This document shows, one piece after another, positions 1 through 64,000 of a DNA stretch of 64,000 nucleotides. The stretch's first letter is position 1. Every line of letters begins with the position of its first letter. Origin of the DNA: Leucobacter komagatae (GTDB taxonomy: Bacteria > Actinomycetota > Actinomycetes > Actinomycetales > Microbacteriaceae). Location: positions 1 through 64,000 of the forward strand of contig NZ_JXSQ01000006.1 of NCBI RefSeq assembly GCF_000834055.1, written 5' to 3'. Both the position numbers and the translations under genes were made by a program. The notes under the pieces are model-generated. The model had not been told where the DNA came from and made no database searches. It saw only the letters and a list, made by a program, of their open reading frames with translations.

Positions 1-635
1 CTGTCGAGTTCGTCCTCACCGACGATATTTACGGGAACGCAATGTCTGAGGACCTGCGACTCCGTGATGCCTGTCGCGACATGTACCGCGAGGCTGTTGA
101 CGTGTGCGCTGAGCTAGGCATGGTGACCGAAATCGAATACGAGTACGGGCCCCAGGATCCAATGCCGCTTTTCACTCCCTACAGGCAGATGCCAGCGGCC
201 GAGGAAACTGACTTCGTGAGTTTCTACCTCGAACTCCTAGCCCGAGCGAGCGGTTCGGCGGCAGCTGTCCTGCTTGAACCACTGAACAGGTATGAGAGCC
301 GTTATCTCAATTCCGTGAGCGACAACCTCCGCGTGCTCGAGTTGGTTAATCATCCCAATAGCGGCCTGCTACCTGACACTTTTCACATGTCGATTGAAGA
401 GCAGAGCATCAGCGGCGCTCTGCGATCCGCTGGGGACCGCACCCGTCACGTGCACCTCGGCGAGAATAACCGGTTGCTACCGGGCCAGGGAAGCCTGAAT
501 TGGATCGACATCTTTCAGACCCTCAAGGAAGTCGGATACTCCGGATCCGTCAACCTCGAATGCTCTACAAGCGGAGATCCTCAGATTACGCTGCCGCAGA
601 CGGCTGCATATCTTCGTGAACTCATCGCCAGCTAG
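1..635 (+). CDS. Sugar phosphate isomerase/epimerase, xylose-isomerase-like TIM barrel (5' partial)
   Basis: The frame is open from the window edge (codons from base 3), so the N-terminus lies outside; the ATG at 42 is probably internal. About 210 residues of the C-terminal part of an AP-endonuclease-2/xylose-isomerase-like TIM barrel are visible. Likely metal and substrate ligands are the Glu in LLEPLNRYE, Asp and His in DTFHMSIEE, His in HVHLGENNR and the last Glu in NLECS. The family isomerises or epimerises keto-sugars, inosose or hydroxypyruvate; the substrate cannot be read from sequence. An SDR follows 82 bp downstream on the same strand, which suggests a sugar or polyol catabolic operon. 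Codon use is more AT-rich than in most of the window. Confidence 0.8.
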   Translation, partial: VEFVLTDDIYGNAMSEDLRLRDACRDMYREAVDVCAELGMVTEIEYEYGPQDPMPLFTPYRQMPAAEETDFVSFYLELLARASGSAAAVLLEPLNRYESRYLNSVSDNLRVLELVNHPNSGLLPDTFHMSIEEQSISGALRSAGDRTRHVHLGENNRLLPGQGSLNWIDIFQTLKEVGYSGSVNLECSTSGDPQITLPQTAAYLRELIAS

Positions 636-717
636 CGTGACCCCACATTGCGCCTATGAGTTCCGACGCACACAAATTCTCATCACGCACTGACACCATG
701 GAAAAGGACAGGAAAAC

Positions 718-1485
718 ATGGACACCAACCTCTCAGGAAGAGTCGCGGTTATCACTGGAGGCGGTCGAGGTATTGGGCTCGCAGTAGCCCGATCATTGGC
801 GGCAGAGGGCGCCGATATTGCTCTACTCGATCTCCTCGACACCGTGAGCGAGACAGCACAGAAGATCGCTGAGGAGTTTGGCGTGCGCGCCTACGGGCAG
901 CGACTTGACGTCACAGACCAGGCCGCGACTGAAACTGCTTTCGCGGCGATCGCTCAGCACCTTGGGGTCCCCCAGGTGCTACTCACGGCCGCCGGTATCG
1001 AAATCAATGGCGACTCGATCGATGTCACGGCCGACCAGTGGCGAAAAGTCATTGATGTCAACCTCACCGGAACCTTCTTCTCCGCCCAAGCATTTGGCCG
1101 AGGACTTCTCGCCGCAGGTCTCCAGGGAAGTGCTGTCCTAATCTCGTCGATGTCGGGGCTCATCGTCAACGTGCCCCAATGGGCCGCGTCATACAACTCT
1201 TCAAAGGCGGCCGTTGCCCACCTGGGTAAGTCGCTCGCGGTGGAGTGGGCGCCATCGGGAATCAGGGTGAATTCAATCGCTCCCGGGTACGTGCTCACGG
1301 ATCTGACCCGACAAATCATCGAACAGGATCCCTCGCTCGAGGCCGAGTGGGTTCGCCTCATCCCGCAAGGGAGAATGGCTGTTCCCGAGGACCTCTCGGG
1401 TCTCGTGATCTTCCTTGCTTCCGACTCATCCGCTTATCTCACAGGGCAGCAGATCGTTATCGATGGGGGCTACACGGCCGTCTAA
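718..1485 (+). CDS. SDR family NAD(P)-dependent oxidoreductase
   Basis: A 255-residue classical short-chain dehydrogenase. The cofactor motif TGGGRGIG is at residues 13-20, Asp38 at the end of beta2 favours NAD(H), the catalytic Ser is at 143-144, and YNSSK gives Tyr159 and Lys163. The usual NNAG motif is TAAG here. PGYVLTDL and the C-terminal GQQIVIDGGYTAV are typical of the family. The ATG at 718 follows an AAGGACAGGA ribosome site. It is probably co-transcribed with the upstream isomerase-like gene and would oxidise a sugar or polyol intermediate; the substrate is unknown. Confidence 0.9.
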   Translation: MDTNLSGRVAVITGGGRGIGLAVARSLAAEGADIALLDLLDTVSETAQKIAEEFGVRAYGQRLDVTDQAATETAFAAIAQHLGVPQVLLTAAGIEINGDSIDVTADQWRKVIDVNLTGTFFSAQAFGRGLLAAGLQGSAVLISSMSGLIVNVPQWAASYNSSKAAVAHLGKSLAVEWAPSGIRVNSIAPGYVLTDLTRQIIEQDPSLEAEWVRLIPQGRMAVPEDLSGLVIFLASDSSAYLTGQQIVIDGGYTAV

Positions 1486-1542
1486 CGGTTCCGGTGCTCC
1501 GAACGAACCGGCACACCGCGCTGTTCATCGATCGCGCAAGCA

Positions 1543-1578
1543 CGATGGCGGGCCCGACCTACGTCGAGCCCGCCATCG
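1543..1578. terminator. Bidirectional hairpin terminator between convergent genes
   Basis: A perfect 11-bp stem (CGATGGCGGGC with GCCCGCCATCG) encloses a 14-nt loop and ends exactly where the convergent gene's stop codon begins. There is no long T-run. It sits between the SDR and the membrane-protein operon, so it could serve both. Confidence 0.6.
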
Positions 1579-1767
1579 CTAGTTGAACATAAAGTTCGAA
1601 GCGCAGGTGCCAAACGCGATCACAAAGACCGCGAAGATTCCCATCGTTACCCACGCCTTAGCTGGCACGTTTTCGGGGTTATCATCGCCAACGGTCGCAT
1701 CGACCGCTGCGTCGCTGTCTGCCTCACCGGCGGGTGCGTGAAGCTGCGTGTGCTGTTCTGAGGTCAT
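1579..1767 (-). CDS. Small C-terminally anchored membrane protein, unknown function
   Basis: A 62-residue protein with an acidic, Ala/Asp-rich N-terminal half and one hydrophobic segment near the C-terminus (WVTMGIFAVFVIAFGTCAS). The start is the ATG at 1767, which overlaps the stop of the upstream gene by 4 bp (ATGA); a longer frame upstream would run into that gene. Translational coupling suggests it works with the upstream membrane protein. I do not recognise a family. Confidence 0.6.
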   Translation of the reverse strand: MTSEQHTQLHAPAGEADSDAAVDATVGDDNPENVPAKAWVTMGIFAVFVIAFGTCASNFMFN

Positions 1768-2204
1768 GCTGGGCTCACAATCCGGGCAACATCGGCCACG
1801 ATGGAGATGGCAAGGACAAGGAATACGAACAGGATGAACCACGTGTACATCCATTTACCGCGGTAGTCGCTGATCCAGAATCGGCGGACACTCACGACCC
1901 CGTTCACGCCAGCGACGAGGCAGAGCGCGATCCCGAGCGGCGCCGCGACAACTCCGGCGAACCCAACGATCGGCACGAGGATCGGAATGAGCAGGTAGGT
2001 GATGATGCAGCGCACACCGGAAACGATGATGGCGACGCGGAAGTTCCTGTGAGCGTCCCGGTTGATAAACGGCGTCTTCTTTGCGCCTTCAACGCGGAGC
2101 AAACGCCGCATGAACCGGTCGACCGGAGATCTCTCAATCTCCGGGGTCGCTTCCGCTTCGGCGCCTGCGGTTGCGGTTTCTGTTGCGGTGTTCGCGATAG
2201 CCAT
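1764..2204 (-). CDS. Membrane protein of unknown function
   Basis: A 146-residue protein: a cytoplasmic-type N-terminus of about 55 residues rich in Ala/Glu/Thr, then three likely membrane segments (about residues 57-80, 80-103 and 117-142). An HRNFR stretch precedes the first segment and a WISDYRGKWMY linker lies before the last. It is first in a two-gene unit whose second gene starts inside its stop codon. No catalytic motif is visible and the function is unknown. Confidence 0.65.
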   Translation of the reverse strand: MAIANTATETATAGAEAEATPEIERSPVDRFMRRLLRVEGAKKTPFINRDAHRNFRVAIIVSGVRCIITYLLIPILVPIVGFAGVVAAPLGIALCLVAGVNGVVSVRRFWISDYRGKWMYTWFILFVFLVLAISIVADVARIVSPA

Positions 2205-2452
2205 TGACTCTCCTGGTCGAGCTGTTGCAGCTGTGACGATCTGCCGTATCTCTGCGAAATCTTAACAGCCTTTGCTCTGCACATCTGATGTGCGGCGGCG
2301 GTGGCGCCGAGATTTCTCCGATATACGGCGCGGGCTCTCACGCGACGCACAGCAGGTTGCTGGGACTTCGAATGGCGCACCATAGAAAGCACGCTTCCTT
2401 GGGCGCAGCCGGAAATCCGGATGCCGTTTCGGCCGCCCGTTATCCTCACCCC

Positions 2453-2503
2453 GCCCTGCGCGAGATGTGGTCACGGGTTGGCGCTCGGCTGCTCGCGCAG
2501 GGC
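2453..2503 (-). terminator. Long inverted repeat downstream of the ABC-F gene
   Basis: A perfect 12-bp inverted repeat, GCCCTGCGCGAG (2453-2464) and CTCGCGCAGGGC (2492-2503), with a 27-nt loop, begins at the ABC-F stop codon. It is a plausible terminator for that gene. The rest of the 298-bp gap (2205-2452) shows no convincing gene and presumably holds the promoter of the membrane-protein pair. Confidence 0.45.
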
Positions 2504-4200
2504 TACAGCTCGCTGACCGAGCCTGCCTCAACGTGCCAGCGCCGGTCGAGCCGCACGGTGCCGAGCATGCGGCGGTCGTGCGTAACGAGCAGCAGCGCGC
2601 CCTCGTAGCTTTCGAGCGCTTGCTCGAGCTGTTCGATCGCCGGCAGATCGAGGTGGTTCGTCGGCTCGTCGAGCACGAGCACGTTCACCCCTCGCGCCTG
2701 AAGCAGTGCGAGTCCGGCGCGCGTCCGCTCTCCAGGCGAGAGCTCACCGCACGGCCGATTCACGTGGTCCGCTTTCAGACCAAACTTTGCGAGCAGCGTG
2801 CGCACCTCGGCTGCTGTGAGCTCTGGCACAAGCGATTCGAACGCCTCAGCAAGCGGATCCATCCCCGCGAACAGTGAGCGTGCCTGGTCGATCTCGCCGA
2901 TCGAAACAGAACTGCCAAGCGCAGCCGACCCGGTGTCGGGCTCTTGCCTACCAAGCAGCAGTCTGAGCAGCGTCGATTTCCCCGCGCCGTTCGGCCCGGT
3001 GATACCGACACGCTCTCCGGCGTTGAGCTGCAGCGACACCGGACCAAGCGTGAAGTCGCCCTGCACGGCGACGGCCTCGTTCAGCGTCGCAACGACAGCG
3101 CTCGACCGGGGCGCGGCCCCGATTGTGAACTCAAGCTGCCACTCCTTGCGCGGCTCTTCGACTTCCTCAAGCCTGCGGATCCGGCTTTCCATCTGCCGCA
3201 CCTTCTGCGCCTGTTTCTCGCTCGACTCGGTCGAGGCCGCGCGGCGGATCTTGTCGTTGTCGGGGTTCTTTTTCATCGCGTTTCGCACACCCTGACTCGA
3301 CCATTCCCGCTGCGTGCGCGCACGGGAGACGAGATCCGCCTTCTTGCTCGCGAACTCCTCGTAGTCGTCGCGCTTGTGCTGCCGAACGATCGCGCGCTCC
3401 TCAAGATACGCGTCATAGCCACCACCGAACACGCGGTTGCTGTTCTGGGCAAGATCCAGCTCGAGCACGCGCGTCACACAGCGCGCGAGGAACTCGCGGT
3501 CGTGACTCACGAGCACAACACCTCCGCGCAGCCCCTGCACGAACGACTCGAGCCTCTCGAGCCCCTCAAGATCAAGGTCGTTCGTTGGCTCGTCGAGGAG
3601 CACGATGTCGAAGCGAGACAGCAGCAGGGCGGCGAGCCCCACCCGCGCGGCCTGCCCGCCCGAGAGCGACGTCATGAGCGACCCCTCGGAGACACCAACA
3701 CTCGGCTCACCGTCTGCTGCACCTGAAGTGGTTGCGCCGAGCCCCAGCTCTGCGAGCACCGCAGGCAGGCGATCCTCGAGGTCGGCTGCCCCGCTCGCAA
3801 GCCATCGGTCGAGCGCGACGGAATACACGTCCGCCGGGTCTGGCGCGCCCGGCGCGACAGGGTCGGTCTCGCCGAGCGCCGCCGCTGCAGCGTCCATCTC
3901 AGCAGTGGCCTGAGCGCACCCGGTGCGCCGCGCCACATAGGCGGCAACGGTCTCGCCAGCGATCCGCTCGTGTTCCTGTGGCAGCCACCCGACGAAGGCG
4001 TCGCGAGGGGCGAGGTGAATCGTCCCCTCTTGTGGGGCGAGCTCCCCCGCAAGGATCCGCAACAGCGTGGACTTGCCTGCCCCGTTCACGCCGACGACTC
4101 CGACAACGTCGCCGGGTGCGACGGTGAGGTCGAGGTCTTCAAAGAGCGTGCGGTGTGCGTACCCGCCCGCGACGCCCTGGGCGACGAGAGTTGCAGTCAT
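2503..4200 (-). CDS. ABC-F family ATP-binding protein
   Basis: A 565-residue protein with two ABC ATPase domains and no membrane segments, the ABC-F layout. Domain 1 has Walker A GVNGAGKST (residues 37-45), signature LSGGQAAR and Walker B IVLLDEPTNDLDL. Domain 2 has GPNGAGKST (near 400), signature LSPGERTR and LVLDEPTNHLDL. The linker between them is long, charged and probably helical, with many Arg/Lys/Glu, as expected for the ribosome-contacting P-site tRNA-interaction motif. Members act on the ribosome as translation factors (EttA type) or protect it from antibiotics (Vga/Msr type); sequence alone does not decide. It appears to stand alone, with a likely hairpin terminator after the stop. 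Confidence 0.92.
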   Translation of the reverse strand: MTATLVAQGVAGGYAHRTLFEDLDLTVAPGDVVGVVGVNGAGKSTLLRILAGELAPQEGTIHLAPRDAFVGWLPQEHERIAGETVAAYVARRTGCAQATAEMDAAAAALGETDPVAPGAPDPADVYSVALDRWLASGAADLEDRLPAVLAELGLGATTSGAADGEPSVGVSEGSLMTSLSGGQAARVGLAALLLSRFDIVLLDEPTNDLDLEGLERLESFVQGLRGGVVLVSHDREFLARCVTRVLELDLAQNSNRVFGGGYDAYLEERAIVRQHKRDDYEEFASKKADLVSRARTQREWSSQGVRNAMKKNPDNDKIRRAASTESSEKQAQKVRQMESRIRRLEEVEEPRKEWQLEFTIGAAPRSSAVVATLNEAVAVQGDFTLGPVSLQLNAGERVGITGPNGAGKSTLLRLLLGRQEPDTGSAALGSSVSIGEIDQARSLFAGMDPLAEAFESLVPELTAAEVRTLLAKFGLKADHVNRPCGELSPGERTRAGLALLQARGVNVLVLDEPTNHLDLPAIEQLEQALESYEGALLLVTHDRRMLGTVRLDRRWHVEAGSVSEL

Positions 4201-4209
4201 CCCCCAAGC

Positions 4210-4404
4210 TTATTGATTATTCTCCGGCTCGTGATGCTCGTCGCTGTCGTCCGGTCGCACGCGCCCCACCCCGACCATCACGTCGAACGTCGCTCGCGCG
4301 TGCTCCTTCAACCGCTGGCGGGCAACCTCCGATTGCCCGTCCGCGATCGCCCTAATAATCAACGTGTGAAGCTGTGCATCGAGCCGACTTCGGGAGGGTC
4401 TCAA
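4210..4404 (-). pseudogene. 3' remnant of a GntR-family regulator (FCD domain C-terminus)
   Basis: About 55 codons resembling the last helix of an FCD ligand-binding domain: LHTLIIRAIADGQSEVA followed by RQRLKEHARATFD, the family's usual his-hydrophobic, DG, A..R...H ending. The DNA-binding domain and most of the FCD domain are missing. The open frame is cut at about 4374-4404, exactly where a second gene remnant begins on the other strand, so both look like survivors of one deletion. A natural small gene is unlikely because the homology starts mid-domain. Confidence 0.6.
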
Positions 4405-4714
4405 GTTTCATGAGGGAATCATTACGCAGGTCGTGAAGAACGAGCCGACGCAGACCATCGGCTGGGTATCGAACAACCCCGGCTACCAGGCCGGAGATAC
4501 TGAGCTCGCGCGCCTCGAAAAGGAGTATCGTGGCTCCGCGACGATTGAGGATGCGCAGGGCCTCTACGATGAAATGCAACAGTACATTGAGGATCTGCGT
4601 CCGCTGAGCAGACTCGGCGACACTCACGACATGTTCGCTTCGTCCTCCCGTCTCGACAACATCAAGGTATTCGACGCGTCGATCACCTGGTGGAATGTCA
4701 CCGAGGTCGACTGA
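4388..4714 (+). pseudogene. Internally deleted family-5 (peptide-type) solute-binding protein remnant
   Basis: The frame opens with LREGLKFHEG, the conserved block near residue 80-90 of SBP_bac_5 proteins, and then passes directly to the C-terminal lobe (NNPGYQAGDTELARLEKEY, an LYDEMQQYIEDLRP block and a WW-containing end). Roughly 300 residues that normally separate these blocks are absent. Signal peptide and start codon are missing; GTG at 4433 could initiate 93 residues but would not make a binding protein. I read it as a decayed ABC-importer component whose permease and ATPase genes are gone. The intact family member at 43374-44927 gives the expected layout. Confidence 0.6.
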
Positions 4715-4875
4715 GTGCGCGTTTGAGGGGACAGCCCGCCCCGGCCCCCTGCACTGTGGCCCGCCCGCTCTGGTCGGGTGGGTCACAGTTCGACAGCGGT
4801 AGCTTGCGCAAGAAAACCCACTCGACGTAGGTTCTATTTGAGGTTCAACGTCGAACTGGAAGGGTATGGACCCGA

Positions 4876-6126
4876 ATGTCGACCACCGCGGCACCCATCA
4901 AACCCCCACCGCTCAGTCCACGGCTTCGCCGACTTCTCGTGAGTCTCCTGCCGGCGAATCTTTCTATCTTCCTCGTCTGGGGCGCCACTACTGGCGTGCT
5001 CTTGCAGGCACAAGTGCAGGTAATCGACCCGATCAACAAGGAGAGTAGTTACGCGCTTGTCGCGGGCGTCGGGGCGTTGCTCGCCATTTTCGCGCAGCCC
5101 ATCGCCGGCGTCATCTCCGATCGAACGCGGAGCCGGTTCGGCAAGCGAGCGCCGTGGCTTGTGGGCGGGGCGGTTGTGGGAGCTATCGGCCTCATCGGTA
5201 TAGGGTCAGCAAACACCATCCTGCAAGTGTTTCTCTCGTGGTGTGCGGTGCAGGTATCCCTGAATTTCACCCAGGGTCCACTTTCAGCGGTGCTCCCCGA
5301 CCGGGTGCCAAGTGAGCGACGCGGCCTATTTTCTTCGGTAATGGGTCTCGGCCTGCTGGCTGGGATGCTGTGCGGTCAGATTCTTGGCGCAATGCTCGTG
5401 CCGAACTTCCTGCTCGCTTACCTGCTGCTCGGTGGATTCGTTGTCCTCGCAATCGTTGCGTTCGTACTGATCAACCCGCAGGCTTCCAACGTTGGCGAAC
5501 CTCGCAAGCCGTTCAGCCCGGCCGTGTTCTTCAAGACGTTTTGGGTGAATCCGCTCGCGCACCCAGACTTCTTTTGGGCGTTCGTTGGCAGGCTACTCAT
5601 CAATACCGGCTATACGCTCATCTCCACATACAGCCTCTTCATCCTGCAGGAGTTCGTCGGTCTCACGCTGGCGGAGGCCCTTGGCGCGCTCCCCATAGTC
5701 GCGGCGGTAGGGCTCGTCGGGATGCTCATCACAACGCTGACTTCCGGGCCGCTCTCTGATCGCTTGCGACGGCGGCGGGTGTTCGTGTTTGCCAGCAGCG
5801 TGATCCTCAGCGTCGGCCTGTTTGTTCCACTAGTGCTTCCGACAATGGGTGGCATCTTCGCGTACGCGTTCATTGCTGGCCTCGGTTTTGGTGTGTTCCA
5901 GTCGGTCGATACAGCGCTCATCACCGAGGTACTTCCTGACCGAGACGACTTTGGGAAGGATCTCGGGGTGATCAACATCGCTGCGACCCTCCCGCAGACC
6001 ATCGCCCCGGCCGCAGCGGGCCTCATCGTTCTGCGGCTCGGCGGCTACAGCGCGCTGTTTCCTTGGGCGATTGCATTCGTGTTGATCGGCGGCCTCAGCG
6101 TGTGGATGATCCGGTCGGTCCGGTGA
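4876..6126 (+). CDS. MFS transporter
   Basis: A 416-residue integral membrane protein with about twelve predicted helices. The loop between helices 2 and 3 carries a motif-A-like GVISDRTRSRFGKRAPW, a form common in GPH/sugar-cation symporter-like and related MFS proteins. A matching GPLSDRLRRRR loop occurs in the second half. A cytoplasmic loop near residues 205-215 separates the two bundles. The substrate is not readable. The ATG at 4876 follows GGAAGGG at slightly long spacing. It lies next to the importer remnants and converges with the thiamine uptake operon, so it is probably a single gene. Confidence 0.85.
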   Translation: MSTTAAPIKPPPLSPRLRRLLVSLLPANLSIFLVWGATTGVLLQAQVQVIDPINKESSYALVAGVGALLAIFAQPIAGVISDRTRSRFGKRAPWLVGGAVVGAIGLIGIGSANTILQVFLSWCAVQVSLNFTQGPLSAVLPDRVPSERRGLFSSVMGLGLLAGMLCGQILGAMLVPNFLLAYLLLGGFVVLAIVAFVLINPQASNVGEPRKPFSPAVFFKTFWVNPLAHPDFFWAFVGRLLINTGYTLISTYSLFILQEFVGLTLAEALGALPIVAAVGLVGMLITTLTSGPLSDRLRRRRVFVFASSVILSVGLFVPLVLPTMGGIFAYAFIAGLGFGVFQSVDTALITEVLPDRDDFGKDLGVINIAATLPQTIAPAAAGLIVLRLGGYSALFPWAIAFVLIGGLSVWMIRSVR

Positions 6127-6177
6127 TGTGGGCCACCATCGCAGGGTGTCGTCGCGTACACGTGCGTGAGGGCCCCA

Positions 6178-7062
6178 CTACCCGCAACCGGAGTTCGCGC
6201 TGTCAGGGGTGTTCATGCTTCCTCCTGCGCCGCTCAACAGTGTCAGCAGCTTCGTACTTGCCGCCCTGTCGCCGCCGCTTTCCGCTTCACGCAGGCGCGC
6301 TGCGGCATCCGGGCGCGCTTCAATGTGGATAATTCGTCCGGGGCGATCGCTAAGCACCAGCACCTGATCTGCCAAGAGCAGCGCCTCGTCGATGTCGTGC
6401 GTGACGAGCAGAATCTGCCGCTGATCGAGGGCAACGATTTCCAGTAGCCAACGCTGCAACTGCCGCCTGGTGAGGGCGTCGAGCGCCCCGAGCGGTTCGT
6501 CGAGTGCGAGTACCCCCTGCGGCATGAGGAACGTACGCATGAGCGCGACGCGCTGGCGCATCCCGCCCGACAGTTCGTCTGGCCAGGCGCGTTCCTGACC
6601 GAGCAGGCCGAAGCGCTCGAGCAGGGCTCGTGCTTCTCGCCTCGCCACTGCCGGGTCCCGCCCACACGTTTCCGCGCCAAGCGTCGCGTTGTCGAGTGCG
6701 CGCAACCACGGCATGAGCGCGTCGCGCTGCGGGTGGTAGGCGACGCCGCCAGGCGACCCTACGAGGTCGGTGCCTCCGATCGCGGCGCTCCCGCTGTCCG
6801 GGGTGACGAGCCCGGCCAGGATCCGCAGCAGCGTCGACTTGCCGCAACCGCTGGGCCCGACGATCGCAGTCAGCGTGCCAGGCTCCGCCGTGAAGGAGAC
6901 GTTCTCGAGTGCTGCGCTGCTGACACCGCGCCGAAGCACCCGCCCTGCGCCAGGTGCGGGGAAGGCATGCGAGAGAGCCGTGACGACAAGCTGCTGCGGC
7001 TCGGCCGGCGTGCCGGAGCGCTGCCGCCTCGCGCGGTGCTGCCGTCCGCTGCGCGGTGCCAC
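6178..7062 (-). CDS. thiZ: ABC transporter ATP-binding protein for thiamine precursor uptake (ThiZ-like)
   Basis: An ABC ATPase of the nitrate/sulfonate/taurine-type class. Walker A GPSGCGKST, signature LSGGMRQR and Walker B VLALDEPLGALD are visible, followed by the H-loop LLVTHDIDEALLLADQ. The start is uncertain: GTG at 7062 lies one base after the stop of the SBP gene and gives 294 residues, while an in-frame ATG at 7119 would overlap that gene by 56 bp. It is last in the operon thiamine-binding protein-ThiX-ThiY-ThiZ controlled by a TPP riboswitch, so it should energise import of HMP, formylaminopyrimidine or another thiamine precursor. Confidence 0.85.
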   Translation of the reverse strand: MAPRSGRQHRARRQRSGTPAEPQQLVVTALSHAFPAPGAGRVLRRGVSSAALENVSFTAEPGTLTAIVGPSGCGKSTLLRILAGLVTPDSGSAAIGGTDLVGSPGGVAYHPQRDALMPWLRALDNATLGAETCGRDPAVARREARALLERFGLLGQERAWPDELSGGMRQRVALMRTFLMPQGVLALDEPLGALDALTRRQLQRWLLEIVALDQRQILLVTHDIDEALLLADQVLVLSDRPGRIIHIEARPDAAARLREAESGGDRAASTKLLTLLSGAGGSMNTPDSANSGCG

Positions 7063-7063
7063 G

Positions 7064-8074
7064 TCAGCCCGCGGGGAGGTAGTCGTTGCTCCACGCACCG
7101 TCGAGCGGCGCGACGTCATCGAGCATCTCGGCGCTCACGAGGAACTCGGTGAAGCGTTGCCAGACCGCCTCCTCCATCTCACCGAATCGCCCCTGTGAGG
7201 TGTACCGCGGCGCGTAGTACTCGACCGCGGCTTCAACGAGCGCTCGGTCGAGTTCTGGCGCGGCCGCGAGCAGCGCGTCGGCGCCTGCGCCGGGGTCGCC
7301 AGCGACCGCGTCATAGCCGCTGCTCGTCGCAGCGAGGAAGGCAGCGGCGAGCTCGGGATCCGCCGACATGGCAGCCCCGTTGCCGACAATGATCGGGGTG
7401 TACCAGTTGGGGATGCAGCTCTCGTGCTCGGCGAGCGGCACGATGACGACGTCGTCGCGTTCTGCCTCAGCCCGCAGCGCATCCCACCCACCAAACACCC
7501 ACGTGACGTCGAACCGCTGCTGGGCGAGGCCCGCGAGGTAGTCGACGTTGCCGATGTCGATGAACTCGACCTCGTTCGGGTCGCCACCGCCGCAGCTGGC
7601 GAGGGCGGAAATGATTTCTGTCTCGAGCGCCCCACCGTAGCCGCCGTAGGTGAGTCCGGCGAGGGATCCTGGGTCGGTCGTGAGGCCGGATCCGGTGAGC
7701 CCCATGAGCACTGAGTCGTTCACCGGCAGCAGTGTCGCGACCGCCTGAAGGTCCATGCCTGCCGCACGCGCCGGGAGCAACGATTCCGCTTGCGAGATGC
7801 CGAACTCGACGCGTCCTTCCGCGACCGAAGCTGCGGCCCCAATCCCGTCCCCCGGCTCGATGATGGAGACGTCGAGCCCCGCCGCCTCGTACAGGCCGTG
7901 CTGTTGGGCGTAGTAGATGCCGGCGTGGTGTGCGTTTGGCGTCCAGTTGAGCATGAGGGTGACGGGTTGCAGCTCGGGCGCTGCGGGCTCCGCTTGGCAA
8001 CCCGTGAGCGCGAGGGAACCGATGAGCGCGGCTGCGATGCCGACGCGGCGTGCGGGGAAACGTGTGGGGGTCAT
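7064..8074 (-). CDS. thiY: Thiamine-precursor solute-binding lipoprotein (ThiY/NMT1-like)
   Basis: A 336-residue lipoprotein: basic N-terminus, hydrophobic segment and lipobox LALTGC with Cys26. The mature part matches the NMT1/THI5-like fold, with LMLNWTPNAHHAGIYYAQ at its start, the hallmark of pyrimidine-binding ThiY/THI5-like proteins. It also has GLYEAAGLDV and a G-rich ligand loop. The ATG at 8074 overlaps the permease stop by 4 bp (ATGA). With the riboswitch upstream, N-formyl-4-amino-5-aminomethyl-2-methylpyrimidine or HMP is the likely ligand. Upstream in-frame codons would extend far into the permease gene and were rejected. Confidence 0.88.
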   Translation of the reverse strand: MTPTRFPARRVGIAAALIGSLALTGCQAEPAAPELQPVTLMLNWTPNAHHAGIYYAQQHGLYEAAGLDVSIIEPGDGIGAAASVAEGRVEFGISQAESLLPARAAGMDLQAVATLLPVNDSVLMGLTGSGLTTDPGSLAGLTYGGYGGALETEIISALASCGGGDPNEVEFIDIGNVDYLAGLAQQRFDVTWVFGGWDALRAEAERDDVVIVPLAEHESCIPNWYTPIIVGNGAAMSADPELAAAFLAATSSGYDAVAGDPGAGADALLAAAPELDRALVEAAVEYYAPRYTSQGRFGEMEEAVWQRFTEFLVSAEMLDDVAPLDGAWSNDYLPAG

Positions 8075-8850
8075 TGCGAGACGCCCTTTCTGGTGGGTGT
8101 GGATCGGGACCGCGCGAGCACGAGGCCCCCAATGAGTGAGGTGAGCCAGAAGAGCAGCACGCCGAGCACGGCGATCACGCCGACAGCGGCGAAGAGCTGG
8201 TCCATCTTGTAGCTCGCTTGTGAGCGTTGCAGGTACACGCCGAGGCCGACGGACGCGCCCATCCATTCGGCGATGATTGCGCTGAATACGACGTAGCTCG
8301 CGGCAACTTTTGCGCCAGCCACGATCGCCGGCACGGCACTGGGGAGCCGCACACGCCGCAACACGGTGAGCGGGGAGGCCCCCATCGCGACCATGAGGTC
8401 AACGAGTGAGCGGTCGGCGTCGCGCATCGCAGCGCTCGCGCTGATCGCGATCGGGAAGAACGCGCCGAGGGTCACGACGAGGATCTTTGGGAACGGACCA
8501 AAGCCGAGCGTTGCGATGAGGATGGGGGCGAACACGACGGGCGGGATCGCCTGGCTCGCGATGAGCACGGGCTCGCAGGCACGGCGGAGCGTGCCAGAAA
8601 GCCCAAGCACGATCCCCACCGCGACACCGCACACTCCCCCGAGCGCGAACCCCGAGATCGCGATCCGCATGGTGGCGAGCAGGTGCATTCCGAGGAGTTC
8701 TCGGTCTGCGAGGCCTGCCCGCCAGACGCTCAAGGGTGACGGCAGCAGGTACGAGGGCGCGTCGGTGACGCGCACCAGCAGACCCCACAGCGCCACCACA
8801 CCGGCGACGGCGAGGAGGACTGGGAGGATCTGCCGTGTGAGAGTTCTCAC
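8071..8850 (-). CDS. thiX: ABC transporter permease for thiamine precursor (ThiX-like)
   Basis: A 259-residue permease of the BPD_transp_1 type with about six helices. The EAA-like coupling loop reads MGASPLTVLRRVRLPSAVPAI. It is related to SsuC/TauC-type permeases that pair with NMT1-like binding proteins. It lies 13 bp after the thiamine-binding protein gene and overlaps the binding-protein start by 4 bp. Its role follows from the TPP riboswitch and the ThiY-like partner. Confidence 0.87.
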   Translation of the reverse strand: MRTLTRQILPVLLAVAGVVALWGLLVRVTDAPSYLLPSPLSVWRAGLADRELLGMHLLATMRIAISGFALGGVCGVAVGIVLGLSGTLRRACEPVLIASQAIPPVVFAPILIATLGFGPFPKILVVTLGAFFPIAISASAAMRDADRSLVDLMVAMGASPLTVLRRVRLPSAVPAIVAGAKVAASYVVFSAIIAEWMGASVGLGVYLQRSQASYKMDQLFAAVGVIAVLGVLLFWLTSLIGGLVLARSRSTPTRKGVSQ

Positions 8851-8863
8851 GGCGGCCAGCGTG

Positions 8864-9160
8864 CTAGTGCGTGATGCGCGCGGCCAGGTCGGCCATCGAT
8901 GCCTCGATGACGTCGTCCTTGGCCTCGAGGATCCGGAAGTGCGTCATCACGCGGTCAGCGCCAGCCGTGAGCGTCGCATCGTGCAACTCGCGCATGAGCG
9001 GCCAGAGCCTGTCGGCCGGCCCCTGGATCGTCGTGCCGAGCGCGCCGACCTCGTACTCGAGGCCGCTCTGCTCGATGACGCGAATCGCGCCCTCGACGCA
9101 GCTGTACGGACCGTTTTCGTCTCCCATTGGTGTGGGCGACACGTGAACATGGATCAACAT
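8864..9160 (-). CDS. Thiamine-binding protein of the MTH1187/YkoF family
   Basis: A 98-residue ferredoxin-like-fold protein (Thiamine_BP/DUF77 family). It begins MLIHVHVSPTPMG, and the GALGTTIQG block followed by a helix and IEASMADLAARI is typical. It has no signal peptide, so it acts in the cytoplasm and may bind or channel incoming thiamine or HMP. It is first in the operon, and its ATG at 9160 lies 12 bases after the TPP aptamer, whose 3' strand runs into the ribosome site AGCGGAGGGAAG. Length and position fit the family. Confidence 0.85.
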   Translation of the reverse strand: MLIHVHVSPTPMGDENGPYSCVEGAIRVIEQSGLEYEVGALGTTIQGPADRLWPLMRELHDATLTAGADRVMTHFRILEAKDDVIEASMADLAARITH

Positions 9161-9172
9161 ATTGACCGCTTC

Positions 9173-9256
9173 CCTCCGCTCGTGTTAACGAGATCAGGTT
9201 CCTGGGGTGGTCCACAGCAAGTAGTGGATCTCAGCCCCTTCGGGCCCCCCCAGCGG
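9173..9256 (-). promoter_or_regulatory. TPP riboswitch (THI element)
   Basis: On the minus strand the conserved THI-box parts appear in order: GGGGCTGAGA (near 9237-9228), ACCTGATCTCGTTAACACGAG (about 9201-9181) and the AGCGGAGGGA end. P1 forms from CCGCT (9256-9252) and AGCGG (9180-9176). The 3' strand of P1 overlaps the ribosome site of the thiamine-binding gene, and the start codon is 12-13 bases away. TPP binding would therefore hide the ribosome site directly, repressing translation of the uptake operon when thiamine is plentiful. No intrinsic terminator is seen between aptamer and ATG. Confidence 0.93.
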
Positions 9257-9473
9257 ATGTGTACTGGAACCCTCAGCTTAGCCACGAACCGGGGTGGGGT
9301 GGCAAGCGGGAGGTGTGTCGCTTGCCTGTGCGCTGTCACAGCCCGGGTCGTTATTGTCGAAGTGACAGCGGGGTTTCGATGGCGTCGCAGCCGCGCCCGT
9401 ACCCGGGTGGGTTCCGCGTGCCGGCCGTCACCGCTTCGATGCCCAGCAGACTGACGCAGCACAAAGGAGCCAC

Positions 9474-10490
9474 ATGAACAACGAACGCAGCACCCAGATC
9501 AGGCTCGCACGCAGGCCCGTCGGCTGGCCGGTGCACGAAGACTTCGAGACCGTCACCGTCGACTACGACGCCCCAGCTGCAGGTGAGGTTCGCGTACGCA
9601 ACGAGTTCGTCTCAGTCGACCCGTACATGCGCGGCCGCATGAACGATGTGCGCAGTTACGTGCCGCCGTACCAGCTCGGTGACGTGATCGCGGGCGCCGC
9701 CGTCGGGCGAGTGGTCGCCTCGGCCGCCGACGCCCTCCCCGTCGGGACCGCGGTGCTGCACCAGCACGGCTGGACCGACGTGATTCAGGCGGATGCCGCA
9801 AAGTTCCGCGCCATCGAAGAGGTTCCCGGCCTTCCGCTGTCGCTGCGCCTGCACATGCTCGGGATGACGGGGCTCACCGCCTACGTCGGGCTCACCACCA
9901 TCGCGGGGATGCGTGCTGGCGACACCGTGTTCATCTCTGGCGCGGCCGGGGCGGTGGGAACTGCGGCAGGTCAGATTGCCAAGCTCCTCGGAGCTGGACG
10001 AGTCATCGGTTCCGCTGGCTCGCCAGAAAAAGTTGCGCTGCTCACCGACAAGTATGGGTATGACGCAGCGTTCAACTACAAGGAAGGCGCGGTCCGCAAG
10101 CAGCTCGCGAATGCCGCACCCGACGGCGTCGACGTGTTCTTCGACAACGTCGGCGGCGACCATCTCGAAGCCGCGCTCGCCTCAATGAACGACGGCGGCC
10201 GCCTCGCGTTGTGCGGCGCGATCACCGCGTACAACACCACCGAGCGTCCGGTCGGCCCGACGAACCTCGCAAACATGATTACCCGTTCGCTGAGCATGCA
10301 GGGCTTCACCATCGGATCCCACTGGGACAAGCTGCCAGAGTTCACCGAGCAGATGAGCGGCTGGTTTGGCGCGGGCAAGATTGCGTACGACGAAACCATC
10401 GTCGACGGTATCGATAACTCGGTCGACGCGTTCCTCGCAATGATGCGCGGCGCGAACACCGGCAAGATGCTCGTCCGCATCGGCGAATAG
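9474..10490 (+). CDS. NADP-dependent zinc-independent oxidoreductase (CurA/leukotriene-B4-dehydrogenase-like MDR)
   Basis: A 338-residue medium-chain reductase. The SVDPYMRGRM block near residue 43 and the absence of the zinc-binding Cys/His set define the zinc-free prostaglandin-reductase/CurA branch. The nucleotide loop is SGAAGAVGTAAGQIAKLLG; then come a YKEGAVRKQL segment and FFDNVGG. These enzymes reduce alpha,beta-unsaturated carbonyls with NADPH, often for detoxification. The ATG follows CAAAGGAGCCAC, a strong ribosome site. A hairpin terminator follows, so it is probably monocistronic. Confidence 0.92.
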   Translation: MNNERSTQIRLARRPVGWPVHEDFETVTVDYDAPAAGEVRVRNEFVSVDPYMRGRMNDVRSYVPPYQLGDVIAGAAVGRVVASAADALPVGTAVLHQHGWTDVIQADAAKFRAIEEVPGLPLSLRLHMLGMTGLTAYVGLTTIAGMRAGDTVFISGAAGAVGTAAGQIAKLLGAGRVIGSAGSPEKVALLTDKYGYDAAFNYKEGAVRKQLANAAPDGVDVFFDNVGGDHLEAALASMNDGGRLALCGAITAYNTTERPVGPTNLANMITRSLSMQGFTIGSHWDKLPEFTEQMSGWFGAGKIAYDETIVDGIDNSVDAFLAMMRGANTGKMLVRIGE

Positions 10491-10503
10491 CGACCACCGC
10501 CCT

Positions 10504-10537
10504 CCCTGGCGTTTCCTGCCGCGCAGGAACGCCAGGG
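10504..10537 (+). terminator. Rho-independent-type hairpin
   Basis: CCCTGGCGTTTCCTGC pairs with GCAGGAACGCCAGGG through a 3-nt loop, with one bulged T. AAAACG follows rather than a T-run. It lies just after the oxidoreductase stop. Confidence 0.6.
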
Positions 10538-10834
10538 AAAACGCCCCCTGCTATACTGAGTGAACTTGTGAAACCACGACGGTTTCCCTGCGTCGTAGAA
10601 CGCTTGCCCCCGTAACGGGTCGCCCACAGATTTCACCGGGCTTCCCGATCCGCAGGGCTCCAACTTCTTCTCGCTCAGAACTCTGAGCTCGTGGATTCTT
10701 TCTCCGGCGAACGGAAGTGGCCATTGCCACCTTCGCCATCCACCGCGGATTTTCCCGCCCGCTTTCCCCGCTCGACTGAGCGCGGGAGCGACGAAGCAGC
10801 CCGCGGCCCGTGCCCGAAAGGCATTTACCCCAGC
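10538..10834 (+). promoter_or_regulatory. Long leader/promoter region of the DEAD-box helicase gene
   Basis: There is no convincing gene in this roughly 300-bp stretch. A good -10-like TATACT lies at 10552-10557 soon after the terminator. If used, the helicase mRNA would have a 5' leader of about 270 nt. Long leaders are common for cold-induced RNA helicases, but I can identify no specific RNA structure here. An in-frame ATG-equivalent extension to 10691 exists but reads as low-complexity, unrelated sequence. Confidence 0.35.
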
Positions 10835-12340
10835 ATGACAACTACGTTCAGCGCGCTCGGCGTGCCCACTCCCCTCGTCTCCGTGCTTTCAGCAGAAGGC
10901 AAGACTGAGGCGTTCCCCATCCAGGTCGACACCCTCCCCGATACGCTCGCAGGCCGCGACGTGCTCGGCCGCGGGAAGACCGGCTCTGGCAAGACCCTCG
11001 CCTTCTCCATTCCTCTCGTTGCCCGCCTCGGTGGCGCGCTCGCAGGCGGCAAGCGCCGGCCGGGCAGGCCGCTCGCGCTCGTGCTTTCCCCGACGCGTGA
11101 GCTCGCAACCCAGATCACCGCGGTCATAGACCCCCTCGCCAAGGCGTACGGGTTGAACACCACCACGATCTTCGGAGGCGTCAGCCAAAACCGTCAGGTT
11201 TCCGCGTTGAAAAACGGCGTCGACATCGTCGTCGCCTGCCCGGGACGGCTTGAGGATCTCATGAAGCAGGGGCACGTGAATCTCGACGCTGTCGAGATCA
11301 CTGTGCTCGACGAGGCCGATCACATGGCTGACCTCGGTTTCCTCCCCGTCGTCACGCGCATCATGGACAAGACTCCCCAGTCGGGCCAGCGGCTGCTGTT
11401 CAGCGCGACCCTCGACAACGGGGTCGACAAGCTTGTCCGCCGCTACCTCCACAACGAGGTCACCCACTCCGTCGATGAGGCAAACAGCCCCGTCGCAGCA
11501 ATGACCCACCACGTGTTCGAGGTTGACGGCGCAGCAGCGAAACGCACGCTCGTGCGCACGCTCGCGTCTGGCACCGGCCGCCGCGTGCTGTTCATGCGCA
11601 CCAAGCACCACGCGAAGAAACTCGCACGCGAGCTCACCGAGGCGGGCATTCCTGCGCTCGACCTCCACGGCAACCTCTCGCAGACGATCCGCGACCGCAA
11701 CCTTGCCGCGTTCGCCGCTGGCGACGCGAAGGTCCTCGTTGCGACGGACGTCGCTGCCCGCGGCGTGCACGTCGACGACATCGAACTCGTCATCCACGTT
11801 GATCCGCCGGCCGAGCACAAGGCATACCTGCACCGCTCAGGCCGCACCGCCCGCGCCGGCAAGGAAGGCGAGGTTGTGACCATCGTGCTCCCGACCCAGC
11901 GCAAGGACACCGCCGCGCTGCTCCGCAAGGCGCAGATCACGGTGACCCCGCAAAGCGTCACCGCTGAGTCCCCAGCCGTTGTCGAACTCGTCGGCACGGT
12001 CGCGCCGCTCGTGACACCGGTATTCAAACAGGATCAGCCGCAGCGCAGCCGCTCGCGCTCGCAGTCCGGCCGCCCCCAGGGCGAGCGTGCGCAGGTTGGG
12101 CGTGGCCAGGGCGGCCGCGGCCAGGGCGCTCGCGGCGACGCAGGCCGCGGACAGGGCGACAGGCCTGAAGGTGGCCGCGCTCAGGGCGGGCGCCAGGAGA
12201 ACGGCCGCGCACAGGGAGGCAACTCTGAGCGCTCGCGCACCCGCAACGATGGCAGGAGCGGCGCGCAGGCGCAGACCGGCCGCCGTGCAGGCTCGGGCCG
12301 CCCCGCGGCAACGGGCTCGGGCCAGCGCCGAGGCCGCTAG
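10835..12340 (+). CDS. DEAD/DEAH-box ATP-dependent RNA helicase
   Basis: A 501-residue helicase. The Q-motif region is FPIQVDTLPD, motif I GKTGSGKT, motif Ia PTRELATQ, motif II DEAD (VLDEADHMAD), motif III SAT, and motif VI HRSGRTARAG with ARGVHVDD before it. From about residue 400 the chain becomes a disordered tail rich in Gly, Arg, Gln and Ala with repeated GRGQGGRGQG-like units, suited to RNA binding or condensate formation. The start at 10835 places the family's usual N-terminus first. Its stop shares CTAG with the stop of the convergent PucR gene. Confidence 0.92.
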   Translation: MTTTFSALGVPTPLVSVLSAEGKTEAFPIQVDTLPDTLAGRDVLGRGKTGSGKTLAFSIPLVARLGGALAGGKRRPGRPLALVLSPTRELATQITAVIDPLAKAYGLNTTTIFGGVSQNRQVSALKNGVDIVVACPGRLEDLMKQGHVNLDAVEITVLDEADHMADLGFLPVVTRIMDKTPQSGQRLLFSATLDNGVDKLVRRYLHNEVTHSVDEANSPVAAMTHHVFEVDGAAAKRTLVRTLASGTGRRVLFMRTKHHAKKLARELTEAGIPALDLHGNLSQTIRDRNLAAFAAGDAKVLVATDVAARGVHVDDIELVIHVDPPAEHKAYLHRSGRTARAGKEGEVVTIVLPTQRKDTAALLRKAQITVTPQSVTAESPAVVELVGTVAPLVTPVFKQDQPQRSRSRSQSGRPQGERAQVGRGQGGRGQGARGDAGRGQGDRPEGGRAQGGRQENGRAQGGNSERSRTRNDGRSGAQAQTGRRAGSGRPAATGSGQRRGR

Positions 12341-13617
12341 CCGCCGTCTCCGAGCAGATCGAAGAGCTTCAGCGCGAGGGAGATCTCCATCCCGTTGATG
12401 CGCTTCGTGCCGCGCTCCTGCTCGAAGCGGGCGACGCGCTGGCGCACGGTGTTGCGGTGCAGCCCGAGCACCTCGGCAGTTTTCGAGGAGTTCTCACCTG
12501 TGGCGTAGAACGTCGCAAGGGTCTCCCTGAGCGCGGCGTGCTGTTCCCCCGGTGCGGCGACGTCTCCGAGCACCTCCCGCGTCCACGTGATCGCGCTCTT
12601 CGTGTCGTGCATGAGCAGTGACAGGAACCCAACGTCTGGCTCGCTGAAGGCGACCAGTTGTGATTCGCGGTAGCGCTGAGCGCCAAGCGCTACAAGCCTG
12701 GCCTTCGCCGCCTGCTCGTGGCTGCGCCGGAACCCGGCAACGCCGTCGCCAGGCACCCCCACCGCGAGCCGGATCGTGTTGGCCTCCTGCGATTCTGCGA
12801 GCCGCGCAATCCGGGTGAGCGCGTCTGGGCTGAGGTCGGCTGTTGGCATGCCGACCCACGCCCATGCCGTTGTCTGATCCGCCGCTGTGATGAGTGGCGG
12901 CTTTGTCGAGCCGAGAATTGCAGCGATGCGCCGCAACAGAAGATCGATCTGCCGCTGTTCGTCAGTGCCTGCCGTGTCGAACTCAAGCCAGGCGATGAGC
13001 GCGATGTGATGCTGCTCGAGCGAGTACTTCGTTTTCGCTTCAAAGCCCGCGACAGAGATTGGCTCACCGCGCAGCGCCTTGCGCACCGCGGCGGCGTTCG
13101 TCACGGCGCGCGCGGTCCACCACTTCGCATGCTCGGCAACATACACGTCGGTGACGTATTGCAGCATCCAGTCGATGTAGTTGTGGATCACATCGGTGAT
13201 CCACCGAACGAGGTTCATCTGCTGGTTCTTGTCGTCGAGATCGAGGCCATCTACGACGTCGATGCCGCGGCGCACGACGAGCGACTGCCCGAGATAGTAG
13301 GCGCGGGTGAGTGAGCCGAGCTGCACGTCTTGCTGGGCGAGCCGCATGGCGTATTCAACGGCTGCGGTGCTCGGCTGCACCGATTCGATCGCAATGTCGT
13401 TGGTCAGAATGTGGCCGATCGTCCACACGTTGCCGTCGACGCTCGCTCGCAGCATTTGGATCATCTGCGCGTCTCTGTCGAGACCGGAAACGCGCCCAGA
13501 GAGCAGCTCCGTCATCTCCTCGACAATCTGCGGGGTCATTTCTTGGATGATCCCGCCAACTCGCACGATGAGTTCGCGCAGCTCCCGGTCGTGGTCCGCC
13601 GGCTCCGGCGCGCTCAT
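12337..13617 (-). CDS. PucR-family transcriptional regulator
   Basis: A 426-residue regulator with a C-terminal PucR helix-turn-helix (TAEVLGLHRNTVRQRVARFE near residue 390), preceded by the conserved LRETLATFYATGENSSKTA. The middle part is the GGDEF-like CdaR domain; the N-terminal helical region (EMTPQIVEEMTELL) probably senses the ligand. The ATG at 13617 overlaps the stop of the FAD-enzyme gene (ATGA). It is last in a coupled set with a flavoprotein and, through it, a DUF3556 protein, so it probably controls that set. Further open frame upstream is antisense noise from the flavoprotein gene. Confidence 0.87.
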   Translation of the reverse strand: MSAPEPADHDRELRELIVRVGGIIQEMTPQIVEEMTELLSGRVSGLDRDAQMIQMLRASVDGNVWTIGHILTNDIAIESVQPSTAAVEYAMRLAQQDVQLGSLTRAYYLGQSLVVRRGIDVVDGLDLDDKNQQMNLVRWITDVIHNYIDWMLQYVTDVYVAEHAKWWTARAVTNAAAVRKALRGEPISVAGFEAKTKYSLEQHHIALIAWLEFDTAGTDEQRQIDLLLRRIAAILGSTKPPLITAADQTTAWAWVGMPTADLSPDALTRIARLAESQEANTIRLAVGVPGDGVAGFRRSHEQAAKARLVALGAQRYRESQLVAFSEPDVGFLSLLMHDTKSAITWTREVLGDVAAPGEQHAALRETLATFYATGENSSKTAEVLGLHRNTVRQRVARFEQERGTKRINGMEISLALKLFDLLGDGG

Positions 13618-15062
13618 ACGCGCACTTCCTCGCGGCGCGCATCGCGCCCGTTGGCGAGCACGTGGAGGGCCCGGTTCGCTGAGTTGTACCCACCCATGCC
13701 GTGAATCCCCGGGCCTGGCGGGGTTGCCGCGGAGCAGAGGTACACGCCGGGCACCCCGGTGTCGTACGGCTGTGTGCTGAGCCTTGGCCCGAGGAGGAAC
13801 TGCAGAGGCGACTTCGCTCCGGTGAGGATGTCGCCACCGACGAAGTTCGCGTTCTCGGCCTCGCTCTGCGCCGGGGATCGCGCACTCATGCCAACGATCC
13901 GCTCGCGGAATCCGGGGGCGAAGCGCTCGATCTGCGCGATGATCGCTTCGCTCGCGTCTCCTGGGTAGCCCGTCGGCACGTGCGCGTATGCGTAGATCGG
14001 CACGATTGATCCGTTCGCGCGCGCGGGGTCGGCGGCCGCCTGCTGCCCGACGAGCACAAACGGCCGCTCGGGCATCTTCCCGGCAGCCATCTGTCGTTCG
14101 GCGGCGACGATTTCGGCCGCGGTACCCCCAAGGTGCACGGTGCCGGCCTGAGCGACCTCGGGGTCGCGCCACGGGATGCCGCCGTCGATCGCGAAGTCAA
14201 CCTTGAACGCTGCAGGGCCTGATTTGAACTTCCGGTACGAGCGGCGGGCAGGCTGCGGCTGGTGCCCGGCAAGGATGCTCGCCGCAGCGTGCGGATGCAC
14301 GTCGAGGATGGTGATGTCTCGCGGCGGCAACTCGCGGAGGCTCGTGACGCGCCTGCCCGTCTCAAAGCGCACTCCCATGCCGCGGAGCATCGCGATGTGC
14401 GCATCGGTGAGTTTGCCCGTGCCGCCCTCGACGACGGGCCAGCCGACGGCATGGCCTGCGATGATGATCCCAGCGCCGATGCCAGTGACGAGCGGCAGCG
14501 TGAGCGGCTGCAACGCGTGCGCGGCAACGCCCATGAAGAGCGCGCGCGTCCGTTCCTCCCGAAAGAACTTCCCAACGAGCGCTGGCGGGGGCCCAGCGAC
14601 GAGCCCCATTCGCGCGAGCAAGATGGGGTGCTTGGCGACTCGCAGCATCGGCGACATGATGACCGGTGAGAGACGGTCGAATGCGCGCGCGGACGGCCCG
14701 AATGCCGCCGACCAGCGCCGGCCGTCGCGGCCGAGCCCAGCTGCGGTGTCGGCGACCGAGGTGCGCAGCAGCCCAGGCTCGCCGCGGTCGAGTGGGTGCG
14801 CCGCGTCGATGGGGGCGTACGCCCATCGCACCCCCATTGCTTCGAGGTCGAGCGTCTTGAAGAAGGCGGATCCCGGCGCCATGGGGTGCACGGCCGCGCA
14901 GTGGTCCTGCACCAGCCCGGAGAGGGGCGACTCGACCGAGCGAGCGCCCCCTCCGAGCTGTTGCGCTGCCTCGACGACGGTGACGTCGACTCCGGCGCGG
15001 GCGAGCACGGTCGCCGCGGCGAGCCCGTTTGGGCCGCTACCGACTACGACCGCTGTTGTCAT
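13614..15062 (-). CDS. Phytoene-dehydrogenase-like FAD/NAD(P)-dependent oxidoreductase
   Basis: A 482-residue flavoprotein of the CrtI/retinol-saturase-like branch. The dinucleotide motif GSGPNG is at residues 8-13, with Glu36 after VTVVEAAQQLGGGARS. The C-terminal FAD-binding block contains GVYLCSAATPPGPGIHGMGG. No crtB, crtE or other carotenoid gene is present, so carotenoid desaturation is not supported; the neighbours (DUF3556 membrane protein, acyl-CoA ligase) suggest a lipid or isoprenoid substrate. It overlaps the genes on both sides by 4 bp, indicating one transcript with translational coupling. Confidence 0.87.
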   Translation of the reverse strand: MTTAVVVGSGPNGLAAATVLARAGVDVTVVEAAQQLGGGARSVESPLSGLVQDHCAAVHPMAPGSAFFKTLDLEAMGVRWAYAPIDAAHPLDRGEPGLLRTSVADTAAGLGRDGRRWSAAFGPSARAFDRLSPVIMSPMLRVAKHPILLARMGLVAGPPPALVGKFFREERTRALFMGVAAHALQPLTLPLVTGIGAGIIIAGHAVGWPVVEGGTGKLTDAHIAMLRGMGVRFETGRRVTSLRELPPRDITILDVHPHAAASILAGHQPQPARRSYRKFKSGPAAFKVDFAIDGGIPWRDPEVAQAGTVHLGGTAAEIVAAERQMAAGKMPERPFVLVGQQAAADPARANGSIVPIYAYAHVPTGYPGDASEAIIAQIERFAPGFRERIVGMSARSPAQSEAENANFVGGDILTGAKSPLQFLLGPRLSTQPYDTGVPGVYLCSAATPPGPGIHGMGGYNSANRALHVLANGRDARREEVRV

Positions 15063-17026
15063 GGCTTTCGCACCTCCACAAGCGCTTCAGATTCTGCAAC
15101 GAACTGGTTCAGGGCAGCGGTGTCGACCCCAACAATCACCGCGTCTGGCCCAACAATATCGGTTGCGGTGAACTGGAGCTGCTCGAATTCTGGCGATCGC
15201 CAGGTCACCGTCAGCGGGATCGGGCCATTGGGCAGCCACGGCTGCTCAGCGACGGCGTCCTTCACCTGCCAGCGGCCCCGCTCAACCACGCCGAGCGCAG
15301 CATCAATGATCTTGTATTCCTGGTATCCGCTCCACAGCGCTTCCGATTCCACCCAGGCGACAATGAACTCGCCCGGCTCGAACTGGGCCTGCTCCTGGAT
15401 CGCGGCGATGAGCTCCTCGTTGTGCAGGTGCCCCTCCCCAAAGTTGAATCCGAGCATCGCGTTGCACCCAAACTCGGCCTCCCGCACGCGCCGGTGGTCG
15501 ATATCTGGCACGTTCTCGAGCAACACGGAGAAGAGTCCGCGCCCCTGGCTGTGAAGCGAGCGCCACCCGATCGTCATCTCAAGGAAGGTCTCTGCGAGGG
15601 GGTACGGTAGCCCCATCGTTTGCAGCTGATCGATCTGGTCGGTCGTTGGCCGGTAGACCCGGTGCAGCTTCTTTTCCGCGTCTGGGTGGATCGCCCACAG
15701 CGCCGACGCCCAGTTGCCCCCGTATTGGCGCAGCGACGCGAGGAAGGAGACCTTGTCTGGCCGGAGCGAACCGAAGATCACGAAGAACACGGGAATTGCG
15801 ATCACCGCGAAGGGCAGCCACGGCTCCGACATATCGAAGACGCTGAAGCCCACGGCGTTCGGGTAGCCGATGAAGCAGACCACGGCGCACAGGGCGAAGA
15901 GCATGTTCCACTCGAGCGGCACCGCGAGCGGGAACGTCGAGATGATGAACAGGCAGAAGCCCACCATGAGCAGCGTTGCGAGCGTCACGGTGGTTTGCCC
16001 GCCGAGGGCGTTTCCGGCGACGAAGAGCATCACGAGTGGGGCGACGATCTCCACGATCGTCCCGAGCACGTGCGCGATGAGGTGTGCGGGCCGGCTTGGG
16101 CGCAGGTCGCTGCCATCGAAGTCCTTGTACATCGACTTCTTCAGCCAGCGCGGCGGCCAGAACGGGGTGTTGCTGAGCATCGGCGGAATCACCAGGCTGA
16201 AGTGCCGGTTGAGCTTGGAGAATCCGGCGCCCACCCAGACCGTCACGAGGAAGATCTTCAGTGCGATGACCATGTCGGTCACCTCAAAGAAGCTCGGGAA
16301 GACGATGAAGAAGACGATCGGCAGCAGGTACTGTTCCGCGCGGGCTGCGAGGAAGATGGTCTTGTCGCGCAGGCCGATGAGGAGCAGGAGGGCGACAGCG
16401 AACATGAGCGGTGTTGTCTGGATGAGCTGGAAGCTGTCCGCGTTGCTCGCGAGCCAGGCAGGTGCCCCGCTTGCCGGATCGGCAAGGAAGGCCTGGAAAC
16501 GGGCGAGGGCTGGCACCTCCTCGGCGGTCTGGCCTGGCGACAGCAGCGCGATACCCATGGCGAAGAGGAAACCGAAGTAGAGCGACACGTCGAGTACGGT
16601 CCGGCGGTTGCCTCCGGTGAACGGGACCCACTTGTACGGGCTGAGCTTGATGGTGCCTGGCCGTGCCCAGAACAGGATCCCCCCAGTGAGCGGACCGAAC
16701 TTCCCCGCGAGCGGCCCCCATGAGCCGGCGATGCCGATCGCTTCGAGCAGCATCGTCATGACGACGAACTTTTGGTAGACGATGGGGTTCGTCCACCACG
16801 CGCCGGGGTCGAGCGGGTTGAGTTGCGAGGTGAGCGTGACGAGCAGGACGCCGCCGATGAGCCAGGCCCCGAACACCTTCGCGAGGTAGAGCACGGAAAT
16901 GTTGCGGGCTGCGCCGAAGCCCCACTCAGCCCACTGCGTTGTGAGCACGCGCAAGCGTTCCTGCAGCGGGCGCTGGATGAACGATTCTGGTTCCACATTC
17001 GGGAACGTTGGTTCTTGAAAACCCAT
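15059..17026 (-). CDS. DUF3556 multi-pass membrane protein
   Basis: A 655-residue protein with an N-terminal polytopic half (roughly residues 45-400, about ten hydrophobic segments) and a soluble C-terminal domain of about 230 residues rich in acidic, Trp and His positions. I recognise it as DUF3556, a family of unknown function known from mycobacteria and relatives. The ATG at 17026 follows AAAGGAGTTGTC, a strong ribosome site, which decides against the upstream GTG at 17062. It overlaps the flavoprotein start by 4 bp. A membrane enzyme or transporter acting with the flavoprotein and acyl-CoA ligase is plausible; the reaction is unknown. Confidence 0.8.
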   Translation of the reverse strand: MGFQEPTFPNVEPESFIQRPLQERLRVLTTQWAEWGFGAARNISVLYLAKVFGAWLIGGVLLVTLTSQLNPLDPGAWWTNPIVYQKFVVMTMLLEAIGIAGSWGPLAGKFGPLTGGILFWARPGTIKLSPYKWVPFTGGNRRTVLDVSLYFGFLFAMGIALLSPGQTAEEVPALARFQAFLADPASGAPAWLASNADSFQLIQTTPLMFAVALLLLIGLRDKTIFLAARAEQYLLPIVFFIVFPSFFEVTDMVIALKIFLVTVWVGAGFSKLNRHFSLVIPPMLSNTPFWPPRWLKKSMYKDFDGSDLRPSRPAHLIAHVLGTIVEIVAPLVMLFVAGNALGGQTTVTLATLLMVGFCLFIISTFPLAVPLEWNMLFALCAVVCFIGYPNAVGFSVFDMSEPWLPFAVIAIPVFFVIFGSLRPDKVSFLASLRQYGGNWASALWAIHPDAEKKLHRVYRPTTDQIDQLQTMGLPYPLAETFLEMTIGWRSLHSQGRGLFSVLLENVPDIDHRRVREAEFGCNAMLGFNFGEGHLHNEELIAAIQEQAQFEPGEFIVAWVESEALWSGYQEYKIIDAALGVVERGRWQVKDAVAEQPWLPNGPIPLTVTWRSPEFEQLQFTATDIVGPDAVIVGVDTAALNQFVAESEALVEVRKP

Positions 17027-17074
17027 GACAACTCCTTTGGTGACAGGTTTTTTTTCGCACACGAAATACCCCCA

Positions 17075-17129
17075 CGGTGCCGGAGGGCACCGCGAGCTCC
17101 GGGGCCCGCGACAGTTGTCGGTGGGCCCC
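17075..17129 (-). other. Two tandem hairpins between acyl-CoA ligase and DUF3556 genes
   Basis: In the 123-bp gap, CGGTGCC/GGCACCG (17075-17092, 4-nt loop) and GGGGCCC/GGGCCCC with an inner CGACA/TGTCG stem (17101-17129) form two strong hairpins. On the minus strand they follow the ligase stop. Neither has a T-run on that strand, so they may reduce read-through, mark a processing site or be structural. The T8 run at 17048-17055 lies on the wrong strand. Confidence 0.4.
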
Positions 17130-17149
17130 GCGCGAGGGGTCAGCCGCTG

Positions 17150-18646
17150 CTAGGCGCTGACCGCCGTTTCTGGGGAGCTAGAGACGGCAGCCACGCGGCG
17201 TCTCAGCTCCGGCTTATCAATCTTTCCCACGGGGTTTCTCGGCAGCTCCTCGACGACCGTAAGCTCCGCAGGGACTTTGATCTTCGCGAGCCCCTCGGCG
17301 CAGTGCGCGATGAGCTCTTCGCTGTTCACCTGCGCGCCAGGCAGCGCGACAACGAACGCGACGGGCACCTCGCCGAGCGTCGCGTGCGGCGCACCGACGA
17401 CGGCGGCTTCGAGCACCGCGGGGTGCGTTGCGAGGTGCGTCTCGATTTCCTTGGGGTAGATGTTCTCACCGCCGCGAATAATCATGTCTTTCATGCGGTC
17501 GACGATTCTCAGGTAGCCGTCTTCGTCGAGTACCCCGACGTCGCCGGTGCGGAGCCAGCCATCAACGATGGTCTCCGCCGTCGCCTCGGGGCGTCCGAGG
17601 TAGCCGCGCATCACGTTTGGCCCACTGATGCGGATCTCCCCACGCTCGCCAGTTGGCACGGGGTTGCCCTTGTCGTCGGTGAGCTTGATGCGCTGGCCGG
17701 GAAGCACCGGGCCGACGCTGCCGAGCTTGTGTGGCCCCTCCAATGGGTTGCACGTTGAAGCGCAGGTACCCTCTGTGAGGCCGTAGCCCTCAATGATGCG
17801 GAGGTTGAACCGCTCGGCGGAGAGCTGGAGCAGTTCACGCGAAACGGGGGCGGCACCGCAGATCACGAACCTCACGGAGCTGAAATCGGGTGCGATCTCT
17901 GGCGGCAGTTCGACGAGGCGGGCGAGGATCGCTGGCACGGCCGAGAAGAAGGTCGGGCGGTGGCGAGCGACGGCCTCGGTAAACGGGACGGGGGCGAACC
18001 GCTTCACGATGACTGTTGAGCCGCCAACCGTGATCGGCGAGAGCCAGCTCAGGCTGATCGCGTTCACGTGGAACATCGGGAGCACGAGCAGGGCGCGGTC
18101 GGCCTCGGTCATATCGACGTGGTCGACGAACGACGTGGTCATCGCGTTGAGGTTGGCGTGGTCGAGCATGACGCCCTTCGGCTGCCCAGTGGATCCGCTC
18201 GTGTAAATGAGCAGTGCGATCTCGCCAGCGTCCGTCGTGCGCCGCTCCGTCTCGCGGGTCGGTGCGGTGCGCATCTCGGTGACCGGCAGCGCGCGGGTGC
18301 GGATCCCGGGAACCCTGCCGAGTGTCGCCTCATCGGCGAGCAGCAGGCTCGCCTCTGAGTCGCCCAGCTGATACGTGAGTTCACGTTCGGTGAACGTCGG
18401 GTTGATGGGTGTGGCGATGGCGCCGACGAGCCAGGTGCCGAGGATCCCAACGACGAGCTCGATGCTGTTCTCGAGCATTACGCCGACGACGTCTCCTTGC
18501 GAAACGCCGAGCTCAGTGAGCTGCTCGGCGAAGGCGCGCGCGAGCGTGTCGACCTCAGCGTAGCTCAGCATGCGGGTGTCGTCGCCGATGCAATCAGCGG
18601 TTGTGCCGGCTGCGGGTGAGAGCCAAAGCAAGTGGTTCAGCGTCAT
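17150..18646 (-). CDS. Acyl-CoA synthetase (class I adenylate-forming enzyme)
   Basis: A 498-residue AMP-forming ligase. The P-loop YTSGSTGQPKG is at residues 148-158, followed by the GYGLTEG motif, GWLRTGDVG, the hinge DRMKDMIIRGGENIYPKEIE and the C-terminal catalytic-lysine block NPVGKIDKPELRRR. It activates a carboxylic acid, probably medium- or long-chain or aromatic, to its CoA thioester; the substrate is not decidable from sequence. It lies first in a same-strand set with DUF3556, the flavoprotein and PucR, separated from DUF3556 by 123 bp with hairpins. Confidence 0.9.
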   Translation of the reverse strand: MTLNHLLWLSPAAGTTADCIGDDTRMLSYAEVDTLARAFAEQLTELGVSQGDVVGVMLENSIELVVGILGTWLVGAIATPINPTFTERELTYQLGDSEASLLLADEATLGRVPGIRTRALPVTEMRTAPTRETERRTTDAGEIALLIYTSGSTGQPKGVMLDHANLNAMTTSFVDHVDMTEADRALLVLPMFHVNAISLSWLSPITVGGSTVIVKRFAPVPFTEAVARHRPTFFSAVPAILARLVELPPEIAPDFSSVRFVICGAAPVSRELLQLSAERFNLRIIEGYGLTEGTCASTCNPLEGPHKLGSVGPVLPGQRIKLTDDKGNPVPTGERGEIRISGPNVMRGYLGRPEATAETIVDGWLRTGDVGVLDEDGYLRIVDRMKDMIIRGGENIYPKEIETHLATHPAVLEAAVVGAPHATLGEVPVAFVVALPGAQVNSEELIAHCAEGLAKIKVPAELTVVEELPRNPVGKIDKPELRRRVAAVSSSPETAVSA

Positions 18647-18921
18647 TGCCGTCCTTTCCGAGATGGTCTTCTATGACCGTGTAGCCCCGTTGCTCTCAAG
18701 GGTAGAGAGGGGGATGTTCAGGATCCGTGCCGTTGTTGGCCCAGCTGACCCGCGATGGTGTGCACTCTGCATAGCCGCGCGAACTCTCCCGCGATGGCAA
18801 GCAGCGCGCGGGCCAGGTATCCATAGCCTCATGATAATGCTCTCCCAGCTACCAGAGCCCTCAGCCTCCCGAGCCCGGCGCAGACTACGATTGCGGGCAT
18901 CGGCGATAAGGAGTTCCGTCA

Positions 18922-19719
18922 GTGCCACCATTCGAATCCCCCAGCGCACGCACGGGGGCCTCACACCGCACGAGCGCGCTCCGCGTGCTCATCCCTGCCG
19001 CCCTCGCCGTGACGCTCGCGATGCTCGCCGGGTGCGCCGCACAGCCCGAACCAGCAGCTGCCCCAAAGTCGCCTTCCGCGACCCCGTCGCCCGAGCCGAA
19101 CCAGCCAGCAGAACCGGATCCGCGTGCCAACGCGGACCTCGCCGCCGCAGTCGGTGCGAACGACGGCGCCGCAGTGCGCTCGGCCCTCGAGCGTGGCGCC
19201 GACATCGAGCTGCGCGGCGAAGCCGGAATGACCCCGCTCGTCGCGGCGACGAAGGCAAACGCCGTTGCCGCGGCGACCGCCCTCATCGAGGCGGGAGCCG
19301 ACGTCAACGCGAAAGACGATATCGAGGACAGCGCGTACCTCTACGCCGGTGCCGAAGGCTACGAGGAGATCCTCGCGCTCACGCTCGCAAACGGGGCCGA
19401 CCTCACGAGCACGAACCGCTTCGGTGGCACGGCCCTCATCCCCGCTGGCGAGCACGGGCACGTCGGCGTCACCCGGATGCTGCTCGAGGCTGGGATCGAC
19501 CCTGACCACATCAACAACCTCGGCTGGACTGCGCTGCAGGAGGCCGCGATCCTCGGCACCGACGGCGAGAACCACCGTGAGACCGTGCGGCTGCTGCTCG
19601 CTGGCGGCGCGGACCCGAATCTGCGCGACGGCCAGGGCAGCACGCCCCTCGCGAACGCCGAGGCTCGCGGCCTGTGGCAGCTCGCCGAACTCATCAAGGG
19701 CGCGGGCGGCGGCTACTAG
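18922..19719 (+). CDS. Ankyrin-repeat lipoprotein
   Basis: A 265-residue exported lipoprotein. The lipobox is LAGC with Cys38, followed by a Pro/Ala/Ser/Glu linker to about residue 65. Four to five ankyrin repeats then fill the rest, with units such as GMTPLVAATKANAVAAATAL and IEAGADVNAKDD. GTG at 18922 follows AAGGAG with 8-nt spacing. Extracellular ankyrin proteins usually mediate protein contacts; some protect against catalase-type or peptidase partners, but no partner is nearby. It converges with the surface-protein gene 10 bp downstream. The 275-bp gap upstream (18647-18921) holds two divergent promoters at most. Confidence 0.88.
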   Translation: MPPFESPSARTGASHRTSALRVLIPAALAVTLAMLAGCAAQPEPAAAPKSPSATPSPEPNQPAEPDPRANADLAAAVGANDGAAVRSALERGADIELRGEAGMTPLVAATKANAVAAATALIEAGADVNAKDDIEDSAYLYAGAEGYEEILALTLANGADLTSTNRFGGTALIPAGEHGHVGVTRMLLEAGIDPDHINNLGWTALQEAAILGTDGENHRETVRLLLAGGADPNLRDGQGSTPLANAEARGLWQLAELIKGAGGGY

Positions 19720-19728
19720 CCCCTCGCC

Positions 19729-20799
19729 CTACGAGCGGTGCAACGCGCGGCCGCGCGACGCAGCGCCAAGCATCAGTACGAGCCCGAGCCCGAGCGCGCC
19801 GAACGCAGCCACGCCAATGGCAGCCGTCCGCTGCGTTCCTGAGTTCGCGAGCTCCGTTGTTGCGCCCTTGCCGTCGTGGGCCGGGGGCACGTCCTCTTCC
19901 GTGTCAGTGTCGGGCGTATCGATGACTGGTTTCTCGGGCTCAGGGTCAACTCCGACGGGCACGACCGCTAGCGTGAGCTCCGCCTGACCGGTCACCGTGT
20001 AGTCGGCGAATGGTCCGGCAAGCACAAACCCGTTTGGAAGCACGAGGGTGGCTTCCGTGATGACCGCGCCGATGGGAAGGCCCCGGTAGATCTGCAATCC
20101 CTCGGTCTTGCCGTCGTAGACGAACCAGACCATGACATCGGCAACAGGAACCGAATTTCTGAGAACAGGGACATCGATCGTGTCGCTAGCCACGACGACG
20201 TGCGGCACCATCGGATTTGCCTGCACAAACCCTTCCGGGATGGTGAGGTCCTCATCGTGCACCACGAAGAGTTCTGGGAGACCGGCAAGTACTTCTCGGC
20301 CTATCTCCTCGCCATCGAGAAGGTACCTCACGGTGACGTCAAATAGCGGTTTCTCGGCCTTGACGAGTTCCACGGTGATCTCTTGATCCTCGTAGACAGT
20401 GAAATCGGGAAAGGGGGATTTCAGGCTATAGCCAGAGGGCATCTCCAGGTCTGAAGACCTTATGAGCTCGCCCTGCTGCATGTCACTGAACTCTTGCAGC
20501 CCCACAACACGCCCGTCGAATGAGTACGCAATGATGACGTTGCACAGTTCATCAGCGTCTGACGGCTGCGCATCCGCTTCGGCTTCTTCTCCGCTGGGCG
20601 ACGCCTCGGACTCGACCGTCGCGCTCGTGTCGTCCCCCGGCTCGGTGAGCGCGAGGCTCGGCGCCGCGAAAGAGAGTGCGAGAAGCGGCGCAATGAGCAG
20701 TGCCACGATAGTTCGCGAGGCAAGTCGCGCCCACTGGCGCGAAGGGAATCCGATGTTTTTCGCACCGCGCGTTGTCATCTCGTCTGCGCGTATCCGCAT
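19729..20799 (-). CDS. Surface protein with three repeat domains and a sorting-type tail
   Basis: A 356-residue protein with a Sec signal peptide (hydrophobic core LLIAPLLALSFA), an acidic Ser/Glu/Asp linker, three related domains of about 65 residues (roughly 88-152, 154-218, 223-290), a Pro/Asp/Glu stalk, the motif LANSGT, a membrane segment and a short basic tail. Each repeat has a YxxDGxxxGL-like start and a later LxxPxGxxxxxP block, resembling MucBP-type beta-grasp repeats. LANSGT could be recognised by a class E-type sortase. ATG at 20799 follows GGGGGAGC. Adhesion or cell-cell contact is a reasonable guess. Confidence 0.75.
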   Translation of the reverse strand: MRIRADEMTTRGAKNIGFPSRQWARLASRTIVALLIAPLLALSFAAPSLALTEPGDDTSATVESEASPSGEEAEADAQPSDADELCNVIIAYSFDGRVVGLQEFSDMQQGELIRSSDLEMPSGYSLKSPFPDFTVYEDQEITVELVKAEKPLFDVTVRYLLDGEEIGREVLAGLPELFVVHDEDLTIPEGFVQANPMVPHVVVASDTIDVPVLRNSVPVADVMVWFVYDGKTEGLQIYRGLPIGAVITEATLVLPNGFVLAGPFADYTVTGQAELTLAVVPVGVDPEPEKPVIDTPDTDTEEDVPPAHDGKGATTELANSGTQRTAAIGVAAFGALGLGLVLMLGAASRGRALHRS

Positions 20800-20874
20800 G
20801 ATGCTCCCCCATTCGCCACCAAGCACCTAGCCCCCAAGCTAATGCCGCGTCGATGTAATCGCAATGAGCAGTCC

Positions 20875-20908
20875 GCGGCAGAGGCACTCGCGCGAGTGCG
20901 AGTGCCGC
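20875..20908 (-). terminator. Palindromic hairpin after the response-regulator gene
   Basis: GCGGCA, GCACTCGC, GCGAGTGC and TGCCGC form a near-perfect palindrome interrupted by one symmetric 3-base mismatch (GAG opposite GAG). It lies 35 bp beyond the stop of the response regulator and upstream of the surface-protein gene. Confidence 0.5.
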
Positions 20909-20942
20909 AACCGCACTGCCGGCGCGCAGCGTCGGACTGGTG

Positions 20943-21584
20943 TCAGATCCACCCCTGCTGCCAGGCGTGCTCTGCTGCATCGTGGCGGTTACTCGCCCCA
21001 AGCTTCGTCATCGCCGCCGAGAGGTAGTTGCGCACGGTGCCAGTGGAGAGGAAGAGCGCATCCGCGATTGCCTGCACGCTCGACGACGTCCGGGTCGCGC
21101 GGAGCACGTCGAGCTCGCGGTCGGTGAGCGGGCAGCGCTCGGCGACGAGGGCTGCCGCCGCGATCTCCGGGTCAATGTAGCGTTTGCCCGCCGCAACGTC
21201 GCGAATCACGTCGGCGAGGTCTCCCGCCGGCGTAGATTTCGGCACGAAGCCTGCGACCTTTGCGGCGAGCGCACGTCGAAGCACGCCGGGACGCGCGTGG
21301 CGAGTCACGATGATCACGCGCGCCCCAGGCACCCCAGCCATGATCCGCTCCGCGGCCTCAATGCCGTCAGCGCGCGGCATCTCGAGGTCAAGTAGGCAGA
21401 CGTCTGGGCGGAGCTCGAGTGCGAGTTGCGCCGCAGTGGCGCCGTTATCGGTGCCGGCGACGACCTCGATGTCTGGTTCGAGCCCGAGCAGGGCTTCAAG
21501 TGCCCCGCGAATGAGGTGCTCGTCGTCTGCGATGAGCAGCCTGATGCTGCCCGTCGGTTGTTCACTCTCACTCATCGCACTCAC
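20943..21584 (-). CDS. NarL/LuxR-family response regulator (DesR-like)
   Basis: A 213-residue regulator: receiver domain with LLIADDEH acidic pair, phospho-acceptor in CLLDLEMPRADG, switch Thr in IVTRHARPG and Lys in GFVPKST, followed by a C-terminal LuxR helix-turn-helix (LTDRELDVLRA ... AIADALFLSTGTVRNYLSAA). GTG at 21584, after GGGGGA, is favoured; ATG at 21575 is an alternative. It overlaps the 3' end of the upstream histidine-kinase gene, its evident partner. Targets are unknown; DesR-like systems often control membrane-lipid or drug-export genes. Confidence 0.9.
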   Translation of the reverse strand: MSAMSESEQPTGSIRLLIADDEHLIRGALEALLGLEPDIEVVAGTDNGATAAQLALELRPDVCLLDLEMPRADGIEAAERIMAGVPGARVIIVTRHARPGVLRRALAAKVAGFVPKSTPAGDLADVIRDVAAGKRYIDPEIAAAALVAERCPLTDRELDVLRATRTSSSVQAIADALFLSTGTVRNYLSAAMTKLGASNRHDAAEHAWQQGWI

Positions 21585-22837
21585 TGCGTTCCCCCATCCG
21601 GTACCCAGACGCGTAGTTCAAACGTCCCATTTCCAGGCGCGGCACCGTCCCGGTCGCGCCCGCGCCTGCCTGTGCTTCGAGGGTTCCCCCGATCGCGATG
21701 ACGCGTTCGCGTAGCCCTGCGAGACCCGATCCGCTGCCATGCTGGTCCCCGCCGACGCCATCGTTCACCACCAGCAGTTCGTACCCGCCGCGGGATGCAG
21801 CGAGCGTGATCGCGGCGGTGCTCGCCTCGCTGTGGCGCAGGATATTCGTTGTTGCCTCCCGCACGGCGAAGGCGAGCACCCGCTCGGCCTCCGCACCGGT
21901 AGGCGACCCGTCAATGCTGAGCGTGCATTTCGTACCGGCAAGGGTGAGCACTTCGCTCGCGTTTTCGAGTTCGTCACCGAGCGCTACCTCGCGGAGCCCC
22001 GCGACGAGCGATCGGGTTTCCTCCATCGCTTCCTTCGCGATGAGCCTGATTTCGCCGATCTGCCCAGCAGCGTAGTCAGCGTTGCTCTCGATCGTTCGCT
22101 CGGCAAGCTCAGCCTTGAGCGCGATGACCTGCAGGTGGTGCCCCTGAATGTCGTGCAGGTCCGCCGCGAAGCGCAGCCGCTCCTGTGTGACGGCGAGCTC
22201 CGCCGAGATGAGCCTGGCCTCTTCCAGCCTGGCGACGACGCGCCAGAACCACAGGCTCGAGATCACCATGAGGGGAAGAACCGCCGCGTAGAACATCACC
22301 ATGAATGCGGCACCATTGCCCGACTGCACGAGCGGGGTCCCGTCAACGAAGAGGCCCACAACCAGCGGGGCGAGCGAGAGCGCAAGCATCGCCCCGATGA
22401 GCCGCCAGCGGAGCTTCCGGGGGGGCGACGAGACTAAAGATGACCCCGGAGAACCAGAGCTGCGCGGCAGCAAACAGTGCGGCCTCGCCAGCTGCGAAGG
22501 CGAGCGCCCACGACGCGATCGCCGGCGCAAACAGCGCGATTGTCCAGCCGATGTGCGGCCATCCGCTGCCGGAGTCCGAGCGAAGGAACCAGCAGTAGCG
22601 GATCCGCGTGGCCGCCGCCGCGACGCTCAAAAGCACGAGGGCGAGATCCATGCCCGAGCGGGAATTCGCCCACCGCGCAAGCAGCTGGGTGACGGTAATG
22701 AGGTCGAGCATCACGAACAGGAAAACGATCGACCCGAGCGTATACGTCCAGGTCGCGTTCACGCCCGCGAAGGGAGCGGCGGTGTTCGGGTGGGCAGCCA
22801 TCAGTGTCAGCATAGGGCCACTGCTGCGCGAACTCAT
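21568..22837 (-). pseudogene. DesK-type sensor histidine kinase split by a frameshift in a C7 tract
   Basis: Two overlapping frames together make one kinase. The upstream frame (about 22837 to 22419) encodes four to five membrane segments ending WFSGVIFSLVAPP. The downstream frame (from about 22430 to 21568) continues RKLRWRLIGAMLALSLAPLV, then the HisKA_3 box DLHDIQGHHLQVIALKAEL and an HATPase domain (NDGVG, GLAGLRERV). The switch falls on seven consecutive C (minus strand; 22419-22425). Six would restore a single frame of about 420 residues, the usual DesK length. It may be a sequencing error, a real mutation or phase variation. The downstream part alone would keep the catalytic domains. 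Confidence 0.75.
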
Positions 22838-23032
22838 ACCCTCGGCCGTTCGCTCCGGCAACGTGTGACAAATGTCACGGGAGGTCAGTGTGGATTCGCA
22901 CGCGGACGCGTGACAGCCCGGCACTACTGCGGAACGCGCAACCACGAAACGATAGGTGTACTGCGGCGCTCCGCCGCCCCTGCCCCACCCGGCAAGGTCA
23001 CTTGGCCTCGCCGCCTCCCACGAAAGGTCGCC

Positions 23033-23515
23033 ATGATCGTCTTTATCGATAACCTTCAGGAGTTCACCACGTCGCTCCCTGAGTTCCTGCAGTGGCTCGG
23101 CATCATGATCATCGCTGCGATCCCGTTCGTCGAGTCGTATTTCGGCTCGGCCGTCGGCGTGATCGTCGGCATGAACCCCATCATCGCGGTGGGCGCAGCC
23201 GTCATCGGCAACGTCATCTCAATGCTTATCTTCGTGCTGTCCGCGCACGGGATCCGGGCCAAGGCGACGCAGGGCAAGGCGCCAAAGGAGCTCACACCGA
23301 GCCGCGCGAAACTCAAGGAGCGCTTCGACCGCTACGGCGTGCCTGGCGTGAGCCTCCTCGGCCAGATCTTCCTGCCGAGCCAGATCACTTCCGCCGCAAT
23401 GGTGTCCTTCGGCGCACCGAAGAACCAGGTCATCCTGTGGCAGGTCATCTCGATCATCCTGTGGGGCATTGCGTTCGGGGTGCTGGCAACGCTCGGCATC
23501 TCAGTACTTCGCTAA
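23033..23515 (+). CDS. Small DedA-like/COG2426-type membrane protein
   Basis: A 160-residue integral membrane protein. It has a re-entrant-like segment IPFVESYFGSAVGVIVGMNP with a conserved acidic residue, a second conserved block around RYGVPGVSLLGQIFLPSQI, and about four hydrophobic stretches. It resembles the small-multidrug-export/DedA-like group, in which acidic and Arg residues in membrane dips support proton-linked lipid or ion transport. ATG at 23033 follows GAAAGG; a much longer upstream frame is not protein-like. It stands alone and ends at a strong hairpin. Confidence 0.75.
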   Translation: MIVFIDNLQEFTTSLPEFLQWLGIMIIAAIPFVESYFGSAVGVIVGMNPIIAVGAAVIGNVISMLIFVLSAHGIRAKATQGKAPKELTPSRAKLKERFDRYGVPGVSLLGQIFLPSQITSAAMVSFGAPKNQVILWQVISIILWGIAFGVLATLGISVLR

Positions 23516-23522
23516 CGTGACC

Positions 23523-23552
23523 GTTGGCTGTGCGCTCCCGCGCACAGCCAAC
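23523..23552. terminator. Bidirectional hairpin terminator
   Basis: A perfect 12-bp stem, GTTGGCTGTGCG with CGCACAGCCAAC, with a 6-nt loop, lies between two convergent genes 41 bp apart. It can act for both. Confidence 0.75.
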
Positions 23553-23556
23553 GCCG

Positions 23557-25086
23557 TTACCAGGGGCTTGGCTCGTAGTCCTTGAGGAAGCAGCCGTAGA
23601 GGTCCTCGCCGGCCTCGCCACGGACGATGGGGTCGTAGACTCGCGCGGCACCGTCGACGAGATCGAGGGGCGCGTGGAAGCCCTCCTCAGCCATCCGCAC
23701 CTTCGTGAAGTGCGGGCGCTCGTCGGTGATCCACCCGGTGTCGACCGCGGTCATGAGGATCCCGTCGGTTTCGAGCATCTCCCCCGCGCTCGTGCGCGTG
23801 AGCATGTTGAGCGCAGCCTTCGCCATGTTCGTGTGTGGGTGGCCGGGGCCCTTGTAGCGGCGAGAGAACTGACCCTCCATCGCCGAAACGTTCACAACGT
23901 AGGTGCGGCGCGCTGGCGAGGCAGCCATCGCGCTCCGGAGCCGACTGATGAGGATGAACGGCGCGGTCGCGTTGCACAGCTGCACCTCCAGCATCTCGAT
24001 CGGATCCACCTCCTGCACGTGCTGCACCCAGCTGTTCACGTGGGTGACGTCTGGCACGAGGCCGCCGGCGTCAATCGCGGAGCCGTCAGCGTGCTTCGCA
24101 AGGGATGATGAGCCGGGCGCCATCGCGAGCGCGGTGAGGTCGCTCGCGGTGAGGTGCTGCGCGAACCCGGCGGCGACCGTACCATCGAGCGCCTCGGGAG
24201 GGAGCGCGTCGAGCGACACCGCGCCGCCGCCACCAACCGAGGACTGCAGCGCGCGCGGGTGCAGCTCGGCCGGCTGACCGAGCGTCTCGGTCTCGGGGAA
24301 CACGCCGGCGGGGAGCGGCTGCGACTCTGCGTCAGCGAGCAACGAGTACGATCCTGGCGAGCGGCGCACCGTCTGCGCAGCATTGTTGATGAGGATGTCG
24401 AGCGGCCCGCGGGCGGCAACGGAATCGGCGAGCGCGATCACCTGGGAAGGGTCGCGCAGGTCGATACCCACGATGCGGAGCCGGTCGATCCACTCGGCGG
24501 AGTCGGGAAGCGAGGCGAAGCGGCGGGCCGCGTCGCGGGGGAAGCGCGTGGTGATCGTCGTGTGTGCGCCGTCGCGGAGTAGCCGCAACGCGATGTGCAT
24601 TCCGATCTTCGCGCGGCCCCCGGTGAGCAGCGCCCGCTTGCCGGTGAGGTCGGTGCGCGCGTTGCGCTTCTCATGGCTTGACGCCGCGCAGTTCGGGCAG
24701 AGCTGATGGTAGAACGACTCGACCTGCGTGTACGGTTCCTTGCAGATGTAGCAGCTCTGCGCTTTGCGCAGCTCGCCTACAAATTGGGTCTCCGAGCTCA
24801 CCGTCAGCGGGAGCCCGCGGGTCTCGTCGTCGATGCGGTCGGGAGCACCCGTCGCAGTCGCCTCGATGACCCGGCGATTTGCGTCGGCGATCTCGTTGCG
24901 TTGGCTCCGCCGCCGCTCCCGCTTTGCCGACTTGTACATCGCTGAGGTCGCGCGGCGTACAGCAATGACGTCCGGGTGCTCCGACGGCAACTCGTGCACG
25001 GATCCGATGACCCGCAGCGCGGTCTCAAGATCTGCGGGGTCGATGCCGCTGTTGGTCACTGCGGCAGCTGCGGGAGTTTCGGTCAT
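23557..25086 (-). CDS. SDR-family protein with N-terminal zinc-ribbon extension
   Basis: A 509-residue protein, about twice the usual SDR length. Residues 1-140 form a helical, basic extension ending in a zinc ribbon (CYIC at 112-115, CPNC at 130-133). The Rossmann part starts with TGGRAKIG (155-162) and has an NNAAQT block equivalent to NNAG. At the active site the canonical YxxxK is replaced: the Lys lies in PHTNMAKAA, where the Tyr position is Thr. A Ser remains in VNVSAMEG. It may therefore be a catalytically altered or regulatory SDR. An inserted segment of about 90 residues follows the NNAA block. Substrate and role are unknown. Confidence 0.82.
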   Translation of the reverse strand: MTETPAAAAVTNSGIDPADLETALRVIGSVHELPSEHPDVIAVRRATSAMYKSAKRERRRSQRNEIADANRRVIEATATGAPDRIDDETRGLPLTVSSETQFVGELRKAQSCYICKEPYTQVESFYHQLCPNCAASSHEKRNARTDLTGKRALLTGGRAKIGMHIALRLLRDGAHTTITTRFPRDAARRFASLPDSAEWIDRLRIVGIDLRDPSQVIALADSVAARGPLDILINNAAQTVRRSPGSYSLLADAESQPLPAGVFPETETLGQPAELHPRALQSSVGGGGAVSLDALPPEALDGTVAAGFAQHLTASDLTALAMAPGSSSLAKHADGSAIDAGGLVPDVTHVNSWVQHVQEVDPIEMLEVQLCNATAPFILISRLRSAMAASPARRTYVVNVSAMEGQFSRRYKGPGHPHTNMAKAALNMLTRTSAGEMLETDGILMTAVDTGWITDERPHFTKVRMAEEGFHAPLDLVDGAARVYDPIVRGEAGEDLYGCFLKDYEPSPW

Positions 25087-25130
25087 TGCGCCAATTTTAC
25101 GCTACCCAGATGGGTGCCGCTTCGCCGCCA

Positions 25131-26159
25131 CTACGGCACGCTCACCGGGGTGATACCGAAGGCCTCGGCGAGGAGCTCGTGCGAACGGTGGCGCTCGGCC
25201 GGGTCGGGGATCATGCTCTGCACCATCACCTCGTCGGCGCCGGTCTCCTCCACCATCTGCTCGATCGTCGCGCGCACCTGCGCTGGGCTGCCTGCGACGA
25301 GCCGCGGGCGGACTCCGTCGACGATGCAGGTCGGCTGGTCGCGCTCGGCCACGGTGAGCTCGGCCACCGCGTCGTCCGCGGCAGGCACTGGCGTCGAGAA
25401 ATCGCCGCGCGCGACCCGGGCGTAGTAGGCCTTCGGCGAACTGACGAGCCTTGCGGCCTCGTCCGCCGTTTCGCCGACGGTGACGTTCACGGCAAGAATC
25501 GCGCGCGGCTCAGCCAGCCCAGACGCGCCCGGCGTGAACCGCTTTCGGTAGTGCCTGAGTGCCGGCGCAGCGCCCTCCGGGTTGATGAAGCCAGCGAACG
25601 TGTACCCGATCCCGAGGCCGGCGGCGAGGTTTGACCCGTTCGGACTCGAGCCGAGGAGCCACGTGTGCGGTATTTCCGCTACGGAGGGCAGCAGCGCGGT
25701 GAGGGAAAAGGGGTGCTCTGGCGGGAAGTCGTCGGTCAACCACGCGACGGTCTCAGCGACCTGCTGGGTGTGTTCCACATTCGCCGGGGTGATCCGGTTT
25801 TGTTGCAGCGCGAGGTCGAGGACGGGGCCGGCAGTCGCCCTGCCCATACCGAGATCGACCCTGCCCGGGTACATCGCTTCGAGCTGTTTAAACATTTCGG
25901 CGACCTTGAACGGGCTGTAGTGGTTCATGAGGACCGCACCCGAGCCGACTCGGATCTTGGATGTGAGCGCGCCGACCGCGGCGATGAGGAGTTCGGGATG
26001 GTGCGATGCGCCCATGGTGCTCGCGTGGTGCTCGGCGAACCAGATGCGGTGATAGCCGAGCCGCTCAACAGCGAGGGCAAACTGCACGGAGTCGACCAGT
26101 GCGTCTTTCTCGCTCGTCTCCGGGGCAACAATCCCCAGATCAACCACTGAAAGCCGCAT
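25131..26159 (-). CDS. LLM-class flavin-dependent oxidoreductase
   Basis: A 342-residue bacterial-luciferase-like TIM barrel. It begins MRLSVVDLGIVAP and contains RIWFAEHHA near residue 40, then the GSGAVLMNHYSPFKVAE and RVDLGMGRATAGP blocks typical of the MsnO8-like subgroup of FMN/F420-dependent monooxygenases. The start at 26159 fits the family; in-frame sequence upstream is not conserved in character. It probably uses FMNH2 supplied by a separate reductase. It is apparently a single gene. Confidence 0.88.
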   Translation of the reverse strand: MRLSVVDLGIVAPETSEKDALVDSVQFALAVERLGYHRIWFAEHHASTMGASHHPELLIAAVGALTSKIRVGSGAVLMNHYSPFKVAEMFKQLEAMYPGRVDLGMGRATAGPVLDLALQQNRITPANVEHTQQVAETVAWLTDDFPPEHPFSLTALLPSVAEIPHTWLLGSSPNGSNLAAGLGIGYTFAGFINPEGAAPALRHYRKRFTPGASGLAEPRAILAVNVTVGETADEAARLVSSPKAYYARVARGDFSTPVPAADDAVAELTVAERDQPTCIVDGVRPRLVAGSPAQVRATIEQMVEETGADEVMVQSMIPDPAERHRSHELLAEAFGITPVSVP

Positions 26160-26334
26160 TGTGTTCCTCTCGTCGCTGCGCACACCGAAATGCCTCGGCG
26201 AGCACAACGCCACAGGAAGCCCACAGTTAACACCGGGACGCCGCAGCCACTCAGCCGAATGCACCATGCGCTCAACATGCAAGCTACAAGTGAAAGCTGC
26301 GAGCCTCATGATTGCGGGGCATGGGCACGCCAGA

Positions 26335-26355
26335 CACGGGCCATCGAGGCCCGTG
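26335..26355 (-). terminator. Hairpin terminator of the sigma-factor operon
   Basis: CACGGGCC and GGCCCGTG form a perfect 8-bp stem with a 5-nt loop. It lies 13 bp after the stop of the last gene in the sigma-factor set. The 209-bp gap between the flanking same-strand genes contains no convincing coding region. Confidence 0.55.
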
Positions 26356-26368
26356 CCGTGCGTTGCGG

Positions 26369-26704
26369 CTAGTGCGCTCCGTTCACCCGCATCACGGTGA
26401 TCACGATGTCAGCGGGAGCAACGCCGCGCTCGGCGATCAGCGACTCGACAGCGGCGTGCACGCTGTGAAGGGTCGCGACCGACCCGGCCGCCGGGTGCAC
26501 TCCGAGTGCGATCTCGACGTGCGGTTTCTCGCCCTCAAGCGTGACTCTCACGAGCGACACGCGCTCGGCGCCGAGACCGACGAGCTCAGTTCCCGCGTCG
26601 ACGAGCTTCACCGCCGTCGTGCCCGCACGAAACACCGAGGCAACCCCGGCGGTTGCCCGCACGGTCTCCTCGATCGCTGTGGCGAGCGCGTATTCGCTTG
26701 ACAT
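26369..26704 (-). CDS. Small Asp23-like protein, unknown function
   Basis: A 111-residue soluble protein. A helix (EYALATAIEETVRATAGVASVF), beta strands, a central helix and a last strand (DIVITVMRV) follow the order seen in Asp23/Gls24 proteins, although I see no diagnostic motif. ATG at 26704 is three bases after the upstream stop; GTG at 26710 would overlap that stop (GTGA). It is third in a coupled unit with an ECF sigma factor and an Asp23-type protein, so it probably takes part in the same envelope-stress circuit. Confidence 0.65.
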   Translation of the reverse strand: MSSEYALATAIEETVRATAGVASVFRAGTTAVKLVDAGTELVGLGAERVSLVRVTLEGEKPHVEIALGVHPAAGSVATLHSVHAAVESLIAERGVAPADIVITVMRVNGAH

Positions 26705-26706
26705 GG

Positions 26707-27321
26707 TCACAGCCTTTCTTCCGAACGGTTCGGAGCGTATTGAACGTCTTGCACGGCGACGTCGACGCCGCTGAGGTTGAGCGTGGTGTGGGCCGCGATG
26801 CGCTGCGTGATCTCGCCGCGCAATCTGTCGACCGTTTCGGGAATATCCGCGCCGTACGGAACGCTGAGTTCGACGCTCACGCGGATCTCGGCACCGGGCT
26901 CGGTGACATCGCCGTCGAGCGTGCAGCGACCTACGACCACGCCGGGCAGCGAGCTTTCGGCTGCGCGGATGAGGCCGCGGACTGCGCCCTCGGTGATTCC
27001 CAGGTCGGCATCGGCGATGGTCGCTGTGATGGGGATGCGCCGGCCCGCGCGCGCGTCGAGCGCAATACTGCCGAGGATCCCCTGGATCCAGCTTTCCTGC
27101 GGCTCGGGCTCAGCAGCGAGGTCGGAGGCGAGCAGCGCAGGGGTGATGTTGCGCAACCGTTCGAGCGCGTCGAGCGCGTTCTGACAGCGCGCTGACTCGT
27201 CAATGGCGCGATTCGGCGGGCGCCGCCCGGCATCAAGGTAGTCAGAGAGCTCCTCGATCGAATGCCCGTCGAGATCTTCGGGCTCGAGACCAAGGATGCT
27301 GCGAGTGTCGTCTTGATTCAT
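26707..27321 (-). CDS. Asp23/Gls24-type protein in anti-sigma position
   Basis: A 204-residue protein with two parts. Residues 1-75 resemble the helical anti-sigma type (GHSIEELSDYLDAGRRPP, then ARCQNALDALERL) but keep only one Cys of the zinc-finger set. Residues 85-200 look like an Asp23 domain (GAVRGLIRAAESSLPGVVVG, VSVELSVPYGADIPETVDRL). No membrane segment is seen. The start overlaps the sigma-factor stop by 4 bp (ATGA), the classic anti-sigma arrangement. I infer that it restrains or tunes the sigma factor in response to envelope state; this is untested. Confidence 0.7.
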   Translation of the reverse strand: MNQDDTRSILGLEPEDLDGHSIEELSDYLDAGRRPPNRAIDESARCQNALDALERLRNITPALLASDLAAEPEPQESWIQGILGSIALDARAGRRIPITATIADADLGITEGAVRGLIRAAESSLPGVVVGRCTLDGDVTEPGAEIRVSVELSVPYGADIPETVDRLRGEITQRIAAHTTLNLSGVDVAVQDVQYAPNRSEERL

Positions 27322-27884
27322 CTCCAATCCTCCATCCGAACAATGATGTCTTTGCGGGCCCGCGCAAGGAGACCTCGAACCGTAGACACAGAAACGTCTA
27401 ACTGTTCGGCAATTTCCTCGTAAGTGTACCCACCGAACTCGCGAAGCACCCAGCATTCGCGTTGGGCATCGGGTAGCGCGAGGAGGGCCTCGTTTAGCGC
27501 CGCCACCCCCGCGTTCGCCTCGGCCTGGCGCGGCGGCGCTATTCGTTCCGGAGCCGGCAGCTCCATCTCGGTGAGGTCGGTGTAGCTACGGGAGACCCGA
27601 ACCCGGTCGATCGCCTTGCGGCTGGTGATGCGCATCAACCAGCTCTTCGTCTGTCCGGGATCCTGGAGCTGCGCGAGCTGCTCCCACGCGGTGATGAACG
27701 CGTCCTGCAACACGTCGTCCACGTCTGCAGAGCCCGACAGGATCCGCCGCGCATACGCCCGCATCATCGGCGTGTACCGCCGAACGAGCACCGCGAACGC
27801 CACCGTATCGCCGTCGGCTGCGCGCCCCGCCACGATACGATCGTCGGCGTTCTCGAGTGACTCGCGCTCGAATTCATAGCTCAT
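27318..27884 (-). CDS. ECF-type RNA polymerase sigma factor
   Basis: A 188-residue sigma-70-family factor with region 2 (FAVLVRRYTPMMRAYARRIL ... DVLQDAFITAWEQL ... TKSWLMRITSRKAIDRVR) and region 4 (LPDAQRECWVLREFGGYTYEEI, then EQLDVSVSTVRGLLARAR). It lacks regions 1 and 3, as expected for group 4. It is first in a coupled unit with an Asp23-type protein that may be its anti-sigma factor. The neighbouring stress genes are likely targets, but I did not establish a promoter consensus. Confidence 0.92.
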   Translation of the reverse strand: MSYEFERESLENADDRIVAGRAADGDTVAFAVLVRRYTPMMRAYARRILSGSADVDDVLQDAFITAWEQLAQLQDPGQTKSWLMRITSRKAIDRVRVSRSYTDLTEMELPAPERIAPPRQAEANAGVAALNEALLALPDAQRECWVLREFGGYTYEEIAEQLDVSVSTVRGLLARARKDIIVRMEDWR

Positions 27885-28007
27885 TCTTAGCCCCCCTTAC
27901 GAGAAGGGGCCCTCCCTCAACAAGGGCCACACGACGCCGTGAGCGCCGCTTCCTACCCCAATCCTCGCCCGAAATGTAGGGAACGGGGCAGATTCTGTGT
28001 GAACTCC

Positions 28008-28274
28008 TCATTGTTGTGACCTACGGCCAGTGAACATGCCGTAAATCAGCAGCACGAGGATCGAACCGCCAACCGCGAGCAGCCATGTCGACAGGTTGAA
28101 GAAGCCCTGCAGGTTCACGTTGAAGATCACCCCGCCAAGCCAGCCGCCGAGCATTGCCCCGAGCACGCCGAGGAGCAGCGTCATGAACCAAGACCCGCCC
28201 TGCTTGCCTGGGAGGATGAATTTTGCGAGCGCGCCTGCGATGAGGCCGAGGAGGAGAAAACTGAAGAAGCCCAT
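28008..28274 (-). CDS. GlsB/YeaQ/YmgE-family stress-response membrane protein
   Basis: An 88-residue transglycosylase-associated (Tag) family membrane protein with three hydrophobic segments. The conserved GLIAGALAKFILPGKQGG and LLLGVLGAMLGGWLGGVIF blocks are present. Such proteins are induced by envelope, salt or acid stress. The ribosome site is weakly defined. It is the first of several small stress genes lying between the sigma factor and the Asp23 operon. Confidence 0.9.
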   Translation of the reverse strand: MGFFSFLLLGLIAGALAKFILPGKQGGSWFMTLLLGVLGAMLGGWLGGVIFNVNLQGFFNLSTWLLAVGGSILVLLIYGMFTGRRSQQ

Positions 28275-28337
28275 GGAGATGTCCTTATGTTGGGTAGTGC
28301 GACGGTGCGGCGGGCCGGCTGGCCCGCCGCAAGCGGG

Positions 28338-28532
28338 TTACGAAGTGAGGCGGTCTTTCGCGTCGGCGACGGTGTCTTTCACGTCGGCGGCGGTGCCTTT
28401 CACCTCACCCTTGGCCTTGTCGACCTTCCCTTCGGCGACGAGCTTGTCGTTGTCGGTCGCCTTGCCAACTGCCTCTTTGACCTCTCCGGTCACCTTTTCG
28501 GCTGCGGCTTTGAGTTTGTCTACAGCGTTCAT
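28338..28532 (-). CDS. CsbD-family stress protein
   Basis: A 64-residue, highly charged helical protein (AAEKVTGEVKEAVGKATDN, then GKVDKAKGEVKGTAADVK), the CsbD pattern. ATG at 28532 is chosen, with GAAAGGAAC just upstream; the frame extends 5 codons further. CsbD-like genes are general-stress induced; the molecular role is unknown. It lies next to the GlsB-like gene and probably responds to the same signal. Confidence 0.85.
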   Translation of the reverse strand: MNAVDKLKAAAEKVTGEVKEAVGKATDNDKLVAEGKVDKAKGEVKGTAADVKDTVADAKDRLTS

Positions 28533-28594
28533 TGCTGTTCCTTTCATGTTTGCCCCCCGATGTTGGGGGCGTGGATCACTGACGGGTGGGTGAG

Positions 28595-28810
28595 CTAGCT
28601 CCCGAGCAGGCTCTTGCGTGCCTGCTTTGCGGCCTGTTTGGCTTGCTTACCCATGCGTCGTCTTGCCTTCTTTGCGTCGGGGCTCAACCAGAGCCGCTCG
28701 ACCTGGTGACGAAGATCCTCGTAGTTCTTGCCACGAGACTTCGCCGATTCGACCCCGACCAGATAGGCAGCGACCGCAACAACTGCGATCATCAGCGTGT
28801 TTTTCCACAT
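28595..28810 (-). CDS. Small membrane-anchored basic protein, unknown function
   Basis: A 71-residue protein: one N-terminal hydrophobic segment (TLMIAVVAVAAYLVGVESA) and a strongly basic amphipathic C-terminus (KKARRRMGKQAKQAAKQARK), reminiscent of YtxH-like stress proteins but without a clear match. ATG at 28810 follows GGGGGAAGCAAC. It sits 40 bp beyond the AmaP-like gene and may belong to the same operon. Confidence 0.7.
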   Translation of the reverse strand: MWKNTLMIAVVAVAAYLVGVESAKSRGKNYEDLRHQVERLWLSPDAKKARRRMGKQAKQAAKQARKSLLGS

Positions 28811-28850
28811 GTTGCTTCCCCCATTTCTTGGGCGCAGTGCGCCCAGGTTG

Positions 28851-29468
28851 TTACTTCACGCGTGACTGGTCGGCGGCCAACCGTGCGCGGACTCCTGAGT
28901 GAATCGACACATAGGTTGGCGTTTCCTTGCCGAGCAGGACTGCGAGGTTGTCGACGAGCTGCGTGACGATCCCAGCGACCGCAGCTGGCGACGTGTTCTG
29001 CCGCGGCGTGACGCTGACGTGCAGCACTTCCTCGCCGCGAACCCGACTCGCATTCACCCTGGAGGTGAGCAGTTCGTCGTATCCGGCGAGTGAGTGCGTG
29101 AGCGCGTCAGCCGCGAAACCGTGGCGGATCGTCACGGCACCGATGGCGCCTTCCCCCGCCTCGACGCGGGTCACCGCAGTTGTTCGGCCCCCACCGAGCC
29201 GCGCCATCACCGTGACAGCGATAGCGACGATCAAGGCCAAGACGATGAGCACAGCAAGCGCTAGCCAGCTCAGTGTCGTTGCCTCGGCGATCTTCGTAGC
29301 TGCATGAGCCTCCTGCAGCCATCCAACCGCGTTCGACATCGCTTCGCGCCACATGTCTGCCGCTGCTGGCCAGGCGATCGCGGTCACGATCCCGCCGCCA
29401 ACGGCGATGAGTACCAGGCCGACCACTCCGAGGATGAGCCGGTTCACGGCCCGATTCGTCGCATTCAT
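28851..29468 (-). CDS. AmaP-like alkaline-shock membrane anchor
   Basis: A 205-residue protein with two membrane segments (about 12-34 and 65-90) separated by an external loop, and a soluble C-terminal domain with an Asp23-like strand-helix order. This layout matches the alkaline-shock membrane anchor AmaP, which tethers Asp23 to the membrane. Its start overlaps the stop of the DUF6286-like gene by 4 bp. It is the fifth gene of a tight operon that begins with an Asp23 gene, consistent with a membrane-bound Asp23 network. Confidence 0.78.
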   Translation of the reverse strand: MNATNRAVNRLILGVVGLVLIAVGGGIVTAIAWPAAADMWREAMSNAVGWLQEAHAATKIAEATTLSWLALAVLIVLALIVAIAVTVMARLGGGRTTAVTRVEAGEGAIGAVTIRHGFAADALTHSLAGYDELLTSRVNASRVRGEEVLHVSVTPRQNTSPAAVAGIVTQLVDNLAVLLGKETPTYVSIHSGVRARLAADQSRVK

Positions 29469-30049
29469 TTCGATCCTCCCGTTTCGGCCCGATGCTGCAC
29501 GCGAGCCCGGACCCGCACGGCGGGCGCCAACCCATACCCTGCGAGCTCGTCTTGCGCTGCGGCGCGGACCTCGTCCGACGTCACGACCTGGCCCGGTTCC
29601 GGCCGCACCGTCACATCGGCGCTGCGATGGCCGATGCCCACAACCACTCCGTCCTTCGAGAGGTCGAGTTCGCGGCGCACGCGCTCGGCAACTGCCGACG
29701 CGATCACCCCGTTGTCCACGACCACCGAATGGGTTGAGTCACCGAGCTGGTGCTTCGACAGGCGCCCGGGGGCGAGAGCGAACCACACGAGCACGATCCC
29801 CACCAGCGCGACGACGGCACCCGCTGCTCCAACGCCAGCAACCGGCTCCAGATCGGGCAGGTCTGCCAGCCAGGTCAGCGCGGCCCCAGGGGCCGCGAGC
29901 AGCGGCCCGGCACCCAAGAGGCGCAGCACCAGCTCGGTGCCAACGTATGCGGCCGCGGCAATAATGATGACGAGCACGACGACGGTGATCACGGTGCGAG
30001 GCGAGTGCGTCTCGCGACGCACCACCCGCTGCAACACTGCGTTACTCAT
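29465..30049 (-). CDS. DUF6286-like membrane protein of the Asp23 operon
   Basis: A 194-residue protein: basic N-terminus, two membrane segments (about 20-38 and 70-92) and a C-terminal soluble domain of about 95 residues (VVVDNGVIASAVAERV, VVVGIGHRSADVTVRP, AQDELAGYGL). The soluble part again resembles an Asp23-like fold. The ATG at 30049 directly abuts the upstream stop (TAG ATG) and the 3' end overlaps the AmaP-like start. I assign DUF6286 from layout and gene context with moderate certainty. Confidence 0.7.
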   Translation of the reverse strand: MSNAVLQRVVRRETHSPRTVITVVVLVIIIAAAAYVGTELVLRLLGAGPLLAAPGAALTWLADLPDLEPVAGVGAAGAVVALVGIVLVWFALAPGRLSKHQLGDSTHSVVVDNGVIASAVAERVRRELDLSKDGVVVGIGHRSADVTVRPEPGQVVTSDEVRAAAQDELAGYGLAPAVRVRARVQHRAETGGSK

Positions 30050-30436
30050 CTATCTCACCCGCTTTCGCTCAGGAATCATTGCGCCGGTCACCGTGACGGT
30101 GACGCGGTGGATCTCCCTGCCTGTCAGCCTGGAGAGCTCCGTGGCGAGTGCGGATTGGAGTTCCCGCACCCGCTCAAGGATGGGCAGTTCTGCTCGGATC
30201 GCCTCGGTGTCGTCCAGCGCAGGAATCTGCAGCTTGGTTGCGACCCGCACGTTCAGGCCGCCGCCCCACTCTGCAATTTCGACACTGACGTCCCCGCGAG
30301 GAGCGCCCATGGTCGCCGCAGATGCTTCGCGGACCGCTTTTTCGATTGCCCGCGGACGGACACGCACGGCTCCGCGAATCTCAGGAGGAGCTACGACCGT
30401 CGTCCGCTCGGGGGTGTCAACGGCCTCGGCGCTCAT
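30050..30436 (-). CDS. Small Asp23-like protein of the Asp23 operon
   Basis: A 128-residue soluble protein with no signal or membrane segment. The order is a helix after RGAVRVRPRAIEKAVREA, two strands, a long helix (ILERVRELQSALATELSRLTG) and a final strand (IHRVTVTVTG), comparable to Asp23 proteins. It overlaps the DUF2273 gene by 4 bp and abuts the next gene. It could form mixed assemblies with the other Asp23-like products; the function is unknown. Confidence 0.72.
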   Translation of the reverse strand: MSAEAVDTPERTTVVAPPEIRGAVRVRPRAIEKAVREASAATMGAPRGDVSVEIAEWGGGLNVRVATKLQIPALDDTEAIRAELPILERVRELQSALATELSRLTGREIHRVTVTVTGAMIPERKRVR

Positions 30437-30624
30437 GACGAGGTGCGCCTGCCTGTGAAGGCACCGGCGAGCGCACGCACGTCGATTTCACCCGACAGCA
30501 TGCGTCCAACGAGCGCGCCAACTCCCATGAGGAACAGCACGAGCAGGAAGCCCCAGAACCCGAAGATGAGCCCGGCGAACGCTAGCGTCGCGCCCATCAG
30601 CGCCCCGGCTACTGTCGCGCTCAT
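30433..30624 (-). CDS. DUF2273-like small membrane protein
   Basis: A 63-residue protein with two hydrophobic segments (AGALMGATLAFAGLIFGFWG and LLVLFLMGVGALVGRML) and a short basic tail. DUF2273 proteins are small hairpin membrane proteins regularly encoded with Asp23 and AmaP. It overlaps both neighbours by 4 bp, so its translation is tied to the Asp23 gene upstream. Confidence 0.8.
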   Translation of the reverse strand: MSATVAGALMGATLAFAGLIFGFWGFLLVLFLMGVGALVGRMLSGEIDVRALAGAFTGRRTSS

Positions 30625-31133
30625 GAGACGCGCGACTCTTCGTCGTCGTCAGCGTCGTCGCTCGGGAGGTGAACGTCGTTGACCTCGATGTTCACCTCGA
30701 CGACCTCGAGGCCGACCATGAGGGAGATGGCGTTCGTCACAGCGGTGCGCACGTTTCCTGCGACATCCTGAATCGGAGCAGGGTAGTCGACAACGATCGT
30801 GATGTCGGCTGCGGCCTGGGTCTCCCCAACCTCAACCTTCACACCCTGGGTCAGGTCGGTGGCGTTGACCGCGTCGCGGATCGCACCGAGTGCGCGAGCG
30901 CCGCCGCCACCAAGGGCGTAGACACCGGGCACCTCGCGTGCGGCAATGCCTGCGATCTTCGCTACGACGCCCTCTGCGACGGTCGTGCGCCCAGCCGACT
31001 CGTTCGCTGCGCCGGATTCGAACGGTGCGCTCGTGCGGTCAACCCGCGACGAGACTGGAGCAGGGGTGGTAGCGCGGCGTGCAGCCGGCGCCTTGTCGGT
31101 GACAACAGTCGTGTTCGTCTCTTCGGTAGCCAT
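30621..31133 (-). CDS. Asp23/Gls24-family envelope stress response protein
   Basis: A 170-residue protein: a disordered Thr/Ala/Arg/Pro-rich N-terminus of about 45 residues, then the Asp23 domain (TTVAEGVVAKIAGIAAREVP, GVKVEVGETQAAADITIVVD, VRTAVTNAISLMVGLEVVEV) and an acidic tail. ATG at 31133 follows GGAGGTACTTCTG. It is the first gene of a five-gene operon (Asp23, DUF2273, Asp23-like, DUF6286-like, AmaP-like). The family forms membrane-associated meshes that respond to cell-wall or alkaline stress. The 186-bp gap upstream presumably holds its promoter. Confidence 0.9.
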   Translation of the reverse strand: MATEETNTTVVTDKAPAARRATTPAPVSSRVDRTSAPFESGAANESAGRTTVAEGVVAKIAGIAAREVPGVYALGGGGARALGAIRDAVNATDLTQGVKVEVGETQAAADITIVVDYPAPIQDVAGNVRTAVTNAISLMVGLEVVEVNIEVNDVHLPSDDADDDEESRVS

Positions 31134-31319
31134 CAGAAGTACCTCCACTGTCAGTGGCTCGGCCTGAGCGGTCGAGCCGTCTTGTGTAGAGCGAGAGAAT
31201 GTCGCTCTACATGTGAGACGGGTGGAAGGCGGGAGTCGTCACAAAATGCTCCCGAAGGCTGCGATTTTCCTGTGCAGAACTCAGGAGGGGCCAATCGACT
31301 CGCTGACTGTGGTATCGGG

Positions 31320-32318
31320 CTAGGTGCCAGTGTGCGCTGCCTGCGAGTGAGGCGCTTCAGCGTCGGATTCAAATGCAAGTGGGAAGCGGCGTTCGCTCAC
31401 AAAGTGCCTGTCGCTCCCGTCCACGGGGTCGACGAAGCGCAACTCGCTCGCGAGCAGCTGCAGCGGGGTACTGAAGTCGTCTACCGGGGTGTCGAGCGTG
31501 ACGGGGTAGAGCGGGTCGCCCGCGATGGGGATACCGAGTCCACAGAGGTGGATGCGGAGCTGATGCGTCTTCCCGGTGTGCGGTGTGAGCCGATAGATCC
31601 CGCTGCGCGCTCCACCACCGAGCGCTCCCTGCTCCGCCGCGGTGAGCTCGCGCTCAAACTCGACGAGCGATTCCGCGTTCGGTTCGGCGCCCTCGATCAC
31701 CTCAGCCTGCATCGTGCCACGCGCCTTCGTGAGGTGGTTGCGCACCGTGACCGGCAGCGCGAGATCGTCACGAATTCCCGCTACCGCACGATACGTTTTC
31801 GTCACCTGCCCGTACTGAAACAGCGACTGGTAGCTGCCCCGCCACCGCCGCTCGGTTGCCATGAGCAGCACCCCTGACGTGACACGGTCGAGCCGATGCA
31901 TTGGCGTGAGCTCAGGCAGCCCAAGCGCGTTGCGCATGCGAACGACGACGCTTTCGCGCACGTGCCGACCACGCGGAATGGTCGAGAGAAACGCTGGCTT
32001 ATCAACGACCACGATCCGGTCATCGCGGTACAGCACACGCACCTCCCCCGGCACCCTGGCTTCATCGGGGAGGTCGCGGTAAAACCACACGAAGGTGTTC
32101 GGGCGGAACGGGTCCGCCGCGAGCACGGGCACCCCCGTCGCGGTAACAAACCGCCCTTGAGCGATGAACGCGTCGACGTCGACGTGCATGCCGACGCGAT
32201 GCACCAACCAGTCGCGCATGAGCGGCCACGTCGCGGGGTCAGCCTCGTCGCGCCCCTCGGTTCGGAGCCAAGCGGGGTCGAGGCCCAGACGCTGGGGCAA
32301 CGGGGAACGCGGAGGCAC
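31320..32318 (-). CDS. RluA-type RNA pseudouridine synthase
   Basis: A 332-residue pseudouridine synthase. HRLDRVTSGVLL carries the catalytic Asp, preceded by VVVDKPAFLSTIPRG and followed by KTYRAV and the C-terminal GKTHQLRIHLCGLGIPIAGD block. About 90 extra N-terminal residues contain no recognisable S4 motif. It modifies uridines in rRNA or tRNA; the target position cannot be told. GTG at 32318 follows GGGAACGCGGAGG-type sequence only weakly, so the start is approximate. Confidence 0.9.
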   Translation of the reverse strand: MPPRSPLPQRLGLDPAWLRTEGRDEADPATWPLMRDWLVHRVGMHVDVDAFIAQGRFVTATGVPVLAADPFRPNTFVWFYRDLPDEARVPGEVRVLYRDDRIVVVDKPAFLSTIPRGRHVRESVVVRMRNALGLPELTPMHRLDRVTSGVLLMATERRWRGSYQSLFQYGQVTKTYRAVAGIRDDLALPVTVRNHLTKARGTMQAEVIEGAEPNAESLVEFERELTAAEQGALGGGARSGIYRLTPHTGKTHQLRIHLCGLGIPIAGDPLYPVTLDTPVDDFSTPLQLLASELRFVDPVDGSDRHFVSERRFPLAFESDAEAPHSQAAHTGT

Positions 32319-32344
32319 CCGACGAGCCTACCGCCAAGCGGCCG

Positions 32345-32866
32345 CTACGAGCAGTTGCCGCAAACGCCCGAGAGCGCCATGAGCATGAAACAGTTCGGGC
32401 ATACCGGCTGCACACGCTCCTGCACGACCGGCTTCTTCACCTTGGGTTCAGCCTTCGGCTTGGCGACGCGCTTCGCGCCGCGCGCTGGCTTCACGGGGCC
32501 GCGCTCAGCCGCGAGCTCCTCAGCCTCGATGATGGGCCCGCGGCCCCCGACGGGGTGATCGACCGCCCACGTGCCTGGCTTGCGCTTGCTCTCCCAGCGC
32601 TCGGCCTCGGAGCCGACAACCGCGATGATCTCTTCTTCCGTCTGAAACCCGACGGTGTATCCCTTGCGAACAAGAATGTCGGGAGCGTCGTCAGAGCGAA
32701 CCACGGTAATACCACCGTCGGCGCGCACGAGACGCTCGATCGGCATGCGGTTGAGCAGGGTGCGCAGGAACACCCGGTTTTCGACTGGGGCGCGGCGGTG
32801 CACGAGTGCTTCCTCCAGCGAGCCGTAGCGGTTCAGCGGGGAGTCGTTCGAAGCGAGTAGATCCAT
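32345..32866 (-). CDS. Hypothetical protein with C-terminal zinc ribbon
   Basis: A 173-residue protein. Residues 1-100 form a compact domain beginning MDLLASNDSPLNRYGSLEEA; a Lys/Pro/Ala-rich linker follows, and the C-terminus has CPNC and CGNC (last Cys two residues from the end), a likely zinc ribbon. ATG at 32866 follows GGAGGGCACACATC, which decides the start. The linker and ribbon suggest contact with nucleic acid or a protein machine. I do not recognise the family. It lies 26 bp upstream of the pseudouridine-synthase start and may be co-transcribed with it. Confidence 0.75.
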   Translation of the reverse strand: MDLLASNDSPLNRYGSLEEALVHRRAPVENRVFLRTLLNRMPIERLVRADGGITVVRSDDAPDILVRKGYTVGFQTEEEIIAVVGSEAERWESKRKPGTWAVDHPVGGRGPIIEAEELAAERGPVKPARGAKRVAKPKAEPKVKKPVVQERVQPVCPNCFMLMALSGVCGNCS

Positions 32867-33042
32867 GATGTGTGCCCTCCAAGGTGTGCGCGGGCCCCAA
32901 ATATGTGCCACCCACCAGTATCCCGCACTCTCAGGTGCTCCCGGCCCACCTGCCGCGCGTAGAGCCCGCGATGCGACTCGCAAGCGGGTGTCGTCTGTGC
33001 CGTGTGCGGTGCTCCGCGGCTGCGCCAATCAGCCGGCGACAG

Positions 33043-33996
33043 CTACGCTTTCACCGCCAATGCCCGGCGCGCGAAGCCGTGATGCTCCGCGGCGAAGCGC
33101 TGCGACACGGCGGCCATGGGAACAAACCCGTCGAATGCGTGCCACGCCCCGTGCACCTCCGCCAGCTCGCACGGCACCCCGGAGGCCCGCAGCCTGGCAG
33201 CGTAGTTGCGGCTCTCCGCGAGGAACAGGTCGTTCGTTCCGACACCGATCCACGTTGGCGGAAGGCGTTCGAGTGAGGCGGCGCGGGCGGGGACCGCGGC
33301 GCTGGGGTCGGCGTCGCCGAGGTACACCTTCCAGGCGAACGCGTTGCTCCGGTGTTCCCAGAGCCGAAAGTGGCGTTCGTCAGCGTGCTTTCCCGTCCGG
33401 TCATCGAGCATCGGGTAGAGCAGCAGTTGTGCTGCGAGGGGCGGATCCCCCACGTCCCTGACGCGCAGTGCGAGCGCCGCGGCGAGCCCGCCGCCTGCGC
33501 TCGCCCCCGCGACTGCGACGCGCTCAGGGTCGACCCCGGGCATGACCCGCAGCGCGCGCAGCGCAGCAAGACAGTCGTGCAGCGCAGCCGGGTACGGGTG
33601 CTCCGGCGCCTTCCGGTAGGTGACTGCGGCCACCAGCGCGCCCGTCGCCGCCGCCATGTCCGCGCAGCGCGCGAGATCCTGCCGCACCGAGCCTGCGACG
33701 AATCCGCCGCCGTGGATCCACAGCAGCGCGGGCAACGGCGGCCCGGCCTTCGGCGGCTCGCCCGCAGGCCAAAACAGCGTGAGCGACGCAGACACCGTAA
33801 CCGCGACCGGTTCGGGGCCGCGCCGGGTGAAGGCCTGTGCCATCCGGGTGAGGACGCGCTGCGGACGCAGCGTCACCCGGTTCGTCACGTGCCGCGGCAG
33901 CCAGCGCGCCGCGGCGACGAGCTCCGGGTGGATCGGGATGCGAGCCTCTGGGGCGGCGGCCCCGACGGGCGGTGGGTGTTGGCGGTGCTCCGACAT
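33043..33996 (-). CDS. Alpha/beta hydrolase (HSL/esterase family IV type)
   Basis: A 317-residue esterase. The oxyanion motif HGGGF, the nucleophile GASAGGG (GxSxG), a later acidic residue near GTNDLFLAES and the His in HGAWHAFDGF form the hormone-sensitive-lipase type catalytic set. There is no signal peptide. Two ATGs in tandem (33999 and 33996) follow GGAGGTC; the second has the better spacing. It probably hydrolyses short acyl esters in the cytoplasm. It appears monocistronic. Confidence 0.88.
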   Translation of the reverse strand: MSEHRQHPPPVGAAAPEARIPIHPELVAAARWLPRHVTNRVTLRPQRVLTRMAQAFTRRGPEPVAVTVSASLTLFWPAGEPPKAGPPLPALLWIHGGGFVAGSVRQDLARCADMAAATGALVAAVTYRKAPEHPYPAALHDCLAALRALRVMPGVDPERVAVAGASAGGGLAAALALRVRDVGDPPLAAQLLLYPMLDDRTGKHADERHFRLWEHRSNAFAWKVYLGDADPSAAVPARAASLERLPPTWIGVGTNDLFLAESRNYAARLRASGVPCELAEVHGAWHAFDGFVPMAAVSQRFAAEHHGFARRALAVKA

Positions 33997-34115
33997 CATG
34001 ACCTCCGTTGGCTGTCGGCGGCAAGGTTCGCGCACTCCCATTCTTCAGCGGCGCAGCGCATCGCGCAACGCCGGATTCGCCCGCACCGGGGCACCGCGGC
34101 GTGTAAGACGGACAG

Positions 34116-34151
34116 GGCGGGGCGAAGGATCCGAAGATCCCGCGCCCCGCC
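34116..34151 (-). terminator. Strong hairpin terminator after the M20 peptidase gene
   Basis: GGCGGGGCG pairs with CGCCCCGCC and an inner GGATC/GATCC closes on a CGAA tetraloop. It lies 21 bp past the peptidase stop on the minus strand. Confidence 0.7.
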
Positions 34152-34172
34152 AACGCCCCGCCAGTGTGGAGG

Positions 34173-37100
34173 CTACTGACGCTGCCTACGCCGCGCCAGC
34201 AACATGGCTGCTGCCCCGAGCAGCGCGGCAAGCGCAGCGGCGAGCGCGACCGGGAGCAACGGGATACCGCCAGTAGCCGCGACGTCGTCGCCGCTACCGC
34301 CTCCTGTACCCGCGCTGGCGTCTCCGCCGCTTCCCTCGCTGCCGGTACCGTCTCCACCGTCAACGGAGCAAGCAGGCGCCTTGAAGGGGTCGGCCGCTGC
34401 CGTTTCGAGCCCATCGCCGATCCGCTTGGTCGCGGTGAGTGTCTCCCCGCACGGCACCTTGCCGGTGATCACCCAGGCACCGCCGGCATCAACCGTCGCT
34501 CCTGCAAAGACGTTGCCCTTCGAGTCGCGGACGATAACGACGGTCTCCGGTTCCCCGTCGAGGACATTGCCTCGCGCGTCAACCCACACCACCAGATCGC
34601 CAACGGTGTACGCGCCGGCGACGTTCTCACCGTCGATCGTGAACGCCTCGGAGACTACCGACTCGCTGCCATCGATGTGGGTCCGGGTGACGGTGATCGT
34701 CAGCGTGCTCTGCTTGCCGCTCTTCGTGCCGCTCTTTGTGTCCACCGTCGTCACCTCAGCGGTGATCTTTGTGTCGATCACTGCATTGTCGACGGAGACG
34801 TACACCGCGTCTGGCGAAGAGAACTCGGCATTCTTTTCACCGTCACCGAACGAGAAGAAACCTCGCTTCTCGATCGCGCCGCGCTCGGGGAACGGGTCGG
34901 AACGCGTTTTCAGGAACTCCGGATTGACCGTGTACATGTCGGTCTTGGAGTCGGCGACGAGCGCTTCGACGCCCTCGAACGGTGCATCGGCAATTGCGAG
35001 GTTTACCGACAGGTAGATCGCGTTCGGGTTCGTCTCCGACGTTCGTGAGGAGAAGAACAGCTCGGGATCCTCCCCCTCGGGAACCGCCAGCTCGACCACG
35101 TCATCACCGACAAGGATGCTGAATGTGAAGTCGCCATAGCCGCCGTCAATGAACGTGGCCCAGGCGCTGTCACTCATGTGCGCTGGCCGGTCAACCTTGA
35201 ACTCCAGCCGCATTGGCGCAGCGTAGGTGCTTTCCAGGTATTCGGGGTCGTCGAGGGGCAGGTAGACGCCCCCCTGCGCGTGCCCGAGCGCGTACGCGGC
35301 TGCCGACTTCGTCGTGTTCCCACGCCCATCCCACATCGGAATGTTGAAGGTCGTCGCCCCGAGCAGCGCCTGCGAACCAAGGTGCTCTTCCGTGACGGCG
35401 TCCGAAGCGTCGACGTAGCTGCCAATGGTGACATCGAGCAGGTCGAGGTCAGCACGATTCGTGTTCATGCCTGGCAGGTCTGCCCACATGAACTGTGCAC
35501 CGGCTGGCCCGCTGTAGCGAGCCATCTCAAGCATCGCGTCGGCCATCATCTTCGTCATCTGGACCGCGGAGTCCACGCCCATGCGCTCATTCGCCGTGTG
35601 CCACCAGCGCTCATTGCCAGGGATAACCGCGCCAAACGCCGTCATCTTGTTGCGGAAGTTGCTTGCGAGCGTCCCTCCGGTCGTGCCGAGTGGGTAGACG
35701 ATGTCGCTGAGCGATGCCGGGCCGTCGAACGACGCTGGGTCGTGGTTGATCGATGCCTTGTAGCTCTCGAACTGCAGCGCCGTCAGCGGGTTGTCATGGG
35801 TGACGTAGAGGCCAGCCCCGATTGGCGCGCCGAGCTCACCGATGGAAAAGCCCTGACCTTCGAAGGCCGCCTTCACGGCCCCCATGGCCTGCGCAGAGTC
35901 CTCCGCCGTGACGTGCATGCTGCGCACAAACATCGGGATGCTCAGCTTGCCGCTGTCAGGGGCATAGAACGGCGTCGGCTCCTCGGATTTGATCCCGCCC
36001 ATGAGTGCGAACGTGAGGTTCGGGGCGCCGTTGCTCGGGTTGCGCAGCAGGTGCTCTTGGATACCCATGTACTTCCCAAGGTATGCCTCGCCCTCAACAC
36101 CGTCGCGGAAGAACAGGTCAGCGATGCCCGCTGCTGCGCGCTGCAGCTGCATGTCGTCCGCGGTGACGCCCACCGCGTCGAGCGCAGCGGAAATAAGTGA
36201 CATGCCCCACACGACAGCGTTCTTGCCGTATTGCGGAGTTGGCATCTCCATGGTCATGCCGGTGTTGATCTCAAGGGTGAGCGCATCGTCGACGATCGCT
36301 GCCTGAACCTTTGGCGTGGTGCCGGCGGGTGCTGGGAGCCAGCCCCGCGCGCTTGCGCTCTCAACGAGCGCTCCAATGAAACCGTCGCGATCCGCCTCTG
36401 GCACACCGGTAACGTCAAGCGTGAAGATCGCGCGTGACGCAATCTGCGTCGTGCTGCCGTACGCAATGTCCTTGAGCGTCGGGTCACCCTCCCGCAGGGT
36501 GACACCGGCGGTGGCGTTCGTGAGCGCGAACGCTTTCCCTGCGTCAGCCGACAGATCCATCGACACGTCGGGGGTCACCGCAGTGGTGTTGCCAATGATC
36601 ACGGGGAAGCGTGAATCAGACGTGTAGGCCGCAATTGGGGTTTCCTCGCGATTGAGGTTCTTGTAAGCCCAGTTGTCGTAGAAACTCGGGTTAGCGTTGT
36701 ACGGGATCGACTGGAACGCAGCGGTGTTCGCCGCGGTCGGTGTGCCAGGCCCACCATCCTCATAGACGCCCATCGTGATGCGGATACGACGGTCGAGGGG
36801 CAGCCCGGCTTCGAGGAGCGCCTTCGCGGCGAACATTGTCGCGAGCGTCGGGCCGCTGTCATCCTGGATGCCTGCGCCATAGATCCAGCCGTCCTGGATG
36901 TACGGCGAGTGGTACGCGCCAGGGGTACCGAGATTGCCGTCTGCGTCGCGCCAGCGTTCAAGCTGGGCCGGAGACACCGATGATGTCGGTGAGTCGAGGT
37001 GGCTCAGCGCCGAGATCATCTCGGGCGCTTCTGGGTCGCCGATCTCGACGTACACGTACTTGTCTGGCTGGCGCTGCACCACAACGGGGAATCCCATGTC

Positions 37101-37499
37101 TTTGGCGAGCTTCACGACCCAGGCGAGCTTGGCGACCTTGCGGTCGTACTCATGCTGGTTCGCCTCGGTGTTGTTCACCGGGAACGGGTATTCGGTTGGG
37201 ATGGGTTGCCCGCCCGCACCGCGTGAGATGGAGTCGTAGCTCGACCCGTCGAGCATCGCGCCGACGAGGCTGAGCGGATCGTACGAGCCGTCGCCTGCCC
37301 GTGCGCTCGCCACCCGCCCGGTGAGGGCCTCCACCTCGGCGTGGATTGCCGCGCGATCCGACTCCGTGAGCGACAGGTCGTAGGTGGTGCTCGGCTGGAA
37401 CGGTTCCTCAGCCGAACTCTCGGTCGGGGCGCTGACCCCGACCCCCAAAGACAGCAACAATGACACCCCAAGTGCCATCGCAACAGGCGTATGCCTCAT
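34173..37499 (-). CDS. Exported M20-family (PepV-like) peptidase with wall-sorting-type tail
   Basis: A 1108-residue secreted protein. Signal peptide (MALGVSLLLSLGVGVSAP) at 8-25; M20 catalytic domain from about 40, with SHLDS (His167, Asp169), IQDDSGP (Asp213) and VYEDGG (Glu247) as zinc ligands and base. The usual EE pair is ED. A large middle region resembles the rest of PepV-like dipeptidases, then come about 200 residues of beta-type repeats and a Gly/Ser/Asp stalk, VAATGG, a membrane segment and RRRQRQ. The tail suggests sortase or membrane anchoring at the surface. ATG at 37499 follows AAGGAG. A role in external peptide degradation is likely. Confidence 0.85.
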   Translation of the reverse strand: MRHTPVAMALGVSLLLSLGVGVSAPTESSAEEPFQPSTTYDLSLTESDRAAIHAEVEALTGRVASARAGDGSYDPLSLVGAMLDGSSYDSISRGAGGQPIPTEYPFPVNNTEANQHEYDRKVAKLAWVVKLAKDMGFPVVVQRQPDKYVYVEIGDPEAPEMISALSHLDSPTSSVSPAQLERWRDADGNLGTPGAYHSPYIQDGWIYGAGIQDDSGPTLATMFAAKALLEAGLPLDRRIRITMGVYEDGGPGTPTAANTAAFQSIPYNANPSFYDNWAYKNLNREETPIAAYTSDSRFPVIIGNTTAVTPDVSMDLSADAGKAFALTNATAGVTLREGDPTLKDIAYGSTTQIASRAIFTLDVTGVPEADRDGFIGALVESASARGWLPAPAGTTPKVQAAIVDDALTLEINTGMTMEMPTPQYGKNAVVWGMSLISAALDAVGVTADDMQLQRAAAGIADLFFRDGVEGEAYLGKYMGIQEHLLRNPSNGAPNLTFALMGGIKSEEPTPFYAPDSGKLSIPMFVRSMHVTAEDSAQAMGAVKAAFEGQGFSIGELGAPIGAGLYVTHDNPLTALQFESYKASINHDPASFDGPASLSDIVYPLGTTGGTLASNFRNKMTAFGAVIPGNERWWHTANERMGVDSAVQMTKMMADAMLEMARYSGPAGAQFMWADLPGMNTNRADLDLLDVTIGSYVDASDAVTEEHLGSQALLGATTFNIPMWDGRGNTTKSAAAYALGHAQGGVYLPLDDPEYLESTYAAPMRLEFKVDRPAHMSDSAWATFIDGGYGDFTFSILVGDDVVELAVPEGEDPELFFSSRTSETNPNAIYLSVNLAIADAPFEGVEALVADSKTDMYTVNPEFLKTRSDPFPERGAIEKRGFFSFGDGEKNAEFSSPDAVYVSVDNAVIDTKITAEVTTVDTKSGTKSGKQSTLTITVTRTHIDGSESVVSEAFTIDGENVAGAYTVGDLVVWVDARGNVLDGEPETVVIVRDSKGNVFAGATVDAGGAWVITGKVPCGETLTATKRIGDGLETAAADPFKAPACSVDGGDGTGSEGSGGDASAGTGGGSGDDVAATGGIPLLPVALAAALAALLGAAAMLLARRRQRQ

Positions 37500-37743
37500 T
37501 GCAGTAATCTCCTTCATTGGTCCACAGTGACCATTTGATGAGTTCGCGATAAGCGAGGCCGAGTTCCCCTCAGACCACCTTCGAGCATCTCGGAGCTAGC
37601 CACCCAAGTCAAACGATCTCAGCGTGTCGGAGGGACTTTTCGCGAGTAACCTCAAGGGCCCCTCAAGACCCTTGTAAGTGCCGACACAACTCGGGTATAT
37701 CGCCGGAATCACTCGCCGCGTGTGGCCGAGTGCGCCGCGCACG

Positions 37744-37785
37744 AGAGCGCAGCCGCAGCGGTGAGAACCCGCCGCGGCTGCGCTC
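37744..37785 (-). terminator. Hairpin terminator of the ABC-glycosidase operon
   Basis: GAGCGCAGCCGC and GCGGCTGCGCTC form a perfect 12-bp stem, with a possible inner GCGGT/CCCGC pairing. It begins 12 bp after the stop of the glycosidase-phosphatase gene. The rest of the 297-bp gap (37500-37796) holds no gene that I can support and presumably carries the peptidase promoter. Confidence 0.6.
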
Positions 37786-37796
37786 ACGTCTGCCTG

Positions 37797-39959
37797 CTAT
37801 GCGCGGGCGCTCGCGGCTACCGGGGCCTCGCCGCGGAACCGATCCCGCAGCTTCCCGAGCTCGCCCTCAGTGAGCCCGTGCGCGAGCAGGTAGGCCCACG
37901 TGCTGCCGTGCTCGGCCCGCACCGCGGCGAGCACGTCGACGATGTACTGGCGGGGGGATGCGATGAGATACGCCTCCATGTCGGCGGGGATGGTGACGCC
38001 GCCAAGGTGTGCGCGCACCTCCTCGACGAAGGGCTGTCCGAGTCGTTCGGCCGACTCGGCGTAGCTGCCGATGACGTCCTCATCGCAGACACCGATCGCT
38101 GACAGCAGGAGCGCGACGAACACCCCGGTGCGGTCCTTGCCTGCGGTGCAGTGGACGAGCACTGCCCCGTCTTCGAGCGCGAGGATCTCGCGGATGCCCG
38201 CAACAATGCGCTCGCCCCTGCCGTCGACGATCTCCTGATAGATCTCGGGCAGCGAGAGCATGGTTGCCGGCTCGGTGGCTGGCTCGTGCAGTGGCAGCGA
38301 CACGAGGGTTGGCCCGAACTCGGGGTCGGAGGCGCCAAGCGACTCTGCCTCGCCGCGCAAATCGATGATGGTGCGCACGCCGTATGCGCAGAGCGCGCGC
38401 TTTCCCTGTTCGTCGATGGCGTGCAGCCCGGCCGACCGCAGCAGCACGCCGTCGCGCAGCGTGCCGCCCTCGGTGAGACGCAACCCGCCAACGCCGCGCA
38501 CGTTGCGCACGCCAGAGACCGCCACCCCGACGTGATCGCCTGTCGCCTCGGCGCCGACGGGTTCGGGGATCGTGTTGCTGCGCACGAGCTGTTGGTACCA
38601 GGCGAAGGAGTCCTTCGGTGTCCGCACGAGCGTTTCGGCGTCGACGTGGATGAGACCGAACCGGTGGGTGAACCCCGCCATCCACTGGAAGTTATCGATG
38701 CTCGACCACACGTGGTAGCCGGTGACTCGCGCCCCAGCTGAGATCGCGTCGTGGAGCTCGGCGAGCGCCCAGGAGAGGTACTCGATGCGCTCGCTATCGT
38801 GCACGATGCCGTCCGGGCCTGGGATGTCGGCCCCGCCGACACCGTTCTCCGTGATCACGATATCGGGATGCTCGGGGTAGGTTTCGGCGACCCAGCGGAG
38901 GGCGCGGGCGAAACCGCCCGGAGTGATCTGCCTGTGCGCCCCACCCCAGCGGGCGCCGGGAGTTGGGACGAGCGAGAACCCGAGCGGCGCGGTAGCGCCC
39001 GCGAGCGCCGTCACCATGCTGCCGCGTTCTGGCACGCCCATCGCGTGCGTCGCAGCCCGCTCGGGAGCGGCCGCCGCGTACTGCGAGTACCAGTTCACCC
39101 CGAACACGTCCATCGGTTGCGCGATGATCTCGGCGTCCCCCTCGTGGATCGCGTCACCGAGCACCGCCGCAACCTCCGGCAGGTGCCCACGCCCAAACAT
39201 GGGGTCGAGGAAGAGCTTTCCCTCAAAGTATTCGGCGCGCTCGGCGGCGTGAACGTCGGCGGGATGGTCCGTTGCTGGCACGACACCGCCGATACTGACG
39301 ACGCTTCCGATCTGCCCGCTGACGCCCGCAGCGCGGAGCGCCTGGATCGAGCGCCCGTGTGCGAGGAGCAGGTGGTGAGCCGAGATGAGACCGCCACGCA
39401 CCCGTTCCCTGCGGTACGGGGGCAGTCCCCCGGCGAGGTAGCCACCGAGCGTCGGGTTCACCGGCTCGTTGAGGGTGAACCACTGGGCGACCCGGTCGCC
39501 GAGGCGTTCGCCCATGTGGCCGGCGTACTCGGCGAAACGCTCCGCAAAGTCGCGGTTCATCATGCCGCCGAGGTCCTCGAGCCACTGGGGAGTGTCCCAG
39601 TGGAAGAGGCACAGCGCGGGCGCGATGCCGCGCTCGAGGAGGGCGTCAACGACACGGTCGTAGTGGTCGAGCCCGGCCTCGTTCACGGTGCCAGCGCCGT
39701 CGACCACGATGCGCGGCCACGACGTCGAGAATCGGTGGGCTGTCCCGCCGAGGTCGCGGAGCAGGTCGAAGTCCTCGGCGAAGCGATGGTACTGGTCAAT
39801 CGCGGTGTCGCCGCTCGTGCCGTCCGGCACGGTGAGGGCGCCGCGCATGGCGGTGTCCCAGATCGACGGCACCTTCCCGTCGGCGTCCCATGCCCCCTCA
39901 ACCTGGTAGGCGGAGGTGGCGGAACCCCAAACGAATCCGGGTGGGAAGGTGCGAGTCAT
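37797..39959 (-). CDS. Family 1 glycoside hydrolase (beta-glucosidase) fused to a tyrosine phosphatase
   Basis: One 720-residue frame. Residues 1-460 are a complete GH1 barrel: GFVWGSATSAYQVEG at the start, acid/base Glu165 in FTLNEP, nucleophile Glu371 in VITENG and the end YHVWSSIDNFQW. Residues about 475-715 match the Y_phosphatase3 type: SGVRNVRGVGGLRL, LLRSAGL, IIDLRGEAE and the CX5R loop HCTAGKDRTG (Cys604, Arg610). There is no stop or frameshift between them. The start overlaps the ABC ATPase stop by 4 bp, and there is no signal peptide, so it acts in the cytoplasm on what the importer delivers. The phosphatase might remove phosphate from an imported or phosphorylated glycoside, or from a regulator; this is inference. 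Confidence 0.92.
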   Translation of the reverse strand: MTRTFPPGFVWGSATSAYQVEGAWDADGKVPSIWDTAMRGALTVPDGTSGDTAIDQYHRFAEDFDLLRDLGGTAHRFSTSWPRIVVDGAGTVNEAGLDHYDRVVDALLERGIAPALCLFHWDTPQWLEDLGGMMNRDFAERFAEYAGHMGERLGDRVAQWFTLNEPVNPTLGGYLAGGLPPYRRERVRGGLISAHHLLLAHGRSIQALRAAGVSGQIGSVVSIGGVVPATDHPADVHAAERAEYFEGKLFLDPMFGRGHLPEVAAVLGDAIHEGDAEIIAQPMDVFGVNWYSQYAAAAPERAATHAMGVPERGSMVTALAGATAPLGFSLVPTPGARWGGAHRQITPGGFARALRWVAETYPEHPDIVITENGVGGADIPGPDGIVHDSERIEYLSWALAELHDAISAGARVTGYHVWSSIDNFQWMAGFTHRFGLIHVDAETLVRTPKDSFAWYQQLVRSNTIPEPVGAEATGDHVGVAVSGVRNVRGVGGLRLTEGGTLRDGVLLRSAGLHAIDEQGKRALCAYGVRTIIDLRGEAESLGASDPEFGPTLVSLPLHEPATEPATMLSLPEIYQEIVDGRGERIVAGIREILALEDGAVLVHCTAGKDRTGVFVALLLSAIGVCDEDVIGSYAESAERLGQPFVEEVRAHLGGVTIPADMEAYLIASPRQYIVDVLAAVRAEHGSTWAYLLAHGLTEGELGKLRDRFRGEAPVAASARA

Positions 39960-40729
39960 GACAGTGTCCTTTCGGTGGCGTGAGTGTTCGGAAGCTGCGG
40001 CAGCCGCGGCGCGGCAGCGAGCAGTTCCCTCGTGTAGGGATGTTCTGGGGCGGAGATGACCCGCTCGGTTGGTCCGCACTCGACGATGCGGCCCTCGTTG
40101 AGCACGCACACCTCGTCAGAGATCATGCGCACCACGGCGAGGTCGTGTGTGACGAAAAGCATGCTCAGCCCGGTTTCTTCGCGCAGGTCGGCGAACAGGT
40201 TGAGCACGCGTGCCTGCACGGAAACGTCGAGCGATGACACCGGTTCGTCGCAGAGCAGGAGGCTCGGCTCAGCCATGAGTGCCCGCGCGATGGCGACGCG
40301 TTGGGCCTGGCCGCCAGAGAGGTTTCCTGGCTTGACCTCGCCGAAGCGGTCGGGCGCGAGGCCAACGCGCGCGAGGAGCTCACGCGCTGCCGCTCGTCGT
40401 TGGGCGCGCGTGCCGACGCCGGAGATGGTCCGCGGCTCGGCGACGATGTCGATGACTCTGCGGTGCGGGTTGAGCGAGGAAACGGGGTCTTGGAAGACCA
40501 TCTGCACCGGGTGCTGCGAGTCGTCATCGGCAACGGTGACGCTGCCAGATGTCGGCGCTTTCAGCCCGAGCACGGTGCGGGCGAACGTGGATTTCCCCGA
40601 GCCAGACTCCCCGACGAGGCCAACGCAGCCGCCGCGCGGCACGGTGAGGGAGACGCCGTGGAGCACGGTGCGGTTGCCGTAGCCGACGACGAGGTCGCGC
40701 ACGTCGAGTGCTGCGGGTGTTGCGCTCAT
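39956..40729 (-). CDS. Oligopeptide-type ABC transporter ATP-binding protein (DppF-like)
   Basis: A 257-residue ATPase. Walker A GESGSGKST, signature LSGGQAQR, Walker B LLLCDEPVSSLD and H-loop LFVTHDLAVV are present, as in DppF/OppF. The C-terminal zinc-type Cys cluster of DppD/OppD is absent. It overlaps the genes on both sides by 4 bp. Together with the second ATPase it powers import through the two permeases of this operon. Confidence 0.9.
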   Translation of the reverse strand: MSATPAALDVRDLVVGYGNRTVLHGVSLTVPRGGCVGLVGESGSGKSTFARTVLGLKAPTSGSVTVADDDSQHPVQMVFQDPVSSLNPHRRVIDIVAEPRTISGVGTRAQRRAAARELLARVGLAPDRFGEVKPGNLSGGQAQRVAIARALMAEPSLLLCDEPVSSLDVSVQARVLNLFADLREETGLSMLFVTHDLAVVRMISDEVCVLNEGRIVECGPTERVISAPEHPYTRELLAAAPRLPQLPNTHATERTLS

Positions 40730-41598
40730 GAGAGTGTTCCTTCGGCGAGGGTGCGGAGCCGGCGCGGGCGTGGCCCGTCGAGGCGCGGGATCGCGTCGAT
40801 GAGGGCGCGAGTGTATGGGTGTGCTGGCTGGGTGAGGAGCTGCTGCGCTGGCCCGGATTCGACGACGCTGCCCGCGCGCATCACGATGAGGTCGTCGCAG
40901 CGCTCAGCGGCGACGCCGAGGTCGTGTGTCACGAGCAGCAGGCTGGCCCCGGTGCGCTTGCGGCGCTCGTCGATGAGGTCGAGCACGCGTTTTTGCACGG
41001 TAACGTCGAGCGCGGTGGTCGGCTCGTCGCCGATGAGGAGCACGGGGTCGGTGAGAGTCGCGGCCGCGATGCCGATGCGTTGCCGTTGGCCACCGGAGAG
41101 CTCGTGCGGGAAGCGTCGCGCTTCGTGCTCTGGGTCACGGAACCCGACGGCCGCCATCGCGTCGATCGCGCGCCGCCGCAGCGCGCTCCGGCTCGGCCGC
41201 GCCCTGCCGAAGGTGAGCACTTCGGTGAGTTGCTGGCCGACGCGGTAGGTCGGGTTGAGTGAGCGGAGCGGATCCTGGTGGATCATTCCGACCTGCGCGG
41301 CGAGCACACGGCGTCTTGCCGCCGCGCCAGTGTTGAGCATGTCCACTCCCGCGAGTTCGACGCTGCCCGTGACGCGCGCGTCCAGCCCGGGAGGGTGGAT
41401 CCCGAGCAGCGAGCGGATGAGCATCGACTTTCCCGCCCCAGACTCGCCGACGACCGCGAGCGAGCGGCCAGCGCGAATACTGAAGGAGACGTCGTCGACG
41501 ACGGTGCTTTCGACGCCGCGGCGGTGGATCGTTGTGGTGAGTGACCGCACCGCGAGGACGGTGTCGGGGGCGGCGGAAACGGGCGGGGTTTCGGTCAT
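40726..41598 (-). CDS. Oligopeptide-type ABC transporter ATP-binding protein (DppD-like)
   Basis: A 290-residue ATPase with Walker A GESGAGKSM (Met instead of the usual Thr after Ser), signature LSGGQRQR, Walker B LLIGDEPTTALD and H-loop LLVTHDLGVA. ATG at 41598 overlaps the permease stop by 4 bp; open frame upstream is antisense to the permease gene. It pairs with the following ATPase to energise the importer. Confidence 0.9.
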   Translation of the reverse strand: MTETPPVSAAPDTVLAVRSLTTTIHRRGVESTVVDDVSFSIRAGRSLAVVGESGAGKSMLIRSLLGIHPPGLDARVTGSVELAGVDMLNTGAAARRRVLAAQVGMIHQDPLRSLNPTYRVGQQLTEVLTFGRARPSRSALRRRAIDAMAAVGFRDPEHEARRFPHELSGGQRQRIGIAAATLTDPVLLIGDEPTTALDVTVQKRVLDLIDERRKRTGASLLLVTHDLGVAAERCDDLIVMRAGSVVESGPAQQLLTQPAHPYTRALIDAIPRLDGPRPRRLRTLAEGTLS

Positions 41599-42440
41599 CG
41601 TCGTGCCTCTCTGAAGTGCTCGCCGAGCACGTTGACGGACAGGATCGTGAGGCAGATCATCAGCGCGGGGAACATGGTCAGCCACGGCGCGCTCGTGAGT
41701 TCCGCTCGGCCCTGCGCGATGAGTGCGCCCCACGAGGGCTCTGGTGGGCGGAGGCCGAAGCCGAGGAAGCTCAGTGCTCCTTCGGCGACGATTGCGCCAG
41801 CGATCGTGGTCATGAGTACGGGGATCATCAGCGGCAGCACGCTGGGGAGCACCTCCTTGGTGAGCACCCGCCAGCCGCTCGCCCCGAGCGTTCTTGCGAC
41901 GACAACGTGGTTCTCGGTCGCGACGGAGAGCGTGGCGGCGCGAGCGAGGCGCGCGAAGACGGGGATGGTGAACGCCGAGATGATGAACCCGATGGTGAAG
42001 ATGCTCGGTCCGGCGAGCGTCACGACGGTCGACACGATGATGAGCGACGGGAGCGCGATGGTGACGTCCGTGATGAACCCGACGGCGGCCTCGACGACGC
42101 CGCGGACGAGCCCGGCGAGCACGCCGAGCAGGATCCCGACGCCGCCGCCGATGACCACGGTCATGATCGCGACGAAACCGCTCGCGGCTGCGCCGTGCAG
42201 CGACCGGGAGAGGATGTCTCTGCCGAGGCTGTCGGTGCCGAACGGGTGCTGGAGCCCCGGAGCAGCATTGATCGCGCTGTAGTCGTTCGCCAGTGGGTCT
42301 GCACCGGCGCCGAGGAGCACGGCAATCGTCGCGGCGGCGAGCACGCTGAGCCACCCGATGGCGAGGGTGATACCCAGTTGCGGGATCCGGGCGCGGGCCT
42401 TCGAGCTGACGGGAATGGCGATGAGTTCAGGAGCGGCCAC
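41595..42440 (-). CDS. ABC transporter permease (DppC-like)
   Basis: A 281-residue permease with about six helices. The family block HPFGTDSLGRDILSR near residue 65 and the EAA loop ARTLGASGWRVLTKEVLPSV identify the DppC/OppC type. GTG at 42440 follows CGGAGAAGCGCTC and overlaps the DppB-like gene by 14 bp. Longer in-frame readings are antisense to that gene. Confidence 0.88.
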   Translation of the reverse strand: MAAPELIAIPVSSKARARIPQLGITLAIGWLSVLAAATIAVLLGAGADPLANDYSAINAAPGLQHPFGTDSLGRDILSRSLHGAAASGFVAIMTVVIGGGVGILLGVLAGLVRGVVEAAVGFITDVTIALPSLIIVSTVVTLAGPSIFTIGFIISAFTIPVFARLARAATLSVATENHVVVARTLGASGWRVLTKEVLPSVLPLMIPVLMTTIAGAIVAEGALSFLGFGLRPPEPSWGALIAQGRAELTSAPWLTMFPALMICLTILSVNVLGEHFREARR

Positions 42441-43377
42441 GAGCGCTTCTCCGATCGATGAGGAAGAGGGCGATGTCGGTGAGGATGCCTGCGGCGACCA
42501 CGACGATCGCCGCGAACAGCACGACCCCCTGGATGAGCGGCAGGTCGCGTGCGCCGAGCGCGCCAACGGTGAGGCGCCCGAGCCCGGGGAGGGCAAACAG
42601 CTGTTCGACGAGCAGGGAGCCGCCGAGCGCGGTCGCGACGGTGATGCCGAGCATCGCGACAAGGGTGGGAGATGACGGGCGGAGGATCCGCCGCCACATG
42701 AGCGCCCTGTCGCTCGCGCCTCGCACCATGGTCGCGTAGGCGTACGGCGCCCGGACGGCTTCGATCGCCGCCCCTCGGAGCGCACGGGTGTAGACGGCGG
42801 CCTCCGAGATGCCGAGGGTGAGCGCGGGGAGGATCATGCGCCTGAGGTTCTGGATCGGATCCTCGGCGAACGCGACGTACCCCGTTGCTGGGAGCCAACC
42901 GAGGTGCACGGCGAACAGGTAGATGAGGATCACGCCGACGACGAACGACGGTACCGCGAGCGTGATGAATGTCGCCGTTGAGACGACCCGGTCAAAGCGG
43001 CCACCGACGCGGCGGGCGCTTCCGAGGGCGAGCGGGATGATCGCCGCGAGGGCGAGGAGCTGTGCGAGGAGCACGAGCTCGAGTGTCACGGGAATGCGCT
43101 CGAGGATTTCGGTGAGCACTGGCCTTCCTGACGTGAACGACGTTCCCCAATCCCCGGTGAGCACGCCCCCGACCCAGTCGAAGAACCGCGGGAAGAAGCC
43201 CTGGTCGAGGCCCAGCGTGTGGCGGAGTTCCGCACGCTGAGCCTCGGTCGATTCCTGGCCGAGCAGGATGAGCGCCGGGTCGCCTGGCATGAGAAACGCC
43301 AACTGGCAGGTGAGGGCCGCGACGACAAGCAGCACCCCGAGTGAGCGCAGGATGCGCGGCAACCCGGCGCGGATCAC
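42427..43377 (-). CDS. ABC transporter permease (DppB-like)
   Basis: A 316-residue permease: first helix, then FLMPGDPALILLG and the external region with LGLDQGFFPRFFDWVGGVLTGDWGTSF, then five more helices with the EAA-like loop around MVRGASDRALMWRRILRPSS. GTG at 43377 overlaps the binding-protein stop (GTGA). It forms the channel with the DppC-like protein. Confidence 0.9.
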   Translation of the reverse strand: MIRAGLPRILRSLGVLLVVAALTCQLAFLMPGDPALILLGQESTEAQRAELRHTLGLDQGFFPRFFDWVGGVLTGDWGTSFTSGRPVLTEILERIPVTLELVLLAQLLALAAIIPLALGSARRVGGRFDRVVSTATFITLAVPSFVVGVILIYLFAVHLGWLPATGYVAFAEDPIQNLRRMILPALTLGISEAAVYTRALRGAAIEAVRAPYAYATMVRGASDRALMWRRILRPSSPTLVAMLGITVATALGGSLLVEQLFALPGLGRLTVGALGARDLPLIQGVVLFAAIVVVAAGILTDIALFLIDRRSARGRS

Positions 43378-44927
43378 TGCTGCGCCTCAGCCCAGCCGAT
43401 CGATGCTGGCTGCACCGACACGAGCGAGATCCCGGTGAGATCTGGCATACCAGCGACCTCCGCCTTGGAGACGAAACCAGCGTTGCTCGCGGTGAGCCAG
43501 AGAATCGGGAGGTTGTCGGCGAGGTTCTGCGACGCTACCTTCAGGTCGGCTGCTCGCTCGGCAACGTTGGTGTTCGCTGCGGCCGCGTCGAGGGCTGCAT
43601 CCGCTGCCGGGTTAGCGTAGCCGCCGAAGTTCACTGGCGCCTCCGAGCGCGCGACCAGGCGTCCGCCCGCAGCGTCGGCAAACAGCGAGGTGACGAAGTC
43701 GGCGGCCTCGAAATCGTGGGCTCCGAGCGTCGCACCGTACTCCGCCGCTTCGAGCGGCTTGAGGGTTACGGTGACACCGACCTCCGCGAGCATGTCCTTG
43801 AGGACCGTGCCCCGCTGGACCGTTTCGGTGCGGTTGTTGACGGTGAGTTCGAACGCGAGATCTTTGCCCTCGAGCACCTGCTTCGCGGCCGCGGGATCGT
43901 ACTTCGGGTACGTGATCTCGGGGGCGAGTTCGCCGAGGAGCGCGTACGGGTTGTCGACCGTTGTGCCCTCGCCGAGGTTGACAACGGTGTTCACCGCGTC
44001 GCGGTCGATTGCCTGCGCGAGTGCGTGGCGCACCTCAAGGTCGGCGAACTTCGGGTTCGCGAGGTTGAGCACGATTGAGGTCATCGCTGCCGGTGCGGCA
44101 TGGACGGCGAGGGCGTCGTTGCTGCGGGCCTGTTCGAAGTGGCTGGCGACCTCGCTCCACATGAGGTCAACGTCTCCGGCTTGCAGGCTCTGCAGGCGCG
44201 ATTCCGAGTCGGGCATCATGGCGTACACGATCGAGTCGAGGTAGGCCGGCTCGCTGCCCTGGTATTCGTCGTTTCGCGTGACGGTGATGGAATCGCCGCC
44301 GACGAACTTCTCGACCTTGTACGGGCCGGCGCCGAGTGGGAACCCGAACTCGTCCGTCGCCGAGGTCGATGCGATCATGCCGAGGCCGCGGGCGAACTGG
44401 GCGCTGAAGTCCGCGTTCGGCTGGTGGAGGGTGAGCGTGAGCACGGTGTCGTTCTCGACCGTCATGTCTTTCACCTGGGCGAGCTGCCCGGCCGATGCCG
44501 ACTTCGTCTCTGGGTCGAGGAGGTGTTCGAAGTACTGCTTGATCGATGTTGCGGTGAGCGGTGAGCCGTCTGAGAACGTCAGACCGGCTGGGAGCTCGAT
44601 CGTCCACGTCGTTCCCGTCGCGTCGGCCTCCACCGAGGTCGCGAGTCCCGGGACGACGGTGCCGCCCTTACCCGGCTTCATGAGGGGCTCGTAGAGCGCG
44701 TTCGCCAAGATGAAGAGCGGCTGCTGCCCGATCGCGCCAGCTGCGGGGTCGAGACTTGGCACCTCACGGTCGAGCGCGACGGTCATCGTGCCACCAGCAA
44801 CGGGGGTTGCGGTGCTCTGCTGGGTGGTTGGCGTCGTTCCGCCGGCTGGCCCGCTGCACGCCGAGAGCGTGAAGGCACCAAGAACGGCGGCAGCAATGAG
44901 GCCGCGTGCGGCCCACTTTCTGGACAT
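43374..44927 (-). CDS. Family-5 ABC transporter solute-binding lipoprotein
   Basis: A 517-residue lipoprotein with lipobox LSAC (Cys24), a Thr/Gln/Pro-rich linker and an SBP_bac_5 fold (MTVALDREVPSLDPAAG, LPAGLTFSDGSPLTA, GAGPYKVEKFVGGDSITVTR). The family binds peptides, nickel, or plant oligosaccharides. Coupling to a GH1 glycosidase suggests a beta-glycoside ligand here; this is inference. ATG at 44927 follows AGGAGG. It is the first gene of the six-gene operon and divergent from a TetR gene across 181 bp with palindromes. Confidence 0.92.
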   Translation of the reverse strand: MSRKWAARGLIAAAVLGAFTLSACSGPAGGTTPTTQQSTATPVAGGTMTVALDREVPSLDPAAGAIGQQPLFILANALYEPLMKPGKGGTVVPGLATSVEADATGTTWTIELPAGLTFSDGSPLTATSIKQYFEHLLDPETKSASAGQLAQVKDMTVENDTVLTLTLHQPNADFSAQFARGLGMIASTSATDEFGFPLGAGPYKVEKFVGGDSITVTRNDEYQGSEPAYLDSIVYAMMPDSESRLQSLQAGDVDLMWSEVASHFEQARSNDALAVHAAPAAMTSIVLNLANPKFADLEVRHALAQAIDRDAVNTVVNLGEGTTVDNPYALLGELAPEITYPKYDPAAAKQVLEGKDLAFELTVNNRTETVQRGTVLKDMLAEVGVTVTLKPLEAAEYGATLGAHDFEAADFVTSLFADAAGGRLVARSEAPVNFGGYANPAADAALDAAAANTNVAERAADLKVASQNLADNLPILWLTASNAGFVSKAEVAGMPDLTGISLVSVQPASIGWAEAQQ

Positions 44928-44992
44928 GGATCCTCCTGGTTTTGGGTGGCTCGAGTGGCCACACCCAGAACGGTATGGAGGCTGAATGAATG

Positions 44993-45056
44993 GTGGCACT
45001 AGTGCCACTTTCCGACCGAATAACACCGGGTGAACACCTCGTGACACGGGTGCCAC
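44993..45056. promoter_or_regulatory. Candidate TetR operators between importer operon and regulator
   Basis: GTGGCACTAGTGCCAC (44993-45008) is a perfect 16-bp palindrome. A second, related site GTGACACGGGTGCCAC lies at 45041-45056. Both fit GTGnCAC half-sites and lie between the divergent SBP and TetR genes, so autoregulation and operon control by the TetR protein are likely. Confidence 0.65.
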
Positions 45057-45108
45057 TTCCCCCACCACCCCGTGGGAGGATGGGCCATGGGCGACGAATG
45101 GAGGCGCG

Positions 45109-45762
45109 ATGACGACCGCAGACCCTGGGCAACACACCCCACTCAGCCGTGAGGAACAGAAGGCGAAAACGAGCGCGGCTATCCGGTCGGCAGCCGTCAC
45201 CCTCATCGAAGAGGTCGGGTTCGAGCGTGCGTCGATCGACGACATCGCGGCACGCGCCGGGGTCGGCAGGCGCACCTTCTTTCGCTACTTCCCGTGCAAG
45301 GAGGCTGTGCTATTCGGCGACAGCTACCTGCCGGGCATTCCTGCGAGCATCGACGCCAGCCTCAGGCGCGGCGACGATCCACTGCACGCGACATTCTCGT
45401 CGCTGCGCGACAGTGTCGCCTACCCGACGGCCCCCGATGAGCTCGACGTCAGGCGCAGGCAGCTGCGCCTGACACTGCTCAGCATCCCCTCGGTCAACGC
45501 GTACTACCGCACGGCGATCGGCGCGCTCGCGAGCGACATCACCGAGGTGATCCGCAGTCACCCGCGCTGTGCCGCCGTGCCACTGCTCCCCGAACTCATC
45601 GGCGGTCTCGTACAAACCGCGGTCATCGCGCACGTCGACAGCGGCGAGATCGCGCACCTGAACATCGACGAGCAGGTCTGGCGGACGGCGCTGGGGGCGG
45701 CGCTCGGCTGCGCTACTTCAGCGCACCAAGCCGATACCCGCGCCCCCGAACCGTCTCAATGA
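45109..45762 (+). CDS. TetR/AcrR-family transcriptional regulator of the importer operon
   Basis: A 217-residue regulator with an N-terminal TetR helix-turn-helix (AAVTLIEEVGFERASIDDIA, then ARAGVGRRTFFRYFPCKEAV). The C-terminal ligand domain is variable and all-helical. ATG at 45109 follows GGAGGC. It is divergent from the six-gene importer operon and its last 50 bp overlap the convergent response-regulator gene. The GTGnCAC palindromes in the gap are its likely sites; an imported glycoside or its product may be the inducer. Confidence 0.88.
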   Translation: MTTADPGQHTPLSREEQKAKTSAAIRSAAVTLIEEVGFERASIDDIAARAGVGRRTFFRYFPCKEAVLFGDSYLPGIPASIDASLRRGDDPLHATFSSLRDSVAYPTAPDELDVRRRQLRLTLLSIPSVNAYYRTAIGALASDITEVIRSHPRCAAVPLLPELIGGLVQTAVIAHVDSGEIAHLNIDEQVWRTALGAALGCATSAHQADTRAPEPSQ

Positions 45763-46369
45763 GCTCCCTGTCGGTTTTCCGCCTGAGGTAGTGCACGTAG
45801 GTTTCCACCGTCGTCTCGCGCTCCCCCTGGGTGAACACCCTCGCGAGGAGTTCCTCACGGGAAAACGTGCGCTCGGGTTCGTGCGCGAGCACCGCGAGGA
45901 GGGCGCTCTCGGTACTGGTGAGGAGAATACGGCCGGAGTACGGCGACTCGATCCAGTGATCCTCTGGTGAGAACTCCCACCCGCCAATCTCGGTGATCGG
46001 CCCTCCCCCGTCGTAGCTGCGCGTGAGGGCGCGCAACCTGGCGTTGAGCTCCGCAAACTCGAACGGCTTCACGAGGTAATCGTTCGCCCCAGCGTCGAGC
46101 CCCTCGACCGTGTCGTGGAGTTCACCGAGGGCGGTGAGCACAAGAATCGGGGTGCGGATGCGGCGTGCGCGCAGCTCGCGGATCCACTCCTCCCCGCTCA
46201 TGCCAGGCAGCCCGCGGTCGACAATCATCGCGTCGAAGTGTTGCGCGCCGATCGCCACGGCGCCGTCCTCCGCGCTCGCGACGAGCTCAATCTCCCAGTC
46301 AGCGGAGAGCACCTCTCGCATGATCGGGCCGAGGCGCGGGTCGTCCTCAACGACGAGGAGCCGGAGCAT
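45713..46369 (-). CDS. OmpR/PhoB-family response regulator
   Basis: A 218-residue regulator. The receiver has VVEDDPRLG, phospho-acceptor Asp in MIVDRGLPGMSG, Thr in LVLTALGE and Lys in YLVKPFEF. The C-terminal winged helix has LLTSTESALLAVLAHEPERT and ETYVHYLRRKTD. ATG at 46369 overlaps the kinase stop by one base (TGATG); a TTG three bases earlier is possible. Its 3' end overlaps the TetR gene by 50 bp tail to tail. It pairs with the kinase directly upstream and lies beside cell-wall genes. Confidence 0.92.
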   Translation of the reverse strand: MLRLLVVEDDPRLGPIMREVLSADWEIELVASAEDGAVAIGAQHFDAMIVDRGLPGMSGEEWIRELRARRIRTPILVLTALGELHDTVEGLDAGANDYLVKPFEFAELNARLRALTRSYDGGGPITEIGGWEFSPEDHWIESPYSGRILLTSTESALLAVLAHEPERTFSREELLARVFTQGERETTVETYVHYLRRKTDRELIETVRGRGYRLGALK

Positions 46370-47379
46370 CAACGCGCCTCCCCTTCGCGCGCGAGCGGCA
46401 ACACGATCTCGAACACTGTCCCGTTTGGCCCGGAACTCGCCACGCCCACTCGCCCGCCGTGCGCGGCGCAGAGTTCGCGCACCAGGGCAAGGCCGATGCC
46501 GCGACTCGTCCGCGCAGCACCGCGCGGCGTCTCCGGCGCGGTGCCCTGGGCGAACCGATCGAACACGCGATCAGCGGCGATGCCCTGAATGCCGTCACCC
46601 TCGTCGCGCACCGTCACGACCGCTTCCCCGCCGCGCTCAACGCCGGAGATGCGCACCGTTGTGCCCTCGGGTGAATGGTCGATCGCGTTGTCGACCACCG
46701 CGACGAGACAGCGTCGCAGCACCGTGACCGGCATCGCGACGGTGACCTCAGCGCTCTCGTGCCGCACCGCAACATCGAACTGTTTGGCAACCTCACCGAG
46801 GTCACCAGCGACGGCGGCAATCGTGTCAGCGAGCGCCGCCGTGCCGTGGCCGTGCGCCGCGCCGGATGCGCTGACGAGCATCGCGTCAATAACCTCCGAC
46901 ATGATTCGCGCATCCTGCCGCAGCTCGCCAAGCACCGACTGCCGTGCGTCACCGGGCGGGGTGAGCGCCGCGAGTTGCTGTGCCCGCGCGTCGATCACCG
47001 CGAGCGGGGTGCGCAGTTCGTGGCTCACGTCTGCGACGAACCGGCGCTGCAACCGGAACGCCTCATCGAGCGGATGCACCGCGCGCCGCGCTATGAGGCG
47101 TGCTGCCAGCCCTGCTGCGAGCACCGCCCCCGTCGCCAGCAGTGTCGCGGCGAGAATGAGCTCACCCGGGTCGAGGCGAACCTCGATCTCGCCGGGCTGC
47201 GGGGCCTTGTTCACCTGCGCTGGAGTGGTCTGCCAGAACACGAACGCGAGAATAACGGCGCCGCCAACGACGAACAGCGCTGCGCACACCGCCATCACCT
47301 GCCAGCCAATTTTTGACGCCGACCGGCGGTAAGCCTGCTCGTCGGGCAGCGCGCTGGAGCGCCCCTGAGATCGCGTCAT
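46369..47379 (-). CDS. Sensor histidine kinase (EnvZ/PhoR type)
   Basis: A 336-residue kinase with two membrane segments (about 22-44 and 73-92) around a short external loop of about 28 residues, the HisKA box VADVSHELRTPLAVIDARA, and an HATPase with VVDNAIDHS (N box), VRDEGDGI and RGIGLALVRELCAAHGG. ATG at 47379 follows GATGAGGAGTCTCGAG and is preferred to longer readings. The tiny sensor loop suggests that it reads a membrane or wall signal. It is coupled to the response regulator. Confidence 0.9.
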   Translation of the reverse strand: MTRSQGRSSALPDEQAYRRSASKIGWQVMAVCAALFVVGGAVILAFVFWQTTPAQVNKAPQPGEIEVRLDPGELILAATLLATGAVLAAGLAARLIARRAVHPLDEAFRLQRRFVADVSHELRTPLAVIDARAQQLAALTPPGDARQSVLGELRQDARIMSEVIDAMLVSASGAAHGHGTAALADTIAAVAGDLGEVAKQFDVAVRHESAEVTVAMPVTVLRRCLVAVVDNAIDHSPEGTTVRISGVERGGEAVVTVRDEGDGIQGIAADRVFDRFAQGTAPETPRGAARTSRGIGLALVRELCAAHGGRVGVASSGPNGTVFEIVLPLAREGEAR

Positions 47380-47461
47380 CTCGAGACTCCTCATCCCCAG
47401 GCCGGCCATCGGCCCGGCGTACCAGTGTTGTCTCAACTCTCGCATGATTCCCTGCGCCAAA

Positions 47462-48670
47462 CTATCTGAGCCCCGCGGGGGCGCAAGCGTCGGCGGCGAG
47501 CGCAGCCTCGCGCACGCACGCGAGCGCGACCCCCACTGCCATCAGCAGTGATAGCAGCGAGGTGCCACCAGCTGAGATGAACGGCAGCGGCACCCCGAGC
47601 ACGGGGATGAAGCCGAGCACAACGGAGATGTTCGCGATCATCTGCGCCGAGATCCACGCGGTAAGCCCGCCGAGCACCGACCGGGCAAAGGGCGTGTCGC
47701 AGTACGCCATGAGCGCCATGAGCACCACGGCGAGCACACCAAACGCGACGATCACCATCATCGCACCGACAAACCCGAGTTCCTCCCCAAGGATCGCAAA
47801 CACGAAGTCGTTTTCCGCCTCTGGCAACCAGTGCCATTTCGCGGTCGAGTTCCCAACCCCGACACCCAACACCCCGCCGTTGGCGAGCGCCCAAAACCCG
47901 TTGAGCGTCTGCCAGCAGCCGGCGTAGGCATGCTCGGCATCGGCGAGGCAGTCCACCTCGAAGAAGTGCATGATCCGCACCACCCGGTTCGGCTTCGTGA
48001 GCGTCATCGCTGCGATACCGAGCGCGGCGACGCCCGCGATGCCGGCGAGGATCCGCCCACGCACTCGTGAGAAGCACAGGCAGCCAAACACGAGCGCGGC
48101 GAGGATCACGAGCGTGCCGAGATCCCCGCCAAGGATGTTGATGAACATCGACGCAGCAACGACCGGCAAGATCGGGATGACGACGTGTGCCCAGCGGTCG
48201 AGCAACCGCGCCTTCGTCGCGAGCACCGCCGACACCCACACCAGCAGCACGAACTTCATGAACTCTGCTGGCTGCATCGAGATGGGCCCGAGTCGCAGCC
48301 AGTTCCGGTTGCCGCCAGCCTCATAGCCCAGCGGCGAATAGACGAGCACCTGCAGCGAAAACCCGAGCAGCAGGAGCGCCCATGACCCCCGGCGCAGCAC
48401 GGCGGTGGGAACCCGACTGATGCCGAGCATGAGCGCTATCCCGAGCGCCGCGAACGCGCCCTGCCGAAGCACACCCTCGAGCGGGTGTCTCCCGGCCGAT
48501 ATCGCCACCACTTGGCTCGCCGACTGCACCATGAGCACGCCGATCGCAACGAGCAGGAGCACGACGCTGAGGAGCACGATCGTGAGCGTGCGGAGCCTGC
48601 CGTGGCGCGCGGGAACTACCGACCAGCGCGCGGGGGCCTGCGGGGCGAGAACCACGGTCTGGTGCCGCAT
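47462..48670 (-). CDS. FtsW/RodA/SpoVE-family (SEDS) peptidoglycan polymerase
   Basis: A 402-residue polytopic SEDS protein with ten or so helices. Conserved blocks are GGNRNWLRLGPISMQPAEF, MFINILGGDLGT (the SEDS Asp), and the FIPVLGVPLPFISAGGTSLL end. SEDS proteins polymerise lipid II glycan with a class B PBP. No PBP, murG or division-cluster gene is adjacent, so it is probably an extra copy outside the dcw cluster. It ends 83 bp before the kinase start and follows an LCP gene; both concern the wall. The product is FtsW-like in length but RodA cannot be excluded. Confidence 0.9.
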   Translation of the reverse strand: MRHQTVVLAPQAPARWSVVPARHGRLRTLTIVLLSVVLLLVAIGVLMVQSASQVVAISAGRHPLEGVLRQGAFAALGIALMLGISRVPTAVLRRGSWALLLLGFSLQVLVYSPLGYEAGGNRNWLRLGPISMQPAEFMKFVLLVWVSAVLATKARLLDRWAHVVIPILPVVAASMFINILGGDLGTLVILAALVFGCLCFSRVRGRILAGIAGVAALGIAAMTLTKPNRVVRIMHFFEVDCLADAEHAYAGCWQTLNGFWALANGGVLGVGVGNSTAKWHWLPEAENDFVFAILGEELGFVGAMMVIVAFGVLAVVLMALMAYCDTPFARSVLGGLTAWISAQMIANISVVLGFIPVLGVPLPFISAGGTSLLSLLMAVGVALACVREAALAADACAPAGLR

Positions 48671-48683
48671 CGCCGCGGCACGC

Positions 48684-50129
48684 TCAGTTCACGCACGGGA
48701 TGGATCCGGCACGAATCGGCTCCTCCCACGAGTCGTAGTTCTCGGTGCCTGGAATCGGGTCGTCCCCCGCCGCGCCGTCCCCCGCCGCAGGGGCGCCATC
48801 CGCCGCCCCAACGCCCGCAGCATCCCCGACTTCGCCGTCCCCAGCTTCGGGGTCTGCTGCATCTGGGTCGGTCGCATCTGGGCCTGCCCCGTCAGGGTCG
48901 GCCGGTGGCGCGTCGAAGTAGCTGCCGTCGAGCACCGAAGCGACGATCGCCTGCACCTCGTCGACGTCGACAATGTTTACCTCGGCGCCGTCAACCGTCG
49001 CGAATTCCATGATCGGGAGGGTGATGAAGTGCGCGCCGTGCTGCGCGACATCCTGGGCAATGCGCATGAAGCCGAGCACGTCGAACTCCGAATCGAGCGC
49101 GACGTGCTTCTGCGTGACGTCGACAAGCGACCACACCGTCTTCGGGTTCATGAGCGTGCTTGTCTCGCGGAGCTTTTCGGCGAGCGACACGAGGAACGCC
49201 TGCTGTCGCCTCGAACGGTCCAGGTCGGTGAGGAAGGGCCCGTCGAAGCCCGTGTCGCGGCGCTGGCGCACGAAGCTCATCGCCTCTTGCGCATCGATTT
49301 CTTGCAGCCCAGCCTCGAACTTCGCACCGGAGTAGAAATCCTCCGTCGCCTGGTTCAGGCACACCGAGACGGGGGCGACCGCCTCGGCGACGTGGTAAAA
49401 CCCACCCATCGTCATCTCAACGAAGTGATCGACACGCACGTCTCCGAGGAAGTGTGAGACCGTCTCAATCTGCGCTTGCCTGCCCGCTGCCCGCGACTGC
49501 TGATAGACCTCTTCATCGGTGAGCTCGGAGTCCTCCTGCCACACCAGCTCATTCATCTTTTCCTGCATCGCGAGGCCGTATGCCTCCTTGATTTTCGTGT
49601 AGCTCACGCCGAGCGGTGCGCCGGGGATCTCAACGTAGTTGTCGCGCGGGATGGAGATGCCAACCGTCTTCGAACGGTCCTCTGGGATGTGCAGGAACAT
49701 GAGCACGTTGGCGTTGTAGCCGCCATCGTCTGCGCCGCCGGCGTGCAGCGCCTCGTATACCCCGTCGGGGAGGGGGTTTCCGTTTTGGTCGACGCGGCTG
49801 TCCATCCCCATGATGAGGATGTTCTGCTCCCCCGGGTCGGCTTCGACGATTTCTGCAACCTGCGGGAGTTCGAACTCGGAGCGCACAATGTTGTCGCTGA
49901 CGCCTCGAAACGCGAACGCTACGGCGGCTGCCCCCAGGCCGAGCACCGCCACGAGGGTGACCGAGATGACGATCGCGAGCCGCTTGCGCCTGCGCCTGCT
50001 CATGCGCGGCCGACCAACCGGCTCCGGGGTCTCGAGAAGTGAGTCTTTGCGCATAACGGTATTCCATTCGGGCAGCGTGGTGTTCGGTGTCTGCGGCGCC
50101 GCCCCAGCCCGTGGCGGGAGCTGCGCCAT
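48684..50129 (-). CDS. LytR-CpsA-Psr (LCP) family ligase
   Basis: A 481-residue protein: cytoplasmic N-terminus with RRRRKR, one membrane segment (about 52-72), then the LCP domain (QNILIMGMDSR, LMFLHIPEDRSKTVGISIP, RDNYVEIPG, FLGDVRVDHFVEMTMGGF, AQEAMSFVRQRRD) and an Asp/Pro/Ala-rich tail. The RDN and R-R-D residues fit pyrophosphate/polyprenyl binding. LCP enzymes attach polymers to peptidoglycan outside the cell. ATG at 50129 is used; a good alternative is ATG at 50054 (MRKDSLLETPEP). It is 13 bp from the SEDS gene. Confidence 0.92.
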   Translation of the reverse strand: MAQLPPRAGAAPQTPNTTLPEWNTVMRKDSLLETPEPVGRPRMSRRRRKRLAIVISVTLVAVLGLGAAAVAFAFRGVSDNIVRSEFELPQVAEIVEADPGEQNILIMGMDSRVDQNGNPLPDGVYEALHAGGADDGGYNANVLMFLHIPEDRSKTVGISIPRDNYVEIPGAPLGVSYTKIKEAYGLAMQEKMNELVWQEDSELTDEEVYQQSRAAGRQAQIETVSHFLGDVRVDHFVEMTMGGFYHVAEAVAPVSVCLNQATEDFYSGAKFEAGLQEIDAQEAMSFVRQRRDTGFDGPFLTDLDRSRRQQAFLVSLAEKLRETSTLMNPKTVWSLVDVTQKHVALDSEFDVLGFMRIAQDVAQHGAHFITLPIMEFATVDGAEVNIVDVDEVQAIVASVLDGSYFDAPPADPDGAGPDATDPDAADPEAGDGEVGDAAGVGAADGAPAAGDGAAGDDPIPGTENYDSWEEPIRAGSIPCVN

Positions 50130-50230
50130 CGTTCAAGACTCTCGCGGGCGCACCAAGGAAGCTCCAAGGATTCGAGCTGCTGGCGACAGGTGGCTCCGGT
50201 CGGTGCGCCAGCTTGCTAATGTAAGGTCTG

Positions 50231-51502
50231 ATGAACAGCGCTGAGGTGCCCGAAGAGCGGCCAAGGAAATTCGGAGCACTTCGAGATAGGCGGACGGGGC
50301 CCTACATTGGTGGCGGCGCCCTCTCGATGATGGCCGACAATGTCGAGCACGTGCTCGCATACTGGGTGCTCTGGCAGACGTTCCACTCGCCGTGGCTCGT
50401 TGGCTTCCAGATCGTCAGCCACTGGCTGCCGTACCTGCTCTTCTCCGTCGCCGCCGGCGCGCTCGCCGAGCGCTTCGACCCGAGGCGCGTCATCCAGATC
50501 GGCCAGGCCCTCTTCATGCTGGTGTCTGCGGCTTGGGGTGTGCTGTTTGTGACCGGCTCCCTCGAGCTCTGGCACGCGTGCGTGCTCCTCGTGATCCACG
50601 GGATCGCTGGCTGCCTGTGGATGCCAGCGGAGCAGCTGCTGCTGTACAAGTTTGTTGGGCCGAAGCAGCTGCCGGGGGCGATCCGCATGAACGCGACGTT
50701 CCGGTCGCTCGCGTTTCTCGCTGGCCCTGTCGTCGGCTCTGCGCTGCTGCTGAGCATCGGCCCGGCGGCTGGCATGTTCGTGAACATTCTCTTCTACCTG
50801 CCCCTCACGGTGTTCCTGTGGTTCGTGAAGCTCGACCGTGGGGACGCTCGGCCAGCGCGCAGCACCGAGAAACCGATGACGTTCTTCTCCGCATTCAGCG
50901 TGCTCGGCACGATCCGCCGCGACCGGCAGTTGCTCGGCATGATCCTGCTCTCGGCGCTGAGCGCGGCGACGATTGGCGCCGTGATTCAGAACGCGATGCC
51001 GGAGTTCGCCGAGGGGCTTGGCGCTGGGTCTGCCGGTCTCGCATACGGGGTGCTGCTTTTCGCGAACGGCGCTGGTGGAGTGATCGGCGGCCTGCTGCTC
51101 GAGGCCACGGGAAGGGTGCCGACGACGGCACGCACGGCGGTGTTCGCCGCGATCGTGCTCGGCATCACCACGATCGTGTTCGCGTCGAGTTCCATCTATC
51201 CGATTGCCGTGGCCGCGCTCCTCATTGGCGGCGTCGCCCGCATCACGGCAGACGCGACGGAGATGAGCATCGTGCAGCTGCGCGCACCAGACGACCAGCG
51301 CGGCAGGGTCATCGGAGCGTACACGATGTTCGGGCCGGGGATGATGACGTTCAGCGGCCTCACGGTCGCCGTGCTCGGCTCGCTCTTCGGGCTGCGCGGA
51401 TCGGTGCTCTTTGGTGGGATCACGCTCACGCTCGGCGCGATCATTCTGGGGTTCTTCATTCTCCGACCGGGGAAGCAGCCAGCGGCCCCCGAAGCGGCGT
51501 AG
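50231..51502 (+). CDS. MFS transporter
   Basis: A 423-residue integral membrane protein with about eleven to twelve helices. AGALAERFDPRRVIQIGQ is the motif-A loop, and the second half has LLEATGRVPTTARTAV at the equivalent place. It resembles the EntS/MefA-like exporter branch. ATG at 50231 follows TAAGGTCTG. The gene diverges from the LCP gene. Substrate unknown. Confidence 0.88.
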   Translation: MNSAEVPEERPRKFGALRDRRTGPYIGGGALSMMADNVEHVLAYWVLWQTFHSPWLVGFQIVSHWLPYLLFSVAAGALAERFDPRRVIQIGQALFMLVSAAWGVLFVTGSLELWHACVLLVIHGIAGCLWMPAEQLLLYKFVGPKQLPGAIRMNATFRSLAFLAGPVVGSALLLSIGPAAGMFVNILFYLPLTVFLWFVKLDRGDARPARSTEKPMTFFSAFSVLGTIRRDRQLLGMILLSALSAATIGAVIQNAMPEFAEGLGAGSAGLAYGVLLFANGAGGVIGGLLLEATGRVPTTARTAVFAAIVLGITTIVFASSSIYPIAVAALLIGGVARITADATEMSIVQLRAPDDQRGRVIGAYTMFGPGMMTFSGLTVAVLGSLFGLRGSVLFGGITLTLGAIILGFFILRPGKQPAAPEAA

Positions 51503-51560
51503 GCGCCCGAGGAGAGCTCCGCTTTCGTGCGGGAGACAATCGGGTACCGCTTCGCCCACC

Positions 51561-51577
51561 TTTCAGTTAGACTGAAA
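51561..51577 (+). promoter_or_regulatory. Candidate MarR operator/promoter of the FabH gene
   Basis: TTTCAGTTAGACTGAAA is a perfect TTTCAG-n5-CTGAAA inverted repeat ending two bases before the FabH ATG. Its centre (TAGACT) is a fair -10 element, which would give a leaderless or nearly leaderless mRNA. The same palindrome recurs at 53136-53153. Confidence 0.65.
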
Positions 51578-51579
51578 GC

Positions 51580-52545
51580 ATGAACGGAGAGCGCACGCCA
51601 CACTGGGGCATGGGCGCCAGGATCGTTGGTGCGGGCCACTACCTTCCCCCGCGGGTCGTCACCAACAACGACATTGCGGGGATCGTCGACACCACTGACG
51701 AGTGGATCCAGCAGCGCGTCGGGATCCGCACCCGCCATTTCGCCGACACGGACTCCGTGCCGGACATGGCCGAGTTCGCCGCCCGCAACGCGCTCGGCAA
51801 CGCCGGAGTGGCCGCGAGCGAGGTTGACCTCGTTGTCGTGGCGACCTGCTCAAACATTGACCGCACGCCGAGCACCGCCGGCCGCGTTGCACACCGCCTC
51901 GGGGTGCCGGCGGCCGCAGTGTTTGACGTGAACGCCGCGTGCTCGGGATTCGTCCACGCACTGGAAATCGCCAAGCAGCTCCTCGCGGGCGGATCGGCGG
52001 CCACAGCACTGGTGATCGGCGCCGAGAAGATGACCGCCGTGACCGACTGGTCCGATCGCGCAACGTGCGTGCTCGTCGGCGACGGCGCTGGCGCACTCCT
52101 CCTGCGCGCAACCGCGCACAGCGAACTCAGCCCGGTGGCCTGGGGTTCAGCCCCCGAGCTCACCAACTCAGTGCTCATTGAGGGAGCGCAGCCGCAGTTT
52201 CACCAAGACGGGCAGCGCGTCTTCCGCTGGGCGATTACCGCGGCGGCGGCGCACGCAACCGCGGCGCTCACTGCGGCGAACCTCACCCCAACCGACCTCG
52301 GCGCCTTCATCCCGCACCAGGCGAACCTGCGCATCATCGAGCCACTCGCGGTGCAATTGGGGCTCCCCGAATCCGCGCACCTCGCCCGCGATATCCAAAC
52401 GTCTGGCAACACCTCCGCTGCGAGCATCCCGCTTGCGCTCTCGAAAATGCTCGCCGCTGGCCTACTCAAAACGGGCTCCCCGATGCTCCTATTCGGATTT
52501 GGCGGCGGATTCTCTTACGCTGGTCTCGTTGCACGCGCACCCTAG
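51580..52545 (+). CDS. 3-oxoacyl-ACP synthase III (FabH/KASIII-type)
   Basis: A 321-residue thiolase-fold enzyme. The catalytic triad is Cys121 (NAACSGF), His246 (IPHQAN) and Asn277 (SGNTSAAS), nearly the E. coli FabH numbering. Near the N-terminus are the conserved TTDEWIQQRVGIRTR and, at the end, LLFGFGGGFSYAG. It condenses a primer acyl-CoA with malonyl-ACP to start fatty-acid chains, or acts as a specialised KASIII. Because it stands apart from other fab genes and next to a MarR regulator with a shared operator, a regulated accessory role is likely. No ribosome site is visible before the ATG. Confidence 0.93.
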   Translation: MNGERTPHWGMGARIVGAGHYLPPRVVTNNDIAGIVDTTDEWIQQRVGIRTRHFADTDSVPDMAEFAARNALGNAGVAASEVDLVVVATCSNIDRTPSTAGRVAHRLGVPAAAVFDVNAACSGFVHALEIAKQLLAGGSAATALVIGAEKMTAVTDWSDRATCVLVGDGAGALLLRATAHSELSPVAWGSAPELTNSVLIEGAQPQFHQDGQRVFRWAITAAAAHATAALTAANLTPTDLGAFIPHQANLRIIEPLAVQLGLPESAHLARDIQTSGNTSAASIPLALSKMLAAGLLKTGSPMLLFGFGGGFSYAGLVARAP

Positions 52546-52610
52546 CTCCATGAGGCGCGCGCGCAGCTGCACTCCCATCCGCCAGCTTCCGCACCGCAAG
52601 GACCACTCAC

Positions 52611-53075
52611 ATGCCGAGCTCCCCCCAGCCGCAATCCTCCGCGGCGCGACCGGGGATCTCCACCTCGATCGCATTGAGTGTCATTGCGTCGCAGGCGCAG
52701 CAGCCGGTAGATGCAGTGCTCCGCCGCCACGGGCTCAACCTCAGGAAGTACGGCGCGCTCCGCCACATCAGCGCGAGCCCCGGGGTGTCATTCAGTGAGC
52801 TCGCCCGCAGGTTCGACATCACCGTGCAGAGCATGCACACGCTCGTCGCCGCACTCATCACCGCTGACCTCCTGGAAAGCGCGATCCCGAATCCAGGCGA
52901 GGCAGCGGAGCTCTCGATCACCGAAGCCGGGCGATCGCTCCTCGCGCAGCTCGCCACCGACATCGCCGCAATCGATGCGGAGCTGTTTGGCGAGGCAGCG
53001 TCGCCCGAGTGGCGGGCGCTCGGCGAGGCCGTGACGCGCGTAACCATGGCCGAGCTGTACAGCTCGCGCGACTAG
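52611..53075 (+). CDS. MarR-family transcriptional regulator
   Basis: A 154-residue winged-helix regulator. The recognition region is FSELARRFDITVQSMHTLVAAL, followed by a wing (IPNPGEAAELSITEAGRSLL) and a C-terminal dimerisation helix. It lies 65 bp after FabH on the same strand and 93 bp before the membrane-protein pair. The two palindromes TTTCAGTTAGACTGAAA and CTTCAGTCAAACTGAAAG flanking it are likely its binding sites, so it probably controls FabH, itself (via FabH read-through) and the membrane pair. Confidence 0.85.
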   Translation: MPSSPQPQSSAARPGISTSIALSVIASQAQQPVDAVLRRHGLNLRKYGALRHISASPGVSFSELARRFDITVQSMHTLVAALITADLLESAIPNPGEAAELSITEAGRSLLAQLATDIAAIDAELFGEAASPEWRALGEAVTRVTMAELYSSRD

Positions 53076-53135
53076 CGCCGCGCCCCACCACACTGCGCAG
53101 CACCCCACCGATTCACCCGCTCACCCACACCCACG

Positions 53136-53153
53136 CTTCAGTCAAACTGAAAG
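53136..53153 (+). promoter_or_regulatory. Second candidate MarR operator
   Basis: CTTCAGTCAAACTGAAAG repeats the inverted repeat found before FabH, with matching TTCAG/CTGAA arms and 5-nt spacer (TCAAA against TTAGA). It lies 15 bp upstream of the membrane-protein gene at 53169. Confidence 0.65.
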
Positions 53154-53168
53154 CAACGAAAGGCACCC

Positions 53169-53645
53169 ATGAACACCGCACTGCTCGTCGCCCACGTCAT
53201 CGGGTCGATCTTGTTCGTTGGCCCCGTCACCCTCGCCACGAGCCTGTACCCCACATTCGTGACGGTGTCGCCGAGGGCCATCACGAACACAGCGCAAGCC
53301 GGCCACACCGACACGCTCCCCAAGAAAACGGAACAGGTCAGGATCGTGCTGCACCGCGTCACCCGGGTCTACGGGGTCATCGGCATGCTCGTGCCAGCGC
53401 TCGGATTCGTCCTCGCCGCCCGAATGGGCATCCTGGCCGACGCCTGGGTGATCGCCTCCATGATCCTCACCGCCCTCGCTGCGATCCTGCTCGCATTCGT
53501 GGTTTACCCGCTCCAGCGGCGCACATTTGACGGGCCCATCACTGCGCGCGACCAACTGCAACTACGGCTCGCATCGGGTGGCTTCGCGCTGCTCTGGGCG
53601 ATCGTCGTCACGCTGATGATTGTGCGCCCAGGGGCGAGCGGATGA
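53169..53645 (+). CDS. Four-helix membrane protein, DUF2269-like
   Basis: A 158-residue protein with hydrophobic segments near 4-24, 68-84, 92-113 and 133-151. The opening LLVAHVIGSILFVGPVTLATSLYP and a conserved-looking HRVTRVYGVIG block resemble DUF2269-type integral membrane proteins. The start lies after GAAAGGCACCC. It overlaps the next gene by 4 bp. Its promoter carries the MarR palindrome, so it is probably co-regulated with FabH. Function unknown. Confidence 0.75.
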   Translation: MNTALLVAHVIGSILFVGPVTLATSLYPTFVTVSPRAITNTAQAGHTDTLPKKTEQVRIVLHRVTRVYGVIGMLVPALGFVLAARMGILADAWVIASMILTALAAILLAFVVYPLQRRTFDGPITARDQLQLRLASGGFALLWAIVVTLMIVRPGASG

Positions 53646-53947
53646 CCGGGCGCAGCCGGATGCGGATCTTCCTCATCGTTGCGGGCACAATCGAGGTCGC
53701 GACGCTCGCCGCAATGCTTGTGAATCTCGCGACCGTCGACTCGCGGTCGTTCGCTTCAGCCATCGGCCCCGTGCACGGCTTCGTATGGCTGGCCATCGTC
53801 GCCAGCTGTCTGCTGACGCCGTGGCTCACCCCGTGGCAGCGCGGCCTCGCCGCGATCCCCGTCGTTGGTGGGCTCCTTGCGGCCGGGATCCTGCGAACCC
53901 ACTCGCACCAACACCAACGCCCGGAAGGGCCTCCGCGCGTGGAGTAA
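53642..53947 (+). CDS. Small membrane protein, DUF3817-like
   Basis: A 101-residue protein with three hydrophobic segments. AIGPVHGFVWLAIVASCLL matches the G-P-x-H-G block of DUF3817-like proteins. The His-rich tail HSHQHQRPEG is unusual. ATG at 53642 overlaps the upstream stop (ATGA). It is co-transcribed with the DUF2269-like gene under the same putative MarR operator. Confidence 0.72.
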   Translation: MTGRSRMRIFLIVAGTIEVATLAAMLVNLATVDSRSFASAIGPVHGFVWLAIVASCLLTPWLTPWQRGLAAIPVVGGLLAAGILRTHSHQHQRPEGPPRVE

Positions 53948-53948
53948 C

Positions 53949-54407
53949 TCAGCCCCGGCGCCCGCCGTCGGGTAGCTCACCACCTGATGCCGGCACGGCC
54001 ACAAGCGTGCGCAAGACCGCGCTGAGGAGCGGGGGAATCTTCCGCGTGCCTTGGAGGAGGAATATCCGGGCGATCGCCACCTTTGGCCCGCGGAAGCCCT
54101 CCTGGAGAAACTCGTATGTGCAGCGCTCCGGGCCGAGCTCGGTGACCCGCATCGTCACGATCGTGTCAATGGGGCCGCCCTTCCACGACCAGCGCATCAT
54201 GCGGGGCTCGTCGATCTCGAGCACCCTGCAGTGCACGGTGCCGTCAAACATGGGCGCGGGATCGGTCGACAGCGTGAACTCGTGACCGACGACGGGTTCA
54301 AAGTCGTTCGGCATGAGCCAGATCGCGAGTAGCTCGCTGTCGGTGAGCGCACGCCAGAGCGTTGCGGCCGGAACGTCGAAGGTGGTGGAGTATTCGATCT
54401 TGCTCAT
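53949..54407 (-). CDS. SRPBCC/AHSA1-family protein
   Basis: A 152-residue START-like protein of the AHSA1 type: EYSTTFDVPAATLWRALTD at the start, VLEIDEPRMMRWSW and TIVTMRVTELGPERCTYEF in the middle. The C-terminal ending (FLLQGTRKIPPLLSAVLRTL) departs from the usual GW...L helix. Such proteins bind hydrophobic ligands in a deep pocket. It starts inside the stop of an ArsR gene, forming the common ArsR-AHSA1 pair. Its stop nearly touches that of the convergent membrane-protein gene. Confidence 0.85.
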   Translation of the reverse strand: MSKIEYSTTFDVPAATLWRALTDSELLAIWLMPNDFEPVVGHEFTLSTDPAPMFDGTVHCRVLEIDEPRMMRWSWKGGPIDTIVTMRVTELGPERCTYEFLQEGFRGPKVAIARIFLLQGTRKIPPLLSAVLRTLVAVPASGGELPDGGRRG

Positions 54408-54760
54408 GTCTCGCTCTCTCTGTCGGTGGTATCCGCGGTGTGCATGGCATCAAGCAGCGACCCGAGTCGGTGAAATCGCTCACCCCAGAAGGCTTCGAGC
54501 GTCGCCATCCACTCCGTCACGTCCTCCAGGGGGGCTGGCTCGAAGGTGTAGCGCTGTTCCCGCCCCCGCTTGGTGCTCCGCACGAGCCCCGCGGCGCGCA
54601 GCACGCCGAGATGCTCGGAGACCGTGGACTGTGCGAGGCCGAGAGTGTCTACGAGCTCAGCGACGGGCTTCTCGCCGCCCGCGAGCGCCATGATGAGTTC
54701 GCGCCGACGCGGGTGCCCGATTGCACTGAAAACGTCTGGGGCTGCCGGGGGTCGTGTCAT
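54404..54760 (-). CDS. ArsR-family transcriptional regulator
   Basis: A 118-residue winged-helix repressor: VFSAIGHPRRRELIMALAGG, recognition helix LGLAQSTVSEHLGVLRAAG and wing RGREQRYTFEPAP. No Cys metal-binding pair is visible, so it is not a classic metal sensor. ATG at 54760 is chosen; upstream in-frame sequence is not family-like. It is coupled by a 4-bp overlap to the SRPBCC gene, whose ligand might be its signal. Confidence 0.88.
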   Translation of the reverse strand: MTRPPAAPDVFSAIGHPRRRELIMALAGGEKPVAELVDTLGLAQSTVSEHLGVLRAAGLVRSTKRGREQRYTFEPAPLEDVTEWMATLEAFWGERFHRLGSLLDAMHTADTTDRESET

Positions 54761-54859
54761 GCGGCAAGGATACATCGGCGTTAACCGATAGGTAAAGCGT
54801 GAGTTGCGGCACGCGCCCAACCGGCGACGCTGGCAGGCGCGCACCGCGTCGCAGAGCGG

Positions 54860-55330
54860 CTACGCGTAAAACCCCTCGCGCAGGTTGACCCCGTATTCGA
54901 GCCAGCTCTTCAGAGCGAGGAGCATCCCCGTCCACCCCTCGCAGTTACTGAAGGCGCTCTTTGCACCGGCTTCCGTGAGCTTCCACGAGGATTCAGTAAT
55001 GGTGACGAGCGTTCTGGTGTCATCGCCGACAACCGGCTCGAACTCGAACACCACCCGCGTTGCGCCCCCGCCAGCAACTGCGCCCTCGGTTTGCCACTCG
55101 AGTGTGATGCTTCGGGGTGGAATTGCTTCGACAACAGTGACGGGGAAGGTGCCGGGGAAGTCGTGAAAGCCCCATTCGACGACGGGCTCAGTGCTCAGGT
55201 GCCCCCGCGCACCTCCGGTCGCGAAGTATTTTGAGAGCTGGTCGGGGTCGGCCACGGCCTCGTACACCTCCGCGCACGGCCGCGAGATTCGTCCGGATAC
55301 AGTGAATTTGAGTTCGGTGAGTTCATTCAT
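54860..55330 (-). CDS. SRPBCC/AHSA1-family protein
   Basis: A 156-residue AHSA1-type protein with the usual parts: VSGRISRPCAEVYEAVADPD, VVEWGFHDFPG, RSITLEWQTEG and the C-terminal helix NCEGWTGMLLALKSWLEYG. It is a more typical family member than the one 450 bp away. It diverges from an ArsR gene, the starts being only 16 bp apart, so both share one control region. Confidence 0.87.
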   Translation of the reverse strand: MNELTELKFTVSGRISRPCAEVYEAVADPDQLSKYFATGGARGHLSTEPVVEWGFHDFPGTFPVTVVEAIPPRSITLEWQTEGAVAGGGATRVVFEFEPVVGDDTRTLVTITESSWKLTEAGAKSAFSNCEGWTGMLLALKSWLEYGVNLREGFYA

Positions 55331-55346
55331 GTGGTAAATTTATAAC

Positions 55347-55706
55347 GTGTTATCCGCAGAAATCAATCCCCGAAACGACGACTCCCAGGATGACGACCTC
55401 GTATTCAAGGCACTCGCGTCAGCAACGCGGCGGCGCATGCTCGACGCGCTCAAAGAGTCGACACACACGACGGGCGAGCTGTGCGACCGCTTCCCCGACC
55501 TCGACCGCACAACCGTGCTCCAGCACCTCAGAGTGCTCGAGCGCGCGGAGCTCGTGACCGGCAGGAAGATCGGCAGAGAGCGCCACCTCGCGCTCGCCCC
55601 GCTGCCAATCAAGCGAATCCAAGACCGGTGGATCGGCGACTACGCGCGGTCAGCCGTAGCGCTGCTCCAGCACCTCGACTCGCCAGACGTGGAAGGGAAG
55701 GCGTAG
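55347..55706 (+). CDS. ArsR-family transcriptional regulator
   Basis: A 119-residue winged-helix protein: VFKALASATRRRMLDALKES, recognition helix DLDRTTVLQHLRVLERAEL and wing GRKIGRERHLALAPLPIK, with the C-terminal helix typical of regulators paired with AHSA1 proteins. GTG at 55347 is the only early in-frame start and lacks a clear ribosome site. The 16-bp gap to the SRPBCC gene contains TAAATTTA, a short palindrome that may be part of the operator. Confidence 0.85.
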   Translation: MLSAEINPRNDDSQDDDLVFKALASATRRRMLDALKESTHTTGELCDRFPDLDRTTVLQHLRVLERAELVTGRKIGRERHLALAPLPIKRIQDRWIGDYARSAVALLQHLDSPDVEGKA

Positions 55707-55755
55707 CGCACTTCGCGCGACGCGGAGAATGCAGCACCGCGGGTGGGAGCCCCAG

Positions 55756-56367
55756 CTAGACCGACACGATCTCACCGTTCACCGGCAGCTCGCCGCCGAA
55801 CGTCACTGGCACGGCCCGCGCCCGCTCGACGGAGCGGTCATCAATGACCTGGAGGTGGAGGTGCGGCTCTGTACTGTTGCCCGAGTTGCCGCAGCTGGCA
55901 ATGATCGCACCCACCGCGACCGCTTGTCCGGGCCTCACGCGCGCACTCCCCCGCTGGAGGTGGCACAGTGCAACGACGTTGCCGCCGGCCTCGATGAAGA
56001 TGTGATTACCCGCGAGCGCTGGCCAGCCGGCCCCCGCGCGGCGCCCCTGGGTGAGCGCGTAGCCGCTGGACGGCAGGCCCCGGTAGGCGTCGTGGTCGTC
56101 TTCGGTGTCGTGCACCGCGACGACCGTCCCGGCGACCGGTGCGAGGATCTCTTGCCCGAAGCCGGCAAAGCGCTCCGGCCGCTCGGGCAGGAAGAGCGTT
56201 TGCAGCGTCAGTGGAGCTGAGCTGCGGCCGCGACCGAGCGGCACGAAGTCGATCGCATACGACGTCGCAAGCCGCCGCGTGCCGTGGCTTGGCACCCGGT
56301 TCGCGGGACTGTTTCGCACGAGCCACCGGCCTGCGAACGGGTATGCAATGTCCATTGCCGCAATCAT
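55756..56367 (-). CDS. M23-family (LytM-type) metallopeptidase
   Basis: A 203-residue protein with the M23 zinc site: His in SHGTRRLATSYAIDF and its Asp 12 residues later, and HLHLQ near the end. The intervening QEILAPVAGTVVAVHD, GNHIFIEAGGNVVALCHLQ and VRPGQAVAVGAIIASCGNSG blocks are typical. No signal peptide is seen, which is unusual for a peptidoglycan hydrolase; a cytoplasmic or non-classically exported role is possible. ATG at 56355 (MDIAYPFAG) is an alternative start. Confidence 0.85.
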   Translation of the reverse strand: MIAAMDIAYPFAGRWLVRNSPANRVPSHGTRRLATSYAIDFVPLGRGRSSAPLTLQTLFLPERPERFAGFGQEILAPVAGTVVAVHDTEDDHDAYRGLPSSGYALTQGRRAGAGWPALAGNHIFIEAGGNVVALCHLQRGSARVRPGQAVAVGAIIASCGNSGNSTEPHLHLQVIDDRSVERARAVPVTFGGELPVNGEIVSV

Positions 56368-56417
56368 ACGGAGCCTGCGGGAGTTCCGGCAGCCAGGGCA
56401 GCTGGGGCAGCTGCCGC

Positions 56418-58205
56418 CTAGATAAGCGCGTCGTCGATATCGACGAGCAGGCGATCCTGCGACGCGAGCAGGTCGAGATCCGCGTCAGCGCGCGGCAGCA
56501 CGTGCGTGATGAAGAACCTCACCGTCTCGCGCTTCTGTGCCGCGAACGCCTGCGTGGTCGAGGCGAGCGCAGTCAGCTGGTCGAGGAACAACCAGCCGAC
56601 GACGATGTCGCCGGCGGCCTCGAGGTAGTGGGCGGCGTTGGCGAGCGCGGTCTGCGCGTCGCCGGCAGCCCAGAGCTGCCGCGTTACTTCCTCGAGCCGG
56701 TCGATGCGCTTGCTCACGAGCGGCGTGAGTTCGGGCTCTGCCGCGGCAGCCCGCTCGCACGTCGCCCGCATTCTCTGGAGGAGCTGCGCGAAGCCAGCCC
56801 CGCCCTCGAGCAGCACTTTGCGCCCGAGCAGGTCGAGCGCCTGGATACCGTGGGTACCCTCGTGGATCGGGTTGAGCCGGTTGTCACGGTAAAACTGTTC
56901 GAGCGGGAAATCGCGCACGTAGCCACTCCCGCCGAGCACCTGGATCGCGAGATCGTTCGCCGCGACTCCCCACTGCGAGGACCAGCTCTTCGCGATCGGG
57001 GTGAGCACCTCGAGCAGCAGCTTGAGCGATGCGCGCTCGGCACTGTCGTTTTCCGCCTCGCTCTCGTCGAGGAGCTTGCCCGCATACAGGATGAGCGCCG
57101 TGCCGCCTTGCGCGTATGCCTTCGCAAGCATAAGCATGCGTCGAACGTCGGGGTGCCGGATGATCGGCACGGGCGGGTTCGCCGGATCCTTCGACCCGAG
57201 CTCCCTGCCCTGCACCCGGCCGCGGGCGTATTCGCTGGCGTGGAGAAAGCCGGTCATGCCGAGCGCAACCGCTGACGCGCCGACGCCGATCCGCGCCTCG
57301 TTCATCATGAGGAACATGTAGTGGAGCCCGCGGCCAGCCTCGCCGATGAGGTATCCGACCGCGCCAGCCCCATCCCCACCGGGGAAGTGACCAGACCCGT
57401 ATGCGAGCGCCGTGTTCACGGTGCCGCGGTAGCCCATCTTGTGGTTGATGCCGACGAGCGCAACATCGTTGCGCTCGGTCAGCGCCCCCGGTTCACCGAG
57501 CCACTTGGGCACGATGAAGAGCGACAGTCCTTTCACCCCCGGCCCGCCAGTGCGCGCGAGCACCAGGTGCACGATGTTCTCGGAAAGCTCGTGATCGCCA
57601 GCCGAGATCCACATCTTGTCGCCGCGAACGCGGTACGTGCCGTCGGGCGCTTCGGTCGCGCTCGTTGTGAGATCCCCCAGCGAGGAACCGACGTCTGGCT
57701 CGGAGAGGTTCATGGTGCCGAACCATCTACCCTCGAGCATGGGCGGGAGGAACTTCGCGGCGAGCTCGGCGGAGGCGTGCTCCCTGATGAGGTTCGCGGC
57801 CGCGGTCGTGAGCAGCGGGTACGAGACGGTGCCAACGTTCGCGGCCTGAAACCACATGAATGCCGCTCGGTAGACGACGCTTGGCACCTGAAACCCGCGA
57901 TGCTCTGCGTCCATCGTCGCCCCCATGAACCCGGCCTCGGCGAAGGCGTCAAGCGCGACCGCGACCTCCGGGATGAGCTCGACTTTGCCGTCGACGAGCT
58001 TCGGCTCGTTGAGATCGGCCTTGCGGCTGTGCGGCTCGAAGTACTCCTCGGCGAGTTCGCGCGCGAGGCCGGTGAGGCCTTCGAAGGTGTCGCGGTTGTG
58101 GTCGGCAAAGCGCTCGTAGCGGCTCAGCGATTCAACGTCGAGCCAGTCGTACAGGCAGAAGTCCTGCTCGGCAGCGTCCAGAATGAGTGATTTCTTGTGT
58201 TCCAT
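56418..58205 (-). CDS. Acyl-CoA dehydrogenase (long, C-terminally extended type)
   Basis: A 595-residue flavoenzyme of the larger DmdC/FadE5-like branch. Visible parts are WFGTMNLSEPDVGSSLGDL, the MWISAGDHELSENIVHL flavin-contact region, MGYRGTVNTALAYG and the HEGTHGIQALDLLGRK block carrying the likely catalytic Glu. A C-terminal helical domain of about 130 residues follows. It makes 2-enoyl-CoA from acyl-CoA (or a sulfur/aromatic acyl-CoA). It diverges from a TetR gene and a palindrome lies in the gap, so it is probably induced by its acyl-CoA substrate. Confidence 0.92.
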   Translation of the reverse strand: MEHKKSLILDAAEQDFCLYDWLDVESLSRYERFADHNRDTFEGLTGLARELAEEYFEPHSRKADLNEPKLVDGKVELIPEVAVALDAFAEAGFMGATMDAEHRGFQVPSVVYRAAFMWFQAANVGTVSYPLLTTAAANLIREHASAELAAKFLPPMLEGRWFGTMNLSEPDVGSSLGDLTTSATEAPDGTYRVRGDKMWISAGDHELSENIVHLVLARTGGPGVKGLSLFIVPKWLGEPGALTERNDVALVGINHKMGYRGTVNTALAYGSGHFPGGDGAGAVGYLIGEAGRGLHYMFLMMNEARIGVGASAVALGMTGFLHASEYARGRVQGRELGSKDPANPPVPIIRHPDVRRMLMLAKAYAQGGTALILYAGKLLDESEAENDSAERASLKLLLEVLTPIAKSWSSQWGVAANDLAIQVLGGSGYVRDFPLEQFYRDNRLNPIHEGTHGIQALDLLGRKVLLEGGAGFAQLLQRMRATCERAAAAEPELTPLVSKRIDRLEEVTRQLWAAGDAQTALANAAHYLEAAGDIVVGWLFLDQLTALASTTQAFAAQKRETVRFFITHVLPRADADLDLLASQDRLLVDIDDALI

Positions 58206-58259
58206 GGCGTGCTCCTGTCGAGTAACCCCTGCGTTACGCGACCCACACTACACAAAAGT

Positions 58260-58277
58260 AAAGGTGACGTCACTTTT
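58260..58277. promoter_or_regulatory. Candidate TetR operator
   Basis: GTGACGTCAC (58264-58273), a perfect 10-bp palindrome, is flanked by AAAG and TTTT, giving an 18-bp near-palindrome. It lies between the divergent acyl-CoA dehydrogenase and TetR genes. Confidence 0.6.
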
Positions 58278-58346
58278 ATGATTTCCGCGGGGCTGACGCG
58301 CCCATTCCCCACCGGTTGGTTACGCTGAGCCGTAGCCACGCGCACT

Positions 58347-59063
58347 GTGCGCACCGGCGAGAGGGGTCGAATCAGGGTGACGCAGCCACGCGCCGAGGGG
58401 CAGACCGACGCAACCACAGTCGCCGCGGCGCCCGCCGCGCGCCCAGCAACACCGAAGGGCCGCGACACTCGCGCACGCATCATGGCTGCCGCCGAATCGC
58501 TCTTCGCCGAGCGCGGCTATGCGAACGTGCGCGTCGCCGACATTGCTGGGCGGGCCGGCCTCACAACCGGTGCGTTCTACCGGTACTTCACCGACCGACA
58601 CGAGCTCACCCTCGAGCTGCTGCGCGACCTGACCGTCGAGATCTTCGAGTTCATCCGCGTGCCGCTCGACGCGGACAACCTCGTGGATTCGGTCACGGAG
58701 TCCACCCAGAAGTACTTCGACTTCTACGAGCGACACCGCGCCCTCTTCGGCGTCCTCGTCGAGCTCGCACAGTCGGACACGGAGATCGCCGAGATCTGGA
58801 CGGCCTCGCGCCGCGCCTTCTACTCACGCATCAGCGGAGCGCTCTCCCGCGCCTCTCTGGCGTCGCGCATCCGCTCCGACGTCAACCTCAACCTGGCCGC
58901 GGAAATGCTCGGCAGTATGACCGAGTTCTACGCCTTCCAACGCTTCGTGCTGCGTGACCCGGACATCGCGGCACAGCCGCTCGCGGAGGCGAGCCGAACG
59001 CTCGCAACCATCTGGCTGTCCGGGATCTCGGCTGGCGGGCCGGTAGCCGATTCGACGCCCTAG
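58347..59063 (+). CDS. TetR/AcrR-family regulator
   Basis: A protein of up to 238 residues with TetR helix-turn-helix AAAESLFAERGYANVRVADI, then AGRAGLTTGAFYRYFTDRHE. The C-terminal domain (DFYERHRALFGVLVELAQSD) is of the fatty-acid-responsive type often seen beside acyl-CoA dehydrogenases. The start is uncertain: GTG at 58347 or GTG at 58377. It diverges from the acyl-CoA dehydrogenase gene and probably represses it through the GTGACGTCAC palindrome. Confidence 0.88.
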   Translation: MRTGERGRIRVTQPRAEGQTDATTVAAAPAARPATPKGRDTRARIMAAAESLFAERGYANVRVADIAGRAGLTTGAFYRYFTDRHELTLELLRDLTVEIFEFIRVPLDADNLVDSVTESTQKYFDFYERHRALFGVLVELAQSDTEIAEIWTASRRAFYSRISGALSRASLASRIRSDVNLNLAAEMLGSMTEFYAFQRFVLRDPDIAAQPLAEASRTLATIWLSGISAGGPVADSTP

Positions 59064-59228
59064 CGTCGCCGGATCGCCGAGTCGCCGGACCGCAGGGCCG
59101 CAGGGGCTGTTGAAAGTGCTACTGCATGCGTCGTTGGCGCACGGCGGCTTGAGCCCGGTATCGTTTCAGCTCCTCGACGTCACCGAAGCCCTCGCCCGAG
59201 GTGGCGAGCCCGGCCCAAGCCCGCGTGG

Positions 59229-62200
59229 CTACGCTGCCGTGCCGCCCAGCCCCACCTTTGGCTTCGCCCATGACCGGCCGCTCGTGTCCTTGAGGATGTC
59301 GTACTCCACGTCGACGTGCGGCTCAATCGCACTGTACTTGTCGTTCGGTGCGCCGATGACGAGCTGGAAGCCGAGACCACGCCACGCACCGATCGCGCGC
59401 TTCGTGAAGTGCGCGTCGGCCTTGATGAGGGCTTCGTCGAGGAACACGGGCGCGTAGCGCGGGCGCTCAGAGCCCGCGTCGCCGAGCTGGTACCGCAGCG
59501 CTGCACCGACGATGAACGCGATGAGCTCCTGCGACTCGCCACCGGACTTCTCGCCGATGTGGTCGTAGAGCGCGGCGTGCTGCCCGGTCTCGGCGTGCAC
59601 CTTCTCCGCGCTCACGCGCACGTGGTTGCGCACGTCGACGAGCTCGGCGAAGTCGGGGGCTGAGCGGCGGATCCGGCCGATGAACTTCTTCATCCGCTCG
59701 TATGCCTGCTCGCGCTCAGTGTCGCTCTCCGCCGAGCCGATGAGCGAGCGGACCTCGCGCAGTTCGGCCCGGAAGCGTCGCCGCGCCTCCGACTGGTTCT
59801 CACGCGGGGTGATCTGCAGCCGGTGCTCGTCGTCGTAGAACGGCAGATCGCGCATGATCGCGTTGATCGGCTCGATGCGTTCCTTGATCTCGCGCAGCGC
59901 CCGGCTGAGCGTCGAGTCGAGGTTCGTGAGGTCGTTGCCCGAAAGCTTGAGCAGGCTGTGCTTCCACTCGGTTTCGAGCTCGTGCAGACCGCTCGTCTCG
60001 AGTTCTTCGAGGATCCGCTCGAAGTCCTTCAGCGACGAGTCTGGGTCGGCGCGGAGGTTCGGGTTCGGCCAGCTCTCGAGGAAGCTCTCGAGTGCGCGCT
60101 TGAGGTGATCGCGCTGCTCCTCGAGGGTGTCCTGCGCGGTCGCCTGGTCGTCGGCGAGGAGCTTCGAGGCGCTCAGGAACGCCGCGTCGAAGCTGGCGAG
60201 TGTCTCGCCCTTGGTCCGCTCGCGCGCGGTCTCAGGCGCACTGAAGCGCTCATCGAGGTACGCGGCCTGCGCCGCGGTGAGCTCACGGTCAGCGTCTTCC
60301 GCGTCATCAATCGCCTGCTGGGCCGTGTCGACCTCGTCGGTGACGTCCGCCCACCGGGCGGCGATGCGCTCCTGCTGCTCCTCGGCACGGCCGACGAGCT
60401 TCTGCAGCCCCTCGTGCTTGAGCTTGAGTTCCGCGATCTGCGCGTTCAACGACTCGATCTCGGGGCTGCCCGTGACGAGCTCGCCGACGATCCGCTCCCA
60501 GTTGTCGCGCTCGGCCTCGAGGCTCGCAACGTCGATCTGCTCCCACGTGAGCTCGCTGATTTTCAGGTACGCCGCGTGCTTCGCGTCGAGCGCGTCGAGG
60601 CCAGAGGCGGCCTCTCGCTCGGCACGCTCTGCTGCGAGGATCTGCGCCTCGAGGCTCGTGAGCTGCTCGGTGAGATCCGCGAGCCGGAGCTGGTTCGAAA
60701 AGCCGAGCACGTTCTGCCTGCCGTGACCGCCGTGTGCGCCGCGGGCGCCCTGCGACATCTGCCCGGAGATCGTGATCGCCATGGCGTGCTGCGAGAGCGT
60801 CGCCGCGTCGTCGATGCAGGCGAAACCGAAGCGGTCAGCGAGCCTGCCCTCGAGCCACCCGGTGAACGGGGTATCGCGCACGTCGAGCCGGCCGGGAAGA
60901 CCGGCTGGGTCGAGGCGGGCGGTGCGGCGCAGCCCGGTTGGCACGCCCTCGTAGCGGAGACGGGTCGGGATACGCAGCTCGTTGATTGCGGCACGGAACA
61001 CGGGCAGCAGCCCGTCGTCGATGAGCAGCGTCGTCGCGAAGCCGCCGAGGGCGAGGTTGAACGCCTCACGCCACGGCTCGAACTCGGTGCGCACCTCGAC
61101 GAGCTCGCCGACGAACGGCAGCTCCTCGGGGGTCAGGCCCGCGGCGCGGGCGAGCACCTCGCGGGCCTCGTGCAGGTGGCTCGGAATGTTGCCGCGCAGC
61201 CCTGCAGCCCGGCCGCGTTCGGCGGTGAGCTCGGCCACGCGGGCGCGGAGCGCATTCGTCGCACCGCGCGCGTCGGCGTAGCCGTCGCGCACGCTCGCCT
61301 TCACCTTTGGGTCGGCGAGCGCCTTCTGGGCGCGGGCGACGAGGGCGCGGAACGCCTTCTCGGTCGACACGTCTTCGCCAAGCTCTTCGGCTGCCGCGTC
61401 GAAGCGGCGGCGTGCCTCCCGCACCGTCTCCAGCCGCTTCTCGACGAGGGAAAGGTCGCGCTCTGCGCGCTCGATGCGGTCGCCGCCAGAGTTGCGCAGC
61501 ACCTCGATGAGCCCGTCGCGCTCGGCCTCAACGCCCGAGGCGAGCGCCTGCTGCGTGCGCACCTCGATGTCGGCGCTTGCCTTCTCGTGCTGCAGCTCGG
61601 CTTCGACGTCGCGCAGCAGCGACAGCCTGCGGGTGTTCCGCCAGAGCGCGGAGAGCGACGCGGGGTCCGAGAAGCGCCCGATCTCGTCGATGAGGCGCAG
61701 CTGGTCGGCGGCAGCGGTGATCCTGCCGCGCATGTCGCGGATCGGGCTCAGCGCGCGCACCTGCCGCTGTGCGGTGACCATGCGCAGGCGGGTGTCTTCG
61801 AGCTCGTCGAAGTGCGCGACGACGGCGTCTGCCGTGCCGAGGGTGTCCGGCTCCTCAAGCACCATCCGCTTGTACAGCTCGTCGACGGTGGTGATCTGCT
61901 GGCCGGCCTGGATGCGCGCGAGCAGGCTCATCGCCTTCGAGCCGGCGCCGGCGGCGCCAATGCCGAGCACGGCGTGGATCTTCGCCGAGAACTCCCGGTC
62001 GGTCGAGAACGTTTCCAGGCCGGCGGCCTTCACCGCTGAGTCGCTCAGGCGCTGGCCGGCAGCGGCCTCGAGCGCGCCCAAGTCGAGCGGTCCGTCGCAG
62101 GTCGCGCGCACGCGCACCGTGTCTTCGATGATGCGTGCGTTCGCCGGGATGTACCAGGCTCGCACCGCGGTGAACTGCGAGCCGTCGTGGTCCGTCCAGG

Positions 62201-62588
62201 TCATCGCGATCGCGGTCCACGTGTCCTCGCCGTCGCCGCGGAGCACGCGCACGCGGGTTCCCTCGTCGGTGCGGGACTCGTCGAGCTTGCCGCGGCCGTA
62301 CGAGAGGATGTTGCGCTGTTCCTCGCCGCGCGACCGGCCAGAGACGCCGCCGTTCGAGGCGCCGTTGAAGGGGGTCGTGTGCGGCATCATGAGCGCGATG
62401 TAGGCGTCCATGAGGGTTGATTTGCCTGACCCAGATCCGCCGCAGAACAGCGTCGCGTTCGGCGAGAACTTCACGCGGTGCGCGCCGTCGTAGCCGCCCC
62501 AGTTCACGAGCTGCAACTCGTCGGCGATCCACTGCTGCCCGCGCGAAGCGGCCGGGATCAGCCCAAACAGTGTGTCGAGCATGGTCAT
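59229..62588 (-). CDS. jetC: Wadjet/Mks-type SMC-like ATPase (JetC)
   Basis: A 1119-residue SMC/Rad50-like protein. Walker [10 protein letters not shown] is at 50-58, two long coiled-coil arms surround a central hinge-like part, and the C-terminal head has signature SGGESQ (about 1015-1020) and Walker B VFLDEA (about 1048). The tail [20 protein letters not shown] is typical of JetC/MksB. With JetA and JetB it would form the motor that extrudes and restrains circular plasmid DNA. It overlaps the JetB stop by 4 bp. No JetD nuclease gene follows; instead a 165-bp gap leads to a convergent TetR gene. Confidence 0.92.
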
Positions 62589-63322
62589 ACTGATGCGCCC
62601 TCGTGATCCAGTTCAGTGATGTCGGTGGAGTCGGTGTTGTCGGCAGCAAGATCCGCTACCGGTTGCGCGGGAACCGCCATGGGCGCCGTCTGCTCACGCA
62701 GCCAGCCCTGCAGTTCGCGCAGCCGCTCGGCGCTCAGCACGACCTCGACGAGCGGGGTGATCGTGAAGCGCCCCTCGGTTTCCTCTTCGACGATGCCCTC
62801 CTGGCGGAGGCGCCCAAGCGCGCTGCGCACGGTCTTCTGCCTGGCAGCTGGACTCCCCTCCTGCTCGTTGAAGTAGCTGAGCACGGTCTGCTCGATCTCT
62901 TCGACGTCGATCCGCACCGCGAGCTCCCCAGCCGTCGACTCCCGCTGGTAGACGGTGCGGAGGTACACGAGCACGAGCGTCTCAGCCCGGTTGTACGACT
63001 CGTCGCGGAGCAGCACCGGCACCTCAAGCTCCTCGGAGCGCACCTGCTGCTTGTAGGCGACACCGCGCTCGGGGTCGACGATGAGCCGCACGAACAGATC
63101 GTGCAATCGCGACTCGATGACCTGCTGGTTTTCGAGCAGCACCGCCCACTCGTCGCTGTGCTTGTCCGCGAAGATGACGCGGCGCTGCAGCAGGCGCACC
63201 AGCACCCGGCGCACGGCAGGTTCGAGCACGCCGCGATCCCCCGCGAAGTACTCCTCGGGGTCGTTCTCCATCGCGACGGGCGCGACAAACGGGGCGCCGT
63301 TCGGTTCAGGTTGTTCAGTCAT
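62585..63322 (-). CDS. jetB: Wadjet/Mks-type accessory subunit, DUF4194 (JetB)
   Basis: A 245-residue kite-like winged-helix protein (DUF4194; MksE equivalent). [19 protein letters not shown] and [17 protein letters not shown], with a late [16 protein letters not shown] wing, are typical. It should bind the JetC head and DNA. ATG at 63322 is chosen; an alternative at 63331 lengthens the overlap with JetA. It overlaps both neighbours, as in other Wadjet operons. Confidence 0.9.
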
Positions 63323-64000
63323 GCGTGTCATCTTTCAGTGTGCGCGCGGTCACCGCGCCGAAGGCGAACTGGCGGGTGGTTCCGTCGGGGCGCATGGCGT
63401 CAACGACAGAGACCTCGCCGCTTTCGGTGAGGCCGTTGCGGTGTGCGATTTCGAGGAGGCCGAGCAGGTCGGCCGGGCGGCGGTTCGCGTCGCTGTCGAT
63501 TGCCGCGAATGCTGCCGCAAGGTCGAACTGGTCGCCCTCGATGCCCGCGACGTAGTCCTCAAGCTCCGTGTAATTCGGGCCGCCCCAGGCCCGCGTATCA
63601 GCGTCGACGAACTCAGCGCGCTCGACGGCGTCAGTCGCGTCGCGCAGCGGGGCTGGCACGTTCGGTGGCCGCGGATCGCTCACGGTCTGCCTGAGGTGGC
63701 CGATGCCTGCGGTGGGGAGGCTCCGCAGCGGATCGATGCGATCACCCGCCTTCGACTCAGGCACCCACGCCTGCAGGCCAGCCATGACGCTGCGCAGCAG
63801 GTGATCGACCTCGCGGTCGCGGATCGGGTCGTGCGTGCGCACCTGGGTCGTGATGACGTGTGAGGCGCGGCGCTGCGCGCTGAGCACCTCTTCGACGCCC
63901 TGCTCGACGCGCTTCGCGATCGCCCGCAGGTCGTTTCGCTGTTCCGCGCTCATGTGGCGGGTGAAGGGCTTGCCGAGGAGGTTCTGCAGCTGCTCGGTGA
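63315..64000 (-). CDS. jetA: Wadjet/Mks-type kleisin subunit, DUF3375 (JetA), 5' partial
   Basis: The frame is open through to the window edge, so only the C-terminal ~228 residues are seen; the ATG at 63953 is probably internal. The part visible is helical and charged, then ends in a winged-helix-like region ([20 protein letters not shown]). Gene order and coupling to DUF4194 and JetC identify it as DUF3375/JetA, the kleisin (MksF equivalent) that closes the SMC ring. The end overlaps JetB by 8 bp. Confidence 0.85.

What the first reader, a model, noticed from the sequence alone, without database searches (positions are those of the whole stretch)
37797..39959. Beta-glucosidase and tyrosine phosphatase fused in one protein
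A complete GH1 catalytic set (Glu165, Glu371) and a complete CX5R phosphatase loop (Cys604, Arg610) lie in a single uninterrupted 720-residue frame, coupled to an importer operon. Both active sites look intact, so both activities may be real. Possibilities are hydrolysis of a phosphorylated glycoside (dephosphorylate then cleave, or the reverse), or feedback control of a phosphoprotein by the same polypeptide that uses the sugar. I do not know this architecture as a described system.
Basis: partly seen in the sequence, partly recalled or inferred. Interest (0 to 1): 0.78.

Follow-up and report, generated by a model that had tools for sequence, protein, structure and literature searches.

The report
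Fused beta-glycosidase and small-molecule phosphatase
An actinobacterium makes one protein that joins a sugar-cutting enzyme to a phosphate-removing enzyme, encoded at the end of an uptake operon, and the likeliest use is to dismantle an imported compound that carries both a sugar and a phosphate.

Summary
On the minus strand, one uninterrupted 720-residue frame joins a GH1 beta-glycosidase (residues 2-463) to a Y_phosphatase3 domain (480-708), with E165, E371, C604 and R610 in place. It is no artefact: 6 of 398 sampled family genomes (own included; five genera) carry the full-length fusion at 60-100% identity, with both catalytic sites invariant and both halves under purifying selection. Order and phylum samples of 396 genomes each showed only the window's own. 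The gene closes an SBP_bac_5/Opp-type importer operon with a divergent TetR and a conserved 16-bp palindrome.

The phosphatase has the MptpB-type HCXXGKDR loop. Of its 20 best-ranked unfused relatives, 11 adjoin an Rv0805-like phosphodiesterase in an importer operon (mostly one orthologous group) and one sits in the same Opp layout without GH1. The GH1 half lacks the Ser/Tyr pair of 6-phospho-glycosidases (0 of 6). Best reading: a bifunctional catabolic enzyme for an imported phosphorylated beta-glycoside, with phosphate removed first or carried away from the glycone O6. Substrate unknown. New variant of a known kind.

The parts
37797..39959 (-). fused GH1 beta-glycosidase / Y_phosphatase3 protein, 720 aa
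38571..39956 (-). GH1 domain (residues 2-463); acid/base E165, nucleophile E371, Q425 and F434 at the glycone-specificity pair
   Evidence: Pfam 8e-128; alignments
38523..38570 (-). inter-domain linker (residues 464-479), model pLDDT under 50 at 467-479
37836..38522 (-). Y_phosphatase3 (ALP-type phosphatase) domain, residues 480-708
   Evidence: Pfam 4.9e-46; PDB relatives 8dhi (3e-14) and MptpB 1ywf (6.7e-11)
38124..38153 (-). phosphatase P-loop HCTAGKDRTG, residues 603-612 (C604, K608, D609, R610)
   Evidence: invariant in 6 of 6; ALP signature in PMC3091653
39956..40729 (-). Opp-type ABC ATPase (OppF-like); its end overlaps the fusion's start codon by 4 bases
40726..42354 (-). Opp-type ABC ATPase (OppD-like); longest ORF given, the real start is likely near 41604 (my estimate)
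41595..42785 (-). permease BPD_transp_1 (OppC-like); start uncertain
42427..43377 (-). permease BPD_transp_1 (OppB-like)
43374..44927 (-). lipoprotein-like solute-binding protein, SBP_bac_5 (start chosen at 44927)
44993..45008 (.). perfect 16-bp palindrome GTGGCACTAGTGCCAC, probable TetR operator; weaker copy (3 mismatches) at 45041
45109..45762 (+). divergent TetR-family regulator

Best explanation
The protein is a cytoplasmic bifunctional catabolic hydrolase. The Opp-type importer (SBP_bac_5, two permeases, two ATPases) brings in a compound that carries both a beta-glycosidic bond and a phosphate monoester (or yields one after import). The ALP-type phosphatase half removes the phosphate and the GH1 half cleaves the beta-glycoside, so sugar, aglycone and phosphate can feed metabolism. 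The phosphate is removed first, or sits away from the glycone's O6, because the GH1 pocket lacks the residues used for a 6-phosphate. The fusion, through a short flexible linker, keeps the two steps together and in equal dose. A TetR repressor acting on a conserved 16-bp palindrome controls the operon. Shown here: both domains, their catalytic residues, conservation, operon linkage, the palindrome. Inferred: cytoplasmic location, substrate class, order of steps, repressor role.
For: Fusion conserved at 60-77% identity in five other genomes, with TetR and the whole importer in 5 of 6. Purifying selection on both halves: for the pairs WIN-G069, G089-G389 and G389-G326, dN/dS is 0.08-0.11 (GH1) and 0.15-0.27 (phosphatase). 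The SBP orthologue (58% or more) occurs in 5 of 349 family genomes, and all 5 carry the fusion. Unfused phosphatases: of the 20 best-ranked, 11 adjoin an Rv0805-like phosphodiesterase; 9 of these show all six genes MalK-like ATPase, SBP, phosphatase, phosphodiesterase and two permeases, and 2 are cut by contig ends. L164 has SBP_bac_5-BPD-BPD-ABC-ABC-phosphatase on one strand, i.e. the window operon without GH1. The phosphodiesterase matches Rv0805 (2hy1) at 1.1e-97. Control: 0 of 20 unfused GH1 neighbourhoods hold that phosphodiesterase or the phosphatase. An ALP phosphatase, Pho16B, was active on all ten substrates tested, glucose-6-phosphate and glycerophosphate among them (PMC6409689, passages). 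Precedent: importer, putative phosphodiesterase AccF and phosphatase AccG for the sugar phosphodiester agrocinopine (PMC4526662, passages); AccA is a distant relative of the window SBP (E about 6e-11).
Against: No substrate is known and no assay exists. They are only 33-44% identical to the fused phosphatase. The window SBP's best solved matches are AapF, an unnamed SBP and a nickel binder, with AgaA fourth and AccA much weaker. In G089 the SBP and OppB genes are missing beside an intact fusion. The phosphatase half evolves faster, with dN/dS 0.62 and 0.55 for WIN-G389 and WIN-G326. Other unfused relatives sit after an SmpB-like gene (L149, L151), near an alpha/beta hydrolase (L165-L167), or with no informative neighbour (L157). 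Q425 is not unique to the fusion: 6 of 124 unfused GH1s have Gln there.
Confidence: 0.47

Rival explanations
1. The two halves act on different molecules of one pathway: GH1 splits an imported non-phosphorylated beta-glycoside, and the phosphatase removes phosphate from another intermediate. The fusion only ensures equal dose.
For: GH1 keeps the Phe at position 460 typical of plain beta-glucosidases. Pho16B shows that an ALP phosphatase can be promiscuous.
Against: Every genome in which the operon was recognised by its SBP has the fusion (5 of 5 among 349 searched), so no split version was seen; a mere dosage link might be expected to split sometimes.
Confidence: 0.29
2. Feedback control: the phosphatase half dephosphorylates a protein (transporter or regulator) and so ties uptake to glycoside use.
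For: ALP enzymes related to MptpB do have protein phosphatase activity (PMC3091653, passages).
Against: No kinase among the operon genes identified; the commonest neighbour found for unfused relatives is a phosphodiesterase with an importer.
Confidence: 0.1
3. A 6-phospho-beta-glycoside is hydrolysed with its phosphate on, and the released sugar 6-phosphate is then dephosphorylated.
For: GH1 holds true 6-phospho-glycosidases (PMC4013033, passages).
Against: The S451/Y460 pair (Spodoptera numbering) is Q425/F434 in 6 of 6 fused proteins. NCBIfam 6-phospho models score far under their cut-offs (best 298.5 of 610). Sugar 6-phosphate could enter glycolysis directly, so a phosphatase would waste it (general knowledge).
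Confidence: 0.06

Closest known systems
GH1 beta-glucosidases (e.g. Cba3 of Cellulomonas biazotea 8znv, Td2F2, MeBglD2)
   Same: fold (Foldseek E about 1e-40, TM to target 0.92-0.96), catalytic pair, most glycone-binding residues
   Different: Gln instead of Glu at the glycone-specificity site; scores 438.3 bits against a 478.5 cut-off for NCBIfam TIGR03356; carries a C-terminal phosphatase
Atypical lipid phosphatases: MptpB, Listeria Lmo1800, Pho16B (P-loop HCXXGKDR; here matched through PF13350)
   Same: P-loop signature and family match 4.9e-46
   Different: fused behind a glycosidase in an import operon; lipid activity untested
acc operon of Agrobacterium (AccA-E importer, AccF phosphodiesterase, AccG phosphatase)
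   Same: import of an intact sugar phosphoester followed by intracellular hydrolases; AccA is a distant relative of the window SBP
   Different: AccF splits a phosphodiester; no glycosidase-phosphatase fusion is described in the passages seen
MalK/SBP_bac_8 importer with Rv0805-like phosphodiesterase and unfused Y_phosphatase3 (11 of 20 loci here)
   Same: related phosphatase in an uptake operon
   Different: other importer class, phosphodiesterase instead of GH1, no fusion; I know of no characterisation (not searched by name)
Synthase-phosphatase fusions such as trehalose-6-phosphate synthase/phosphatase (recalled)
   Same: one polypeptide handles sugar bond and phosphate
   Different: biosynthetic, unrelated domains; the present protein would be the catabolic mirror image

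Membership tests
GH1 retaining beta-glycosidases | GH1 domain with acid/base and nucleophile glutamates | tested here: met
   Pfam 8e-128; E165 and E371 in 6 of 6
GH1 retaining beta-glycosidases | NCBIfam equivalog cut-off for 'GH1 family beta-glucosidase' (TIGR03356) | tested here: not met
   438.3 bits against 478.5: a GH1 member, but not assured to be a plain beta-glucosidase
GH1 6-phospho-beta-glycosidases | Ser at position 451 with Tyr at 460 (PMC4013033, passages) | tested here: not met
   Gln/Phe in 6 of 6; the 124 unfused relatives gathered here (not a random sample): Ser/Tyr 64, Glu/Phe 51, Gln/Tyr 5, Glu/Tyr 3, Gln/Phe 1
Atypical lipid phosphatases (MptpB family) | P-loop HCXXGKDR[TA]G | tested here: met
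   HCTAGKDRTG in 6 of 6
Atypical lipid phosphatases (MptpB family) | phosphoinositide phosphatase activity | not testable with these tools
   needs an assay
acc-type sugar-phosphate import operon | importer with a related SBP plus a phosphatase in one operon | tested here: met
   importer incomplete in G089
acc-type sugar-phosphate import operon | phosphodiesterase in the operon | tested here: not met
   none among the window operon genes scanned with Pfam
acc-type sugar-phosphate import operon | SBP binds a sugar phosphate | not testable with these tools
   needs ligand binding

The most novel reading that the evidence does not exclude
A dedicated, previously undescribed nutrient route in Microbacteriaceae: intact phosphorylated beta-glycosides are imported by an Opp-type transporter and dismantled by one bifunctional glycosidase-phosphatase. 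It would be the first catabolic GH1-phosphatase fusion that I know of, and would point to a natural phosphorylated glycoside pool not yet recognised as a bacterial carbon and phosphorus source.
Probability: 0.4. Interest if true: 0.68.

Novelty: new variant of a known kind. Interest (0 to 1): 0.55.

Why it matters
If true, it gives a concrete function to an orphan branch of the large Y_phosphatase3/ALP family, whose members are named tyrosine or lipid phosphatases after a virulence factor although several relatives here sit in nutrient-import operons. It also supplies a fusion that tells which two reactions belong together, and an operon whose inducer could reveal an unrecognised phosphorylated glycoside in nature.

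Tried and rejected
Artefact or frameshift: rejected by full-length homologues in five other genomes. Chance motif: rejected by Pfam and PDB sequence matches. 6-phospho-glycosidase: rejected by the S/Y test and NCBIfam cut-offs. Gln425 as a fusion-only signature: weakened, since 6 of 124 unfused GH1s also have Gln; an earlier motif count (54 ORFs, duplicates included) had shown one. Arg343 in place of an otherwise conserved Trp (114 of 124) as an aglycone phosphate binder: not used as evidence, because MAFFT and phmmer align that loop differently. Plasmid origin: 0 of 93 matching plasmid records cover 80% of the query (limit 1e-60). A wider regulon: the operator has one site in the genome at up to 1 mismatch, while the reversed control pattern has 3 per strand, so the count itself shows no enrichment; the case for the operator rests on its position and conservation. 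Structure: AlphaFold2 gave pLDDT 83, with blocks of the GH1 half mostly above 80 and of the phosphatase half mostly 52-91. Foldseek's listed top 50 were all GH1 entries, so the phosphatase half rests on sequence; no residue distances could be read. Literature: architecture searches, on GH1 residues, returned no paper.

Limits of counts: the genome samples are drawn evenly from larger groups and overlap, so they are not summed; whether G089 was in the sample I could not see. The 20 unfused phosphatase loci are the 4 plus the first 16's phosphatase matches in rank order, so 16 are from the window's genus; gene calls there come from my own codon-usage script, checked by tblastn. A first, cruder caller missed 9 of 20. 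For the GH1-neighbour control, 20 top unfused hits were taken in rank order, except that G370 was left out and G064 stands in place of the next-ranked one.

Full report
What is there. The finding is exact in coordinates but lies on the minus strand: 39959 down to 37797 is one open frame of 720 codons plus stop. Pfam places Glyco_hydro_1 at residues 2-463 (8e-128) and Y_phosphatase3 at 480-708 (4.9e-46). The start codon overlaps the stop of the upstream ATPase gene by four bases, so the gene ends a tight operon: SBP_bac_5 protein, two BPD_transp_1 permeases, two ABC ATPases with oligo_HPY tails, then the fusion. A TetR gene points the other way.

It is a real, conserved fusion. In 398 genomes of the family, 6 (the window's own included) hold a full-length match at 60-100% identity, in five genera. 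In the window's genus only its own genome does, 1 of 54. Samples of 396 genomes of the order (limit 1e-110) and 396 of the phylum (limit 1e-105) gave only the window's own full-length match; the phylum sample's other 9 matching genomes matched the GH1 half only. A pattern scan of named genomes kept 80 of 287 relatives, of which one (L024) was full-length. None of 93 plasmid records with a match covered 80% of it. The divergent fusions rule out an assembly join.

Both halves are kept. Across the six, E165, E371 and the whole loop HCTAGKDRTG are invariant. Nei-Gojobori dN/dS for three of the closer pairs is 0.08-0.11 in GH1 and 0.15-0.27 in the phosphatase; WIN-G389 and WIN-G326 reach 0.62 and 0.55 in the phosphatase, which is the faster-evolving half. 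FastTree puts the fused phosphatases together (support 0.993, 28 sequences) and the fused GH1 domains together (support 1.0, 130 sequences), which fits a single fusion event.

The operon is inherited as a block. Importer and TetR orthologues flank the fusion in 5 of 6 genomes. G089 lacks SBP and OppB, though its fusion is intact. The SBP orthologue occurs in 5 of 349 family genomes, all with the fusion; the next best is 31% identical. An Abhydrolase_3-type gene directly follows the fusion in 4 of 6 (G089, by Pfam; G173, G389 and G326, 75-79% identical to it), not in the window or G069. Between TetR and SBP a palindrome GTGGCACTAGTGCCAC is kept with 0-1 mismatches in the 5 loci that have both genes; a second, weaker copy (1-3 mismatches) lies 47-48 bases away in 4 of the 5. 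It occurs once in the window's genome at up to one mismatch; the reversed control pattern occurs 3 times per strand.

What the phosphatase half is. Its loop is the signature of the atypical lipid phosphatases (PMC3091653, passages). Its best solved relatives are 8dhi and MptpB. A soil member, Pho16B, was active on all ten phosphoesters tried, glucose-6-phosphate and glycerophosphate among them (PMC6409689, passages). I took the 20 best-ranked unfused relatives and read their neighbours. Eleven adjoin a metallophosphoesterase; 9 show the full set MalK-like ATPase, SBP_bac_8, phosphatase, phosphoesterase, two permeases, L156 is cut by its contig end within the phosphoesterase, and L152 is a short contig with SBP, phosphatase, phosphoesterase and then an amidohydrolase. 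All eleven are from the window's genus and ten form one orthologous group, so this is few independent associations. The phosphoesterase matches Rv0805 at 1.1e-97; the SBP weakly matches sugar binders and UgpB-type proteins. L164, also from the window's genus, has SBP_bac_5-BPD-BPD-ABC-ABC-phosphatase on one strand: the window operon without GH1. L150 has such an importer on the same strand but with genes between, and L148 has one on the opposite strand. L149 and L151 have the gene after an SmpB-like gene, L165-L167 near an alpha/beta hydrolase, L157 nothing telling. Of 20 unfused GH1 neighbourhoods, none holds the phosphatase or the phosphodiesterase.

What the GH1 half is. Structure prediction and Foldseek give a GH1 barrel near Cba3, Td2F2 and MeBglD2. 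In GH1, position 451 (Glu in glucosidases, Ser in 6-phospho enzymes) covaries with 460 (Phe or Tyr) (PMC4013033, passages). The fused proteins have Gln and Phe, 6 of 6; the 124 unfused relatives gathered here have Ser/Tyr 64, Glu/Phe 51, Gln/Tyr 5, Glu/Tyr 3, Gln/Phe 1. So it is not of the known 6-phospho-glycosidase type, and the glycone site is altered. It also misses the NCBIfam beta-glucosidase cut-off (438.3 against 478.5).

How it most likely works. Shown: domains, active sites, conservation, operon. Inferred: an imported compound with a beta-glycoside and a phosphate is dephosphorylated by the C-terminal half and cleaved by the N-terminal half, in that order or with the phosphate on the aglycone. 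The nearest worked example is the agrocinopine system, in which an importer whose SBP is a distant relative works with a phosphodiesterase and a phosphatase (PMC4526662, passages). The SBP alone does not tell the substrate, since its family binds peptides, metals, opines and sugars.

Novelty. Each part belongs to a known family; the architecture did not appear in the listings of the papers searched. I rate it a new variant of a known kind, with an unknown substrate as the main gap.

Noticed in passing
L153-L156, L158-L163, L152: An operon recurrent in the window's genus: MalK-like ATPase, SBP_bac_8, Y_phosphatase3, Rv0805-like phosphodiesterase, two permeases (9 complete, L156 and L152 partial); it looks like uptake and breakdown of a phosphodiester.
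   Followed up: partly
L149:5974-7160, L151:6086-7360: A Y_phosphatase3 gene lies directly after an SmpB-family gene in two other genera of the family (SmpB by Pfam in L151; same layout in L149, not scanned).
   Followed up: no
window 34173-37517 (-): 1114-aa protein with an M20 dipeptidase-like region, a weak Ig-like match and a C-terminal hydrophobic stretch ending in RRRQRQ, like a cell-surface anchor; not part of the conserved operon.
   Followed up: partly
L134 (G089): The fusion operon has lost SBP and OppB while TetR, OppC, both ATPases, the fusion and the esterase remain.
   Followed up: partly
L028, L029, L040, L049, L069: GH1 enzymes from several phyla also have Gln at the glycone site, but with Tyr at the partner position; no phosphatase loop was found in their fetched flanks.
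   Followed up: partly
L135:2378-3160: In G. tibetensis a GH16-like gene sits next to the TetR of the fusion operon.
   Followed up: no
L164:13456-13974: A second, weaker metallophosphoesterase-like match (36%) lies upstream of the Opp-phosphatase operon.
   Followed up: no
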